Shown one piece after another: positions 1-64,000 of a DNA stretch of 64,000 bases. The notes under the pieces are model-generated. The model was not told where the DNA came from. It did no database searches and saw nothing but the letters and a program-made list of their open reading frames with translations. This DNA is from Volvox africanus (lineage: Eukaryota; Chlorophyta; Chlorophyceae; Chlamydomonadales; Volvocaceae), in the NCBI GenBank assembly GCA_030268105.1, contig BSDZ01000005.1:868001-932000 (forward strand). The letters are read 5' to 3'. Within the stretch, counting starts at the first letter, position 1. Each line of letters begins with the position of its first letter. A program made the translations under genes and the position numbers.

Positions 1-1265
1 GCATTTCGCACCTTCTTTGGTAGCATGCTGCTGTTTTTATCTCATCCATCTGGCTTATTTCACATATCTGTCTGTCTAACTAAACTAAGTCTTTCTATGG
101 ACATTTCTTCTGCAGTACTATCTGCGTTCTCGTTTTTCTGGAATTTCCTAAACTTTATCAGGATTACATTGCCTGAGTTTGCGTTTATTGTGTTGCGTTG
201 CGGATTGCCTGAGAGGCTGATCACCTCTTCTATTGCCGTTTGCGCGTGCCTGCTGTTTGCTGTCACCTGTACCATCCTGCGTTTGCTTCTGTGACCGTGT
301 CCTGCGGCTGCGTGGGAGTGTTGTGCCTTCGTTAGTGGTCCAGCCTTGTACGCGGTCCGATTACTTTGGTCAAATCTGTGTGCGCGAGTTATGTGGTACA
401 GTAGTGATTTCAAGGTTGATGATTTCCATGTTATCCAGCCCAACCTTGTTCATTTGTTTTCGCGGCATTTCCCTGTGTCTAGTCCGACTTGCTTTGCTCT
501 GCCTGCGTTCTCGGCATGTCCTTGTGTCCAGCCCTGTGAACGTCAATTTCGTGGGAGTATTCCGCACGAGCTTAAGTCTCTGGAGTGCGACCGTCCTTTG
601 AAGACCGTATAACCTTAGTGTTCACCGAGTGCGTGGGAGACGTCTTGCGTTACAGGTACCTAAGTGTTTACTTTGAAGTTTTGGCAGCGGTGGAATCAAA
701 GTTTGAAAGGATGTCAGTTGGCGTCGATTGCATGGCGACGTACTGCCCGCGTGGGAGTGTTGAAATTTCTGCCATTAACTGGCATGATTGTTCGGTCAGT
801 TCGTCGCTGCTCCTGTGAAGGTCGGTGGTGGTGGTGTTTTATTCAGTCAGACTTCTTCTATCTTCCTAACGATTGGTATTCTTGGTGATATCTAGGTCTT
901 GCCTGTTTAGGATGTTTCTGTCATGAAGTTTCTGTCATGGAGTAAGACTGGCGTTTGGTCTTCTGACGCTGAGCCAGCAATCTCTTTCCTAATCAGTGCG
1001 TTCGACGATCCAGATGGAGCGTACGACACTTAACACTTAAACTATATATTTGGCGAGGTTCTCATACCTCATTAGCTGTTTGTAACAACTATTGCTCGCC
1101 CAGACTTGTGTGTGTCTTTGTGGCTTGAGGCATAGTGGCAGCTCGCTTGTCCAGCTTGTGCTGAACTGGACCTTTACTCAGCTATCGCGACGACAGTTTT
1201 CACAACACTCCATACGTCATTAGGACAAGAAATTCATCATATGTATTGTGCTTTATAATGTCTTT
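1..1265. other. Region without recognised gene
   Basis: I see no convincing gene here. Short open frames on both strands have no recognisable domain. The only internal pattern is a recurring motif CGTGGGAGT near positions 312, 550 and 750, with a shorter match CGTGGGAGA near 632, each followed by unrelated sequence. It may be a degraded repeat. Confidence 0.4.
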
Positions 1266-1460
1266 TCCCTAGGCAAGAACCCCTCTAGCAGATAGCCTAG
1301 GAGCCGACGATGCTAGGCTATCAAGGCCCTATCAGCTTGACCTGCTAGGGGCCCAAGTGCCTGCTAGGGCTGCTAGGTCAGGATAAAGGCCTGCTAATAG
1401 CTGGCAATAAACCTGCTAGGCCTGAGTTTGCTGCATAGGCCTGCTAGGCTATCAGATAGT
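1266..1460. repeat. CTAG-rich degenerate repeat cluster
   Basis: The words CTAGG, TGCTAGG and CCTGCTAGG recur many times in under 200 bases, in no fixed period. A smaller patch of similar words (ACCTAGCAGGTAG and neighbours) lies at about 7470-7570, on the far side of copia-1. The element may have inserted into a host region made of this repeat. Confidence 0.5.
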
Positions 1461-1947
1461 ATCAAACAAAAACGTATAATTGAAATGGCCTATCATTTAC
1501 TGCTTATTGTAACACAATCTTCTTTAATTTAAGCGCACCCGTGATGGAGGCCGAGACACTTCATGGGCCAAATTGAAAATAGTTTATACCTTTATCAATC
1601 CACATATCTTACATTTATAGCAATATTCCGAAAAAAGAGAGAGACGGATGCCGACAAGCAAAGCACGCAACATCGCAACATCGCAGCGCCTAAATTTCCA
1701 GGTGGTCTGCTGTCTGTCTCCTCTGAAACTGCGAAGTGCAGAAAATTCATCACTCGCCAGGAATGTTGGAAACGAGTTTCTGCTGAATTACCACGAAATA
1801 ACATATATCTAAAATGTATTCTATGTTCTTCCCTCCATCTCATATCCATTTTCGTTGCTATATAATTCCAGATGAATCGATTATTTTTTTGCATGATTAA
1901 ATAGGATCATGATCCTACACTTTGTTCAGGTATCAAGCTACTGGGCG
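1461..1947. other. Region without recognised gene
   Basis: AT-rich sequence between the CTAG cluster and the copia-1 LTR. No domain, RNA gene or repeat structure recognised. Confidence 0.4.
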
Positions 1948-2184
1948 TGTTATGAAATGGTGTATCAGTTGGGATCTAATGCAATCCAATCGTGTTGTTG
2001 TAGTTGTACTTGACAGTACGCTATCAACCCGTGCTCGTCCAATCTGTAGTGTTATACATGCGAGTATTTGTGCCAACTCCAGAGCGAACAGTTAAGTCTA
2101 CTTTTCATTATCAGTTACTATGTAACATATACTTTCTCGTTATAACGTCAGGCTTCCCAATGTCTGATAGTCTACATCTCAACA
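1948..2184 (+). repeat. Copia-1 5' LTR
   Basis: Starts TGTTATGAAATGG and ends TCAACA, giving TGTT/AACA inverted ends. It aligns along its length with the reverse-strand LTR at 21315-21556 and with the starts of the LTRs at 7072 and 56106. The end is fixed by the primer site that follows at once. Confidence 0.8.
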
Positions 2185-2196
2185 GGTTATGAGCCC
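2185..2196 (+). other. Primer binding site, initiator tRNA-Met anticodon-loop type
   Basis: The bases GGTTATGAGCCC directly follow the LTR. Their complement GGGCTCATAACC contains the CAT anticodon and matches the anticodon stem-loop of initiator tRNA-Met, not a tRNA 3' end. Drosophila copia and Ty5 are known to prime from this internal, half-tRNA site. The same 12 bases sit at the LTR edge of copia-2 (21303-21314, minus strand). Confidence 0.7.
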
Positions 2197-2860
2197 CGGT
2201 CAACGTGGACTGCAAAGCCTGACGTCTTTTGACCATTATTGGGCGGGGCCCGGCGTGAAGGGGGCCCCCGCCCTGTGGGATTGCCCATATCCGTCGGTCT
2301 CTCTGTCTCTCTGTAAGAAAGATGTGACGGACCAAACATAATATCTCACCCGGCGGAAACACGATATTAATCACATATTACATTCTATATTGCAAGGCAT
2401 CTTTACTTTGGCCAATAACAATCGTAGGAGTACAAACAAGCTTGTCAGTCTCCTTTGACCCCGGTCAAGGTCACATCAACGCCTCTCGGCCTAAATTTCA
2501 TTCCAAAAGATGCCTTGTTTCTCATAATGGAATTCTGGCATGACGGCGTGAAGTGAATTGAACAACCAGTTTGGGTGACTAAGCTGCTCTCACAGGCATG
2601 GCAATTTGCCACCAGCAGGTTGACGAATTTGCTTACAGTTATCTTCAAAGAACGTAATGTTGTGTACAATTAATTTAAGCCAATTCTCGGGGCAGAAGAG
2701 TTCCACAGTGTCAACATGGAGCAAACTCGCAAACTTCAAACCGTTTCATTGTGAAGTAACCGGCCTGTATGGATTATGGGGGGCCCCGACCTTTTTTCCG
2801 GCTTCGAGGAAGCTGACACCCTACTTGTTAGTTTTGATCTTCACGTTATAGGTCTTCACA
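2197..2860 (+). other. Copia-1 leader with foreign insert
   Basis: The first ~45 bases and the last ~40 bases before gag resemble the short copia-2 leader. The middle (about 2245-2815) has no counterpart there and no recognisable coding content, so it is probably an old insertion. No termini could be identified. Confidence 0.45.
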
Positions 2861-3690
2861 ATGGGAAAGGATAGGCTGGAAGAGCCGCTGGACCTACACA
2901 ACTATTCGACTTGGAAGCTGCGATTCCAGTTGTTGTGTGCGGAGCTTGGATTCAGTCGCGCCCTGCTACATGCACAGATTGCGGAGGCGGATGTCATCAT
3001 GTCCGATAAGGTCAAGAGCGAGATGGCCAAGAATGTCAAGAACCATCACCTCCAAACCATTGTTTGGGCGGCAAATGCAAAGGCCGCCTGGGACGCTTTG
3101 GCAGCTACGTTCGCATCAACCTGCAACACGAGAAAGTAGCACTTTGGCAGGAGCTAAGCAACTTCAAAATGGCCAACGGAGAAATGCTGCCTGTCTACAT
3201 CAGCTGTGCTCCATAGCTACAGTCCAGCTACAGGGTTAGCTGGATGTGGGACACACCGTCACAGAGGCGGAGCTCTCAACTATCATCATTAAAGGGCTTC
3301 CCAACAACTATCATGTGGTCACGACAGCTCTCACAATGCGGGAAGGGGAGCTGGACACAAGTGGTCGCACGGTTCATGGCTTATGTGTTGCCAAATGATG
3401 ACAAAAGCGAGTCATCAGCATTCATCAAACACCGAAGTGGTGGCAACACCAGGTCATCAGGCCAAGGTCAGAAAAGCAGAAGAGTATGTCCAACACCACC
3501 TGCTACCACTGTGGTAAGCCTGGACATTTTGTCAGGGTGTGCAAGAAGCGTCTGGCAGGTCAACAACAAGGAAACTATGGACGTGGTGGGGGCAACCTTC
3601 AGTCCAGGGAACCCGTAAAAATGGTGTATGCAATCGAAAGTGAATCACGGTCGGACGCATGGCATCTGGACTCAGCGTCAGAGTGGCAAT
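2861..3690 (+). pseudogene. Copia-1 gag (capsid and zinc knuckle), broken
   Basis: The gene starts at ATG 2861, in the context shared with copia-2 and copia-4. The first 92 codons encode a UBN2/copia-type Gag N-terminus with the typical LDLHNYSTWKLRFQLL and a following helical region, ending at a stop at 3139. Related sequence continues in other frames. A CX2CX4HX4C knuckle (CYHCGKPGHFVRVC) lies at 3501-3542. Downstream, the WHLDSASEW segment marks the approach to the copia protease. At least two frame changes disable it. In a working element the product would form the virus-like particle and bind element RNA. Confidence 0.8.
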
Positions 3691-5400
3691 GACGTGTCGG
3701 AGCTGGAGGATGTGTGAGCTTTGTAGCGTGAAAAGATGTTTGTGGTGGTGGGCTATGCTGGCTCTAGGCATCAGCCGACACACGTGGGTCGCTACACCAT
3801 GTAGCCCCGACACACGTGGGTCGCTACACCATGTCACCGTTAAAGGGCTGAAGATCAAGCTCAACAACAATTATTTGGTGCCAAAGGTGATGGTAAAGCT
3901 AATCTCAGCAGGGATCTTTGGTGAGTGTGGCGCTACGATTCTACTGGGCCACGACAAGGCACTCATGCAGGTGAAGGGGAGAGCCATCCTAAGAGCAGAC
4001 AAGGTAGGACGGCTCTCTGCTATTCATCATCACACAGCAGGGTGTCCAGTTAGCGAAGGGCGCTCACGTGCGGAGGTCGGGTCAGGAGACTCGAAGCCAG
4101 CACTTTGGCACTGGCGCTTGGGGCACCTGGGCTACACAAGCCAGGAGTGAATGTGCCGGGAGAACATGGTAACCGGCATGGAGTTGGATCACACAAGCCG
4201 GGAGGCAGCCAGCTCATGGGTCTGTGAGCCCTGAATCTACGCAAAGCAGACATGTGGACCATTACCATCCACTGGACACAAGGCGGTGAAACCTCTGGGC
4301 CTAATACCCACGGTGGTGTAGGCTCAGTTCACCACCCCCTTAACACACGCCAGGCTCTGGCCGGCGTACTATTATTATTGTTATTATTATTATTATTATT
4401 ATTATTCTGGGCCTAATACACCTGGACGTTCGTGGACCTATGCCTGAGACTTCGTTGGGTGGACTCCCGGTACGTGACTACATTGCTGGATGACTGCATG
4501 GGGTTCTCTACAGTTGCATTCACAGAGACCAAGGATGCAGTTGGAAAGAAGGTCAAGATAATGATTGAGGCGCTGGAGAATATGACTGGCCGTCATGTGA
4601 AGTAGGTACGCACGGATCGTGGGAACAAGTTCCTCAACTCAGTCATCGGTGCCTATTTCAGCGAAAAAGGAATTATCCACGGTACGACCATAGGGCATTC
4701 GCTGGAGCAGAATGGGGGCCCGGAGCACCTCAGCAGGATGCTATTGGAGAAGACCCAGGCAATGCTGGCGGAGTTTGGACTGCCACAGAAGCTTTGGGCA
4801 GAGGCCATGGCTATGGCGAATCTTTTGCGTAATGTTTCGCCAGTCGTGGGGGTGACAGTAAGGCCATATGTTGCATTCATGCATGTGAAGCCGGATAAGC
4901 CATTTTAGAGTTTTTGGCTGTACCGCATATACGCATGTGCTGAAGGAGAAGCGGAACAAGCTGCAACCCGTGAGCCTATATGAGGTGCTGGTCGGATATG
5001 AGCAAGGGAGGCAGTATTGCGTCCTGTTTGATGATGTCATTAGTGTTCATTTGGCAGTCAAGTTTGACGAGTCAACCATTGGAGACCGCTATGAGGATTC
5101 CAATGGTGAACCTGAGGAGGATGTCGAGGAGGCTGGCAGTGTTCCGTCGCCACGGGGCCTTGACGATATGCCGGTCAACACTGGCATGGGCCGGGGAGTG
5201 GCTGAAGTGAACCGTGGTGCATCCACCAGCAGTGGCCAGAAAGCGGTGCCAAAGAGGCATGGGGGCTGGTGCAGCAGCATGACCGCAACAATGACAGTGC
5301 AGATGTGAACATATAGGATCGTCTCTATCCGCTACATGAATGAAAGCAACTGATTGAATGGAGGTATAAGCCCAAGGGCAGGGTCACGTTTGGGCAGATC
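3691..5400 (+). pseudogene. Copia-1 protease/integrase remnant
   Basis: Scattered frames match the copia-2 and copia-3 proteins: the GAG-pre-integrase stretch (LWHWRLGHLGY near 4106-4140), then pieces of the integrase core (TDRGNKFLNS near 4612, an SLEQNGG segment near 4700) and the variable linker to RT. Stops and frameshifts occur throughout. A 45-base segment around 3770-3835 is partly duplicated (GTGGGTCGCTACACCATGT occurs twice). A retroposon interrupts it at 4308. Confidence 0.75.
4308..4406 (+). mobile_element. 99-bp retroposon insertion with ATT-repeat tail
   Basis: The insert is bounded by an exact 13-bp direct repeat, CTGGGCCTAATAC, at 4295-4307 and 4407-4419. The copia-2 copy of this integrase segment lacks the insert. 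It ends in an imperfect ATT microsatellite of about 40 bases, as expected for target-primed insertion with a simple-repeat tail. The unit before the tail (ACACGCCAGGCTCTGGCCGG, 4343-4362) resembles 8004-8023. No pol III boxes are evident in so short a copy, so it is probably a 5'-truncated SINE or LINE tail. Confidence 0.75.
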
Positions 5401-5412
5401 AACGCATCGATC

Positions 5413-6960
5413 ATGGAAGAAATCACGGAGCCAGCTACATATAAGGAGGCCACTAATGGCCCCAATGCTAAAGAGTGGGGACGTGCCATAGATGAGGAAA
5501 TCATGGCGCAGCTCAAGAACGGAACCTGGGAGGTGGCAAATCCACCGGCTGGTGCCCGGATATTACATTGCCGGTGGGTCTACGTGGTCAAATGTGTAGA
5601 GGATGGCGGGATCGAACGCTTTAAGGCACGTTTGGTGGCGACGGGTAATTAGCAGCGGGCAGAGATTGATTATGGGGAGCTATTCACTCCAACCTCACGC
5701 TTCGCTTCGCTTCGTATGCTCCTGGCGGTGGCTGCGGCAAAAAGGATGTCAATCCACCAACTGGACGTTTCGACAGCTTTCCTGAATGGGGAGCTAGAGG
5801 AGGAGCTTTGGATGGAGCAGCCGCCTGGTTACGAGTCAGCGGATCCTGAACATGCGTGCAAGCTCCTACGATCAATCTATGGGCTGAAACAGGCCCCACA
5901 CTGCTGGTATGTGAAACTAGTAGCGGAGCTGGACAAGCTGGGGTTCAAACCGTCAGTAGCGGACCCAGCGCTGTTCATTAGGAGGGATGAGAAGGAAATC
6001 GTCTGCCTGCTGGTGCACGTGGATGACATCATCATCACCTCAGAAAACGAGGAGCTCATCAAGAGGGTAAAAGCAGTAATTGGGCAAGCTTTCAAGATTC
6101 CAGATCATGGAGAGGCGAAAGTCTTCCTAGGTATGGAGATCAGCCGGGGAGCGAACAGGAAGGTAAAGCTGTTTCAGCGGCACTACATCAAGGAGCTGCT
6201 GCAGCGGCATCAACTCAAAAATGCAAAGCCGCGAACGACTCCATTACTTCCTGGTTCTAGAGTACTGCCAGCAGAAGATGGCAACAGGGAGCTTGCAGAC
6301 AGCACCAAGTACAGGGCGCTTGTCGGCGAACTAAATTACCTGGCGACGAGCACAAGACCCGATATCGCGCAGGCAATAAGCATCCTGGCGCGCATTATGG
6401 GGAAGCCATCTAAGGCTCACATGGACCTGGCTTTGGGGCTGCTTCGATGTTTGGCGGGTACCAAGGAGCTCGGACTATGCTTTGGTGGAGATGGAGCCAT
6501 GGTGAGCTACAGTGATTCCGACTGGGCTGGAGATCCAGCCACTCGGAGATCTACAACTGGCTACGTGTTTCTGCTAGGCGGAGCAACTATCAACTGGAAC
6601 AGCCAATTGCAACGCACGGTGGCAGTTTCGTCAGTGGAGGTGGAGTACCAGGCCACGCAGCTGCAGTACGGAAGGCGCTTTGGCTTCGCAAGCCCGCAGG
6701 AGACTTGGGTTTGGGGTCAGAGGCTATAGAGATTCGGACGGATTCCCAGGGGGCAATGAGCATTGGGAACAACCCGATAACGTCGATTCATTCAAGCACA
6801 TCGACGTGCAGCATCATCTAGTACGGGAGCGAGTCTCTAGGAAGGAAGTTACCCTGTCTCACTGTGCGACGGAGGATATGGTGGCAGATGTGCTGACTAA
6901 GGCACTTGGAGAGATTAAGTCCAGGAGGCGCATTATGGCAATTGGTTGGCGAAGTAAGCA
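5413..6960 (+). pseudogene. Copia-1 reverse transcriptase and RNase H
   Basis: The main open stretch, 5716-6729, begins within the RVT_2 fold. Visible motifs are DVSTAFLNGELEEELWM, the QPPGYE segment, SIYGLKQAPHCWY and the catalytic VHVDDIIITS. RNase H follows with YSDSDWAGDPATRRSTTGY and a WNSQLQRTVAVSSVEVEY segment. A shift near 6690-6730 moves the end (HIDVQHHLVRER, MVADVLTKAL) to another frame at about 6793-6912. The first RT segment (5413-5652) is cut by a stop at 5650. This polymerase is one of the better preserved parts of the element but not functional. Confidence 0.9.
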
Positions 6961-7058
6961 TTCGGGTTCTGCTTGGGGCGAGCTCGTTTGGCTGAGTTTT
7001 TGATTTTCAGAAAAAGTTTCTGCTTAAAGTCTTCTTCTGTCACTTGTTGCTAGGAACG

Positions 7059-7236
7059 TCTCGAGGGGGCGTGCTATGAAATGGTGAATCAGTTGGGATC
7101 AAAAGCGATCCGTTCTAGCAACAAACGTGCTGTTGTAGCTGTACTCGGCAGTACGCTATCCACCTGAGCTCGTCCAATTTGTAGTGCTATACGCGCAAGT
7201 ATTTGTGCCAACTCCGGAGCCAACAATTTAGTCTTC
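7059..7236 (+). repeat. Copia-1 polypurine tract and truncated 3' LTR
   Basis: The purine-rich CTCGAGGGGGC (about 7060-7070) precedes the LTR start TGCTATGAAATGG at 7072. Copia-3 has the same arrangement at 56095-56106. Similarity to the 5' LTR stops near 7236, so the last third of the LTR is missing and no target duplication can be read. Confidence 0.75.
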
Positions 7237-7680
7237 TAGAGTAGGTATATATTTTGTTGGACTACTTCTGGCTAAGGGATGCCAGGATTGATTCTTGTGA
7301 AGTTTTTCTAAGCGTGACCGATATAACGATCGCGCCATGAAATAAATTGTATTATCCGATACCGGAAGTAATAGAATGCCAACACCAACTGTGCGATTGA
7401 GGGTAGGAGAGAAGTTTTCCGATATTGAAGCAAGTTTGTACATTATGACGTTTACTTGAGTTCTCAGGTTCAGCAACCAGGTAGCAGATGGCTATTGGCT
7501 ACCTAGCAGGTAGCTTAGTAGCTACGTATTAGGGGTTATCGGATCGACTAGCAGATAACTGGGCCCTAAGAAGTTCCTGAATCTGGTGCCATGATTGCTT
7601 GCCAGCAGTCATAAGTTAGATCCAATCTTCCAACTACTTGTTACTTAATGAACACCAGGATGGTATAATTTACGGGGCCC
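7237..7680. other. Region without recognised gene, partly CTAG/GTAGC-rich
   Basis: No gene recognised. Positions 7470-7570 hold a run of TAGC, CTAG and GTAGCTAC words resembling the cluster left of copia-1. Confidence 0.35.
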
Positions 7681-8032
7681 CTAGTGAGAGTATGAGCAGC
7701 AAGGATGGCACGGCTCTTCACTTGGGTCGCTGTCCTCACTGGCAGGACTCATCAGCGGTTGAATGCTCCGCCCGGGAAGTGCGAACCCATGGCCCCTAAG
7801 GGGGCCCATGAGGTGCAGGGTGGCTTGGAACCCCCCCTAAGGGCCAGCAGGTGGTCCTATCGGGACTGGCACGTGATAGTGATAGGGGCCTCAGACAGCA
7901 AGAGAATCTGCGAAATCAAACAACCCAGTGAGCCCTAGCGGCCCCCACAATTGGATAAGCATGTCCATTAGTGTGAAAGGTAGCCCCCGGGCTTCCCTCT
8001 TTTACACGCCAAGCTGCGGCCGGCATAACCTA
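7681..8032 (+). repeat. Candidate dispersed repeat sharing the retroposon 3' module
   Basis: A GC-rich block bounded by AT-rich sequence. Its end (TTTACACGCCAAGCTGCGGC, then CGGCATA) resembles the unit before the ATT tail at 4343-4368. It could be a longer member of the same short retroposon family, but I find no box A/B promoter or target duplication. A 77-codon frame inside has no recognised domain. Confidence 0.3.
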
Positions 8033-9460
8033 CGTATAAAATGTTAGATATGAAACAGACACCATATCAACACATACAACGAACCAAGTGCATATTATGA
8101 CACATGTCATCATAATAATCATCAAATAATGACCTGTGCACACACATACACAAAGGTGGGCTGTTACACAAAGAGGCACACAGATAAAGCTATTAGGCTT
8201 ACTTTTGCAGGCTGTGGTTTCGGGCAGAATCTACTCCCCACATTCCGTACACTAGGAATCCTACGTTGCTTGTTTCTGCAATACGATGAGACCAGCCCAA
8301 AACCAATGAAAGAGTATTGATGAACGGATAATTATATATGGTATTTATAGTTAAAATTAAAAGGCAACAGTCATTGACCTTTCACACAACGAATGCGACT
8401 TCATTATGTTATAAATGGCCATGCAGGATAATCAATAATTGTTCATTCCTAGGTATGATAGGGACGACAGCGTTCTTGCATTTAAAGTTAATGCCGTGGC
8501 AGTTATCGAGTGTTTCAGCGAATCTGAACGAAGACCTTGCGAATTGTTGATTCTATATTAAAACAGTCATACTTGAATCGCATCAAAATTACAACATGTG
8601 TGAGGAATGTCGTGTAATTAGCTTGCAAACTCTCTTCCTTGGCATAATTCGGAAGAAGGCTGCGCGGCCAGCTTTGCAAATTACGGAAGCACATTAAGCC
8701 ATTTCAAAGCATTAAGATATTCCAATAGCTCCATCCTACGGCGTAGGAAATTCCTAGCCTGCCTGGGGGCGAATAGGAAAATACCTACTCTAGGAATGGC
8801 CGTACTGGACGATTATGGGACGAACCACACCATAGGAACGCCGTGGACTTGGTTTCAAGCTTGCAGAAACAGGCCTTTCTAGTAGTATAGTGAGGGTTAA
8901 GTAAATCTTACGTAACGTGGGTATGATGTATGACGCGGTACGATGATGATGTGCGCGTGTATAGCCCTCCCCACCTGCTGTGTGAGTGCATGTTTTATCC
9001 ATCGATGCATTTTGTTCCTATTTCCAGCTATATATCCGACTGCTTTCATCCACTCACATACGCACGCATGTTGCAAACCTGGTTGTTGATGCCCATGCAC
9101 CTACATATGTAACTGCACATGTTTACATACCTTTAGGTGAGTAATTGAGGCGCCATTCACAATCCTGTCTGGGTCGGGAGTCGACCACATCCACCCCGAA
9201 ACCGCCAGCCACTTGTGAGGGCCCACCACCAGCCACGTTTTTACATATGAATGCCTCCACCATATCAGGCCGGGAATCAAGAAGATGCAAGTTGAAAGGC
9301 ATATGACTTGTACCGATAGCTTATAACTTCCAGCGAACAATATCATGAGCGATGCTCCAAAGCACATGATGAATGCTATCGCCGTGATAGCCGCGCCCTG
9401 TATGCATGTACGGTAGGGGGGTACACCACTCAGTTGCCAGACAAATCGTACAATGTTGGC
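8033..9460. other. Region without recognised gene
   Basis: AT-rich sequence with only short frames on both strands. No domain, RNA gene or LTR seen. Confidence 0.4.
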
Positions 9461-9469
9461 AGGTAAAAC

Positions 9470-9500
9470 CTCTCTCTCTCTCTTTTCCAGTTATGTATGT

Positions 9501-9535
<35 letters not shown>

Positions 9536-9548
9536 GGCAGACAGACAG
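9470..9548. repeat. CT and GACA microsatellites
   Basis: A short CT run (about 9470-9484) is followed at about 9503-9548 by roughly eleven GACA units with one interruption (GGCA). The repeat directly abuts the LINE 3' fragment. Confidence 0.85.
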
Positions 9549-9552
9549 CGCT

Positions 9553-9652
9553 GTCCCCTGCGCTGTGGCTCGGTACGGTCAGGACCCCTGGTGCTCGTCT
9601 TTGGAGGGCGAGTCACCCACAGTGTAACACCCATAATATACATACATACTGT
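9553..9652 (+). mobile_element. Short LINE 3' end (same family as the element in PFL-AE intron 3)
   Basis: This ~100-base stretch is the near-exact reverse complement of about 59140-59235, the 3' end of the antisense LINE in the PFL-AE intron. Shared words include CTGCGCTGTGGCTCGGT and GTGCTCGTCTTTGGAGGGCG. Both copies end in an ATAC-type tail. It is a severely 5'-truncated copy sitting next to the GACA microsatellite. Confidence 0.65.
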
Positions 9653-12084
9653 ATTCCAAATACACATTAAACCAGGTGTGTATGGTCACCACACGTACGT
9701 ACCGTTGTTTTTGGAAGTTTGACCTCAAGTCGGTCGCCTTTGATCCGGAAGTACTTTCGGATGGAGAGAGGCACGGCGGGGACACCACCTGCTGCTGCTG
9801 GAAACGCCATTTATTGCTAGAAGCACGCACGTTGAACAGAAGGCGGTGTAAATGACTCGCTAAGTAACTTTGGTGGGTGTCGTGAATCTGCACCTATTTG
9901 TAACTTGTTCCAATGCGACCGTATGTAACAAACGCTAGCTATGCAGATACGTAGCTAGGGTGTTACTTCCCACGTAGGCCTGCAGGCGGCTGGGGTTATG
10001 CAGGAGAGGGATAGATTGCAGGAGCAGTTGGTAGCACGTATATATACACATCAGTATCATCATGCATACCATCGGTAGCAGTAGGTAGCAACAGTAGCAA
10101 TAACAACCCTAACACACACACGAACATGCATATATAAATATATGTATTATTTTTCCTGAAACAACCACAGTATAATCACTATATATATTTGTGAGTTTCT
10201 GAACCGATGACAAATATGATGATGATGATTATTACAAGTTTGTGAGCTCGTAATGCCCCGATCGAGCCAAGAGGCTCACGAACCACAAAACGCTCAAGAC
10301 CAAATGTCATCAAAAACCTGTATAAGCCGTCAGAGCACGCACAAAATTCTGCCCCGATCAAGGCTTCGGTCCTCGTCCTTGATGCTCGTGCCCTGTGCTC
10401 GTGCAGCACTTGCTTTGAACTAAACACCGTGAACCGGTGCAAGCAAAAGCTCATTCAAGACCTCAGAAATAAGAATATGAAGTCCCGAAGACAGAGATCG
10501 ATCGAGCTTAATGAGCGTATCGCTATGTGTCCGCCTTCTCGCCACATTCAACCGCCGCACGCAACTACGCACTCGCTGGATGCAAATTTACATCCCGATA
10601 TAACGACATTTATCACGTCCGGTTAACGATATGTTGTTGTCCTTATTAAGAAGCAGACGAAATGACAGACTCAAGTGCTTGCTTGTTACTAGCTACTCAC
10701 GCTTGGATATACCTGCTTGCAAGGATGAAGGCTTAAATCCCCAAACATGTAATCGTCGTTGGACTACCGCAGATTAGCGTGGATTAGGTGGAATAGGAAT
10801 CCGCTGTACGTGCATGGATAAGCTTTGTCGGGGACACTTGTAGTCTGTAGTAATGACCGGCAGAACGCTGGTTCCTTTACGCTTACTGACTGAATGAGTT
10901 AGACGATGCCTAAGCGGTCCGCCGGTGGAAATACAAGGCTCGCTTTTTCTAGCTGCATTCACGATCCCTAGATACATTGGGATGTCATTAACGGATTTAT
11001 GAAATACTACATCGGGAAATTGAGAGCAAAGTTTATCACATCCCCGCCTGAACTCCGACACCTGGTAAACCGCTTCCCTGGAGTCCATTCCGAACTTCCA
11101 AACTCACGATCCTGCATGCAACAATTAAGGCATCGCTAATATTTTTATTTATATTTGAAAATCGAAATCCTTGTAGATTGCAACGTCTTGAAGGACAAGA
11201 TCCATTGCATCGTTCCCCGCTAATTAGTACACTGCATGACCCCCTTATCTAGCATTCAAGGTTTTGTTTCAATCGAAATTTCACTTCAATCAAGGCATAG
11301 ATAAGATGCATCATAAGTTGCATCACTTGCACTTGGGCGCGAGTTACTCCAGCTAGGTCTCCCGGTCAAGTGTCGGGCTGTACGTGGGACTATACATGCG
11401 ATTCCACGTATCGTGGGCGTCACAGACGAAAATGATCTTACCAGACGTCACGAATCTGATTTCATATAGTTTTCGGTATACCGTTATACGGAGGACACAA
11501 TTTTACGTGTGACGCTACGTCGAGTGGACGTCACTCTACCTGAGTTCCACGCAAAGCCACCAAAGTTACTGCAAGTCATATTGCGACACAACACGTTTGC
11601 TCCATTGCGCGGCATTCTGGCAGATGCTCTGTTATTGCGGTAAATGAATATAAAAGTTTTGAAGTGCATCCAAAGATGTAATGGTATGAGTGCCCTTGCA
11701 TAGCATTGTACAGCAATCATTACTTTTGCATTGTAAAACCTATTCGTAGAAGATTGCACGCGCCATTTGAGCTGGTAAAGAATTGGGAAATGGTGAAACA
11801 CGATAGCAGCAAGTACTCAGAGCCCGCGCCGCAGCCTTTGCATCACGCACATGACTTGCCCCCTCCAGGACAGGAGATAAGCATCCTCGAAACCACACCT
11901 TAACAAGGATATTCATTAGCCATGGCGTACTGACGAACAGGCAGGCCCAGAGGGGAGACAATAGACCTCATCCCCGGACGGATGGCCTAACCATGACAAG
12001 GATGCTTGTCCAAAATTCACACAGCAACACTGTTGGGGGCCGAAGAAAATTATGCCTGCTCACTCCAGGCCTCACGCGTTTCTT
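9653..12084. other. Region without recognised gene
   Basis: Frames of up to 105 codons on both strands show no recognisable family. Mixed microsatellite patches occur near 10030-10220, including an ATG/ATT run on the plus strand near 10215-10231. Nothing else is supported. Confidence 0.4.
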
Positions 12085-12552
12085 CCTTGACTCCATTCCC
12101 CTGTCCCTCCCTCCCTCCCTCCATCAATACCTACCTCCATCCCTCCGTCCCTCACAACCTCCTTGCCTTCATTCAGCCCTTCATCCCATCCTCCACCCCT
12201 CCACCCTCGGTCCGTCCCTCTCTATCTACCTCCCTACCTATATCCCTTTCCCCCGTTTCCCTTCGTCCCTCCGTCCGTCCCTCCATCCCTCCATCCCACC
12301 CATCGTCCGTCCCTCCGCCCCTCCCTCGATCCCTTCCCCCTCGTCTGTCCGTACAAACCTCCCCTCCCCGTCCGTCCCTCCGTCCGTCCCGCCCTACAAC
12401 CTGCCCCGTCCGTCCGTCCCTCCGTTCCTCCCTCCATCCCTTCCCCCTCGTTCATCTGTCCGACCCTCCCTGCCCCGTCCATCCGTCCCCTCGCCCCTGC
12501 CCCGTCCGTCCGTCCCTCCGTTCCTCCCTCCATCCCGCCCTTGTCCGTCCGA
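12085..12552 (+). repeat. Pyrimidine-rich degenerate minisatellite (CCGTCCGTCCCTCC type)
   Basis: About 470 bases are almost pure C and T on the plus strand. They are built from variable arrays of CCCT, CCGT and CCAT units with recurring longer blocks such as CGTCCGTCCCTCCGTTCCTC. All three forward frames stay open and give Ser/Pro-rich proteins, and the reverse frames give Arg/Gly-rich ones. This comes from composition, not coding. Confidence 0.85.
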
Positions 12553-12556
12553 TTGA

Positions 12557-12999
12557 ATGATACGGAAAGGCGCCCATGGATTGCTTGTGAGGCCTCGGGT
12601 GCAACCAAATGCTGCCGCCGCGCAGTCTCTCGAGAAGGATTCTGAGGTCGAAGCCCCCTTGCAAAATTATGCCGATGTCTTTCATGACATCCCAGGGCTC
12701 CCACCTATGCGACCTGTTGACCACACAATCCCTCTTGTGCCCGGAGCACAACCCGTTTCACGACCTATGTACATGTTAAGCCCATTGGAGTTGGATGAGG
12801 TGAACCGGCAAGTGAGGGATCTGCTCGCCAAGGGTATGATTCGACCCAGCACATCGCCATATTCTGCACCGATATTGTTCGTCGGTAAGAAGGACGGGAC
12901 GTTACGTATGTGCATTGATTATCGGGGTCTGAATGCAACTACGGTTAGAAATCGCTACCCTTGGCCACGCGTCGATGACCTGCTCGATAAGCTGAAAGG
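12557..12999 (+). pseudogene. Gypsy pol fragment (protease-RT linker and RT start)
   Basis: The fragment matches the PR-RT junction of the B' element ([13 protein letters not shown], then [19 protein letters not shown]) and the first RT blocks ([34 protein letters not shown]). It runs open for about 148 codons and is cut at LDKLKG by the LTR starting at 13000, so the polymerase catalytic YLDD box is lost. Its left edge meets the minisatellite. Confidence 0.85.
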
Positions 13000-13808
13000 T
13001 GTTGTACGCCGGTTCGATCACCGTTTATACCGAAGTAGGCTGCAATTCATCCGAGCACTATTGAGCATGATATAAGCATATTAGCATGATATATTCGAAT
13101 ATATCTAGCTAATGTAGCACGCCGCGTTATCAATCACGACATCGCGCTGTCGGTCAACATGTTTGACTCGAGGTTGATATCAATGCGCGAACCCACTATT
13201 GGCATAATATATCAAGCAATAATATTTCAAATATTATTACCTCATCCGTATTATAAACCATACGCGTATGCGGGAACGCGACGATCGTGATGGTTGGGTC
13301 GGCAACCGAATATTCAGACCTTTGCATATGGCATACGTTGCATCCATTAATATCATGGATTACGCGATGTTTAGAACAGTGCTAAGATAGTACTCACACT
13401 TGAGATCGGAATCCAGTGAGACTTGTACTGCACATTGGTATCGCGAACGTGATAGGTGCGAGGACGACCGCCTAGAGACCGAAATCGGCTCGACGCTAAT
13501 TTGGATAAAATACTCACGTACTTAACTCAGTCTAATTCCCATATATACGTTATACTCATTTATATTCGGCCTGAGCTATTCCAGCATATCATTTCCAGCC
13601 GGATGACGAACGCTGCCCGCGGGGTCTGACGGCAGACTTCTAATTTGTAACTGAAGATCATTGTAAGTTGAATCTTTCCTTATCTATAAGTCTTCCACTG
13701 TCACGTTGCTCGCACTGAAGTGTCTTGCTGTTCGTAAGCACGATTCATGTGTAGCTAACACTCAGACGCGCAGATTCAGTGCATGGTTGAAGAAGGAAGG
13801 ATACAACA
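13000..13808 (+). repeat. Gypsy LTR (A/B type) of element C
   Basis: The LTR starts TGTTGTACGCCGG and ends GGATACAACA, as do the LTRs at 27174 and 40596. It contains the perfect palindrome GATATATTCGAATATATC near 13088. It interrupts the pol fragment on its left and is followed by a primer site, so it is a 5' LTR. Confidence 0.85.
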
Positions 13809-14141
13809 AATTTGGTATCGAGACAGGTTCGTTGCCTGACTGTCTAATGATGCTCGATCGGAAGTAAGTTCTTTCCAGGACGACTGTCGACCATGGGCGA
13901 CGTAGCCCACTAGCAATTATCGCCAAAGAACGTTTCCACGCTGTATTAGATACTGTTGCTTCCGAATTGTGATATGTATTGCTTTTATACCTTTGTAGTT
14001 CACTGCAATTGTGATATGAGCCTTCGGTCTGAGTTTCAGGTGAAACTAGTGGTCCGGCACTGCTTGCGGTAGCTCCTGGTTACAACTTGCATTCTAATCA
14101 GCTGGAGGCTTTGATCGTGCGGACTACAGGGACCAACTGAG
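13809..14141 (+). other. Gypsy primer site and leader of element C
   Basis: TTTGGTATCGAGACAGG follows the LTR; it complements a tRNA 3' end ending TACCA. The leader after it corresponds, in reverse, to 18190-18520 of element E, so leader type and LTR type are mixed here. It is cut by the LTR fragment at 14142. Confidence 0.65.
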
Positions 14142-15931
14142 TGTTGTATCCTTCCTTCTTCGATCATGCACTGGATCTGCATGCCTGGATGTTAGCTATG
14201 TGTGCACCGTGCATACGAACAGCATGGCGATTCAATGCGAGTAAAGTGACAGCGGAAGACTCAGCAACAAGGAAAGATCCAACTTACAATAGTCTTCGAT
14301 TACAGATTGGTAGTTGGCCGTCAGACCCCGCGGGCAATATTCATCATCCGGCTGGAGATGGTATGCTGAAATAGCTCGGGCCGAATATAAATGAGTAAAA
14401 CGTATATAATAGAATCAGATTGAGTTCAGTGCACGAGTACTTGATCCAAAGTAGCGTCAAGCCGACTTCGGTCTCTAGGCAGCTGTCCTCGCACCTATCA
14501 CGTCGCGATACCGGTGTGCAGTACAGGTCTCACTGGATTTCGATCTCAAGTGTGAGTACTATCTTAGCACCAGAGTCACCAGAGAATCTCTTGGATTTAA
14601 TTCTTGGGTTCCAGGAGTGTGAGTGTGATCGACCAGAGGAACCTCACCATGGCGCATAGGAGCCGGCAATAAGGGAATACCAGTGGTCTCGGGTGCTGGA
14701 TCAGTCTCGTTAGTAATATTTTGAGTCGTGTTAACTGACAACGGTGCCAAGGGTGTCGGGCGTTCTTGTCCCGTCCTAAGGTGAGCTTCGATGTTACGAA
14801 CGATCTGAGCTCATCGTGTGTATGACCTCGTCCCTTCCAGTGTCAGGTCCGCAGTACTCGCTCGGGCTAACTGAAGTGAGAGACCGCGTTGAAACCAATA
14901 AATGTAGTCTCCTTCTGAAAAGCCAATCATGGGTGCTGTTAGGTCTTCAAGACGCAACCGGTAGTCCTCCACAGACTCGTTAGATCACATTCGATAAGTG
15001 CCTGCGTGTAATTCTCGATACATGGCAGCCACTTGCGACTGACTTCCTGGAGTGAAATGAGTGAGAAGCGCGTTAGTTAACTCTTCGAACGTAAAGTGTT
15101 CCTGCACGGTGGTCCAATGATCATACCACTCCCTTGCGACGCCGCTTAGTGTGGCCCTGATGAATAAACATTTCACCTCATCGCGATCACCACCCTTCAC
15201 CAACTTCAAATACCTCTTAGCGTCACGGGCATAGGAGCGGGTGGCGCTCACAATAATCTTGGGTTCGGTGTCGTAATGAATATGGAGTTGAGGTGTTGGA
15301 ACGATGAAACCGGGAACTCCGCCTTTGTCCATAAGTTCCTGTAGCGATCCCATCGCTGGGTTTCGCCCCGCCTCGGCGGGCACAATAAAGTCTGGTGTCT
15401 CGGGAGGATCCTGGGCTGGGTAACGGTAGTTTGACTGGGGAGCATCATCTTGGGGAATATGTAAGTTATCAACGTTCGGCACGGCCTCCGGTCCTTCGCC
15501 ATGAACACCAATATTAGCCTGTTCACTTTCCCCTGTAGTTGGTGGGTACTGATTATACGACATGTATGTTAATTTGTATCTTGCAAGGATAGAGAGAGAT
15601 AGGCCTATACCTTCAAAATTTTCTCCCGTGTATTGTTCTCGCACGAGTAAACTCCGATGCGAACGGTACTGTAACCCACCAAAGTGCTGTAATCTTCAAA
15701 TTGGTGTAGTCCTAACAGCTGGCCCCGTCAAATGTTCAACTTATTGGGAAGGCGGTTCCAAGTGTGGTAGTGATGGAATTCCTTCTGTGGATTTAAAGCT
15801 CCACTGGTAGCGAAAATACGATTAGTATTAAAGAACAAATATTATATTGATAGTTCAGAAAGAAAATAATACAGTACCGGCTTCCTGACGAGATTATCCC
15901 ATGATACTCCTAGCCGCCACTCACTCGCTTG
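14142..15931 (-). mobile_element. Gypsy element D: LTR part, gag and leader, minus strand
   Basis: Positions 14142-14567 are the 3' half of an A/B-type LTR in reverse (starting TGTTGTATCC on the plus strand). It joins directly to the middle of a reverse-strand gag at about 14568. The gag runs from ATG 15563 down, and its leader follows to about 15931. The LTR-to-gag junction skips all of pol, so this is a deletion product or recombinant. Confidence 0.7.
14568..15563 (-). pseudogene. Element D gag
   Basis: The start is ATG at 15561-15563, the same start (MSYNQYPPTTGESEQ) as the B gag at 41837. The product carries a Pro-rich N-terminus, then the Retrotrans_gag core (RDAKRYLKLVKGGDRDEVK, VAREWYDHWTTVQEHFTFEE). 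The frame stops at 14985, and homologous sequence continues to about 14568 with further stops. The zinc knuckle region is missing. Confidence 0.8.
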
Positions 15932-16485
15932 AGTCCTTCCTTCTTCAATCATGCACTGAAATCTGCACGTCTGGATTGTTAGCTAAGTGCATACCATGCT
16001 TGTGAACAGCAAGGCGATTCAGTGCGAATTGCCGGTTCGATCACCGTTCACACCGAAATAGACCGGAACACATTCGAGCATTATGAAGCATGATATAATC
16101 ATATTAGCATGATATACTCAAGTATATCTAGCTAATCAGGCATGTTACATTATCATCTACAACATCGCGCTTTCGGTCAAAATGTTTGACTCGAGGCTGA
16201 TAATTAATGCGCGACCTATCTATTGGCATAATATCTCACGTAATAATACTTTAAATATTATTACCTCATCTGTGTCATAAACCATACGCGTATGCGAGAA
16301 TGCGACGATTGCGATGGTTGGGTCGGCAACGGAATATCGACATTCGGACCTTCACATATTGCATGCATTGCATCCATTAATATCACGGATTACGCGATAT
16401 TCAGAACAGTACTACGAAGGTACTCACACTTGAGATCGGAATCCAGTGAGACCTGTACTGCACATCGGTATCGCGACATGATAGG
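15932..16485. repeat. Two gypsy LTR pieces joined head to head
   Basis: 15932-16028 is the end of an A/B LTR on the minus strand. At 16029 it switches to the beginning of an LTR on the plus strand (from GCCGGTTCGATCACC, lacking the first eight bases), which runs to 16485 and is then cut by the element E LTR. The head-to-head joint lacks any intervening sequence. Confidence 0.65.
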
Positions 16486-17329
16486 TGTTGTACCTCTCCT
16501 TCGGGTTTGCTCATAAGTATCTGCGCATCTGAAGGCTTTTGATACCGATGCGCGAGCACTTGATCCAAAGTAGCGTCGAGCCTGTTACAGCAAGGCAAGC
16601 GAGAGCAAACAGAGACAGCGGAAGACTTCAAGACAGGAAGAGATACTTAACTTAATATCTTACAGACCGAAGAGATGCAATGGACGTAATCGCCGTCAGC
16701 GCCGGAAGCAAGCAATCATCACGCGGCGGTGATAGCGAAGTTTAGGCTTAGCTCGGGCTAAGTAGAGTAGCGTATAGCAACGATAATGTAGAACACACGA
16801 GTGTTCTCCGGTATCAAATGTCTTATCTTGCTTAGCCGTCCTCGCATCTGTTATACTCGCAGCATCGCAATGCCGTACGATTCACATCAGGAGGCCGATC
16901 CTAGATGTGACAACCCTACTGCATATAGGCGATGTCTACGCATAACAACGTATAAGCCTTTCCGGCATTCGCATGATGCAAGGGTCCGGATAACGATATC
17001 CGGTTGCAGGGCATGTATCGCGACGAGTGCGGCACTCTCAACGTGTGCTGTAATGAAGTAATATTATATCAGATAATATTACTTATCGTTTCGTAGCACG
17101 AGCATAATGCGCACTTCAATGATTCGGGATTTCATGCATGCTAGGCGGATTTGCCATGGTGCGATGTCGCGATGGGTAATGACAACATGCCAAATGCATA
17201 TATAAATGTACACGAATACATTTATATCATGCAGATTCATTCATATGCAATGTGTTCATCACAATAGCACTTCGCCTTGTAGGATCACATCGACCTACAC
17301 ATCGGCGGGAAACTAACCGTAGCACAACA
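16486..17329 (-). repeat. Element E 3' LTR
   Basis: On the plus strand it reads from TGTTGTACCTCTCC to GTAGCACAACA. It aligns with 18523-19358 and 38355-39187. On the minus strand it is preceded by a purine-rich GGGGATAAGAG tract, the expected 3' LTR neighbour. Confidence 0.8.
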
Positions 17330-18522
17330 GGACTCTTATCCCCATCAAGTCAGTGGCACATTGTCTAGCCAAAGACCACGACAGATCTCACTGGAACCAG
17401 AAGATACAAAGAGCCTCAGAACGTGATTGATACGCGGATATCATTTCATTTGAGCGCATGCTATACAAGCCCGAGGCTAGTGTACGGCGTGCCTCCATAT
17501 CACGTGGCTAATCTTCTGGGGTAAGGCGTGCAGGCAAGGCGGCAATCAACTCACCAAACGTGAAGTTTTCCCGTGCAGTGGCCCATTGGTCTTACCATGT
17601 CTTCGTCACACCTTTAAAGGGAACTTCTGACGAAGAGACATCGCATGGCGTCATGTTCACACCACGGCACAACTGCAGGTACTTCCTAACATCACGTAGA
17701 TAGGTACGAGTTGCAATTGTAGTGTCACGCCCAACATTCATATCATGTGAGATAAACAATTTCGGTGCCGGGATAACAAACCTCTTCACCTCATCACCGT
17801 CAACGTGGTCTTGCACTTGAGGTGACAGCAGACCCCGTTAATCAGCAGTTCCATCTGTAACCGTCATGGCTGCCGAGCGTGGTGTAGTAAGATGGATAGG
17901 GGCCTGAAACACAAGAGAATCTTGAGCAACAATCGTGTCAATAGTCTCAAGATCTCTATCAAACATTCTAGGAATGGCACCCGGCTCGGGTTGACATGCC
18001 AAACCGACGAACGACAGGTCGTCACGTTCCGCCATCATGGAACACTGACCAAAACGTTCGAATTGCGTGACAATACGCGATGCACACAATTCCAAAGCAA
18101 GTGTACAAGCGATTCACATGAATCCGGCACAAGAGTACAAGCAATTCGGTCAGCGCACCGACGATACTCTTGCAGACTTCGAGTAAGTATGGCAGATACG
18201 TACTCAGTTGATCCCTGTAGTCCGTGCGATCAAAGCCTCCAGCTGATTAGAATGCGAGTTGTAACCAGGAGTGACCGCAAGCAATGCCGGACCACTAGTT
18301 TTGCCTGCAACTCAGAGCGAAGGCTCACACCATAATTGCAGTAAACTATAGAGGGACAAAAGCAATCACAATTCGGAAGCAGCGGCGTCCAACACTACGC
18401 AGTCAAGTCCTTCGGCAATAGTGGGCTATGTCGTCCATCGTCGACAGTCACCATAGCGAGAACTTACTTCCGATTGACGCAGAGAGAGACAGTCAGGCAA
18501 CGAACCTGTCTCGATACCAAAT
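17330..18522 (-). pseudogene. Element E leader and gag remnant
   Basis: Minus-strand frames include 18095-17838 and 17816-17592. The second has the gag block TYLRDVRKYLQLCRGV, a divergent match to the RDAKRYLKLVKGG block of A and B, so this is a different gag subfamily. The leader next to the right LTR contains a primer site complementary to CTCGATACCA and is shared with 13809-14141. No zinc knuckle or pol is present. Confidence 0.6.
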
Positions 18523-19358
18523 TGTTGTACCTCTCCTTCGGGTTTGCTCATAGGTATCTGCATGTCTGGGGACTTTCGATACCGATGCAAAAAGCACTTG
18601 CAAGTACAGCAAGGCAATCGAGAGCAAACAGAGACAGCGGAAGACTTCAGAGCAAGGAGAGATATAACTTACAATCATATATCAACGAAGCAATGCAGGG
18701 ACGCGATTGCCATCAGCGCCGAAAGCAAGCATTCATCACGCGGCGTTGATTAGCGAAGTTCAGACTTAGCTCAGGCTAAGATATTAGAGCAACTAGCAAT
18801 AGTTGAGTTGAACACACGAGTGTTCCATAAGCATAAGAATGTTTTGCCTGCTCTACTTAGCCGTCCTCGCATCTGTTATACTCGCGATATCTCTACGCCG
18901 TACAATCCACACTAGGAGGCCAACCCTAAGTGCGGCAAACCCTACTGCGTATCTGCGATATCCACGTATAACAACCGATAAGCCTTTCCAGCATTCGCAT
19001 GATGCAAGGGTCCGAATAGCAATATTCGGTTGCAAGTCATTCATCGTGACTAGTGCGGTGCTCGCAAAGCATGCCGCAACAATGTAATATTATAGCAAAT
19101 AATATTACTTAACAGTACATGACATGAGCATGCCGTGCGCCTGTGCTTCTCTGAGCATTGCATATATTAGGCGTATCAGCGGTGATGCGATGTGTCGCGA
19201 TGCATAGCATTAACATGCTGATCATATGCAAATGTATGCAAATACATTTATATGCATGCAAGTTCATTCATGGTCATCATGCATTCATCAAGTCAGCACA
19301 TTGCCTTGTAGCATCGCATTGACCTACACATCGGTGGGAAATGAACCGTGGCACAACA
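18523..19358 (-). repeat. Element E 5' LTR
   Basis: Reads TGTTGTACCTCTCC to GCACAACA on the plus strand. On the minus strand the primer site abuts it directly, which identifies it as the 5' LTR. Its right edge cuts copia-2 integrase. Confidence 0.8.
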
Positions 19359-20232
19359 TTACTGATGCCCCCATGACTGGCGAAACGTTGCGCAAAAGGT
19401 TCGCCGTAGCCATAGCTTCTGCCCAGAGCTTCTGCGGTAGTCCTGACTCCGCCAGCATTGCCCGGGTCTTCTCCAATAGGGTCCTGTTGAGGCGCTCCGC
19501 CGCCCCATTCTGCTCCGGTGAATACCCAACGGTCGTACCATGGATAATCCCTTTTTCGCCGAAGTAGGCGCTCATGGCTGAGTTAAGGAACTCGGTCCCA
19601 CGATCCGTGCATGCCTCCTTCACGCGACGGCCAGTCATATTCTCCAGCGCCTCGATCATTGTCTTGACCTTCTTTTGAACTGCATCCTTGGTCTCCATAA
19701 ACGCAACAGTAGAAAATCCCGTGCAGTCGTCCAGCAGTGTAGTAACGTACCAGGATCCACCTATCAAAGTCTCAGGCATAGGTCCGCAGACGTCCAGGTG
19801 TATCAGGTTCAGAGGTTTCGCCGCCTTGTGCCCAGTGGACGGGAATGGTCCACGTGTCTGCTTTGCATAAATGCAGGGCTCGCAGATCCACGACCTGGCT
19901 GCTTCCAGACTCGCGCGATCCAAATCCATGCCGGTTACCATGTGTTCCCGGCACATACGTTCAAGGCTTTTGTAGCCCAGATGCCCCAAGCGCCGATGCC
20001 ACAGTGCTGCCTTCGAGCCTTCTGACCCGACCGCCGCACATGAGCGGCCTTTCTTGGCTAAACGCCCTGCTGTGTGATGGCGAACAATATAGAGGCGTCC
20101 CACCTTGTCTGCACATAGGATCGTCCTCCCCTTTGCCTGTACGAGTGCTTTGTCGTTGCCCAGCTGAATGGTAGCGCCACGCTCATCGAGGATCCCTGCA
20201 GAGATCAGCTTTACAGTCGCCTTGGGCACCAC
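19359..20232 (-). pseudogene. Copia-2 GAG-pre-integrase and integrase core (truncated)
   Basis: One open frame of roughly 290 codons. It contains the GAG-pre-integrase segment (LWHRRLGHLGYKSLERM) and the Cys pair ICEPCIYAKQ of the HHCC zinc site. The DDE core follows with D in LIHLDVCGPM, D in TDRGTEFLNS and E in SPEQNGAAERLNRTLLE. It is well preserved until the element E LTR ends it at GASV. The protein would join element cDNA to the target. Confidence 0.9.
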
Positions 20233-20278
20233 ATAGACATTCTTGAGCTCAATTTTCAGCCCCTTGACAGTGTTACTT

Positions 20279-21226
20279 CACATGGTGTAACGGCCCACGT
20301 GGGTCGGCTTATACCTGGAGCCATCGTAGCCAACCACCGTGAACATCTTTTCTGGCTGCACAGCTCTCACGTCCTCCAGCTCTGACGCATCGTAGGTGAT
20401 ATGCCATTCTGACGCTGACTCCAGATGCCAGGCGTTCGACCGCGACTCATTTCCAACTGCATACACCATTTTTGTGGGCTCCCTGCACTGAAGGTTGCCC
20501 CCGCTGCGTCCATAGTTTTGCTGTTGGTCTGCCAGGCGCTTCTTGCATACTCCGATGAAGTGACCTGGCTTGCCGCAGTAATGACAGATAGCGTTTGACT
20601 CCTCTGCTTACTTTGTCGATTACGGCCTGTAGAGCTTGGGTTGCCACCACTTCAGTGCGTGACGTATGTGGATGATGACTCCCTGTTGTCATCGTCTGGT
20701 ATCACATACACCATGAGTCGCGCAACCACTTGCGAGAAGTCCAGCTCTCCTTCATGCATTGTCAGGGCTGTCGTGACTACATGGTACTTGCTTGGGAGTC
20801 CTTTGATGACAATTGTTGAGAGCTCCGTGTCAGAGACTACGTGTCCCACATCCAGCAAGTCCGACTGTAGCTGTCGCGCGCGGCTGATATATATTGGCAG
20901 CTCCTCTCCATTGGCCATTTTAAAGTCACTTAGCTCCTGTCATAGTGCTACCTTTCTCGTGTTGCAGGTTGATGCGAACATAGCCGCCAAAGCGTCCCAG
21001 GCGGACTTCGCATTTGCCGCCGAACAATTGTTTGGAGGTGATGGTTTTTAATGTTCTTGGCCATCACACTCTTGACCTTGTCGGACATGGTGACATCTGC
21101 CTCTGCAAATGGTGCTTGTAGCAGGGCGCGACTGTATCCAAGCTCCGCGCACAACAATTGGAATCACAGCTTCCAAGTTGGATAATTGTGCAGGTCCAGC
21201 GGCTCGTCCAGCCTATCCTTTCCCAT
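20279..21226 (-). pseudogene. Copia-2 gag and start of protease
   Basis: The start is the ATG at 21226 (same context as copia-1). Blocks LDLHNYPTWKL-like, DKVKSVMAKNIKNHHLQTIV, YISRARQLQSDLLDVGHVV and the zinc knuckle HYCGKPGHFIGVC (about 20545-20590) are all present but in several frames. The last open part, 20469-20278, has WHLESASEWHITYDASELED, where the usual protease DTGA-type Asp box should lie; a clear D-S/T-G is not seen. Confidence 0.75.
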
Positions 21227-21302
21227 TGTGAAGACCTATAAACGCGAAGATTAACACTAGAAATGGGCAAAAAATGTCAGGCTCCGCGGTCAACGATGAC
21301 CG

Positions 21303-21556
21303 GGGCTCATAACCTATTGAGACGTAGACTATCAGACATAAGGAAGCCTGACGTAATTACGAGAAAGTAGAGTTACATGTTATCTGATAGTAAAGAAGTC
21401 CGAATAGTTTGTTCTGGAGTCGGCACATATACTTGTGCGTATAGCACTACAAACAGTATGATCGCTGGTTGATAGCCTACCGCCAAGTACAGCTACAACA
21501 GCGGGATTGTTGCTAGTATGGATCGCTACATCCAACTGATATACCATTTCATAACA
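21303..21556 (-). repeat. Copia-2 5' LTR with half-tRNA primer site
   Basis: The LTR occupies 21315-21556 and ends CTCAATA on the minus strand; GGTTATGAGCCC (21314-21303) follows. It aligns with the whole copia-1 5' LTR, which fixes both LTR ends. Confidence 0.8.
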
Positions 21557-21714
21557 ATTTTAGAACATACCAATTAATCAGAATCTTCCGTTTATGACTT
21601 TCGTTCCTCATTCTCAACATCATGTTTCTCAGTAAAGCGTATTTTACAGATCTTGGCTTGCAAAATACGCTGCGGCTTTTTTTTATATATCGCGTCCTGC
21701 TCTATGTCAAAGTC

Positions 21715-22007
21715 AGCAAAGCGCCCGGCCCCTCCCTGGGCCGTATTACTTGCTCTGACATTCTTCTGTATTTGAGTGTTGCTCACATTCCAACACTCCC
21801 CCGTGAGCGACACTCCGTCGATCATCATGGTCTCCCGTCTACCTCGTCCCGGCCTCCCTGCCTTGGTCAATAGTCAGCAGGATTCAAACCGGCAACCTCT
21901 CTCGGCAACCTCTCTCGGCCAGCCGTGCATGTGCGCTCGGAGCTCAAAACCTGTTATAGTTAGCAAAGCGCCCGGCCCCTCCCTGGGACAAATTACTTGC
22001 TCTGACA
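21715..22007 (-). mobile_element. tRNA-derived SINE-like unit flanked by 46-bp direct repeats
   Basis: On the minus strand a box A-like TGGCCGAGAGAGGTT (21921-21907) is followed by a box B-like GGTTTGAATCC (21890-21880), both in tRNA consensus form, which suggests a pol III promoter from a Leu/Ser-type tRNA. The unit is bracketed by two 46-base copies (21715-21760 and 21962-22007) that differ only at a few bases in the middle. They may be an extended target duplication or the remains of tandem units. It interrupts copia-4 gag at the SEWGITYDV segment. The intervening 12-base CAACCTCTCTCG is itself duplicated. Confidence 0.55.
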
Positions 22008-22008
22008 C

Positions 22009-22848
22009 GTCGTAGGTAATACCCCATTCTGATGCCGTGTCCAGATGCCATGACCGTGACTCACTTCCAACAGCATACGCCATTTTGGTGGCCTCCCTGC
22101 GCTGAAGGTTGCCCCCGCCACGACCATTGTTTTGTTGCTGTTGATCCGCCAGGCGCTTCTTGCACACTCCGATGAAGTGACCTGGCTTACCGCAGTGGTG
22201 GCAGATGGCGATTGATTTACTCCTCTGCTCACTTGTCTCATGACGGCTTGTAGAGTTGACGTTGCCACCACTTCGGTGCGTGATGAATGCCGATGAAGAC
22301 TCACTGTTGTCCTTGTCTGGTATCACATACGCCATTAGCTGCGCGACCACTTGGGTAAAGTCCAGCTCCTATTCTCGCATTGTGAGAGCTGTTGTTACCA
22401 CATGATACTTGCTCGGAAGTCCTTTGATGACAATTGTAGAGAGCTCCGTGTCAGAGACTACGTGTCCCACATCCAGCAAGTCCGACTGTAGCTGTCGCGT
22501 GCGGCTGATATATATTGGCAGCTCCTCTCCATTGGCCATTTTAAAGTCACTTAGCTCCTGTCATAGTGCTACCTTTCTCGTGTTGCAGGTTGATGCGAAC
22601 ATAGCCGCCAAAGCGTCCCAGGCGGACTTCACATTTGCCGCCTGAACAATTGTTTGGAGGTGATGGTTTTTAACGTTCTTGGCCATCACACTCTTGACCT
22701 TGTCGGACATGGTGACATCCGCCTCCGCAAATGGTGCTTGTAGCAGGGCGCAACTGTATCCAAGCTCCGCACACAACAATTGGAATCGCAGCTTCCAAGT
22801 TGGATAATTGTGCAGGTCCAGCGGCTCGTCCAGCCTATCCTTTCCCAT
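22009..22848 (-). pseudogene. Copia-4 gag fragment
   Basis: The start is ATG at 22848 (MGKDRLDEPLDLHNY) and the gag core is open for 95 codons. After stops, a second frame (22350-22009) carries the zinc knuckle CHHCGKPGHFIGVC and SEWGITYDV. It is very close in sequence to copia-2 gag but lacks LTR and pol. It ends at the SINE-like unit on the left and within the leader at about 22880 on the right. Confidence 0.8.
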
Positions 22849-22881
22849 TGTGAAGACCTATAAACGCGAAGATTAGAATTG

Positions 22882-23091
22882 ATCATACCATGTCATTGCC
22901 ATGACATATGTATATAACACTGGAGGATATCCTTTTTTATTAGCCTTAGGCTGTAGTCCGTCTCAACGTGAGAATTGAGAGTCACGGATAGCAAAGACCA
23001 TGCAAAAATTTCTTCCTCCAGAACAAAGGATTTGAAGATATATAACATAAAAGCGTCCAATAACAACAAGGCGAGCTGCTGAAATTTGAAA
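22882..23091 (+). other. Possible 5' untranslated region of the non-LTR element
   Basis: AT-rich, non-coding. The first candidate ATG of the downstream signal-peptide frame is 23092, and it is followed directly by GTAAGT, a perfect splice-donor string. Whether that is used cannot be told from sequence. Confidence 0.3.
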
Positions 23092-24892
23092 ATGGTAAGT
23101 CAGCGAAAGGTGAGGCGAAAGACCGCAATCTGTGGCGTTCTGCTATGCCTAACACTCTGCAAGCTGATAACAGCGTTCTGTGACAGCCTGGCTCCGGAAG
23201 CGGTGGAACCCGTGGTTTCCTGTCACCCCCCCTCGTCAATCGACGAACGGGATCGTACATGCAGGAACGTGCCACATAAGGGATGCGCTTACCGGAGGGG
23301 TCACGAAAAGAATGCAGCAAACAATCGAATTTCAACAGCAGCACAACAAGCGGACACTGCCAATGATCCAAATCGGGGAAGCCCAGGCTTCACCATCAAC
23401 TGAGACCAAGCAAAAGGCCGTAAATGTGTATTCCTACTTCCCAGAGTCAGCTGGTCAAGACCAGGATATGGGTCTGAAGGGAGACCATCGAGCACAGGAC
23501 CTCAGCCAGAGCAACTCTTGCCCAGCAGATGACGACTTCTGTGAAAAAGCATTCCACAGACATGATAATTCTCTAAGATACGTTGCAAACAGAACCTGTG
23601 GAAGGATGCCTGAAACAGACTACTCTTCACAAGGAGCAGCTTCTGACTGTATAGACCTAACAGAAAAATACACCATTGCAATCACAAATTGCAACACTAG
23701 AATGACCTGTGGAAAATGCCGCAACTGTGAAGGCAAGGACGTTGAAGACCCAAGAAACTTGCGAGCGAACGACCTAGTAACCAACAAAGCCCACGATAAG
23801 CCACGAACAGGATTATGGGGACATCTAAGAAGATGTATTAAACAACCACCCAACATCAAGGTCACAGCCCAAGGAGGTGTGAACGTTGCTGGGCGAATGC
23901 TGGACAACTTTGGCCGTACAGTGAATGCCCCACAACTGCACCACAAACGCCAGAACTTGCCACCTTCGACTGCAGGGACGATGCTTGGATCGGCTAGCCC
24001 ACGGATCACATCACGCGGCATCCAGAAAGCTTTTCTACCTTATCTTATGCGGGGAAGAAGCACACCGACCGGTGTGCACCTACCAGGGGATGTAATGCGC
24101 GCAGGTGGGCACCTAATAACCCATACCATCAAAGCGCTGCTGCACGATCTCGAAATAATGATCCTCATTGGGTACAGTATCATTGCTGGCCTTGGGGTAA
24201 CGTATGCACTCTACAAAGTCAACAGAGCAGCAAGACAGTGGAATCGAAGCAAAGGGAGATCCCTGCAACAGACAGGCAACGCGATCCTACTTGTGGCTAT
24301 GCTATCAGCGCCCCTCGCCTGTGCGGTAGCACTGAGACCACTGGACTTAGCCATCCGTTTAACGTTACTAACAGTTGGACTGATTTGGGTTTTACGACAC
24401 TTCACTAAACGAATAGCAGCCAGAGCCGTACCCGTAGCAATAGACCTCGCTCTTGCCGGCGCAATCTATGCTGCTGAAACAATCAAGTGGGCAGGTCAGC
24501 ATCCATTGGCGACTAGGCAAATAATGGTGTCAGCAGTCGCACTGGTCACACTATGTGTACAGCTGGCCACAGCAGCCCCAACGGTCCCCATTCTGTCAAT
24601 CAGTATCCCCGCAATTGGTAAAGGCCTGAAGTACATACCAGGGCTAAAGGGACATGCAAGCTGGCTGATACACATCTGTCTGATAGCCGGTTTGGTGATA
24701 CCGCAGAACACGATGTTTGGTACCACAATAACCCTCATCGTTACACTGATAACGACTGCCAGTTGGGATAGAGACCCCGCTCCAGGGACAGAGGGACACC
24801 CTGAAGGAACGGAAAGCACCCAATGTGCGGGCCCACAAGATGAAACCACGCGAACAGAGCGACCCTTACCAACACACGAGCGTGGCGGCTAA
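23092..24892 (+). pseudogene. ORF1: cysteine-bearing multi-pass membrane protein
   Basis: The main frame is open from 23180 to a TAA at 24892 (about 570 codons). Its first ~320 residues are hydrophilic and hold a CX5CX2CX2C cluster (CNTRMTCGKCRNC, near residue 170-185). From about residue 320 there are roughly six or seven hydrophobic segments, such as IMILIGYSIIAGLGVTYAL and IMVSAVALVTLCVQLATA. The last ~50 residues are charged. Overlapping in another frame, 23092-23403 begins with a basic stretch and hydrophobic core (AICGVLLCLTLCKLITAFC) that looks like a signal peptide or anchor, so a frameshift or splice may join it to the main frame. I recognise no family. It is a membrane protein by composition; envelope-like, channel-like or host-derived roles are all open. 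Confidence 0.55.
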
Positions 24893-24933
24893 CAGGACCC
24901 GGGGCCCCATCAAAACAAGTCACATGGCCGATA

Positions 24934-25524
24934 ATGACAAACCCGCACAACCCAGATGACACCCTTTACCACGAGCAACAGCAGAAAGAGCTCTGCATGA
25001 TCCACGCCATAAACAACCTACTAGGGGGACCGTACATCGACCCACAGCACGTACTGCAATACTGTCGTACAATGCTGCAACACATGGCTGACCGGGAACT
25101 CCACAATGCAGCCGCCACATGGCAACTAACCCACAACCAAAACACAGGCAACTTCTCAACGCTGGCAATCAATCCATACCTACGCTACAACGTGCCGGTG
25201 TGAACTGCACAGCAAAGAAATGACTCCGCACACCCGCATATTGCCTCCATAGGGAGTGGACAGGAAATAAAACCCAACGTGACGTTAAGCAGCGTACTAC
25301 ACCAACTGCCAGAACACGCACGCAACTGGGGCTTCCTCGTACACCTCCCAGGCCATGCAATAGCAGTACGAAAACACAAGGACCGGTGGTACATCCACGA
25401 CTCTCCGCAACCGCAACCTGTGGAACTCGGTGACGAAAACGCCACATGGCCACGTGAACCTGGCGCAATATACACCCTAAATCTTCGGCACTACACAGAA
25501 CCCACGGCAACGCATGTGGACCTG
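24934..25524 (+). other. Josephin (ataxin-3-like) cysteine protease domain
   Basis: The N-terminus shows the family signature: a Gln-rich oxyanion segment YHEQQQKEL, catalytic Cys in LCMIHAINNLLGG (residue 21), the GNFSTLAINPYL block where Josephins have their GxF/IxVI strand, the His in LPGHAIAVRK (residue 141) and the Asp in RWYIHDS (residue 156). Order and spacing fit a Cys-His-Asp/Asn triad of a Josephin of about 190 residues. One TGA falls at codon 90, between the Cys and His halves. OTU or Ulp1 proteases, the kinds known in other retroelements, have different signatures (inference from motif reading, no profile search). Confidence 0.75.
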
Positions 25525-26121
25525 TGAGACATAATACCCCCAGACACATGGGTGCGCACAGACCACATCGAGTATATGGAGATCCAAACAACCAACGGGA
25601 CCACATGCACAACAACGAGACTGCCACAAGGCCAAAAGTGGCAGAAGATCAAACACCCACGTGCAACGCAACTAGCCCGCCAAACGGGGAGAACATTAAC
25701 CAAGCCACCAGGAACACGCACACGACCGCAGCCAACTGCACAGGACAACGACCATCCACCAGCACCCAACCCGACAGCCGTGCCTCTCCCATCCCTCTTA
25801 GAGAGAGCCCCGCACGAATGCCCCCGCCAAGAGTGACATCCCGGGCACACTCCGCCGCATATTCAACTCACGGACGCGCAATGCAACAGACCCAAACCGC
25901 TGACGACCACTGACCATCTCCGACGGGCTAACAAACGCACCAATCCAGCCGGGGCTGAACGCCCCGGGGAAACGACACACACAACAAGGGAAAGTGGGAA
26001 CGTCAGTGAACCCAGTGCCCAGCACCCAAGACTGTCGACCACCCCTGTAAGAAACACCACACTCTCACACCCGGAAAACGCAAACCCCTCAGAAAGCCGC
26101 AATATAACAAACCACAGGTAC
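25525..26121 (+). other. Low-complexity Pro/Thr/His-rich linker of ORF2
   Basis: The same frame as the Josephin and endonuclease domains stays open here except for TGA at 25525 and 25834. The composition is Pro, Thr, His, Asn and Arg rich with no recognisable fold, like the flexible linkers between domains in other LINE ORF2 proteins. Confidence 0.55.
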
Positions 26122-26982
26122 ATGCACATCGTCACTCACAAGGTGCGAGGACTGGGGATGAGCTTCCTCAGTACACTGTGTAATGTGCGGACATGGGATG
26201 CCGATATCATTGTTCTAACCGAAACCAAAACCAGCAACCGCATTGGATGGATGAAAGACGCCCTACACAAAGAGCCGCAGGGATACAGACTTTACTGCAG
26301 TTCGAAACCACGTAACTCTGGCAAGGAACACCTCACATCAGGTGTCGCAATTCCGATCGGTGCCTGTTACACCCGTGCAGGACAAGTGACACACATATCA
26401 CCGCCGCCCCTGCTACATGGGCACCTGTGCCAATGCAAGATCTCCACGTCAGCAACTACCCCCCTACACGTGCTGGGAATCTACTGTCCGGAAGACACCT
26501 TAGTCCGAACCAACATATACACGCACTGCCAGACAGTTCTAAGACAGGCCAAGAATAACGGGGAACATGTAATCCTGGCCGGAGACTTTAATGCCGTCTT
26601 GAACCCTGACGACCGCAGCACAGGCCTGCTTGACACAGCAGACCGACTACACCTCATATTCATCACCGATAACATCCTCACACCGGTGCCTGAAAACCGC
26701 TCCCCCCGCCACCCGTCCTTCAAACAATGGAGCAAGGAACGCTGTACACACCAAAGCCGAATAGACGATATCCTGATGTGCCCCGCTCTACACGTGAGCA
26801 TAGAAGCGGGGACACCTGCAAACGGGAACACACCACAAGCGTACTGCACTGTTTCTGTCGCCGGAGGAAACTTCGACCATAACCCCGTACATGCCCGCCT
26901 GCCCACCGACGCTTATCCGCCTGTGGGACGCCAAGAGACCGGCGACCCCAAAGAACCAAGACGGAGACGGGGTCCAAATTAA
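26122..26982 (+). other. AP-like endonuclease domain of ORF2
   Basis: The domain has the ordered motifs of LINE endonucleases: DADIIVLTETK (metal-binding Glu), VLGIYCPED, VILAGDFNAVLNPDDR (Asp and Asn), QSRIDDILM and a terminal FDHNPVHARL (Asp-His pair). Length is about 240 residues, normal for the family. All expected catalytic residues can be seen. The first motif usually contains N (WN or NxR); here the strand reads HIVTHKVRGL, which is a weak match. Confidence 0.85.
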
Positions 26983-27173
26983 ATGGAAAAACGTGATACT
27001 ACCGGTCCCGAACACCACAATTCGTGCAGCGCAATCAAAGATGGATGCCTCGCTCACGTCGGACATCCTCAGCCTCCAGGAATACCTCCGCCCAGCCGTC
27101 CATGAGATTGAGGCTGGCATTGCGAAACACACCGAGGACCCCACTGATATGACAGCCACCCGCTTGATGACAC

Positions 27174-27988
27174 TGTTGTACGCGGGTTCAATCACTGTTT
27201 ACATTTATGAAGGCCGCAATGCATTCAGATATCATGAAGCATAATACAATCATATTAGCATGATATACTCGAGTATATCTAGCTAATCAGGCATGTCGCA
27301 TCATCATTCACGACATCACGCTGTCGGTCAACATGTTTGACTCGAGGCTGATAATTAATGCGCGATCTATCCATTGGCATATTATATCACGTAATAATAC
27401 TTTGAGTAGTATTACCTCACCTGTGTCATAAACCATACGCGTATGCAAGAATGCGACGATCGCGATGGTTGGGTCAGCAACCGAATATCGATATTCGGAT
27501 CTTTGCATATTGCATGCGTTGCATCCAATAATATCACGAATGACACGATATTTAGAGCAGTCTTACCAAGGTACTCACACTTGAGATCGTAATCCAGTGA
27601 GACCTGTACTGCACATCGGTATCGCGACGTGATAGGTGCGAGGACGGCCGCCTAGAGACCGAAGTCGGTGCAACGCTAACTTTGGACCAAGTATTCGAGT
27701 ACTTAACTCTATTCGATACGCATACATATGATATAATCATTTACATTCGGCCTGAGCTATTATAGCATTCCATCTGCAGCCGAGTGATGAACATTGCCCA
27801 CGGGGTCTGACGGCAGACTGTAATTCTGTAACTGAAGAACATTGTAAGTTGAATCTTTCCTTGCTATTGAGTCTTCCGCTGTCTACTATTCGCATTGGCT
27901 TGCCTTGCTGTTCATAAGATTGGTACGCACGCAGCTAACACCTAGACGTGCAGAGCTAATACATGATTGAAGAAGGAAGGATACAACA
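27174..27988 (+). repeat. Gypsy A 5' LTR (left arm)
   Basis: Begins TGTTGTACGCGGG and ends GGATACAACA; 815 bases, equal to its partner at 52570-53384. It contains three perfect palindromes: GATATACTCGAGTATATC (from 27261), CATACGCGTATG (27434-27445) and CCGAATATCGATATTCGG (27481-27498). Tiny frames of 60-70 codons recur in every LTR copy but are shadows of the repeat. Confidence 0.9.
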
Positions 27989-27992
27989 AATT

Positions 27993-28010
27993 TGGTAGCG
28001 AGACGGTTCG
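27993..28010 (+). other. Primer binding site of gypsy A
   Basis: TGGTAGCGAGACGGTT begins four bases after the LTR. The right-arm copy (52548-52565, minus strand) keeps three more bases: its complement AACCTGGTCTCGCTACCA looks like a tRNA T-arm and 3' acceptor end with CCA, and the AACCTGG part matches initiator tRNA-Met of plants. It is the standard 3'-end priming site, unlike the copia elements here. Confidence 0.6.
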
Positions 28011-28425
28011 ACTCACGGCTGTCTCATCGTCACTAGCGAAGAGTAGGTTCTCGCACGGGCGAGCGGCGGCGAAGAGTATCACGAGATAACCTCGCCGGAA
28101 AGCTGATACGGTACTATCCTCTACCTGAATTCCTGATACAATATCGGTCTGTTAAATAACAACCATACTTTTGTTACCCGCAAGGTCTTAAGTCCGCAGA
28201 AGAAATTCTGTTGCCATCACACTTGAAGTCGCCCCCTTGATAGAGTTGGGTATCGGACAGGATCAGTTGCCGAAGAGATATCAATTTGAAGGTGACAACA
28301 TACTGGTGGGTTACGTTACCGTCCACGTCGGAGTTTTACTCGGGTGAGAACAGTACACGAGAGGAAATCCCTAAGGTACAGTTTTACCTCCACCTATTTT
28401 CCTTGTGAAGTCTTAATTGGAATAC

Positions 28426-29708
28426 ATGTCACATAATCAATATTCCCCATCTACGGGAGGGAGTGAACAGGCCAGTGTTGGAGCCCATAATGAAGGACCG
28501 GAGATCCCACCAAATACTGATAATTTACATAATCCCCAGCCCGACGTTCCCCAGCCAAATGGTCCTTATCCAATTCAGGGCCCCACTGGGACGTCAGATC
28601 ACGCGGGGCCCCCCGAAACGGAGCCGGACCCGGCAATGGTATCGCTGCAACAACTTATGGATGAAGGCGGAGTCCCCGGTTTCGTTGTTCCCACACCTCA
28701 ATTTCATATTCCTCCCATCGTGGAACCCAAGACTATCGCAAGCGCTGCCCGCTCATATGTTCGCGATGCTAAAAGATATTTGAAGTTGGTAAAAGGTGGT
28801 GATCGCGACGAGGTAAAGTGTTTATTTATTGGGGCCACACTAAGCGGCATTGCGAGGGAATGGTATGACCATTGGACCACTGTACAGGAGCACTTTACAT
28901 TTGAAGAACTAATTAACGCGCTGCTTACTCGATTCTCTCCCGGAAATCAATCACAAGTGGCTGCCATGTACCGAGAACTACATGCAGGCACCTACCGAAT
29001 GCGATCTGATGAGTCCGTGGAGGACTACCGGTTGCGGTTTGAAGGTCTGACGGCACCTATGATCGGTTTTTCAGAAGGAGACTACATTTATTGGTTCCAA
29101 CGTGGTCTCCCTCTCCAGTTGGCCAGAGCGATTATTACGGATCCGGCGCTGGAAAGGACAAGATCGTATACGCGATGGGTTCAGATCGTTCGCGACGCCG
29201 AAGCTCGCCTCAGGATGGGACAAGAGCACCCGACAGCCTTAGCACCATTACCAGTGGACACGACGCAAGATACCTCCAATGAGACTGACCCAGCACCTGA
29301 GACTACTGGCATCCCGCTACCGCCTGCACCTATGTGTCGGGCTGGCGCCCCTTCGACCAGTCGCGTCCATGTTTCTGGCAGCCGGGGATTAAGTCCACGA
29401 GATTCGCAAGTAACTCGGAGTGTACGGAAGAGGAGAGACGCGCCACAGAATACCGTCGCATCACGTGGAGCTGCGTTGGAATCGAAGCGGTCGAGGACAG
29501 AAAATTGATGGCTTGCTAAATGGGGATGCACCCAGACGGAGTTCGCACAGCGACGACAATTGGGAGTTTGTCTTCGGTGCGCATCAAACCATCTTACAAG
29601 GAACTGCCCACTTCTACCTCCGTTAGCTGCGGAACTACACCCGATGGACGAAGCACAGGGCACGATTTCTGTCGATGTAGTCGGGTCACCCAGGTCGCAT
29701 TAGTAAGG
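28426..29708 (+). pseudogene. Gypsy A gag (left arm)
   Basis: Starts at ATG 28426 (MSHNQYSPSTGG). The N-terminal ~115 residues are Pro-rich. The Retrotrans_gag domain follows (YVRDAKRYLKLVKGGDRDEV, REWYDHWTTVQEHFTFEE, YRLRFEGLTAPMIGFSEGDY). A TGA at 29506-29508 separates it from an in-frame continuation bearing the knuckle CLRCASNHLTRNC at 29569-29607, spaced CX2CX3HX4C, one residue shorter than usual. The B copy has CGA (Arg) at the TGA. Confidence 0.85.
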
Positions 29709-30644
29709 GACTGATACCCGACGAGGAGTTAGGCCTTATGTATTGACCACTACTACTACTAATTGTACCCAGTGATGCTGGCATGAAGAAGACTCTCCAC
29801 TGCCGTTGATTAGATGATCAGATGGCTGGTAAATATGCGTCCTTAACGAATCCGTACCTGTGGAGCATCGTGGGTCGCAGGAGCGTAGCGGAGGTTCACT
29901 ACGTTTGACTCTACCAATGACAATGAAGTCATTTTGTTCCTTGAAATTTCGGACACCCGTGCGCTATAGGTGTCACTGACGACCTTATTGCTATTACGAA
30001 GAGCGATAAGCATTATGGGGTTGGCCCCATAGTCGTCTGAGTGTTCAGGTTACCCTCGCTAATGAGGGTAAGCATCCCATCGTGGGCAGAATCACCCTTA
30101 GTCGTCGAAGGACCCTCTGTGTGTTAGGGCCCAATGAGTGCAACAAGGTCTCCCGGAGACAGCACTACATGGACATTGGGTGCCGCGACATAACGACAGT
30201 ACCGTGCGCGCATCGATATGGAGTCCAGCACAATTGGCCATTGTGCAAAAGGGAACCTATCGCCTAAGGTACCTTGTCTGTCGTACCAAGATGTCACACC
30301 AGAGGAGGGCGGAACTGTTGCGGAGCCTATGGTTAATTTTGCTTAGCGGCGTTCGTCCGCCGAAATAAAGAACCCAAGCTTGAGGGGTGTAAGGCAATCT
30401 TATCAATGATAAGGAAAAATACCCATGAATTGCTTGTGAGGCCTTGGGTGCAACCGATTGCTACCACCGCACAGTCTCTTGCAAAAGATTCTGAGGTCGC
30501 AGCCCCCTATTGCCAAAATTATACTGATGCATTTGTCATCTTGGGGCTCCCACCTATGTTCCCTGCTGACTATAAGATCCCTCTTGTGCCCGAGCACTCC
30601 GTTTCACAACCTACGTACAGGCTAAGTCCGCTAAAGTTGAGCGG
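29709..30644 (+). pseudogene. Gypsy A protease region, decayed
   Basis: By position and similarity to B' (36990-37230, reverse) this is the aspartic protease and PR-RT linker, but no D-T-G box or long frame survives. Recognisable pieces include HPIVGRITLSRR near 30074 and the MIRKNTHELLVRPWVQPIAT linker at 30406. Confidence 0.6.
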
Positions 30645-31737
30645 ATGAAACGGCGAGTGAGGGATCTGCTCGCAAAGAGTATGATTCGGCCCAGCACGTC
30701 GCCATATTTGGCTCCGATATTGTTTGTCGGTAAGAAGGATGGGACGCTGCGCATGTGCATTGATTATAGGGGCTTGAATGCGACTACGATTAAAAATCAC
30801 TACCCTTTGCCGCGCTGCTCGATAAGCTGAAAGGCTCAGCTTATTTTTCCTCGATTGACCTTCAACAAGGGTATAATCAGATACGCATCGCTGCCTCTGA
30901 TATTCCGAAAACCGCTTTCCGGACTCCCTTTGGTCACTTCAAGTACACGGTCTTGTCATTTGGACTTACTAATGCGCCCGCCACATTTCAAGCAGTGATG
31001 GATCGCATGTTCAGACCGTATATCGACAGGTTCGTTGTTTGTTATTTGGATGATATTTTAATATTTTCCAAGGCGCGCGAGGAGCACCTGAAGCATCTCG
31101 AGCTCGTGCTTGAGGTGATGAAGCGGGAGCCATTGTTTGCTAAATGCGCCAAGTGTTTTTGGGCGCAGCCTCAGGTGGAGTATTTGGGCCACATCGTGTT
31201 GGTCACTGGGGTCAGGATGGACCCACGGAAGGTAGCTGTGGTTCACAAATGGCCTGCGCCTCAGAACCTCACCGAACTACGCCAGTTCTTGGGTTTGACT
31301 AACTACTTCCGTAAGTTTATCAAAACTACTCCATTCTTGCGGCCCCGCTTACGAATTTGATGAAGAAAGGAGGTTTCGTTTCTCTCGAAGCCTGGACATC
31401 CGCGTGTCAGCGGGCATTCGAGCTCAAGTGAAACGTCACCGAGGACGTTACTCTCTCTTTTCCTGATTACTCGTTGCCGTTCCGTGTTGAAGTTGTATCG
31501 GATGCTTCCTTGCATGGAAGCGGCACTGTATTGATGCAGGAAGGACGACCGATCGCCTTCACGAGTAAGAAGTTTTCGGGTGCGGAGACCCGATATACAA
31601 CCGGAGAGCAGGAGCTGTTGGCAGCTCTACATGCTTTGAAGGAATGGCGTTGTTACCTCGAGGGCCGCCCTTTTACACTGAAGACCGATCATAAGCCGCT
31701 GACATTCTTGCAGAGTGTCCCTACGCTTAACTGACGA
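30645..31737 (+). pseudogene. Gypsy A reverse transcriptase and RNase H (left arm)
   Basis: RT blocks appear in order: [68 protein letters not shown] and the catalytic YLDDIL near 31045. RT_RNaseH follows with VVSDASLHGSG, YTTGEQELLA and LKTDHKPLTFL. Frames break at about 30815 (a small deletion after PLPR), near 31320 and near 31425, and a TGA stands at 31732 where B' has CGA. The shift near 31320 is also in the right arm. Confidence 0.9.
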
Positions 31738-32690
31738 CAAGCCCGGTGGATGGAGTATCTGTCTCGTTTCGACTGTACATGGGAGTATATCGCCGGCAGG
31801 ATTAATATTGCTGACGCTCTCAGTCGACATCCATCATTACATGCTGCAATTTTGGCAGCACCGGTTACTCGTTCGCGCAGTCAGGAGGTGCTGATAGGAG
31901 CGGACCTTGCGCAGCGACTCAAGGTGGCGTATGAAGTGGATCAATGGTTCGCTTCGCCCAACAATGTGGAACATTTGCACAAGTGCAACGATTTGTGGAT
32001 ACGGCAGGATGGCTCGACCACACAAATCGTCATGCCAAACGACGACGCTTTGCGCTACGATATTCTTGCGCGGTTCCTCGAGGACCCGTTGGCAGGACAT
32101 CCTGGAAGCACGCGATTGGCAGAGCTGGTACGACGCTCGTTCTGGTGGCCGCGCATGGTGAAGGATGTGGAAAACTTCGTGCAAAGGTGCAGTTTATGCC
32201 AGCGCAATAAAACACTATCCGGTAAGGGCCAGGGTTTGTTACAACCTTTACCTATGCCAGATGTCCCTTGGGAAAGTGCTTCTATGGACTTCGTAGTCGC
32301 GCTGCCCAAAACTGAGGGGGGATACGACTCGGTGTTCGTAATGGTTGATCGTTTGACCAAGATGGTTCATTTAGCCCCCTGCACCTCGTCTTGCACCGCT
32401 GACCGAACAACATGATTATTTTTCGATAATGTGGTCCGATTGCATGGCGTTCCTAAAAATGTGATATCCGATCGCGGCGGTCAATTCACGTCTAAGTTTT
32501 GGGAAGTGCTATGTGAACTCGTCGGTATGCGCGTTCATTTGAGCACAGCATATCATCCACAATCCGATGGACAAACCGAGCGCACAAATCACACGTTGGG
32601 CGATATGTTACGAAATTTCGTGGGACGCACACCCTCTGTTTGGGATACGTTTCTGACTTCGGCAGAATTTGCGCTTAACAATCATCAAGA
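31738..32690 (+). pseudogene. Gypsy A integrase (left arm), truncated
   Basis: An HHCC zinc site (GHPGSTRLAELVRRSFWWPR, then CSLCQRNK) and the DDE core (D in SASMDFVVALPK, D in ISDRGGQFTSKFWE, E in SDGQTERTNHTLGD) are visible. One TGA (32413-32415) replaces the CGA of B (45938-45940). The gene ends at FALNN, where unrelated sequence begins, so the GPY/F module and chromodomain are missing. Confidence 0.9.
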
Positions 32691-32768
32691 TCAACACTAG
32701 AAATGGGCATGAAATGTAAGGCTCCGCGATCAACAATGACCGCCCTGGTGAACAGCCAGCGTAATTCG
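32691..32768. other. Junction linker derived partly from a copia leader
   Basis: Bases ATCAACACTAGAAATGGGCA and the following GGCTCCGCGATCAAC match the copia-2 leader at about 21251-21296. The remainder to 32768 is unassigned. The identical linker, inverted, lies at 47778-47860, showing that the junction itself was duplicated. Confidence 0.65.
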
Positions 32769-33600
32769 TGTTGTATCCTTCCTTCTTCAATCATGCACTG
32801 AAATCTGCAGGTCTGGATTGTTAGCTAAGTGCACACCAAGCTTACAAACAGCAAGGCGATTCAATGCAAGTAACGTGACAGCGGAAGACTCAATAAAAGG
32901 AAAGATCCAACTTACAATAGTCTTCGTTTACAGATTGGTAGTCGGCCGTCAGACCCCGCAGGCAATGTTCATCATACGGCTGGGGATGCTATGCTGGAAT
33001 AGCTCAGGCCGAATATAAATGCATAAAACGTATGTATACGAATTAGATTGTGTTAAGTACACGAGTACTTAATCCCAATGTAGCATCGAGCCGACTTCGG
33101 TCTCTAGGCGGCCGTCCTCGCACCTATCACATCGCGGTACCGATGTGCAGTACAGGTCTCACTGGATTCCCATCTCAAGTGTGAGTACCTTCGTAGCACT
33201 ACTCTAAATATCGCGTAATCCGTGAAATTAATGGATGCAACGCATGCAATATGCGAAGGTCCGAATATAGATATTTGGTTGCCGACCCAACCATCGTGAT
33301 CGTCGCGTTCTTGCATACGCGTATGGTTTATGACACGGATGAGGTAATAATATTTAAAGTATTATTACGTGGAATATTATGCCAACAGATAGATCGCGCA
33401 TTAATTATCAGCCTTGAGTCAAACATGTTGACCGACAGTGCGATGTCGTAGATGATAATGCGACATGCCTGATTAGCTAGATATATTAGAATATATCATG
33501 CTAATATGATTATATCATGCTTCATAATGCTCGAATGTATTGCGGTCTATTTCGGTATGGACGGTGATCGAACCGGCGTACAACAACTATCCCCCCTCCC
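32769..33600 (-). repeat. Gypsy B' 3' LTR and polypurine tract
   Basis: LTR 32769-33585 (817 bases) mirrors 46962-47777. On the minus strand it is preceded by the purine tract GGGAGGGGGGATAGT (33600-33586). The central palindrome is imperfect here (GATATATTAGAATATATC). Confidence 0.85.
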
Positions 33601-33639
33601 ATATGCAGCGTCCTCGCTGCATCGAACAGCATCAACTGC

Positions 33640-35275
33640 AGAGATCATTGGGTCTGCGTGGCACGTGGACGAGCTTCCCCCAATAGGGGCTTCATTTCTG
33701 GTGAGAAGTTACGTGTCGGTTCCCAAGAGTTGTGCTCGCTAGAATAGCCGGTCCACTTGACCAGATACTCGTGCACCTTCCGCTTTCGTCGCTGTCAACC
33801 TATACGACGAATCCAATAATCCAGTATCCGTTCCACATCATACATCTTTTGCTTGCCTGCAATCCAGGTCTCGGGACCGGGGTCCATTACTGCAGGGGCA
33901 TCGGTGTTGTTTGTAATGGACGCTGTGCTGCGATAAGGACGAATGAGGGAAATATGAAACGTGGGGGGAATATTCATGTCGGCAGGTAGGGATAGCTCCA
34001 CAGCTACATTCCCTACCATATGGGGTATGGACCGATCCAGTGAGGTAGTAATTTTCAGGAACTGTCGGCGAGCAAACGCAGGTTCTTAGTGCTCAATAAA
34101 ACCATTTGTCCCACCGAAAATGTTACGTCTCGTTTGGATTTATTATAGTAGTCCGTCGTCCGTTGTTGTGCTGCGTCCAATCATGCCTTCGCGTCTGTCA
34201 TGCGGGATAGGAACGACTTGGCAAAGGTTTTAGCCGCTGGGATATTTACCTCCAACTCTCGCCACATGGGTAGCACAGGATGAAACCCATAATTCAGAAA
34301 GAAAGGGCTTTGACCTGTTGAGCGATTAACAGCGTTGTTAAGCGCAAATTCTGCCGAAGTCAGAAATGTATCCCAAACAGAGGGTGTGCGTCCCGCGAAA
34401 TTTCGTAACATATCGCCCAACGTGCGATTTGTGCGTTCGGTTTGCCCATCGGATTGTGGATGATATGCTGTGCTCAAATGAAGGCGCATACTGACGAGTT
34501 CACATAGCACTTCCCAAAACTTAGACGTGAATTGACTGCCGCGATCGGATATCACATTTTTAGGAACGCCATGCAATCGGACCACGTTATCGAAAAATAA
34601 TCGTGTTGTTTGCTCAGCGGTGCAAGACGAGGTGCAGGGGGCTAAGTGAACCATCTTGGTCAAACGGTCGACCATAATGAACACCGAGTCGTATTCCCCC
34701 TCAGTTTTGGGCAGCGCGACTACGAAGTCCATTGAAACACTCTCCCAAGGGGCATCTGGCATAGGTAAAGGTTGTAATAAATCCTGGCCCTTACCGGATA
34801 GTGCTTTGTTGCGCTGACATAAACTGCACCTTTGCACGAAGTTTTCCGCATCCTTCACCACGCGCGGCCACCAAAACGAGCGTCGTACTAGCTCTGCCAA
34901 CCGCGTGCTTCCAGGATGTCCTGCTAACGGGTCCTCGTGGAACCGAGCAAGAATATCGTAGCGCAAAGCGTCGTCGTTCGGCACGACGATTTGTGTGGTC
35001 GAGCCATCCCTCTGCAGCCACAAATCGTTGCGCTTGTGCAAATGTTCCACATTACTTGGCGAAGCAAACCATGGATCCACTTCATACGCCACCTTGAGTC
35101 GCTGCGCAAAGTCCGCTGCTATCAGAACGTCCTGACTGCACGAACAAGTAACCGGTGCTGCCAGAATCGCAGCATGTAGTGATGGATGTCGACTAAGGGC
35201 GTCAGCAATATTAATTCTGCCGGCGATATACTCCCATCTACAGTCGAAACAAGATAGATACTCCATCCATCTGGC
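33640..35275 (-). pseudogene. Gypsy B' integrase with GPY/F module and chromodomain
   Basis: The open part, 35266-34181, holds the zinc site, the full DDE core and FALNNAVNRSTGQSPFFLNY. After a stop come KLLPHWIGPYPV-type GPY/F sequence near 34050 and the chromodomain (VERILDYWIRRIG, then KVHEYLVKWTGYPSEHNSWE) near 33690-33850. Chromodomains steer chromovirus integration to marked chromatin. Two TGA codons here, one before KLLP and one after RRIG, also occur in B, so these copies share an already damaged ancestor. Confidence 0.85.
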
Positions 35276-36300
35276 TTGTCGTCGGTTGAGCGTAGGGACA
35301 CTCTGTAAGAATGTCAGCGGTTTGTGGTCGGTCTTCAGTGTAAATGGGCGGCCTTCGAGGTAACAGCGCCATTCCTTTTAAGCATGCAGAACTGCCAACA
35401 GCTCCTGCTCTCCGGTCATGTATCAGGTCTCCGCACCCAAGAATTTCTTACTCGTGAAGGCGATCAGTCGTCCTTCCTGCAAGAATACAGCACCGCTTCC
35501 ATGCAGGGAAGCATCCGATATTACTTCTACACGAAACGGCAATGAATAATCAGGGAAAGAGAGGGTAATGTCGTCAGCGATGATTCGCTTGAGCTCTTCG
35601 AATGCCCACTGACACACGGGTGTCCAGGCCTCGAGAGAAGTGAAACCTCCTTTCTTCGTCAGATCTGTAAGCAGGGCCACAATAATGGAGTATTTACTAA
35701 TAAGCTTACAGATGTAGTTGGTCAAACCTAAGAACTGGCGTAGTTCTGTGAAATTTTGAGGCGCGGGCCATTCGTGAACCACAGCTACCTTCCGTGGGTC
35801 CATCCTGACCCCAGTGGCCGACACGATGTGGCCCAAATACTCCACTTGAGGCTGCGCCCAAAAACACTTGGCGCATTTAGCAAACAATTGCTCCCGCTTC
35901 ATCACCTCAAGCACGAGCTCGAGATGCTTCAGGTACTCCTCGCGCGTCTTGGAATATATTAAAATATCATCCAAATAACAAACGACGAACCTGTCGATAT
36001 ACGGTCTGAACATGCGGTCCATCACTGCTTGAAATGTGGCGGGCGCATTAGTAAGTCCAAACGACAAGACCGTGTACTCGAAGTAACCAAAGGGGGTCCG
36101 GAAAGCGGTTTTCGGAATATCAGAGGCAGCACTGCGTATCTGATTATACCCTTGTTGAAGGTCAATCGAGGAAAAATAAGCTGATCCTTTCAGCTTATCG
36201 AGCAGGTCATTGACGCGCGGCAAAGGGTAGCGATTTTTAATCATGGTTGCATTCAAGCCCCGATAATCAATGCACATGCGCAACGTCCCATCTTTCTTAC
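35276..36300 (-). pseudogene. Gypsy B' reverse transcriptase and RNase H
   Basis: The frame 36283-35423 is open for 286 codons and covers [33 protein letters not shown] and the start of RNase H (VISDASLHGSG). The RNase H end is frame-shifted after AET and ends near 35276. The positions TCGTCG at 35279-35284 (CGACGA on the coding strand) are the intact form of codons mutated in A and B. Confidence 0.88.
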
Positions 36301-37234
36301 CGACAATAAAATCGGTGCATAGTATGGCAATGTGCTGGGCCGAATCATACCCTTTGCGAGCAGATCCCCCACTTGCCGCTTCACTTCATCCAGCTCCAAC
36401 GGGCTTAACCTGTACATAGGTCGTGAAACGGGTTGTGCTCCGGGCACAAGAGGGATCGTATGGTCAACAGGTCGCATAGGTGGGAGCCCTGGGATGTCGC
36501 CAAAGACATCAGCATATTTTTGCAGGAGGGCTTCGACCTCAAGATCCTTCACGGTGGACTGCGCGGTGGTAGCATTCGATTGCACCTGTGGCCTCACAAG
36601 CAACACATGGGCGCCTTTCCGTATCATCCGATCGATTTCTTTGCGTCCAATTAGCTTGGGTTCTTGATTTCGGTGGACGATCGCCGCTAAAGCAAAATTA
36701 ACCTCAGGCTCCTCAACAGTTCCGCCCTCCTCTGGTGTGACATCTTGGTACGACAGGAAAGGTACCTTACTTGATAGGTTCCCTTTGCACAAACTAAGTG
36801 TGGTGGACTCCATATCGATGCGCACGCGGTACTGTCGTAATGTTGCGGCACCCAGAATGTACTGTGCCGTCTCCGAGAGACCATGTAGCACATACGGTTG
36901 GGCCCTAACACGCAGAGGGCCTATCGATAGGCTCAGGGTGATCCTGCCCACGATGGGATGCTTACCACCATCAGCGAGGGTAACCTGTGCACAATCAGAC
37001 GACTGAGGGGTCAACCCCAATGCATTCACCTCCTTTGCCGAGATGAAGTCGTCGCTGGCGCCGGTATCCACAAGTGCCTTCATCAGTCGACCACCGAGGC
37101 CGATTTCGATGACAGGAACACGATTTCCTGTTGGAGTCGACTCCGCAGAAAGTATAAGTGAACCTATGGCAGGCTCGAACCTGGTAGAATCCAAAAGAGG
37201 GGGCCTCAAACCAAACTTCAGCAGCATAAGGTAG
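36253..37234 (-). pseudogene. Gypsy B' protease and protease-RT linker
   Basis: One open frame of 324 codons. It carries the only recognisable aspartic protease in the window: ALVDTGASDDFISA with the D-T-G active site, and HPIVGRITLSLSIG and YILGAATL flaps and strands downstream. The RT N-terminus follows ([14 protein letters not shown]) until a frameshift near 36290. The enzyme would cleave the Gag-Pol polyprotein. It belongs to a lineage distinct from A and B, whose protease is eroded. Confidence 0.85.
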
Positions 37235-38354
37235 TTTGGGTAATGTTGTCGGTTTTCCCGTCACATCCACACCATTGAACAAAGCGGTGTCCGACTCGAA
37301 TCGGAGAACACATTGCATACCTTCCAGCAGTGGCGCAACTTTGCGTTGACTAAAAGAAGGAATTAGTATGCAAGCTGCAGTGTCTCTTATACCTGGTGAG
37401 TTGCTCGCACAGCTCACAAAAAGACGAAGGGATAAATAAAGTAATGTGGCCGGATAAATCGAGGGAAGAAAGAGGACAGCGCGGTGCAAATAAATTACAC
37501 AGCGAGTCAAAATGGTTTAGTCCCGTACGACCGTCAAGCGAAAAACGTCGCCCGATAGCCCATTCGATTTGTCCAAAAACGGAGGGTAAAAGAGCCTTTA
37601 TAGCCGGGCGCAACGACGGCCAGCGGCCACGTACACTTCCTTCAATCCCGGGAGGAGTCCCTTCCTCCGCATCCCGGGCAACTTCCTAAGTCGTCTTAGG
37701 CACGAAAGGCGGAAGTAAAGGGCGAATAGGCTGCTCTCCCGCACACCTCAGGCAAAGATTAGCGAACTTTCGACGGTCAAACTCCGAACGTCGGCACTCC
37801 CACTTCTGCATATAGGGATCCTCTGTCCGGGGCTTTTTAATACTAGGAGCCGCGTTCTGCATTGCAGCTACAGTCGGCGTGCTCCCCCTTCATTTCCCTT
37901 TCACGTGGCCCGAGCTTGGCCCAGCTCCTGCAAACCCACGGTTACTTGGGCTTTGGCATCCGCGAGCGTCATACCATCTTTCCTTCCGAACGGTAGTCGC
38001 GGCCACCACAGGGTGCTGGCGATCAGGACCCTGGTCCTTCGGTGTTGACTCCGAAGGTAGTTCCTGTGCTCGCATCGTGTGAACGCGAGGATTAAGTTGT
38101 TTAGCGTCTTTACCAGCCAAATTCCGAACCTCCGCACCTCTAGCAAAAGTTACTAAGGCATCGTAAGATTGGAACGGAATTCCATTGAGGTCAGTGGCGC
38201 ACCATCGTGCAAGGGATTCGGTAAGACCGCGATGAAACCAAAAGATGCGATCCTTCTCAGGAAAATTAACGATAGGGGTTATCAGTGCCTCAAAACGCAA
38301 CTGATAAGCAGGAACGGTCTCGTGTGGACGCATATAGTACGTGCCTTGCGCCAG
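37235..38354 (-). pseudogene. Gypsy B' gag remnant
   Basis: The frame 38354-37890 carries YQLRFEALITPIVNFPEKDR and WFHRGLTESLARW, matching the C-terminal half of the A and B Retrotrans_gag domain but clearly divergent. The Arg/Ser-rich tail follows to about 37890, and sequence to 37235 has only broken frames. The N-terminal half is removed by the solo LTR at 38355. Confidence 0.7.
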
Positions 38355-39187
38355 TGTTGTACCTCTCCTTCGTGTTTGCCCATAAGTATCTGCGCGTCTG
38401 GGGACTTGAGATACCAATGCGCGAGCACTTGCAAGTACAGCAAGGCACACGAGAGCAAACAGAGACAGCAGAAGACTTCAAGGCAAGAAGAGATATAACT
38501 TACAATCTTACAGACAGAAGCAAAGCAATGGATGTAATTGCCGTCAGCGCCGGAAGCAAGCAATCATCACGCAGCGGTGATAAGCGAAGTTCAGGCTTAG
38601 CTCGGGCTAAGTAGAATAGCGATTAGTAATAAGAGTGCTGAACACACGAGTGTTCTCCGGTATTGGAATATCTTGTCTTACTTAGCCGTCCTCGCATCTG
38701 TTATACTCACAGCATCACGATGCCGTACGACTCACACTAGGAGGCCGATCCTAAGTGTGAAAACCCTACTGTGCATAGGCGATGTTCACGTATACAACCG
38801 ATAAGCCTTTCCGGCATTCGCATGATGCAAGGGTCCGAATAATGATATTCGGTTGCAAGGCATGTATCACGACGAGTGTGGCGCTCTCAACGTGTGCTGT
38901 AATGAAGTAATATTATATCAAATAATATTACTTATTGTTTCATAGCATGAGCATAATGCACCTCTCAACCGTTCGGGATTTTATGCATGCTAGGCAGATC
39001 AGCCATGATGCGATGTTGCGATGTATAATGGTAACATGCCAAAACGTATATAAATGTATGCAAATACATTTATGTCATGCAAGTTCATTCATATGCATAA
39101 GTCATTCATGAGTTCATCAAGACAGCACTTCGCCTCGTAGCGTCGCATCGACCTACGCATCGGCGGGAAACGAACCGTAGCACAACA
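38355..39187 (-). repeat. Solo LTR of element E type
   Basis: Reads TGTTGTACCTCTCC to GTAGCACAACA on the plus strand and aligns with 16486-17329. It has no internal sequence of its own family next to it. Left flank CCAG and right flank GATT give no target duplication. Confidence 0.75.
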
Positions 39188-40595
39188 GATTGTTTTTTTA
39201 GATTTTTTGATAGGTAAGCATGTAAAAAATAAACATGGAAAGAAGATTCGAAAAAATAATACTCTAATCCCCAAGATTATCTATTATTTGCACATTCCAG
39301 ACGTATTTAACAACACACGTCAACTGTTTTTTTAAGCAATTAAGTAGCTAAACCAACAACGACTGGTCTTAGACTAGTAAAGTATTATCTATTTGTCAAG
39401 CCGTTTGTTGTCAGTTAAGTAAACATTCTTTAATACGATTCAACTGCAATAAATAAAATGGCTTATTTACAACCTAAAGAAGTAGACGATTATTTAAATC
39501 ACAAATCAAAAGCAGAATTATCCTTCGAAACAAAAATATTTTTAAGCTTTAAACATAGAACGCGAAATGGTGATAATAAGATAATAATACCTAGAATAAT
39601 ATCTTGATATACAAGAAGATTATTTTAATGATTTATCGGAAATTATTATTTCGTGTTTTAATGAAAGCAGTTAAACTAGTAAACCCCTTTTAACAAGGGC
39701 TATTAGTAAATGTACGGATAAAAGTAGCCTTATGTCTATTGTCATGGAATATCTAGATCCAGATGAATTGCCTTTGAATATTTCAAAAGAACCAGAATAT
39801 TTGATTAATTCTAGTTTAGGTAAAGCTAAATATTACTCGGAACAATTAAAATATACCGATACAGTGCTTGTTTTATCAACCCACATGCAAAAAGAATTTA
39901 TCATGGCTAAAAAAATTGAAATTTCTCTTTTTTCTAATATTTATCAAGCAATAGGAGATGTTTTTGAGGAATCTACAATCTTGATTATTAAAGAGTATGC
40001 CTATGTATCATCTTCCAAAATCCTTCCTCGATCTTCTGCTTACAAGGTAAGTGAATCAGAGAAAAGTTATTATAACTAAATTTTAGAAATCAATGAAAAT
40101 ATAAACTTTTTAGCAAAAGCTCAGGATGTTGTCAAATTTTGTTACTATCTTCGTACTTCTGGCCAAGTTAGTGATTTGCAGGAGTTTTTATTTAATCTGG
40201 ACTTTATTAATATTGACCTATCATTTCCTAACGGTTTTAGACACTTCGTGAACGGAAAACTCAGTGCGGTTTTATTTATCAACCAAATGATAAAAGTTGC
40301 TACATTGATTACAGGATTTTTTGATTTTAATACTGTAAAAAAATTGGGAACAGATGAACAGCTAAAAATTGCGGCAGTAAAAAAATAGAAGAGTACCTTG
40401 TTAAAGATTTACCTTTAGTAATAAAAAGCTTAGTAGGAAGAACCATACAACAAGAACATTCATTACTTGATAATTTTGGTTATTTTATTAATCATATAGA
40501 CTTAGAAGGAGCAAAGAATGTCAAAATACCTACGCTTTTGAATATGTTATAGTAATCCTGCTTGTTCCATACCTTAAATTATAGCCGTCTGTTAC
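39188..40595 (+). other. AT-rich foreign-looking segment in the palindrome spacer
   Basis: Composition changes sharply to AT-rich between the solo LTR and the gypsy B LTR. The left ~270 bases are non-coding with homopolymer runs; the rest is a broken gene. No copy of this sequence occurs elsewhere in the window. Its codon use (A/T-ending codons nearly throughout) is unlike every other coding remnant here. Confidence 0.6.
39458..40553 (+). pseudogene. AT-rich pseudogene of unknown family
   Basis: A coding signal of about 365 codons runs from ATG 39458 to TAG 40551-40553. It is interrupted by a frame change near 39604, in-frame TAA stops near 39674 and at 40077, and a frame change at a run of seven A near 40380. 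Open parts are 39458-39607, 39732-40079 and 40176-40388. The predicted protein is helical and rich in Lys, Ile, Leu and Phe, with no signal peptide, zinc site or transmembrane span. I do not recognise it. An integrated viral, organellar or bacterial gene is possible, but nothing in the sequence decides. Confidence 0.5.
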
Positions 40596-41395
40596 TGTTG
40601 TACGCCGGTTCGATCACCGTCCATACCGAAATAGACCGCAATACATTCGAGCATTATGAAGCATGATATAATCATATTAGCATGATATATTCGAATATAT
40701 CTAGCTAATCAGGCATGTCGCATTATCATCTACGACATCGCGCTGTCGGTCAACATGTTTGACTCGAGGCTGATAATTAATGCGCGATCTATCTGTTGGC
40801 ATAATATTCCACGTAGTAATACTTTAAATATTATTACCTCATCCATGTCATAAACCATACGCGTATGCGAGAACGCGATGATCGTGATGGTTGGGTCGGC
40901 AACCGAATATCAATATTCGGACCTTCGCATCTTGCATGTGTTGCATCCATTAATATCACGGATTACGCGATATTTAGAATAGTGCTACGAAGGTACTCAC
41001 ACTTGAGATCGGAATCCAGTGAGACCTGTACTGCACATCGGTATCGGAGGACGGCCGCCTAGAGACCTAGTCGGCTCGATGCTACTTTGGATTAAGTACC
41101 CAAGTACTTAACTCAATCTAATTCGTATACATACGTTTTATGCATTTATATTCGGCCTGAGCTATTCCAGCATAGCATCCCCAGCCGTATGATGAACATT
41201 GCCCGCGGGGTCTGACGGCCGACTACCAATCTGTAAACGAAGACTATTGTAAGTTGGATCTTTCCTTTTATTGAGTCTTCCACTGTCACGTTACTTGCAT
41301 TGAATCGCCTTGCTGTTCGTAAGCTTGGTGTGCGCTTAGCTAACAATCCAGACGTGCAGATTTCAGTGCATGATTGAAGAAGGAAGGATACAACA
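40596..41395 (+). repeat. Gypsy B 5' LTR
   Basis: TGTTGTACGCCGG to GGATACAACA, 800 bases. It holds the palindromes GATATATTCGAATATATC (from 40684) and CATACGCGTATG. It is followed by the primer site TGGTAGTGAGACGG at 41400. Confidence 0.9.
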
Positions 41396-41399
41396 AATT

Positions 41400-41836
41400 T
41401 GGTAGTGAGACGGTTCGACTCACGGCTGTCTCATCACTGCTAGTGGAGAGTAGATTCTCAAGCGAACGAGCGGCGGCGAGGAGTATCACGGGATAACCTC
41501 GTCGGGAAGCCGGTACTGTATTATTCTCTTCCTGAACTATCAATATAATATTTTATAATATTTGTTCTTTAATACTAATCGTATCTTCGCTATCAGTGGA
41601 GCTTTAAATCCACAGAAGGAATTCCATCGCCCTCACACTTGGAATCGTCTTCCCAATAAGTTGAACATCTGACAGGGCCAGCTATTAAGGCTACATCAAT
41701 TTGAAGATTACAACGCATTGGTGGGTTACAGTACCGTTCACGTCGGAGTTTACTCGTGCGTGAACGATACACGGGAGAAAATTTTGAAGGTATAGGCCTA
41801 TCTCTCTCTATCCTTGCAAGATACGAATTAACATAC
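41400..41836 (+). other. Gypsy B primer site and leader
   Basis: The primer site TGGTAGTGAGACGGTTCG differs from A by one base. The leader to the gag ATG at 41837 is non-coding and contains the sequence whose reverse copy precedes element D gag (15564-15931). Confidence 0.6.
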
Positions 41837-43215
41837 ATGTCGTATAATCAGTACCCACCAACTACAGGGGAAAGTGAACAGGCTAATATTGGTGTTCACG
41901 GTGAAGAACCGGAGGCCGTACCGAACGTTGACAACTTACATATTCCCCAAGACGATGCTCCCCAGTCAAACTACCATTACCCAGCTCAGGATCCTCCCGA
42001 GACATCAGACTTTATTGGGCCCGCCGAGGCGGGGCAAAACCCAGCGATGGTGTCGCTACAGGAACTTATGGACGAAGGCGGAGTTCCCGGCTTCGTCATT
42101 CCAACACCTCAACTTCATATTAACTACGACACCGAACCCAAGGTTATTGTGAGCGCCACCCGCTCCTATGTCCGTGACGCTAAGAGGTATTTGAAGTTGG
42201 TGAAGGGTGGTGATCACGACGAGGTGAAATGTTTATTCATCGGGGCCACACTAAGCGGCGTCGCAAGGGAGTGGTACGATCATTGGACCACCGTGCAGGA
42301 ACACTTTACATTCGAAGAATTAACTAACACGCTTCTCACTCATTTCGCTCCAGGAAATCAGTCGCAAGGGAGTGGTACGATCATTGGACCACCGTGCAGG
42401 AACACTTTACATTCGAAGAATTAACTAACACGCTTCTCACTCATTTCGCTCCAGGAAATCAGTCGCAAGTGGCTGCCATGTACCGAGAATTACATGCAGG
42501 CACTTATCAAATGCGATCTAACGAGTCCGTGGAGGGCTACCGGTTGTGATTTGAAGGACTAACAGCACCCATGATTGGTTTCTCAGAAGGAGACTACATT
42601 TATTGGTTTCAATGCGGTCTCTCACTTCAGTTAGCCCGAGCGAGTACTGCGGACCTGACATTGGAAGGGACGAGGCCATACACGCGATGGGTTCAGATCG
42701 TCCGTAACGTCGAAGCTCGCCTTAGGACGGGACAAGGACACCCGATATCTTTGGCACCGCTATCAGTTGACACGACTCAAGATATTACTAACGAGACTGA
42801 TCCAGCACCTGAGACCACTGGTATTCCCCTACCGCCGGCTCCCATACGCCATGGTGAAGTTCTTCCGGCCGATCACGTTCATACTCCTGGTACCCAAGAA
42901 TTAACTCCAAGAGATTCTCAGATAACTCGGAGTATGCGGAAGAGAAAGGATGTACTACAAAATATTGCCGAGTCGCGCGGAGCTGGATCAGAATCGAAGC
43001 GGTCAAGAATACAAAACCGATGGCTTACCAAGTGGGGATGTACACAAGCGGAGTTTGCGCAGCGACGACAATTGGGAGTTTGTCTTCGGTGCGCATCAAA
43101 TCACCCTACGAGGAACTTCCCACTTTTACCCCCGTTAGTCGTAGGACTACGTTTGACGGATGAAGTACCGGATACTATCTCCGTTGAAGTTGCTGGAGCA
43201 ACGGGCCCACAGTAA
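41837..43215 (+). pseudogene. Gypsy B gag
   Basis: ATG 41837 (MSYNQYPPTTGESEQ). The Retrotrans_gag core is intact to SQ at about 42365, where an exact 101-bp tandem duplication (copies from 42261 and 42362) shifts the frame and stops it at 42424. A second open part, 42571-43215, contains the rest, with Arg codon CGA at 43018 where A has TGA. The knuckle reads CLRCASNHPTRNF, so the last Cys is lost. TGA at about 42547 replaces an Arg codon present in A. Confidence 0.85.
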
Positions 43216-44155
43216 CACTGAAATGTTCCCTAATGTGGAGTTATGAACTATGTACTGGCTCGGAATAATTTTGATTATATCTCGCGATGTTCATATGAGA
43301 AGACCCTTCACTATCTTTGGCCAAATAATTCAATGATTAATGGTTGAGTGTCTCTAACGAATCCTTTACTTGTTGAGCATTGTGGGTCGCAGGAATGATG
43401 CGGAGGTAGTCCACGATTGCCTCCTTTTGATGGTAACGATGTCGATTTCATTGATCGAATCTTCGGGACACCTACACGCTACAGGTGTCATTGACGACCT
43501 TATCTCAATGGAGCGATAAGCATAACGGGGTTGACCCCATAGTCGTCTAATCCTTCAGGTTACCCTCGTTGATGAGGGTAAGCATCCCATCATGGGCAGA
43601 ATCACCCTTAGTCGACGGGAGACCCTCTGCGTGTTAGGGCCCAATGAGTGCAACAAGGTCTCTCGGAGACAGCACTACATGGACATTGGGTGCCGTGACG
43701 TAAGGACAGTACCGCGCGCGCATCAATATGGAATCCAGCACAATTGGCCATTGTGCAAAAGGGAACCTATCGCCTAAGGTACCTTGTCTGTCGTACTAAG
43801 ATGTCACACAATAGGAGGGCGGAACTGTGCAGAGCCTGCGGTTAATTTCGTTTAGCGGCGTTCGTCCGCCGAAATAAAGAACCCAAGCTTGAAGGGTGTA
43901 AGAGAAGCTTATCAAATGATAAGGGAAAACATCCATGAATTGCTTGTGAGGCCTTGGGTGCAATCGATTGCTACCACCGTGCAGTCTCTTGTGAAAGATT
44001 CTGAGGTCGCAGCCCCCCTATCGCCAAATTATACTGATGCATTTGTCATCCTGGGGCTCCCACCTATGTTACCTGCTGACCATATGATCCCTCTTGTGCT
44101 CGAGCACAACCCGTTTCACAACCTATGTACAAGTTAAGCTGCCAAAATTGAGCGG
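43216..44155 (+). pseudogene. Gypsy B protease region, decayed
   Basis: Resembles the A region (29709-30644) more than B'. No D-T-G remains. HPIMGRITLSRR near 43584 and a fragment of the PR-RT linker near 43919-44100 mark the order. Confidence 0.55.
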
Positions 44156-45262
44156 ATGAAGTGGCATGTGGGGGATCTGCTCGCAAAGGGTATGATTCGG
44201 CCCAGCACATCGCCATATTCTGCACCGATTTTGTTTGTCGGTAAGAAGGATGGGACGTTGCACATGTGCATTGATTATCGGGGCTTGAATGCGACCATGA
44301 TTAAAAATCGCTACCCTTTGCCGCGCGTCAATGATCTGCTCGATAAGCTGAAGGGATCAGCTTATTTTTCCTTGATTGACCTTCAACAAGGGTATAATCA
44401 GATACGTATTGCTGCTTCTGATATTCCGAAAACCGCTTTCCGGACCCCTTTTGGTCATTTCGAGTACACGGTTTTGTCATTTGGACTTACTTATGTGCCC
44501 GCCACATTTCAAGCAGTGATGGATCGCATGTTGAGACCGTATATCGACAGGTTCGTCGTTTGTTATTTGGATGATATTTTAATATATTCCAAGACACGCG
44601 AGGAGCACCTGAAGCATCTCGAGCTCGTGCTTGAGGTGATGAAGCGGGAGCAATTGTTTGCTAAACACGCCAAGTGTTTTTGGGTGCAGCCTCAAGTGGA
44701 GTATTTGGGCCACATCGTGTCGGCCACTGGAATAAGGATGGACCCACGGAAGGTAGCTGTGGTTCGTGAATGGCCCGCGCCTCAAAATCTCACAGAACTA
44801 CACCAGTTCTTAGGTTTGACCAACTACTTCCGTAAGTTTATTAGTAAATACTCCATTATTGCGGCCCCGCTTACAAATCTGACGAAGAAAGAAGGTTTCG
44901 CTTCTCTCGAGGCCTGGACACCCGTGTGTCAGTGGGCATTCGAAGAGCTCAAGCGAATCGTCGCCGACGACGTTACCCTCTCTTTCCCTGATTATTCGTT
45001 GCCGTTTCGTGTAGAAGTAATATCGGATGCTTCCCTGCATGGAAGCAGCGCTGTATTGTTGCAGGAAGGACGACCGATCGCCTTCACAAGTAAGAAATTC
45101 TCGGGTGCGGAGACCCATTACACGACTGGAGAGCAGGAGCTGTTGGCAGTTCTACATGCTTTAAAGGAGTGGCGTTGTTACCTCGAAGGCCGTCCTTTTA
45201 CACTGAAGACCGACCACAAACCGCTGACATTCTTACAGAGTGTCCCTACGCTCAATCAATGA
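44156..45262 (+). pseudogene. Gypsy B reverse transcriptase and RNase H
   Basis: The best preserved polymerase in the window: 368 uninterrupted codons covering all RT blocks ([46 protein letters not shown]), the connection, and RT_RNaseH (VISDASLHGSS, YTTGEQELLAVL, TDHKPLTFL). It ends with CAA TGA at 45257-45262, where B' has CGA CGA. Catalytic Asp pair present. It is listed as pseudogene because gag, protease and integrase of the same element are broken. Confidence 0.9.
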
Positions 45263-46486
45263 CAAGCCTGGTGGATGGAGTATCTATCTCGTTTCGACTG
45301 TAGATGGGAGTATATCGCCAGCAGAATTAATATTGCTGACGCCCTCAGTCGACACCCATCACTACATGCTGCGATTCTGGCAGCACCGGTTACTTGTTCG
45401 TGCAGTCAGGACGTTCTGATAGCAGCGGACTTTGCGCAGCGACTCAAGGTGGCGTATGAAGTGGATCCATGGTTTGCTTCGCCAAGTAATGTGGAACATT
45501 TGCACAAGCGCAACGATTTGTGGCTACGGAGGGATGGCTCGACCACACAAATCGTCGTGCTAAACAATGACGCTCTGCGCTACGATATTCTTGCTCGGTT
45601 CCACGAGGACCCGTTAGCAGGACACCCTGGAAGCACGCGGTTGGCAGAGCTAGTATGACGCTCGTTTTGGTGGCCGTGCGTGGTGAAGGATGCGGAAAAC
45701 TTCGTGCAAAGGTGCAGTTTATGTCAGCGCAACAAAGCACTATCCGGTAAGGGCCAGGGTTTATTACAACCTTTACCTATGCCAGATGCCCCTTGGGAGA
45801 GTGTTTCAATGGACTTCGTAGTCGTGCTGCCCAAAACTGAGGGGGAATACGACTCGGTGTTCGTTATGGTCGATCGTTTGACCAAGATGGTTCACTTAGG
45901 CCCCTGCACCTCGTCTTGCACCGCTGAGCGAACAACACGATTATTTTTTGATAATGTCGTCCGATTGCATGGTGTTCCTAAACATGTGATATCCGATCGC
46001 GGCAGTCAATTCACGTCTAAGTTTTGGGAAGTGCTATGTGAACTCGTCGGTATGCGCCTCCATTTGAGCACAGCATATCATCCACAATCCGATGGGCAAA
46101 CAGAACGCACAAATCGCACGTTGGGCAATATGTTACGAAATTTCGCGGGATGCACACCCTCTGTTTGGGATACATTTCTGACTTCGGCAGAATTTGCGCT
46201 TAACAACGCTGTTAATCGCTCAACAGGTCAAAGCCCTTTCTTTCTGAATTATGGGTTTCATCCTGCACTACCCGTGTGGCGAGAGTTGGAGGTAAATATC
46301 CCAGCGGCTAAAACCTTTGCCAAGTCGTTCCTATCCCGCATGACAGATGCGAGGGCATGTTTGGACGCGGCACAACAACGGACGACGGACTACTATAATA
46401 AATCCAAACGAGACGTAACATTTTCGGTGGGACAAATGGTATTATTGAGCACTAAGAACCTGCGTTTGCTCACCGACAGGTCCTGA
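45263..46486 (+). pseudogene. Gypsy B integrase
   Basis: Open from 45275 to a TGA at 45656 (a TGA for CGA change in LAELVRRSFWW), then from 45680 to 46486. The HHCC site, D in VSMDFVVVLPK, D in VISDRGSQFTSK and E in SDGQTERTNRTLG are present, followed by FALNNAVNRSTGQSPFFLNY. The TGA at 46484 lies where an Arg/Lys codon before KLLPHW is expected. Confidence 0.88.
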
Positions 46487-46961
46487 AAATTACTACCTCA
46501 CTGGATCGGTCCATATCCCGTTGTTAGCATGGTAGGGAAGGTAGCTGTGGAGCTATCCCTACCTGCCGACATGAATATTCACCCCACGTTTCATATTTCC
46601 CTCATTCGTCCTTATCGCAGCACAGAGCCCATTACAAACGACACCGATGCCCTGCAGTAACGGACCCCGGTCCCGAGACCTGGATCACAGGCAAGCAAAA
46701 GGTGTATGATGTGGAGCGGATACTGGATTATTGGATTCGTCGTATAGGTTGACAGCGACGAAAGCGGAAGGTGCACGAGTATCTGGTCAAGTGGACCGGC
46801 TATCCAAGCGAGCACAACTCTTGGGAACTGACGCGTAACTTCTCACCAGAAATGAAGCCCCTATTGGAGGAAGCTCGTCTACGTGCCACACAGACCCAAT
46901 GATCTCTGCAGTTGATGCTGTTCGATGCAGCGAGGATGCTGCATATGGGAGGGGGGATAGT
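46487..46961 (+). pseudogene. Gypsy B GPY/F module, chromodomain and polypurine tract
   Basis: KLLPHWIGPYPVV (from 46487) is a GPY/F motif. FHISLIRPYRS and the chromodomain (VYDVERILDYWIRRIG, TGA, KVHEYLVKWTGYPSEHNSWE) end at a TGA near 46903. The aromatic cage residues of a chromodomain (Y, W, and the later E/N-W) are visible. The purine tract GGGAGGGGGGATAGT (46947-46961) abuts the LTR. Confidence 0.8.
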
Positions 46962-47777
46962 TGTTGTACACCGGTTTGATCACCGTCCATACTGAAATAG
47001 ACCGCAATACATTCGAGCATTATGAAGCATGATATAATCATATTAGCATGATATATTCTAATATATCTAGCTAATCAGGCATGTCTCATTATCATCTACG
47101 ACATCGTGCTGTCGGTCAACATGTTTGACTCGAGGCTGATAATTAATGCGCGATCTATCTGTTGGCATAATATTCCACGTAGTAATACTTTAAATATTAT
47201 TACCTCATCCGTGTCATAAACCATACGCGTATGCAAGAACGCGACGATCATGATGGTTGGGTCGGCAACCGAATATCAATATTCGGACCTTCACATATTG
47301 CACGCGTTGCATCCATTAATTTCACGGATTACACAATATTTAGAATAGTGCTACGAAGGTACTCACACTTGAGATGGGAATCCAGTGAGACCTGTACTGC
47401 ACATCGGTATCGCGACGTGATAGGTGCGAGGACGGCCGCCTAGAGACCGAAGTCGGCTCGATGCTACTTTGGATTAAGTACCAGAGTACTTAACTCAATC
47501 TAATTCGTATACATACGTTTTATGCATTTATATTCGGCCTGAGCTATTCCAGCATAGCATCCCCAGCCATATGATGAACATTGCCTGCGGGGTCTGACGG
47601 CCGACTACCAATCTGTAAACGAAGACTATTGTAAGTTGGATCTTTCCTTTTATTGAGTCTTCCGCTGTCACGTTACTTGCATTGAATCGCCTTGCTGTTT
47701 GTAAGCTTGGTGTGCACTTAGCTAACAATCCAGACCTGCAGATTTCAGTGCATGATTGAAGAAGGAAGGATACAACA
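46962..47777 (+). repeat. Gypsy B 3' LTR
   Basis: TGTTGTACACCGG to GGATACAACA, 816 bases. It mirrors the B' LTR at 32769-33585 more closely than it matches its own 5' LTR (for example both share CCCATCTCAAGTGTGAG and its reverse), consistent with membership in the palindrome arms. Confidence 0.88.
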
Positions 47778-47860
47778 CGAATTACGCTGGCTGTTCACCA
47801 GGGCGGTCATTGTTGATCGCGGAGCCTTACATTTCATGCCCATTTCTAGTGTTGATCTTG
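47778..47860. other. Junction linker, inverted copy of 32691-32768
   Basis: Same bases in reverse as the left-arm linker, including the copia leader fragment. No other content. Confidence 0.65.
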
Positions 47861-48811
47861 ATGATTGTTAAGCGCAAATTCTGCCGAAGTCAGAAACGTA
47901 TCCCAAACAGAGGGTGTGCGTCCCACGAAATTTCGTAACATATCGCCCAACGTGTGATTTGTGCGCTCGGTTTGTCCATCGGATTGTGGATGATATGCTG
48001 TGCTCAAATGAATGCGCATACCGACGAGTTCACATAGCACTTCCCAAAACTTAGACGTGAATTGACCGCCGCGATCGGATATCACATTTTTAGGAACGCC
48101 ATGCAATCGGACCACATTATCGAAAAATAATCATGTTGTTCGGTCAGCGGTGCAAGACGAGGTGCAGGGGGCTAAATGAACCATCTTGGTCAAACGATCA
48201 ACCATTACGAACACCGAGTCGTATCCCCCCTCAGTTTTGGGCAGCGCGACTACGAAGTCCATAGAAGCACTTTCCCAAGGGACATCTGGCATAGGTAAAG
48301 GTTGTAACAAACCCTGGCCCTTACCGGATAGTGTTTTATTGCGCTGGCATAAACTGCACCTTTGCACGAAGTTTTCCGCATCCTTCACCACGCGCGGCCA
48401 CCAGAACGAGCGTCGTACCAGCTCTGCCAATCGCGTGCTTCCAGGATGTCCTGCCAAAGGGTCCTCGAGGAACCGCGCAAGAATATCGTAGCGCAAAGCG
48501 TCGTCGTTTGGCATGACGATTTGTGTGGTCGAGCCATCCTGCCGTATCCACAAATCGTTGCACTTGTGCAAATGTTCCACATTGTTGGGCGAAGCGAACC
48601 ATTGATCCACTTCATACGCCACCTTGAGTCGCTGTGCAAGGTCCGCTCCTATCAGCACCTCCTGACTGCACGAACGAGTAACCGGTGCTGCCAAAATTGC
48701 AGCATGTAATGATGGATGTCGACTGAGAGCGTCAGCAATATTAATCCTGCCGGCGATATACTCCCATGTACAGTCGAAACGAGACAGATACTCTATCCAC
48801 CGGGCTTGTCG
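47861..48811 (-). pseudogene. Gypsy A' integrase, truncated
   Basis: Minus-strand counterpart of 31738-32690. Open parts 48694-48131 and 48115-47846 contain the zinc site CSLCQRNK and the DDE motifs (ISDRGGQFTSKFWE, SDGQTERTNHTLG). The TGA between them is the one seen at 32413 on the left. Confidence 0.88.
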
Positions 48812-49905
48812 TCAGTTAAGCGTAGGGACACTCTGCAAGAATGTCAGCGGCTTATGATCGGACTTCAGTGTAAAAGGGCGGCCCTCGAGGTAACAACGCC
48901 ATTCCTTCAAAGCATGTAGAGCTGCCAACAGCTCCTGCTCTCCAGTTGTATATTGGGTCTCCGCACCCGAAAACTTCTTACTCGTGAAGGCGATCGGTCG
49001 TCCTTCCTGCATCAATACAGTGCCGCTTCCATGCAAGGAAGCATCCGATACAACTTCAACATGGAACGGCAACGAGTAATCAGGAAAAGAGAGGGTAACG
49101 TCCTCGGTGACGTTTCGCTTGAGCTCGAATGCCCGCTGACACGCGGATGTCCAGGCTTCGAGAGAAACGAAACCTCCTTTCTTCATCAAATTCGTAAGCG
49201 GGGCCGCAAGAATGGAGTAGTTTTGATAAACTTACGGAAGTAGTTAGTCAAACCCAAGAACTGGCGTAGTTCGGTGAGGTTCTGAGGCGCAGGCCATTTG
49301 TGAACCACAGCTACCTTCCGTGGGTCCATCCTGACCCCAGTGACCAACACGATGTGGCCCAAATACTCCACCTGAGGCTGCGCCCAAAAACACTTGGCGC
49401 ATTTAGCAAACAATGGCTCCCGCTTCATCACCTCAAGCACGAGCTCGAGATGCTTCAGGTGCTCCTCGCGCGCCTTGGAAAATATTAAAATATCATCCAA
49501 ATAACAAACAACGAACCTGTCGATATACGGTCTGAACATGCGATCCATCACTGCTTGAAATGTGGCGGGCGCATTAGTAAGTCCAAATGACAAGACCGTG
49601 TACTTGAAGTGACCAAAGGGAGTCCGGAAAGCGGTTTTCGGAATATCAGAGGCAGCACTGCGTATCTGATTATACCCTTGTTAAAGGTCAATCGAGGAAA
49701 AGTAAGCTGAACCTTTCAGCTTATCGATCAGGTCATCAACACGCGGCAAAGGGTAGCGATTTTTATTCATGGTCGCATTCAAGCCCCGATAATCAATGCA
49801 CATGCGCAGCGTCCCATCCTTCTTACCGACAAACAATATCGGAGCCGAATATGGCGACGTGCTGGGCCGAATCATACCCTTTGCGAGCAGATCCCTCATT
49901 CACCG
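48812..49905 (-). pseudogene. Gypsy A' reverse transcriptase and RNase H
   Basis: Open parts: 49899-49681 ([20 protein letters not shown] to FSSIDL), 49593-49186 (YLDDILIFSK) and 49189-48812 (RNase H). The 135-codon middle part translates identically to the left arm, including its out-of-frame tail after RKFI. The stop after FSSIDL is TAA for the CAA of the left arm. Confidence 0.88.
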
Positions 49906-50840
49906 TTTCATCCACTCAACTTTAGCGGACTTAGCCTGTACGTAGGTTGTGAAACGGAGTGCTCGGGCACAAGAGGGATCTTATAGTCAGCAGGGAACAT
50001 AGGTGGGAGCCCCAAGATGACAAATGCATCAGTATAATTTTGGCAATAGGGGGCTGCGACCTCAGAATCTTTCGCAAGAGACTGTGCGGTGGTAGCAATC
50101 GGTTGCACCCAAGGCCTCACAAGCAATTCATGGGTATTTTTCCTTATCATTGATAAGATTGCCTTACACCCCTCAAGCTTGGGTTCTTTATTTCGGCGAA
50201 CGGACGCCGCTTAACCAACATTAACCACAGGCTCCGCACAATTCCGCCCTCCTCTGGTGTGACATCTTGGTACGACAGACAAGGTACCTTAGGCGATAGG
50301 TTCCCTTTTGCACAATGGCCAATTGTGCTGGACTCCATATCGATGCGCGCGCGGTACTGTCGTTATGTCGCGGCACCCAATGTCCATGTAGTGCTGTCTC
50401 CGGGAGACCTTGTTGCACTCATTGGGCCCTAACACACAGAGGGTCCTTCGACGACTAAGGGTGATTCTGCCCACGATGGGATGCTTACCCTCATTAGCGA
50501 GGGTAACCTGAACACTCAGACGACTATGGGGCCAACCCCATAATGCTTATCGCTCTTCGTAATAGCAATAAGGTCGTCAGTGACACCTATAGCGCACGGG
50601 TGTCCGAAATTTCAAGGAACAAAATGACTTCATTGTCATTGGTAGAGTCAAACGTAGTGAACCTCCGCTACGCTCCTGCGACCCACGATGCTCCACAGGT
50701 ACGGATTCGTTAAGGACGCATATTTACCAGCCATCTGATCATCTAATCAACGGCAGTGGAGAGTCTTCTTCATGCCAGCATCACTGGGTACAATTAGGAG
50801 TAGTAGTGGTCAATACATAAGGCCTAACTCCTCGTCGGGT
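49906..50840 (-). pseudogene. Gypsy A' protease region, decayed
   Basis: Mirror of 29709-30644 with no surviving D-T-G box. HPIVGRITLSRRRTL is recognisable near 50450-50490. Confidence 0.55.
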
Positions 50841-52130
50841 ATCAGTCCCTTACTAATGCGACCTGGGTGACCCGACTACATCGACAGAAATCGTGCCCTG
50901 TGCTTCGTCCATCGGGTGTAGTTCCGCAGCTAACGGAGGTAGAAGTGGGCAGTTCCTTGTAAGATGGTTTGATGCGCACCGAAGACAAACTCCCAATTGT
51001 CGTCGCTGTGCGAACTCCGTCTGGGTGCATCCCCATTTAGCAAGCCATCAATTTTCTGTCCTCGACCGCTTCGATTCCAACGCAGCTCCACATGATGCGA
51101 CGGTATTCTGTGGCGCGTCTCTCCTCTTCCGTACACTCCGAGTTACTTGCGAATCTCGTGGACTTAATCCCCGGCTGCCAGAAACATGGACGCGACTGGT
51201 CGAAGGGGCGCCAGCCCGACACATAGGTGCAGGCGGTAGCGGGATGCCAGTAGTCTCAGGTGCTGGGTCAGTCTCATTGGAGGTATCTTGCGTCGTGTCC
51301 ACTGGTAATGGTGCTAAGGCTGTCGGGTGCTCTTGTCCCGTCCTGAGGCGAGCTTCGGAGTCGCGAACGATCTGAACCCATCGCGTATATGATCTTGTCC
51401 TTTCCAGCGCCAGATCCGTAATACTCACTCTGGCCAACTGGAGAGGGAGACCACGTTGGAACCAATAAATGTAGTCTCCTTCTGAAAAACCGATCATAGG
51501 TGCCGTCAGACCTTCAAACCGCAACCAGTAGTCCTCCACGGACTCGTCAGGTCGCATTCAGTAGGTGCCTGCATGTAGTTCTCGGTACATGGCAGCCACT
51601 TGTGATTGATTTCCGGGAGCGAATCGAGTAAGCAGCGCGTTAATTAGTTCTTCAAACGTAAAGTGCTCCTGTACAGTGGTCCAATGGTCATACCATTCCC
51701 TCACAATGCCGCTTAGTGTGGCCCCAATAAATAAACACTTCACCTCGTCGCGATCACCACCTTTTACCAACTTCAAATATCTTTTAGCATCGCGAACATA
51801 TGAGCGGGCAGCGCTTGTGACAGTCTTGGGTTCCGCGATGGGAGGAATATGAAATTGAGGTGTGGGGACAACGAAACCGGGGACCCCGCCTTCATCCATA
51901 AGTTGTTGCAGTGATACCATTGCCAGGTCCGGCTCCGTTTCGGGGGGCCCCGCGTGATCTGACGTCCCAGTGGGGCCCTGAATTGGATAAGGACCATTTG
52001 GCTGGGGAACATCGGGCTGGGGATTATGTAAATTATCAGTATTCAGTGGGATCTCTGGTCCTTCATTATGGGCTCCAACACTGGCCTGTTCACTCTCTCC
52101 CGTAGATGGGGAATATTGATTATGTGACAT
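50841..52130 (-). pseudogene. Gypsy A' gag
   Basis: ATG at 52130 (MSHNQYSPSTGE). The capsid core is open to about 51558, then a stop (TGA where the left arm has CGA in TYRMRS) splits it. The frame resumes 51557-51048, ends at the shared TGA, and the CX2CX3HX4C knuckle follows near 50950-50990. Confidence 0.85.
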
Positions 52131-52547
52131 GTATTCCAATTAAGACTTCACAAGGAAAATAGGTGGAGGTAAAACTGTACCTTAGGGATTTCCTCTCGTG
52201 TACCGTTCTCACCCGAGTAAAACTCCGACGTGGACGGTAATGTTACCCACCAGTATGTTGTCACCTTCAAATTGATATCTCTTCAGCAACTGATCCTGTC
52301 CGATACCCAACTCTATCGAGGAGGCGACTTCAAGTGTGATGGCAACAGAATTTCTTCTGCGGACTTAAGACCTTGCGGGTAACAAAAGTATGGTTGTTAT
52401 TTAACAGACCGATATTGTATCAGGAGTTCAGGTAGAGGATAGTACCGTATCAGCTTTCCGGTGAGGTTATCTCGTGATACTCTTCGCCGCCGCTCGCTCG
52501 TGCGAGAACCTACTCTTCGCTAGTGACGATGAGACAGCCGTGAGTCG

Positions 52548-53384
52548 AACCTGGTCTCGCTACCAAATTTGTTGTATCCTTCCTTCCTCAATCATGTATT
52601 AGCTCTGCACGTCTAGGTGTTAGCTGCGTGCGTACCAAGCTTACGAACAGCAAGGCAAGCCAATGCGAATAGCAGACAGCGGAAGACTCAATAGCAAGGA
52701 AAGATTCAACTTACAATGTTCTTCAGTTACAGAATTACAGTCTGCCGTCAGACCCCGTGGGCAATGTTCATCAGTCGGCTGCAGATGGAATGCTATAATA
52801 GCTCAGGCCGAATGTAAATGATTATATCATATGTATGCGTATCGAATAGAGTTAAGTACTCGAATACTTGGTCCAAAGTTAGCGTTGCACCGACTTCGGT
52901 CTCTAGGCGGCCGTCCTCGCACCTATCACGTCGCGATACCGATGTGCAGTACAGGTCTCACTGGATTACGATCTCAAGTGTGAGTACCTTGGTAAGACTG
53001 CTCTAAATATCGTGTCATTCGTGATATTATTGGATGCAACGCATGCAATATGCAAAGGTCCGAATATCGATATTCGGTTGCTGACCCAACCATCGCGATC
53101 GTCGCATTCTTGCATACGCGTATGGTTTATGACACAGGTGAGGTAATACTACTCAAAGTATTATTACGTGATATAATATGCCAATGGATAGATCGCGCAT
53201 TAATTATCAGCCTCGAGTCAAACATGTTGACCGACAGCGTGATGTCGTGAATGATGATGCGACATGCCTGATTAGCTAGATATACTCGAGTATATCATGC
53301 TAATATGATTGTATTATGCTTCATGATATCTGAATGCATTGCGGCCTTCATAAATGTAAACGGTGATTGAACCCGCGTACAACA
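52548..53384 (-). repeat. Gypsy A' 5' LTR and primer site
   Basis: LTR 52570-53384 (815 bases, minus strand), primer-site complement AACCTGGTCTCGCTACCA at 52548-52565. The central palindrome is TATACTCGAGTATA, as in the left arm. Confidence 0.88.
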
Positions 53385-53458
53385 TTATGAGCTTGATCGG
53401 TAATTTGACCGCCAATATGTTCTAATTAGCAAAACTGTTGGAATGTGAGCAACACTCA
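53385..53458. other. Short spacer with a 3' piece of the SINE-like unit
   Basis: Bases GTTGGAATGTGAGCAACACT near 53438-53457 are the reverse complement of 21771-21792 in the SINE-like unit. GTGTTG/CAACAC ends could form a small hairpin in that unit. Confidence 0.4.
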
Positions 53459-55991
53459 TGTTGCGTTTATGGAGACCAAGGATGCAGTTCAAAAGAAGGT
53501 CAAGACAATGATCGAGGCGCTGGAGAATATGACTGGCCGTCGCGTGAAGGAGGCACGCACGGATCGTGGGACCGAGTTCCTTAACTCAGCCATGAGCGCC
53601 TACTTCGGCGAAAAAGGGATTATCCATGGTACGACCGTTGGGTATTCACCGGAGCAGAATGGGGCGGCGGAGCGCCTCAACAGGACCCTATTGGAGAAGA
53701 CCCGGGCAATGCTGGCGGAGTCAGGACTACCGCAGAAGCTCTGGGCAGAAGCCATGGCTACGGCGAACCTTTTGCGCAACGTTTCGCCAGTCGTGGGGGC
53801 ATCAGTAACGCCCCATGAGGCGTTCATGCGGGTGAAGCCGGACATAAGCCATCTGAGAGTTTTCGGCAGTACCGCATATGCACACGTGCCGAAGGAAAAG
53901 CGGAACAAGCTGCAACCCGGGAGTCAAAAAGGAGTGCTGGTTGGATACAAGCAAGGGAGGCAGTACCGCATCTTGATCAACAATGTCATGAGCACCCACT
54001 CGACAGTCAAGTTCGACGAGTCAACAGTTGGAGATCGCTATGAAGATTCCGACGAGGAGGATGTCGAGGAGTCTGGCGGTTTTCCGTCGCCAGGGGGCGG
54101 CGGAGATACGCCGGTCAACACCGACATGGACCAGGGAGCTGCTGAAGTGAACCATGGTGCATCCACCAGCAGTGGCCAGACAGCGGCGCCACAGAGGCAC
54201 GGAGGCATACCAGCAGCACAGTTTCCCCGGACGCAAAATACAGAGCAGTCCCGTGGAGGCAATGGTGGAGACTCAACGAGAGGAGGAGGACCGGTACAGC
54301 AGCAGGACCACAACAATGGCGGTACGGATGCAACTATGCAGGAACGTCGCTATCCGCTACGTGAGCGAAAGCGACTGATTGAATGGAGGCATGAGCCCAA
54401 CGGAAGGGTCACGTTCGGGCGGATGAATGCTGCAATCGAGGAAGAAGTACCAGAGCCAGCTTCATACCAGGAGGCCACTGACGGCCCATATGCTGAGGAG
54501 TGGAGAAGTGCCATGGATGAGGAGATCTCGGCACAGCTCACAAGCGGGACCTGGGAGCTAGCAAAACCACCGACTGGTGCGTGGATTCTGCCTTGTCGGT
54601 GGGTGTATAAGGTCAAACGCGCAAAGGATGGCGAGATCGAGCGCTACAAGGCACGTTTGGTGGCGAAGGGCTATGAGCAGCGGGCGGGGATTGATTATGG
54701 GGAGCTCTTTGCTCCAACCTCGCGTTTTGCTTCGCTTCGTATGCTCCTGGCGGTGGCTGCGGCTAAAGCAATGCCGATCCATCAGCTAGACGTTTCGACA
54801 GCTTTCCTGAACGGGGAGCTAGAGGAGGAGCTCTGGATGCAGCAGCCACCTGGTTACGAGCCAGCAGATCCAGAGCAGGCGTGCAGGCTTCTACGCTCAA
54901 TCTACGGGCTGAAACAGGCCCCACGCTGCTGGTATATGAAGCTAGCGGCGGAGCTGGACAAGCTGGGGTTCAAACCGTCAGTAGCGGACCCAGCACTGTT
55001 CATCAAAAGGGACGAGAAGGAGATCGTCTACCTGCTGGTGCACGTGGACGACATCATCATCACCTCAGAAGACGAGGCAATCATCAGGAGAGTGAAAACA
55101 GAAATCGGACAAGCCTTCAAGATTCAAGATCTTGGAGAGGCAAAAGTTTTCCTGGGCATGGAGATCAGCCGGGGAGTGCACGGGGAGGTAAAACTGTCGC
55201 AGCGGCGCTACATTGAGGAGCTGCTGCAGCGACATCAACTCGTCAATGCAAAGCCTTGAAAGACCCCACTATCTCCTGGTACTAGAGCCCTGCCAGCAGA
55301 AGACAACAACAAGGAGCTCGTAGACAACACCGAGTACAGGGCGCTTGTCGGCGAATTGAACTACCTGGCAACGAGCACAAGACCGGATATCGCGCAGGCA
55401 ATGAGCGTTCTGGCGCGCTTCATGGGCAATCCATCTAAGGTTCACATGGGCTTGGCTTTGGGGGTGCTACGATACCTGGCGGGTACCAAGGAGCTCGGAT
55501 TATGCTATGACGGAGATGGCGATCTTGCCATGGTGGGCTACAGTGATTCCGACTGGGCAGGAGATCCAGCCACTCGGAGGTCCACAACTGGCTACGTATT
55601 CTTGCTAAACGGTGCAGCTATCAGCTGGAACAGCCAATTGCAGCGCACGTCGGCAGCTTCAACAGTGGAGGCAGAGTACCAGGCCACGGCAGCTGCAGTG
55701 CGGGAGGCACTTTGGCTTCGCAAGCTGACCAGTGACTTGGGTCTGGGGACACGGGCTATTGAGATTCGAACGGAGTCTGAGGGGTCGATGAGCCTTGGGA
55801 ATAACCCGATAATGTCGGTTCGTTCTAAGCACATTGACGTGCAACATCATCTAGTGCGGGAACGAGTCCTGCGGAAGGAAGTTGCCTTATCGCACTGTTC
55901 GACGGAGGATATGGTAGCAGATGTGCTAACCAAGGCACTTGGAGAGATAAAATTTAAGAAGTGCATTACGGCGATGGGGTTGGCCGAGTAA
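53459..55991 (+). pseudogene. Copia-3 integrase, RT and RNase H
   Basis: A single frame with only one interruption, TGA 55257-55259, where copia-1 has CGA (6232-6234). Integrase core: TDRGTEFLNS and SPEQNGAAERLNRTLLE, then VFGSTAYAHVPKEKR. A Gly/Ser/Gln-rich linker follows. RVT_2: DVSTAFLNGELEEELWM, SIYGLKQAPRCWY, VHVDDIIITS, FLGMEISRG. RNase H: YSDSDWAGDPATRRSTTGY, STVEAEYQATAAAVREALWL, HIDVQHHLVRERV. The true start is lost, so it cannot be expressed as a complete Pol. Confidence 0.92.
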
Positions 55992-56093
55992 GCATTCTAA
56001 GTTTGTTTGGGGCGAACTTGTTTGGCTTAAGTTTTTCGGTTTCAAGAACCGCCCTGGTTGGAATTATCTTCTTTCACTTGTTGCTAGGCATTT

Positions 56094-56290
56094 CTCGAGG
56101 GGGCGTGTTATGAAATGGTATATCAGTTGGATATAGCGATCCATACTAGCAACAATCCCGCTGTTGTAGCTGTACTCGGCGGTAAGCTATCGACCCGCGT
56201 TCGTACTGTTTGTAGTGCTATACGCGCAAGTATATGTGCCGACTCCCAGAACGAACTATTCGGACTTCTTTACTATCAGATAATATGTAA
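56094..56290 (+). repeat. Copia-3 polypurine tract and truncated 3' LTR
   Basis: CTCGAGGGGGC precedes the LTR start TGTTATGAAATGG at 56106. It is very like the copia-2 LTR but is lost after about 185 bases, where the 16-bp tandem repeat begins. Confidence 0.8.
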
Positions 56291-56354
56291 GGTATACTCC
56301 CTCATTGGTATACTCCCTCATTGGTATACTCCCTCATTGGTATACTCCCAAGTT
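56291..56354. repeat. 16-bp tandem repeat, about four units
   Basis: The unit GGTATACTCCCTCATT occurs three times exactly, with a fourth that changes after GGTATACTCCC. It starts where copia-3 LTR homology ends. Confidence 0.85.
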
Positions 56355-56429
56355 GGCCCCAGTGTTCCAGTTCTCGTTGGGCAATCTGCCGCACCTGCGG
56401 TTGGCCCTTTTGCAGTGGTTCACGCGGGA

Positions 56430-56690
56430 TGCGTCGCGTCTCTGGCCGGCGCGCCAGAGAACGCAAGGGGCGGAGCGGTGGTTCGGTGGTATTTTGTCGC
56501 AGTGCGGTTTGGAGCGGCTACGACCCGTGCATACCCTGTACAGCCTGTGACGCGGCGGTGCTTCCGCTGCTTGTGCGGCGGGGGTGCCCCTGGATACCAT
56601 TGAAGCCTTTTGAGGCTGGGCCACTGGGTCCTCAGCGTTGCGGGAGCACTATCTTGACTTGGGGGTTCGTGGCTGCCCATATGCGCTCGC
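56430..56690 (+). pseudogene. Tyrosine recombinase C-terminal relic (DIRS/Crypton-like)
   Basis: In one frame the sequence reads VHTLYSL, TGA (56548-56550), RGGASAACAAGVPLDTIEAF, TGA (56611-56613), GWATGSSALREHYLDLGV. This matches the tyrosine recombinase C-terminus: the H..R box followed by RGGA, the G-W strand, and the Tyr (56650-56652) after it. Both TGA codons stand where Arg or Gly is conserved. YR enzymes are carried by DIRS-type retrotransposons and Cryptons. No RT lies next to it. Confidence 0.55.
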
Positions 56691-56770
56691 GTTTTTTAGC
56701 CCCCTCGCGGCCCGGCGCGTCGCACCAGCGGCGGGGCAATTCCACCGCTGATATGGGGTTTCTCTTCCTT

Positions 56771-57111
56771 TGGCAATAGTCTCGTAGCAGGAGCTCATGC
56801 GGGCTATGCGTAGCTTAAGCCGGGTTAGCTAAAGCGCAGGGCCTTACGACCGATGAGTGGTACGACTCGAGGCGGGCGATCCGTATCCTTAGGATCGCTA
56901 TAGGTAGTGCTTGCTGGTTTTATTGCTTATCTTGTTTTCGTTGTTCAGCTCGCGCCCCGCCCTCCCACCCTGGAGGTCGCGTCTCCCGCCTGTCGCTCTG
57001 CTACGTTATTTTCTTTCCTTTGGTTTGGAACGACCTTTCTTCGGTCAGGCCGTTAGAGGACAGCCAATCTGTAACAGAAATGGCAATGGCAATAGTCTCG
57101 TAGCAGGAGCT
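56771..57111 (+). repeat. Pair of 25-bp direct repeats downstream of the recombinase relic
   Basis: An identical 25-base word (core CAATAGTCTCGTAGCAGGAG) occurs at 56771-56795 and 57087-57111. DIRS-group elements often end in split direct repeats, so these could be termini of the element that carried the recombinase; otherwise they are an unrelated repeat. No gene is seen in between. Confidence 0.5.
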
Positions 57112-57286
57112 AATATCATGGGATCCCACGTATCGTACACTCCTACGTAGAGCCCGACACTTGACCGGGATAGCTGCCCGGCCATATCATAGTTCATGGC
57201 ATTCTTCGGTTTTGATGCTTAAAAAGGTTTCATATTCTTTGCTGTAAATAGGCTTCTTCCCTTATGCCACGCCTTGGTTTCCTTCT

Positions 57287-60200
57287 ATGTTGAGTTCCTT
57301 CAGACCGTGGCTTTTGCACATAATGCCGCGAGCTGCAGTTCATGGATCTTATGCCGCCGGTCTTCCTGCCGTCGGTAACGCGCTGCGACGTTGTCCATCA
57401 CGAACGATCATACCAGCCCTACACGCGCGACCCTTGGCGTGGGGCGCGACGCTGAATCGTAGTTATGTTGTGCCTTCTCATGAGGATGCGCTACCAAACC
57501 AGCACCTCAATATGGAGGCACGATATGCTGTCGAGCTGCCCCATTACGAGCCGGGGGACAACTCCCATATTGAGGAGGTATTCGGAAACGTGCATTCGAC
57601 AGAGTCGTTTAGCGCAGTGGATGGACCCGGTGTCCGGTAAGCTTGACCTGGATACTTTGCCAGGACAAACGGATGCACACAGGATGCATATGCACTCAGG
57701 AAATGGGTGCTTAAGTAAAAATTTATTTGTTTTAGACTGTGATTCTATTAAGAATAGACTGCATCGAATACCTGCACCTTATGGTTGTCCTGCTCGCGCG
57801 TTTTCAAGATCGTTTTATGAAACGTAAGGTGCGGATAGCTGCACAGGGTAGACCGATAACGGGATATCACAGTTGCTATCATGGCTCTGGTTTCCTTCTC
57901 CTTACCCTGGGATTTCTTCCCGTTACCCTCGGCCCTTCTATTTGGGGCCGTCCCCATAATGGCGCGTCCACAACTCCTCATCCTGCATTCCGCGCCGCGC
58001 ACCAACATCTTTTCATCCCAAATTTTTTTGTGCTTGTAGCTTTCTCGTATTCGTCCAGGGCTGCGCGATGCGCTGTCTCTTCTGCTCGAACCCAGACACT
58101 TGGAACTTGAAGGGCGGCACTAGGACCTCCAGCAAGGAGCTTGCCGACCAGATTCGCAAGGTGAGCAAAATATGAATTTCTACCCCATCTATATATCTGT
58201 TTCCAACCCCCAAACGCAGGTAATGGACAATAAAACCGGACGAGTCCAGGGCCACGAGTTGCGAGGGGGTCACGCCCGTGTCAAATCCCTCTGATGTCTC
58301 CTTCCGCCTGAGGATATGCACCGGGCGAATACATGGGCCGCGTGGGCTGATGTGGGTCGCAGGCTGCCCTAACGGTCAGCAGTGACAGGTCTCTCATTTG
58401 CCGATCTGTTCTGAGTGCTGGCCTGTCTTTTACAGACCTCACCCTCTGACCGCTGGAAAAGTAATGTGTTGACGGACCCAGATGCTAACATCGCTGCTTA
58501 CGCGGTGGCCCCTCCAGCTCGGCAAGGCTTTGCTTCGCTTACGCTTGCTTGTTGCGGCATGGGTCCTTGGGTTCATTTGCTTTATTTGTTGCGGAGTTAT
58601 CCGCCTGTTTCTTCTCCATCACGGGTCAGCCACCAAACTTGTCTGGTCATTTCGTTACATTCCCTGTCCCTAAAGTCCAACATCAAACTGCATCCTGTAC
58701 CTGGGTTGGATCCGTAAATTTTTGTATTCCGCACGTCTGGTTGTAATGTCGTGTGGCATTACCGTTAGTGCAGGTGCGGAATTACCTGCGGCCTCGAGGC
58801 GGTGTGACAATCTCAGGAGGCGAGGCCATGCTTCAACCTCGCTTCGTGTCAGCTGTGTTCCAGGTAAAAAAAGCACTGTTGCTGGAGGGGAGGGGAGACC
58901 AAATAGAGATAGCCTGGTGCTGCTGTTGACAGGAGGGGAGGGCGGTTTTATGGGTTTAGGGTAGATGTGGAGATGGCCTAATGTGGATATGAACATCAGA
59001 AAGCTTGCGAAACAGAAACGTGCAAACCCACGACCGACTGAGTCTGCTGCAGGACTTGATTTTGGATTTAGACACTTTCCAGACCTGTTGTATTTCATTC
59101 AACCACGCCTATGTTCCCTCGATGTATATGTGTATGTATGTATGTATGTATTTTGGGTATTACGCTGTGGGCGACTCGCCCTCCAAAGACGAGCACGGGG
59201 GGTCCTGACCGGACCGAGCCACAGCGCAGGGGAGGAGCACGTGGCTTTGTTTGTCTGTCCTGCCACGTGCACCCCCTCTCGGGCCAGCAAAAACTTCAAG
59301 AGGTTCTCGCCTGGCCACTAACAGAGCACTGAAGGGCACCAAGAATCCACAGAAGGAACCAACGGAAAACGGGGACACCTAGCTGCTTAAAGGAAGGGGA
59401 ATCCTCGCCCTTAACCCGAAAACTGACCTGGCAAGAGCCTGACAGACACACACAGGTCCCCTCAGAGGAGAAACACCAGCAGGAAAGCACACTCTTACAC
59501 AGCCTAGCCGGAGGAACCCAACAAGAGGCGGAGGGGGGGATGACAAGCCAAACTGGCGCCCCCCTAGAAAGCCTTCCGGCCCCACCCAAAGCTGGCCCCA
59601 CAAACTCCAGCACTGCACAAGAAGGAAAGAAGTCTCTCGCTGCCTGAGGACCCGACGCCTGGACACAGGTACCTCTAGCCACGAAACGCTCCACCCTCTC
59701 CCTTCCCCCCTCAAGAACTAGACCGCCTTCCCCTTGTCTCCACCTCCCTGACTCTCTCTCCCTTTCCTCCCACAAAACCTCCCCCTCAAAACTCCTATCC
59801 TAAAGCCCCTGCTCTGTTCTTGCTGCTGCATGGCCAGTGATGTCAACCGGAACTGCACACCGCATTTGCGTGCCAACTATGGCTAGGATGGGATGTTGTG
59901 GTCCCACCCGATGCCAACCATAGTGAGGGATACCCAACACTGCAAAAGAATGCGAGCGTGCCAAAAAGTCGGCAACTGTACGGGTCCTCGTACGGTCCAG
60001 GGGTGAGGCTGTTGTTTGTGTTGGATTTTCCATTGTTGGCTGTGTCGTAGAGATGATTGGGTGGGTGTTGGCAGCTTCCTCTTCCTCTTCCTCTTGAGTG
60101 AAACCCCCTGAACGAATGAAGAAGTCAGTAATAGCCCGTTGACGGGGTCACTTTGCTCTGCTGTGTGGGTCTGTTGTTGCTGCCATCCGTGGGTAGAAGG

Positions 60201-62501
60201 CCCCTGTTGCCTTTGTGCCCGGGTTGCCGCCCGGAGACAGTATCTGCCATAATCCACAGAAGATAAAGCAGCCATGGCTATCACGTCCCATGGGGCCTGC
60301 TCGCAACCGGGAGGTGCTTGGACAAGCCATAGCTGTTGCCTGGCCATGCCCCCTTCATTGGTGGCTGATGACGGCAATGGCAGATGTCTGTCAATTTGTT
60401 CACACACCGCCTTGGCTATAGGGCACTCCCAGAAGTGGTGCAGGCGCGGGGAGCAAGGTTGATCAGTATCACCTCCATTGCTACACCCTGGAAAGATGCG
60501 TGTTGCCAGGCACGGGTATCCCATCAACGACCAAACGCCACACCGTCTCTTTGTTTTTGTTTTCCCAGCGAACTGCTGTCCACAGCCTGTGTAGGGTTGC
60601 CTGAAAGTGCTGGAGGTCAGTGGCAGGGCAGGAAGGAGTTGGACCGTCTGTTGGCAACCCTAGCGCCTCCTGCACATAAGCTGTCAACAGCTCCAATCGC
60701 TCCTCCGCTGTTGAACCCCCTTGCATCTGAGTAGGTTGGCTGACCGTAAGATGGTAGAAAGGCACTATACCCGAGTCCCCTGGCAATCTCCAGCCCAAAC
60801 GCCTGACAATCATGGCCATCACTGTGGTGCAGTCTGGTGGTGCTGGCATCTGCTGCTGCATTCTGTCCACCACCCTGTTCTGCTGTTGGGGTTGTAAGCG
60901 GTTGACTACCTCCCGTGCTGCTGCTATCCATGCTGGGCTGATATCGTTGCATAAAGCCAAGAGAGCCATATGGGTAGACTCTTTGTCTCGCAGTTGGGTG
61001 GGGCTAGCTAAGGGGTCTAGATACTGTTGGGTCCAGTCTAGCCAGTTCTTGCTCTGAGGGAGGGGTATTTGGCCATGCTCCAGCAGGTCGTACACCCTTA
61101 TCAGGTCCCCAACTGTGAGCAGTTTTCTGCTGGAAGCCATCAGTGGTTTCCAGGCCTGGGCGGTGGTTGTTGCCATTAATACTTCCCCCATCATCCGAAT
61201 TGTATATGTATGTATGTTTACTCGACCGATTGTAAATGAACGCCATCTTCCTCCCACTTGCAAAACTCTAGGAGGTGCACGCGATGGGGCTGAACACCAC
61301 CATCGACACCACAGGGCAGGGCACCAAACACGGAAATTGGGACGTCGTCCTGCCCCACACGGATTTGGTGCTGTTCTGCATCAAACACATGGACCCACTA
61401 AAGTACGAGTCGCTCACGGGTTAGTTATTGGATCCCAATGCAGGTGACGAACATCACTGGGCGTGTAACTGTTAAGATTCGTGGTTCCGATAGAGCAAGG
61501 GAGTCCCAGATGTTTATGTCCGTGCGCACAGACTGTGGGGATGTGGGTCCGATGCATAGACCATCGGGATCTGGACCAGGCGGTAAGGCTGTGACGGTTG
61601 CCTGGAGGAGCGCACGTCAAGTTTACGTGCAGTGGTATGTACCTCGGCGGTCATACATACCGGTCAGGTCCTATTGGTAAGGAGGCCCCGGGGGGACGTA
61701 GAAATAAGATGAGAGATGTAGTTGCTTGCTGTGTTTGCCAAGGCGTCATTTTCTTTGAGGCGTCATTTTCTCGTATATTGGTAAAAGCGGCCGGGCTTCT
61801 GTTTTCCGGCCGCTTCTGTTTTTCCGCCCATCCTGTCGCACGTCATCACATCCCGACCGCTGACCGGGCTGCGCTGCTTGAACAACCCCCACTGACGCCC
61901 AACCAATACCCACCTTCCCACGCCCCGTGCATACACATACACATACACCAGGCCTCAAGCAGAAGGGCGCTCTCCGTTTTGCTGACGAGCTGGCCGAGCG
62001 CAAGATCCCTTTTTACCTTCGCTACGTGTACATCCCCGGCTATACGGACGCACCGAAAGACATCGACCGACTCATAGAATGGTCCAAAAAGCAGCCCACG
62101 TTCCAGGTGGATGGGGGTTGATGCTATTAGTCTGTCTGCTAATCCATCCGCGTGTCTGTCAACCTGTCTCTGTCGGCCTGTCAGTGCAGGGGATTTTTTT
62201 CCTTTCTCTCAGTGTGGCCACGTTCCTTGAGGCTTTTCACACGCTGGAAGCTATAGTACGGAAGCTATACACACACGTACCACGAGGCCGTCCGAATACC
62301 GATTTTTATCCCCGCTGTTTACACAATCATCGTCCACAGGGTATTGAGCTGCTGCCGTACCACGTGCTGGGCAAGAACAAATGGGAGGTGATGCACATCC
62401 CCTACCCTCTTGACGGCGTGCAGACTCCCTCCCATGAGACTGTTTCCAAAGTCATCAAGCTCTTCAACGACAACGAGATTCCCGTCATCTGCGCGAACTG
62501 A
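57287..62501 (+). CDS. PFLA: Pyruvate formate-lyase activating enzyme, six exons
   Basis: Exons: 57287-57636, 58040-58160, 58774-58863, 61272-61419, 61952-62106, 62340-62501. All introns are GT-AG and the phases agree, giving 341 residues ending in ICAN with a TGA stop. This radical SAM enzyme makes the glycyl radical on pyruvate formate-lyase using S-adenosylmethionine and reduced flavodoxin/ferredoxin. Evidence: [14 protein letters not shown], the 4Fe-4S site CAMRCLFC (Cys 125, 129, 132) followed by SNPDTW, SAM-binding [10 protein letters not shown] (GGE 172-174), [22 protein letters not shown] and [13 protein letters not shown]. Bacterial PflA is about 245 residues; the extra ~90 N-terminal residues ([18 protein letters not shown] and more Arg/Ala) look like a mitochondrial or plastid presequence. 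No PFL gene is in the window. A glycerol-dehydratase type activase is less likely given the length and CX3CX2C context. Confidence 0.92.
59120..61200 (-). mobile_element. 5'-truncated LINE (3' end of ORF2), antisense in PFL-AE intron 3
   Basis: The minus strand carries the C-terminal ~500 residues of a LINE ORF2 and a 3' UTR ending near 59150 in an ATAC repeat. The 5' truncation point is about 61190. Both ends lie in TATG-type microsatellite (TGTATATGTGTATGTATG near 59125, TGTATATGTATGTATG near 61200), which may be the target duplication. A second 3' end of the family is at 9553-9652. Confidence 0.75.
59883..61196 (-). pseudogene. LINE ORF2 C-terminus with zinc-finger region
   Basis: Two overlapping minus-strand frames, 61263-60481 and 60527-59883, join by a one-base shift near 60490. 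The element part begins near [14 protein letters not shown]. At the joint the frames spell [17 protein letters not shown] followed by [17 protein letters not shown], the zf-RVT-type region (Cys/His cluster before FWECPxA) typical of LINE C-termini. A Gln-rich stretch and a basic tail ([12 protein letters not shown]) precede the stop at 59883. RT catalytic blocks are lost to 5' truncation. Confidence 0.75.
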
Positions 62502-62921
62502 TACCTCAAGGCCACGAAGTTGTGTGAAAGCTTGACAGCGGGGCCCAACTGTCAGGCCGCTCCAGGGTCAGGCTGATGGGCTTCGTCGAGAAGCCTTTCC
62601 CGCAGTGAGCACCGGCTGTCAACTTTAAAAGGTCCAACTTCAAAAGACAGGAAGATCCCTTTCGGGCTGTATTGGGAGGTGCTCATGAACATCACCCCGC
62701 TGCTGACGTGGGTGTGTTCTGTAGATCCCTGCCTCAAGAGCGCTCAGAGCGCTGTTGACTGGCTCATGGGAACTCTTGAGACACGGCCCCGTTCTGGATC
62801 CACGTCCTGGACCCGGAGAACGAGGCTGGGTTCGGGTGATTAGTTTGCCTGGTTGATGTGCTTCGTTGGCAGTGTGTTAAAATGTATTCTCTTCGTTGAG
62901 GGTTGTCCTGATTGCATTTAA

Positions 62922-62976
62922 TGGCGGTGGCCGTGGTGGTGGTGGCCGTGGTGGTGGTGGTGGTGGTGGTGGTGTC
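62922..62976. repeat. GTG/GGCCGTGGTG minisatellite
   Basis: Runs of GTG with GGCCGTGGTG interruptions, giving poly-Val in one frame and poly-Thr on the other strand. It is non-coding by appearance. Confidence 0.8.
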
Positions 62977-63605
62977 AAAAACTTGGAATAGCATGGGTGT
63001 GGTTGGGGTTAGCAGTGGTGAAAAGACAACGTACAGCCCAGGCATAGGGACCCGGGGTGCTACGCAATCTTTTCACCGAGGGTTTGGGGATTCATGAGAG
63101 CCTTAGGGTCGGGTCGCCTGTGTTCCGAAGTGCCTCCCTTATCCAACGTTGAGCTTCCGAACTAAGAATCTAATCTCTCTGACATTTCAGAAACCTAACG
63201 TGTGACCCGATATAGGTAGTGTCTTGACTGCGTTTGTTGGCTGTTGAAGATGCTGTGGTCGCAGACAGACTCTGTCCTTGATAACCCCCACTATTGGACA
63301 GGACAACGGAACGATTGGAACGGGGGAGCAACGAATCATAATAGATCGGGCTGTCCGCCTTTAGGCACGATGCCGTGGCAGTGCTTGTGATGCTTAATTC
63401 TTGCAGCCGCGGCGTTGGTTGCTTATAAGGTCAAGAGGCCGCATCGGTCGTTCGCGGGTGATGAGAGTGGCGGCCTGCTAGTGGGGGGGGCGGTGGCAGG
63501 GAGGGCTGAAGCGTTCGCTGCTATCGGGCATACAGGGCCCCTCCGTCTGTGTTCCTTGGTTTCACAAGACGATCCCATCGGTGCGGTTGTAAGAGAACAG
63601 CGTTT

Positions 63606-63630
63606 TATGTGTGTGTGAGAGAGAGAGAGA
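63606..63630. repeat. GT then GA microsatellite
   Basis: TGTGTGTG followed by GAGAGAGAGAGAGA. Confidence 0.8.
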
Positions 63631-64000
63631 TGATGCAGAGAAATAGTGTGCTCCGTGACATTCATAAGCGGAAGTACTGCGCGGCGTGAAAACCTGCTCG
63701 TCTTGCATGTGAATAAATTTGTTTGTTGAACAAATACTCCCTTAGCCCCCACCAATGTATATTGATGTACGGGATGTGTCGTGTCGCGTTCTTTTGCATG
63801 TATGTGACTGCGGCTTTTGGGCCCACGGACCTGAATTCGGCCCTCTGTTTCGCCCCGCACCTGCGGAGGGCAGAGAGCGAGATGCTCATAAAGACGTTCC
63901 TGCGATATTGCATGGCGTTGCTATCGCTTGGTCGCGTGGTTGTTGCGCCCGGTTTGGCTCTATACGTAGTTGGTAGATCTATTGACAGGTTGAGGACGAG

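What the first reader, a model, noticed from the sequence alone, without database searches (positions are those of the whole stretch)
23092..27173. Non-LTR retrotransposon that encodes a Josephin protease fused upstream of its endonuclease
Seen: one frame links a Josephin-type domain (Cys, His and Asp in the right order and motif context) through a Pro/Thr-rich linker to an AP-like endonuclease with GDFNA, SRIDDIL and DHNPV motifs. Known: some LINE clades carry other cysteine proteases (OTU-like in Dualen/RandI-type elements, Ulp1-like in NeSL-type elements). I do not know of a Josephin domain in this role. Inference: it was captured from a host deubiquitinase and may cleave the polyprotein or counter host ubiquitin-dependent silencing.
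Basis: partly seen in the sequence, partly recalled or inferred. Interest (0 to 1): 0.88.

Follow-up and report, generated by a model that had tools for sequence, protein, structure and literature searches.

The report
Jumping gene carrying a Josephin protease
A retrotransposon in what looks like a green alga carries, inside its one giant protein, an enzyme domain of a kind known from ubiquitin-removing proteins, and that domain shows signs of selection but has lost the residue thought to let such enzymes recognise ubiquitin, so it may now cut the transposon's own protein.

Summary
Window 24934-26982 is one frame, broken by three TGA, joining a Josephin domain to an AP-type endonuclease. It is a decayed, cut-off copy of a non-LTR retrotransposon. 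The genome has at least 21 such Josephin matches plus two apparent host Josephin genes. In 20 copies read, the endonuclease follows in 19 and reverse transcriptase in 14. The fullest copy read is about 10.75 kb with a 212-bp target duplication and a 3,520-codon frame (one stop): hydrophobic N-terminus, Josephin, APE, RT, a sub-threshold PCIF1-like stretch, RNase H, and a C-terminal CCHC plus PD...E region like the second endonuclease of Dualen/RandI elements. Variants shared among copies show selection on Josephin as strong as on RT. Catalytic Cys and His are kept in 20 of 20 copies, but the next residue after the His is Ala or Thr in 20 of 20, never the aromatic "gatekeeper" of deubiquitinases (PMC7391069). 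I favour a polyprotein-cutting protease over a deubiquitinase; no activity was shown. New variant of a known kind.

The parts
23042..27173 (+). 5' part of one decayed LINE copy: from the 5' end shared with 9 other copies (true start may lie up to about 20 bases further up) to the junction with an LTR
   Evidence: 5' end aligned over 10 copies; LTR junction
23092..24112 (+). N-terminal part of the element frame, start codon at 23092, signal-peptide-like hydrophobic start; frame changes near 23343
   Evidence: tblastn with the C20 copy, 96% and 83% identical; hydropathy on the C20 copy
24113..24865 (+). region with several (about six) hydrophobic, membrane-spanning-like segments
   Evidence: tblastn 94%; hydropathy on the C20 copy
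24934..25485 (+). Josephin domain, interrupted by one TGA; catalytic Cys, His and Asp present
   Evidence: Pfam PF02099 in both halves; tblastn 97%; residues
25486..26121 (+). Pro/Thr-rich linker, interrupted by two TGA
   Evidence: tblastn 88%; translation
26122..26832 (+). AP-type endonuclease domain
   Evidence: Pfam PF03372 29.9 bits; tblastn 91%
26833..27173 (+). stretch between endonuclease and RT, cut off by an LTR element before the RT
   Evidence: tblastn 96% and 89%
27174..28100 (+). LTR-like repeat (at least its first 927 bases) that cuts the LINE off; not part of the LINE; Gypsy-like by eye from the frames
   Evidence: nine further matches in the window and matches in other loci

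Best explanation
The window holds the broken 5' part of a non-LTR retrotransposon family, probably of a green alga, whose single giant polyprotein carries a Josephin-type cysteine protease domain between a hydrophobic N-terminal part and the APE-RT-RNase H machinery (anatomy: about 0.95). Most likely mechanism (about 0.5, inferred): the element moves as LINEs do, by endonuclease nicking and target-primed reverse transcription, and the Josephin domain is the polyprotein's own protease, releasing the nucleic-acid enzymes from the membrane-spanning N-terminus or trimming the linkers. Shown: the fusion, the kept catalytic residues, constraint on variants shared among copies, and a target duplication at the one copy read at both ends. 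Inferred: that it cuts the polyprotein, where it cuts, and that the N-terminus sits in a membrane.
For: Josephin over cut-off in 21 element places plus 2 apparent host genes; APE after it in 19 of 20 copies read and RT in 14; TM region and Josephin in the same frame in 14 of 18 copies covering the junction; L010 frame holds Josephin, APE and RT in one 1,839-codon stretch. Constraint: for variants shared by two or more of 19 copies, Josephin S=30, N=16, ratio to neutral 0.30, 0 of 500 simulations as low; RT 0.37; APE 0.74; linker 0.80; TM 0.88. Cys and His 20 of 20, Asp 18 and Glu 2. Residue after His Ala 16, Thr 4, whereas a His-[Phe/Tyr/Trp] motif marks most deubiquitinase families, Josephin included, and changing it in JOSD2 (W126A) abolished reaction with ubiquitin probes (PMC7391069, passages); the host's own ATXN3-like gene keeps His-Trp. 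Precedent for a deubiquitinase-type fold that cuts a polyprotein at sites that are not Gly-Gly: TYMV PRO/DUB (PMC5695851, passages).
Against: No cleavage site was found, and none was searched for. ZUFSP/ZUP1 is a deubiquitinase without the aromatic residue (PMC7391069), so its loss does not exclude one; in the JOSD2 mutant all reactivity was lost, so the loss could also mean an inactive enzyme. When all distinct substitutions are pooled, the Josephin is not significantly constrained (0.80; 109 of 1,000 simulations as low), and its variants seen in one copy only lean to amino-acid changes (1.63; 484 of 500 simulations at or below); the case rests on shared variants, which are few and not independent of the family tree. 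The predicted Josephin model is poor (mean pLDDT 44.6).
Confidence: 0.6

Rival explanations
1. The Josephin domain is a true deubiquitinase acting in cis or on host proteins: it strips ubiquitin from the element's large protein or from chromatin, protecting it from degradation or silencing.
For: Pfam Josephin over cut-off; nearest solved relatives by sequence are Josephin-2 and ataxin-3, both deubiquitinases; catalytic residues kept; other mobile elements carry OTU, Ulp1 or C19 domains and a role of the ubiquitin pathway in transposition has been proposed (PMC2836005, passages).
Against: [quoted passage not shown] the matching change in JOSD2 abolished ubiquitin-probe reactivity (PMC7391069, passages).
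Confidence: 0.3
2. The domain is a non-catalytic binding module (for ubiquitin or for the element's own protein), conserved for its fold.
For: Loss of the aromatic residue may weaken catalysis, as in JOSD2 W126A (PMC7391069, passages); two copies have Glu in place of the third catalytic residue.
Against: Cys and His are invariant in 20 of 20 copies while other residues vary.
Confidence: 0.12
3. The adjacency is accidental: a host Josephin gene or pseudogene beside a LINE, or an assembly error.
For: The window copy alone is broken and has no RT.
Against: 20 copies on 13 contigs keep the same order, ten sharing one 5' end with mostly different flanks; two apparent host genes are separate.
Confidence: 0.01

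Closest known systems
Dualen/RandI non-LTR retrotransposons (described from Chlamydomonas reinhardtii, recalled)
   Same: APE and, by motif, a restriction-like endonuclease in one protein (both in Dualen: PMC3636483, PMC4640811, passages); RNase H (PMC4640811, passages); a cysteine protease (recalled from the abstract of Kojima and Fujiwara 2005, which is not held); known in green algae (PMC8226300, passages)
   Different: Protease here is Josephin by Pfam (no OTU match listed); hydrophobic N-terminus and PCIF1-like stretch, which I cannot compare with described Dualen elements; membership by RT tree not tested
NeSL and Utopia elements with an Ulp1-like protease (PMC4640811, passages)
   Same: LINEs of which some have an N-terminal cysteine protease related to ubiquitin-like modifier proteases; a zinc finger and RLE at the C-terminus
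   Different: Their protease is Ulp1-like and their endonuclease is an RLE; here Josephin and APE
Ataxin-3 / Josephin-1 and -2 deubiquitinases
   Same: Josephin family by profile, Gln, Cys, His and Asp in order
   Different: [quoted passage not shown] fused into a LINE polyprotein
TYMV PRO/DUB (viral OTU-like protease)
   Same: Deubiquitinase-type fold inside a polyprotein, there shown to cut the polyprotein (PMC5695851, passages)
   Different: OTU fold, plant RNA virus; both activities shown there, none shown here

Membership tests
Non-LTR retrotransposon | Reverse transcriptase | tested here: met
   RVT_1 64.5 bits in L010 and 93.3 bits in L011; best solved relatives R2 (81.8 bits); LINE-1 ORF2 58.5 bits. 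No RT match in the window copy
Non-LTR retrotransposon | APE or restriction-like endonuclease, no LTRs, target duplication, repeat tail | tested here: met
   APE PF03372 34.1 bits; common 5' end in 10 of 20 copies; one copy with 212-bp target duplication and an (ATT)n tail. Only this one copy was read at its 3' end with its flank
Dualen/RandI | APE and restriction-like endonuclease in one element (PMC3636483, PMC4640811, passages) | tested here: inconclusive
   APE met. The C-terminus has C-x2-C-x11-H-x4-C (second Cys pair; R2-type spacing is CX2-3CX7-8HX4C, PMC5678591, passages), RHN, RPD and IIEVGYT; most of these are kept in four partly decayed relatives 37-59% identical, not all in each; Pfam and PDB sequence searches gave no significant match
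Dualen/RandI | RNase H | tested here: met
   PF00075 32.7 bits in L030 and 48.6 bits in L012, cut-off 25.8
Dualen/RandI | Position of the RT between the RLE and APE groups | not tested
   No reference LINE set was at hand
Josephin family PF02099 | Profile match over the curated cut-off | tested here: met
   39.2 and 40.7 bits in two copies; 23 of 23 listed places in the genome over cut-off, 21 of them of the element
Josephin family PF02099 | Catalytic Gln, Cys, His, Asp/Asn in order | tested here: met
   Gln (five before the Cys) 19 of 20 (one stop codon), Cys 20 of 20, His 20 of 20, Asp 18 and Glu 2
Josephin family PF02099 | Josephin fold | tested here: inconclusive
   [not shown]
[quoted passage not shown]
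   Ala 16, Thr 4 of 20 copies
NeSL/Utopia | Ulp1-like protease in those that have one; RLE as the endonuclease | tested here: not met
   Josephin and APE found, no Ulp1 match listed

The most novel reading that the evidence does not exclude
A Josephin domain was taken into a dual-endonuclease LINE and turned from a deubiquitinase into the polyprotein protease of the element: as far as I know the first Josephin endopeptidase, in a 3,520-codon polyprotein that also carries membrane spans and a relative of the RNA cap methyltransferase PCIF1.
Probability: 0.35. Interest if true: 0.78.

Novelty: new variant of a known kind. Interest (0 to 1): 0.6.

Why it matters
LINEs with cysteine proteases are known, but as far as I know what the proteases do is not settled. 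Here one family carries a different ubiquitin-type fold, shows constraint on it as strong as on the RT, and has lost the residue that marks ubiquitin recognition. That makes a clear either/or test possible (polyprotein cutting against deubiquitination) with one small domain, and would help tell whether ubiquitin-type folds in mobile elements serve processing or evasion.

Tried and rejected
Host gene beside a LINE: rejected by the copies. Alternative genetic code: not needed; at the TGA inside the window's Josephin, 16 of 20 copies are open and 4 (the window included) have a stop. Relatives elsewhere: viral contigs with the Josephin piece and with the RT piece, and genome contigs with the RT piece, gave none; these are viral, bacterial and archaeal collections, so this says little about other algae. 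The search for homologous proteins could not be used. The RLE was not confirmed by Pfam or PDB sequence search (the PDB rows at E 0.44 and above are glycerol kinase and a zinc finger, taken as chance). PCIF1_WW stays below its cut-off in 19 of 19 places (best 30.7 against 31.1 bits), and the PDB search of L030 listed no PCIF1, so I report it as a lead. Host: no RuBisCO large subunit match in the assembly; chlorophyll a/b-type proteins are present. The 18S search did not complete. Literature: Josephin with retrotransposon as whole words gave 6 papers, none about a Josephin in an element by title and start of abstract (listing only); the looser search gave 61 papers, 20 listed, where I suspect the name Josephine explains many hits. 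Further listings: Dualen 7 of 7 papers, RandI and proteases 20 of 454, PCIF1 and retrotransposons 10 of 40 (none of the ten holds the word PCIF1), OTU and Dualen 15 of 165. Kojima and Fujiwara 2005 is not held under the two ids that I recalled. Paper calls that failed: 12, 13, 15, 21, 27, 38, 49, 57. Passages were read in PMC4640811, PMC6431247, PMC3636483, PMC8226300, PMC5678591, PMC6338049, PMC7391069, PMC5695851, PMC5718144, PMC4455052, PMC2836005 and PMC12747079; no paper was read whole.
Full report
What is in the window. Searched as separate open pieces, 24844-25200 and 25204-25524 match the two halves of Pfam Josephin (26.6 and 20.8 bits; cut-off 26) and 25837-26979 matches the AP-type endonuclease family PF03372 (29.9 bits; cut-off 24.5). 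Between 24844 and 26982 the only interruptions are three TGA codons. The copy starts at the 5' end shared by the family (23042), its start codon is at 23092, and it is cut off at 27173, where an LTR-like repeat begins. No RT match lies in the window, and upstream of the Josephin its frame is shifted relative to most copies. It is a dead copy.

The family. Josephin matches lie in 23 places of the 141-Mb genome (the tool calls such counts lower bounds). Two are apparent host genes: an ATXN3-like one (C22; pieces separated by stop-bearing stretches, with EHWFTLRR and FNSL) and a JOSD-like exon (C4:3165733). The other 21 belong to the element. I read 20 of these 21 with their surroundings (18 fetched 10-kb stretches, one of which holds two copies, plus the window; the remaining one, on C88, was not put through). 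In 20 of 20 the linker follows the Josephin, in 19 the endonuclease (L022 lacks it, L020 has only its first part), in 14 the RT (not in L013, L014, L020, L022, L025 and the window), and in 18 the hydrophobic region precedes it (all but L022 and L025; partial in L021 and L015). L013 and L014 are near-identical duplicates. Open frames around the Josephin reach 2,257 codons. The hydrophobic region and the Josephin are in one frame in 14 of the 18 copies that cover the junction, some of these with a stop codon; four copies, the window among them, are shifted there. So the fusion is the family's normal state.

The whole element. The copy at C20 (L010, L030, L031) has a frame of 3,520 codons from the start codon to TAA with one stop inside. 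Pfam finds Josephin (residues 625-777 of the L010 frame, 39.2 bits), endonuclease (1011-1227, 34.1), RT (64.5, and its rest after the stop, 28.2, below 29.6 alone), then RNase H (32.7) and a sub-threshold PCIF1_WW match (23.9 against 31.1); this copy lacks 14 residues of the PCIF1-like stretch that ten others have. The RT is nearest to R2 (81.8 bits), with LINE-1 ORF2 at 58.5, among solved proteins. The N-terminus has a signal-peptide-like start and about six hydrophobic segments by hydropathy. Flanks of this copy share an exact 212-bp repeat, a very long target duplication, and a run of ATT precedes the second repeat. From the first repeat's end to the second's start the element is about 10.75 kb. 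Ten of 20 copies share the 5' end. Their flanks differ, except that L013/L014 and L012/L020 share theirs and L009, L017 and the window share a few further bases, so the exact first base is not fixed.

Second endonuclease. The last 226 residues have a Cys-Cys-His-Cys knuckle (C-x2-C-x11-H-x4-C counted from the second Cys pair), then RHN, RPD and IIEVGYT. Four partly decayed relatives 37-59% identical in this part keep most of these motifs, though none of the four keeps every one in frame. RLE LINEs have a CX2-3CX7-8HX4C knuckle followed by a PD-(D/E)XK-type nuclease (PMC5678591, PMC3636483, passages), and Dualen is the group with both APE and RLE (PMC3636483, PMC4640811, passages). No database match supports it, so I call the element Dualen-like, not a proven member. 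Dualen elements occur in all species compared in PMC8226300 (passages). The host has chlorophyll a/b-type proteins. One of them matches best, by summed score, the multi-domain LHCI chains of entry 9vfj (which I recall as euglenoid) and next, among single-domain chains, chloroplastic LHCII chains (recalled as Chlamydomonas). A green alga is inferred; a euglenoid is not excluded.

Is the Josephin domain working? I counted substitutions against neutral placement with base and CpG context kept, over 19 copies for the Josephin and 8 to 18 for other regions (L014 dropped as a duplicate of L013, and copies covering less than about 70% of a region left out). Variants found in only one copy look neutral or decayed (Josephin ratio 1.63, 484 of 500 simulations at or below it). 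Variants shared by two or more copies, which should mostly predate insertion, show constraint: Josephin 0.30 (S 30, N 16; 0 of 500 simulations as low), RT 0.37 (1 of 500), its continuation 0.21 (0 of 500), APE 0.74 (37 of 500), linker 0.80 (72 of 500), TM 0.88 (163 of 500). Pooled over all substitutions the Josephin signal is not significant (0.80, 109 of 1,000), as expected if most changes followed insertion, but it must be told. Pairwise pooled dN/dS, over 20 Josephin copies, agrees: Josephin 0.24, RT 0.27, preRT 0.40, APE 0.42, linker 0.55, TM 0.60.

What it probably does. Catalytic Cys and His are present in 20 of 20 copies; the third residue is Asp in 18 and Glu in 2; the oxyanion Gln in 19 (one stop). 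But the residue after the His is Ala in 16 and Thr in 4. PMC7391069 (passages) reports that an aromatic residue there marks most deubiquitinase families, Josephin included, contacts Gly-75 of ubiquitin, and that JOSD2 W126A loses all reaction with ubiquitin probes; ZUFSP/ZUP1 is a deubiquitinase without it. The five solved Josephin chains whose alignments were printed and the host ATXN3-like gene have Trp there. So the domain in this element is predicted to accept other substrates, or to be a poor enzyme. Given its place between a hydrophobic N-terminus and the enzymes, the polyprotein itself is the simplest substrate; TYMV shows that a ubiquitin-type fold can cut its own polyprotein at non-Gly-Gly sites (PMC5695851, passages). 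This is inference; about 0.5 for polyprotein cutting, 0.3 for deubiquitination, the rest for binding or unknown.

Origin. Around the catalytic Cys the element's domain shares 15 of 37 residues with the host ATXN3-like gene, 9 of 37 with the JOSD-like one, 13 of 37 with Josephin-2 and with ataxin-3 of the PDB. There is no sign of recent capture from a host gene. The source remains open.

Novelty. No paper in the searched library describes a Josephin in a retrotransposon as far as titles and starts of abstracts show (open-licence PMC only, 26 listed rows). LINEs with Ulp1-like proteases are known (PMC4640811). Other mobile elements with OTU, Ulp1 or C19 domains are known (PMC2836005, passages). 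I could not read the Dualen paper, so its cysteine protease may turn out to be the same domain under another name; that is the main risk to novelty. I file it as a new variant of a known kind.

Noticed in passing
L030 (C20 copy), frame residues 134-220; 19 places in the genome: Between RT and RNase H a stretch resembles PCIF1 (an RNA cap adenosine methyltransferase, recalled), below cut-off in 19 of 19 places (best 30.7 of 31.1 bits). Ten other fetched copies and L030 keep ERFSSPLNC; the ten have NPDP where I recall NPPF in PCIF1, and L030 lacks 14 residues there.
   Followed up: partly
L010 3058-3867; window 24113-24865: About six membrane-spanning-like segments and a signal-peptide-like start in a LINE protein; no significant constraint on the TM region.
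   Followed up: partly
L010 1795-2006 and L031 1360-1571: Target duplication of 212 exact bases, very long for a LINE; one copy only.
   Followed up: partly
window 23092-23100 and the 5' ends: The start codon is followed at once by GTAAGT, a perfect splice-donor consensus: seen in full in 7 of the 10 copies with the 5' end; two are cut in print after GTAA; L011 has lost the ATG but keeps GTAAGT. May be chance.
   Followed up: no
window 24001-26000: Strong strand bias of the element's coding strand: AT skew +0.32, GC skew -0.16.
   Followed up: no
L021 (C25), Josephin at 4940-4389 and 5566-6117: Two copies of the element in head-to-head orientation, their Josephin domains about 600 bases apart.
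   Followed up: no
window 27174-28100 and 53384-52456: A 98.8% identical LTR-like pair in opposite orientation, with eight further matches at 80-87% in the window: layers of nested LTR elements and perhaps an inversion.
   Followed up: no
genome-wide, e.g. G000:C5:853784 and C5:826300 near the window: A second, much more abundant LINE-like family with RT about 25% identical, often in a 1,559-codon frame; the Josephin search listed no match that I could assign to it.
   Followed up: no
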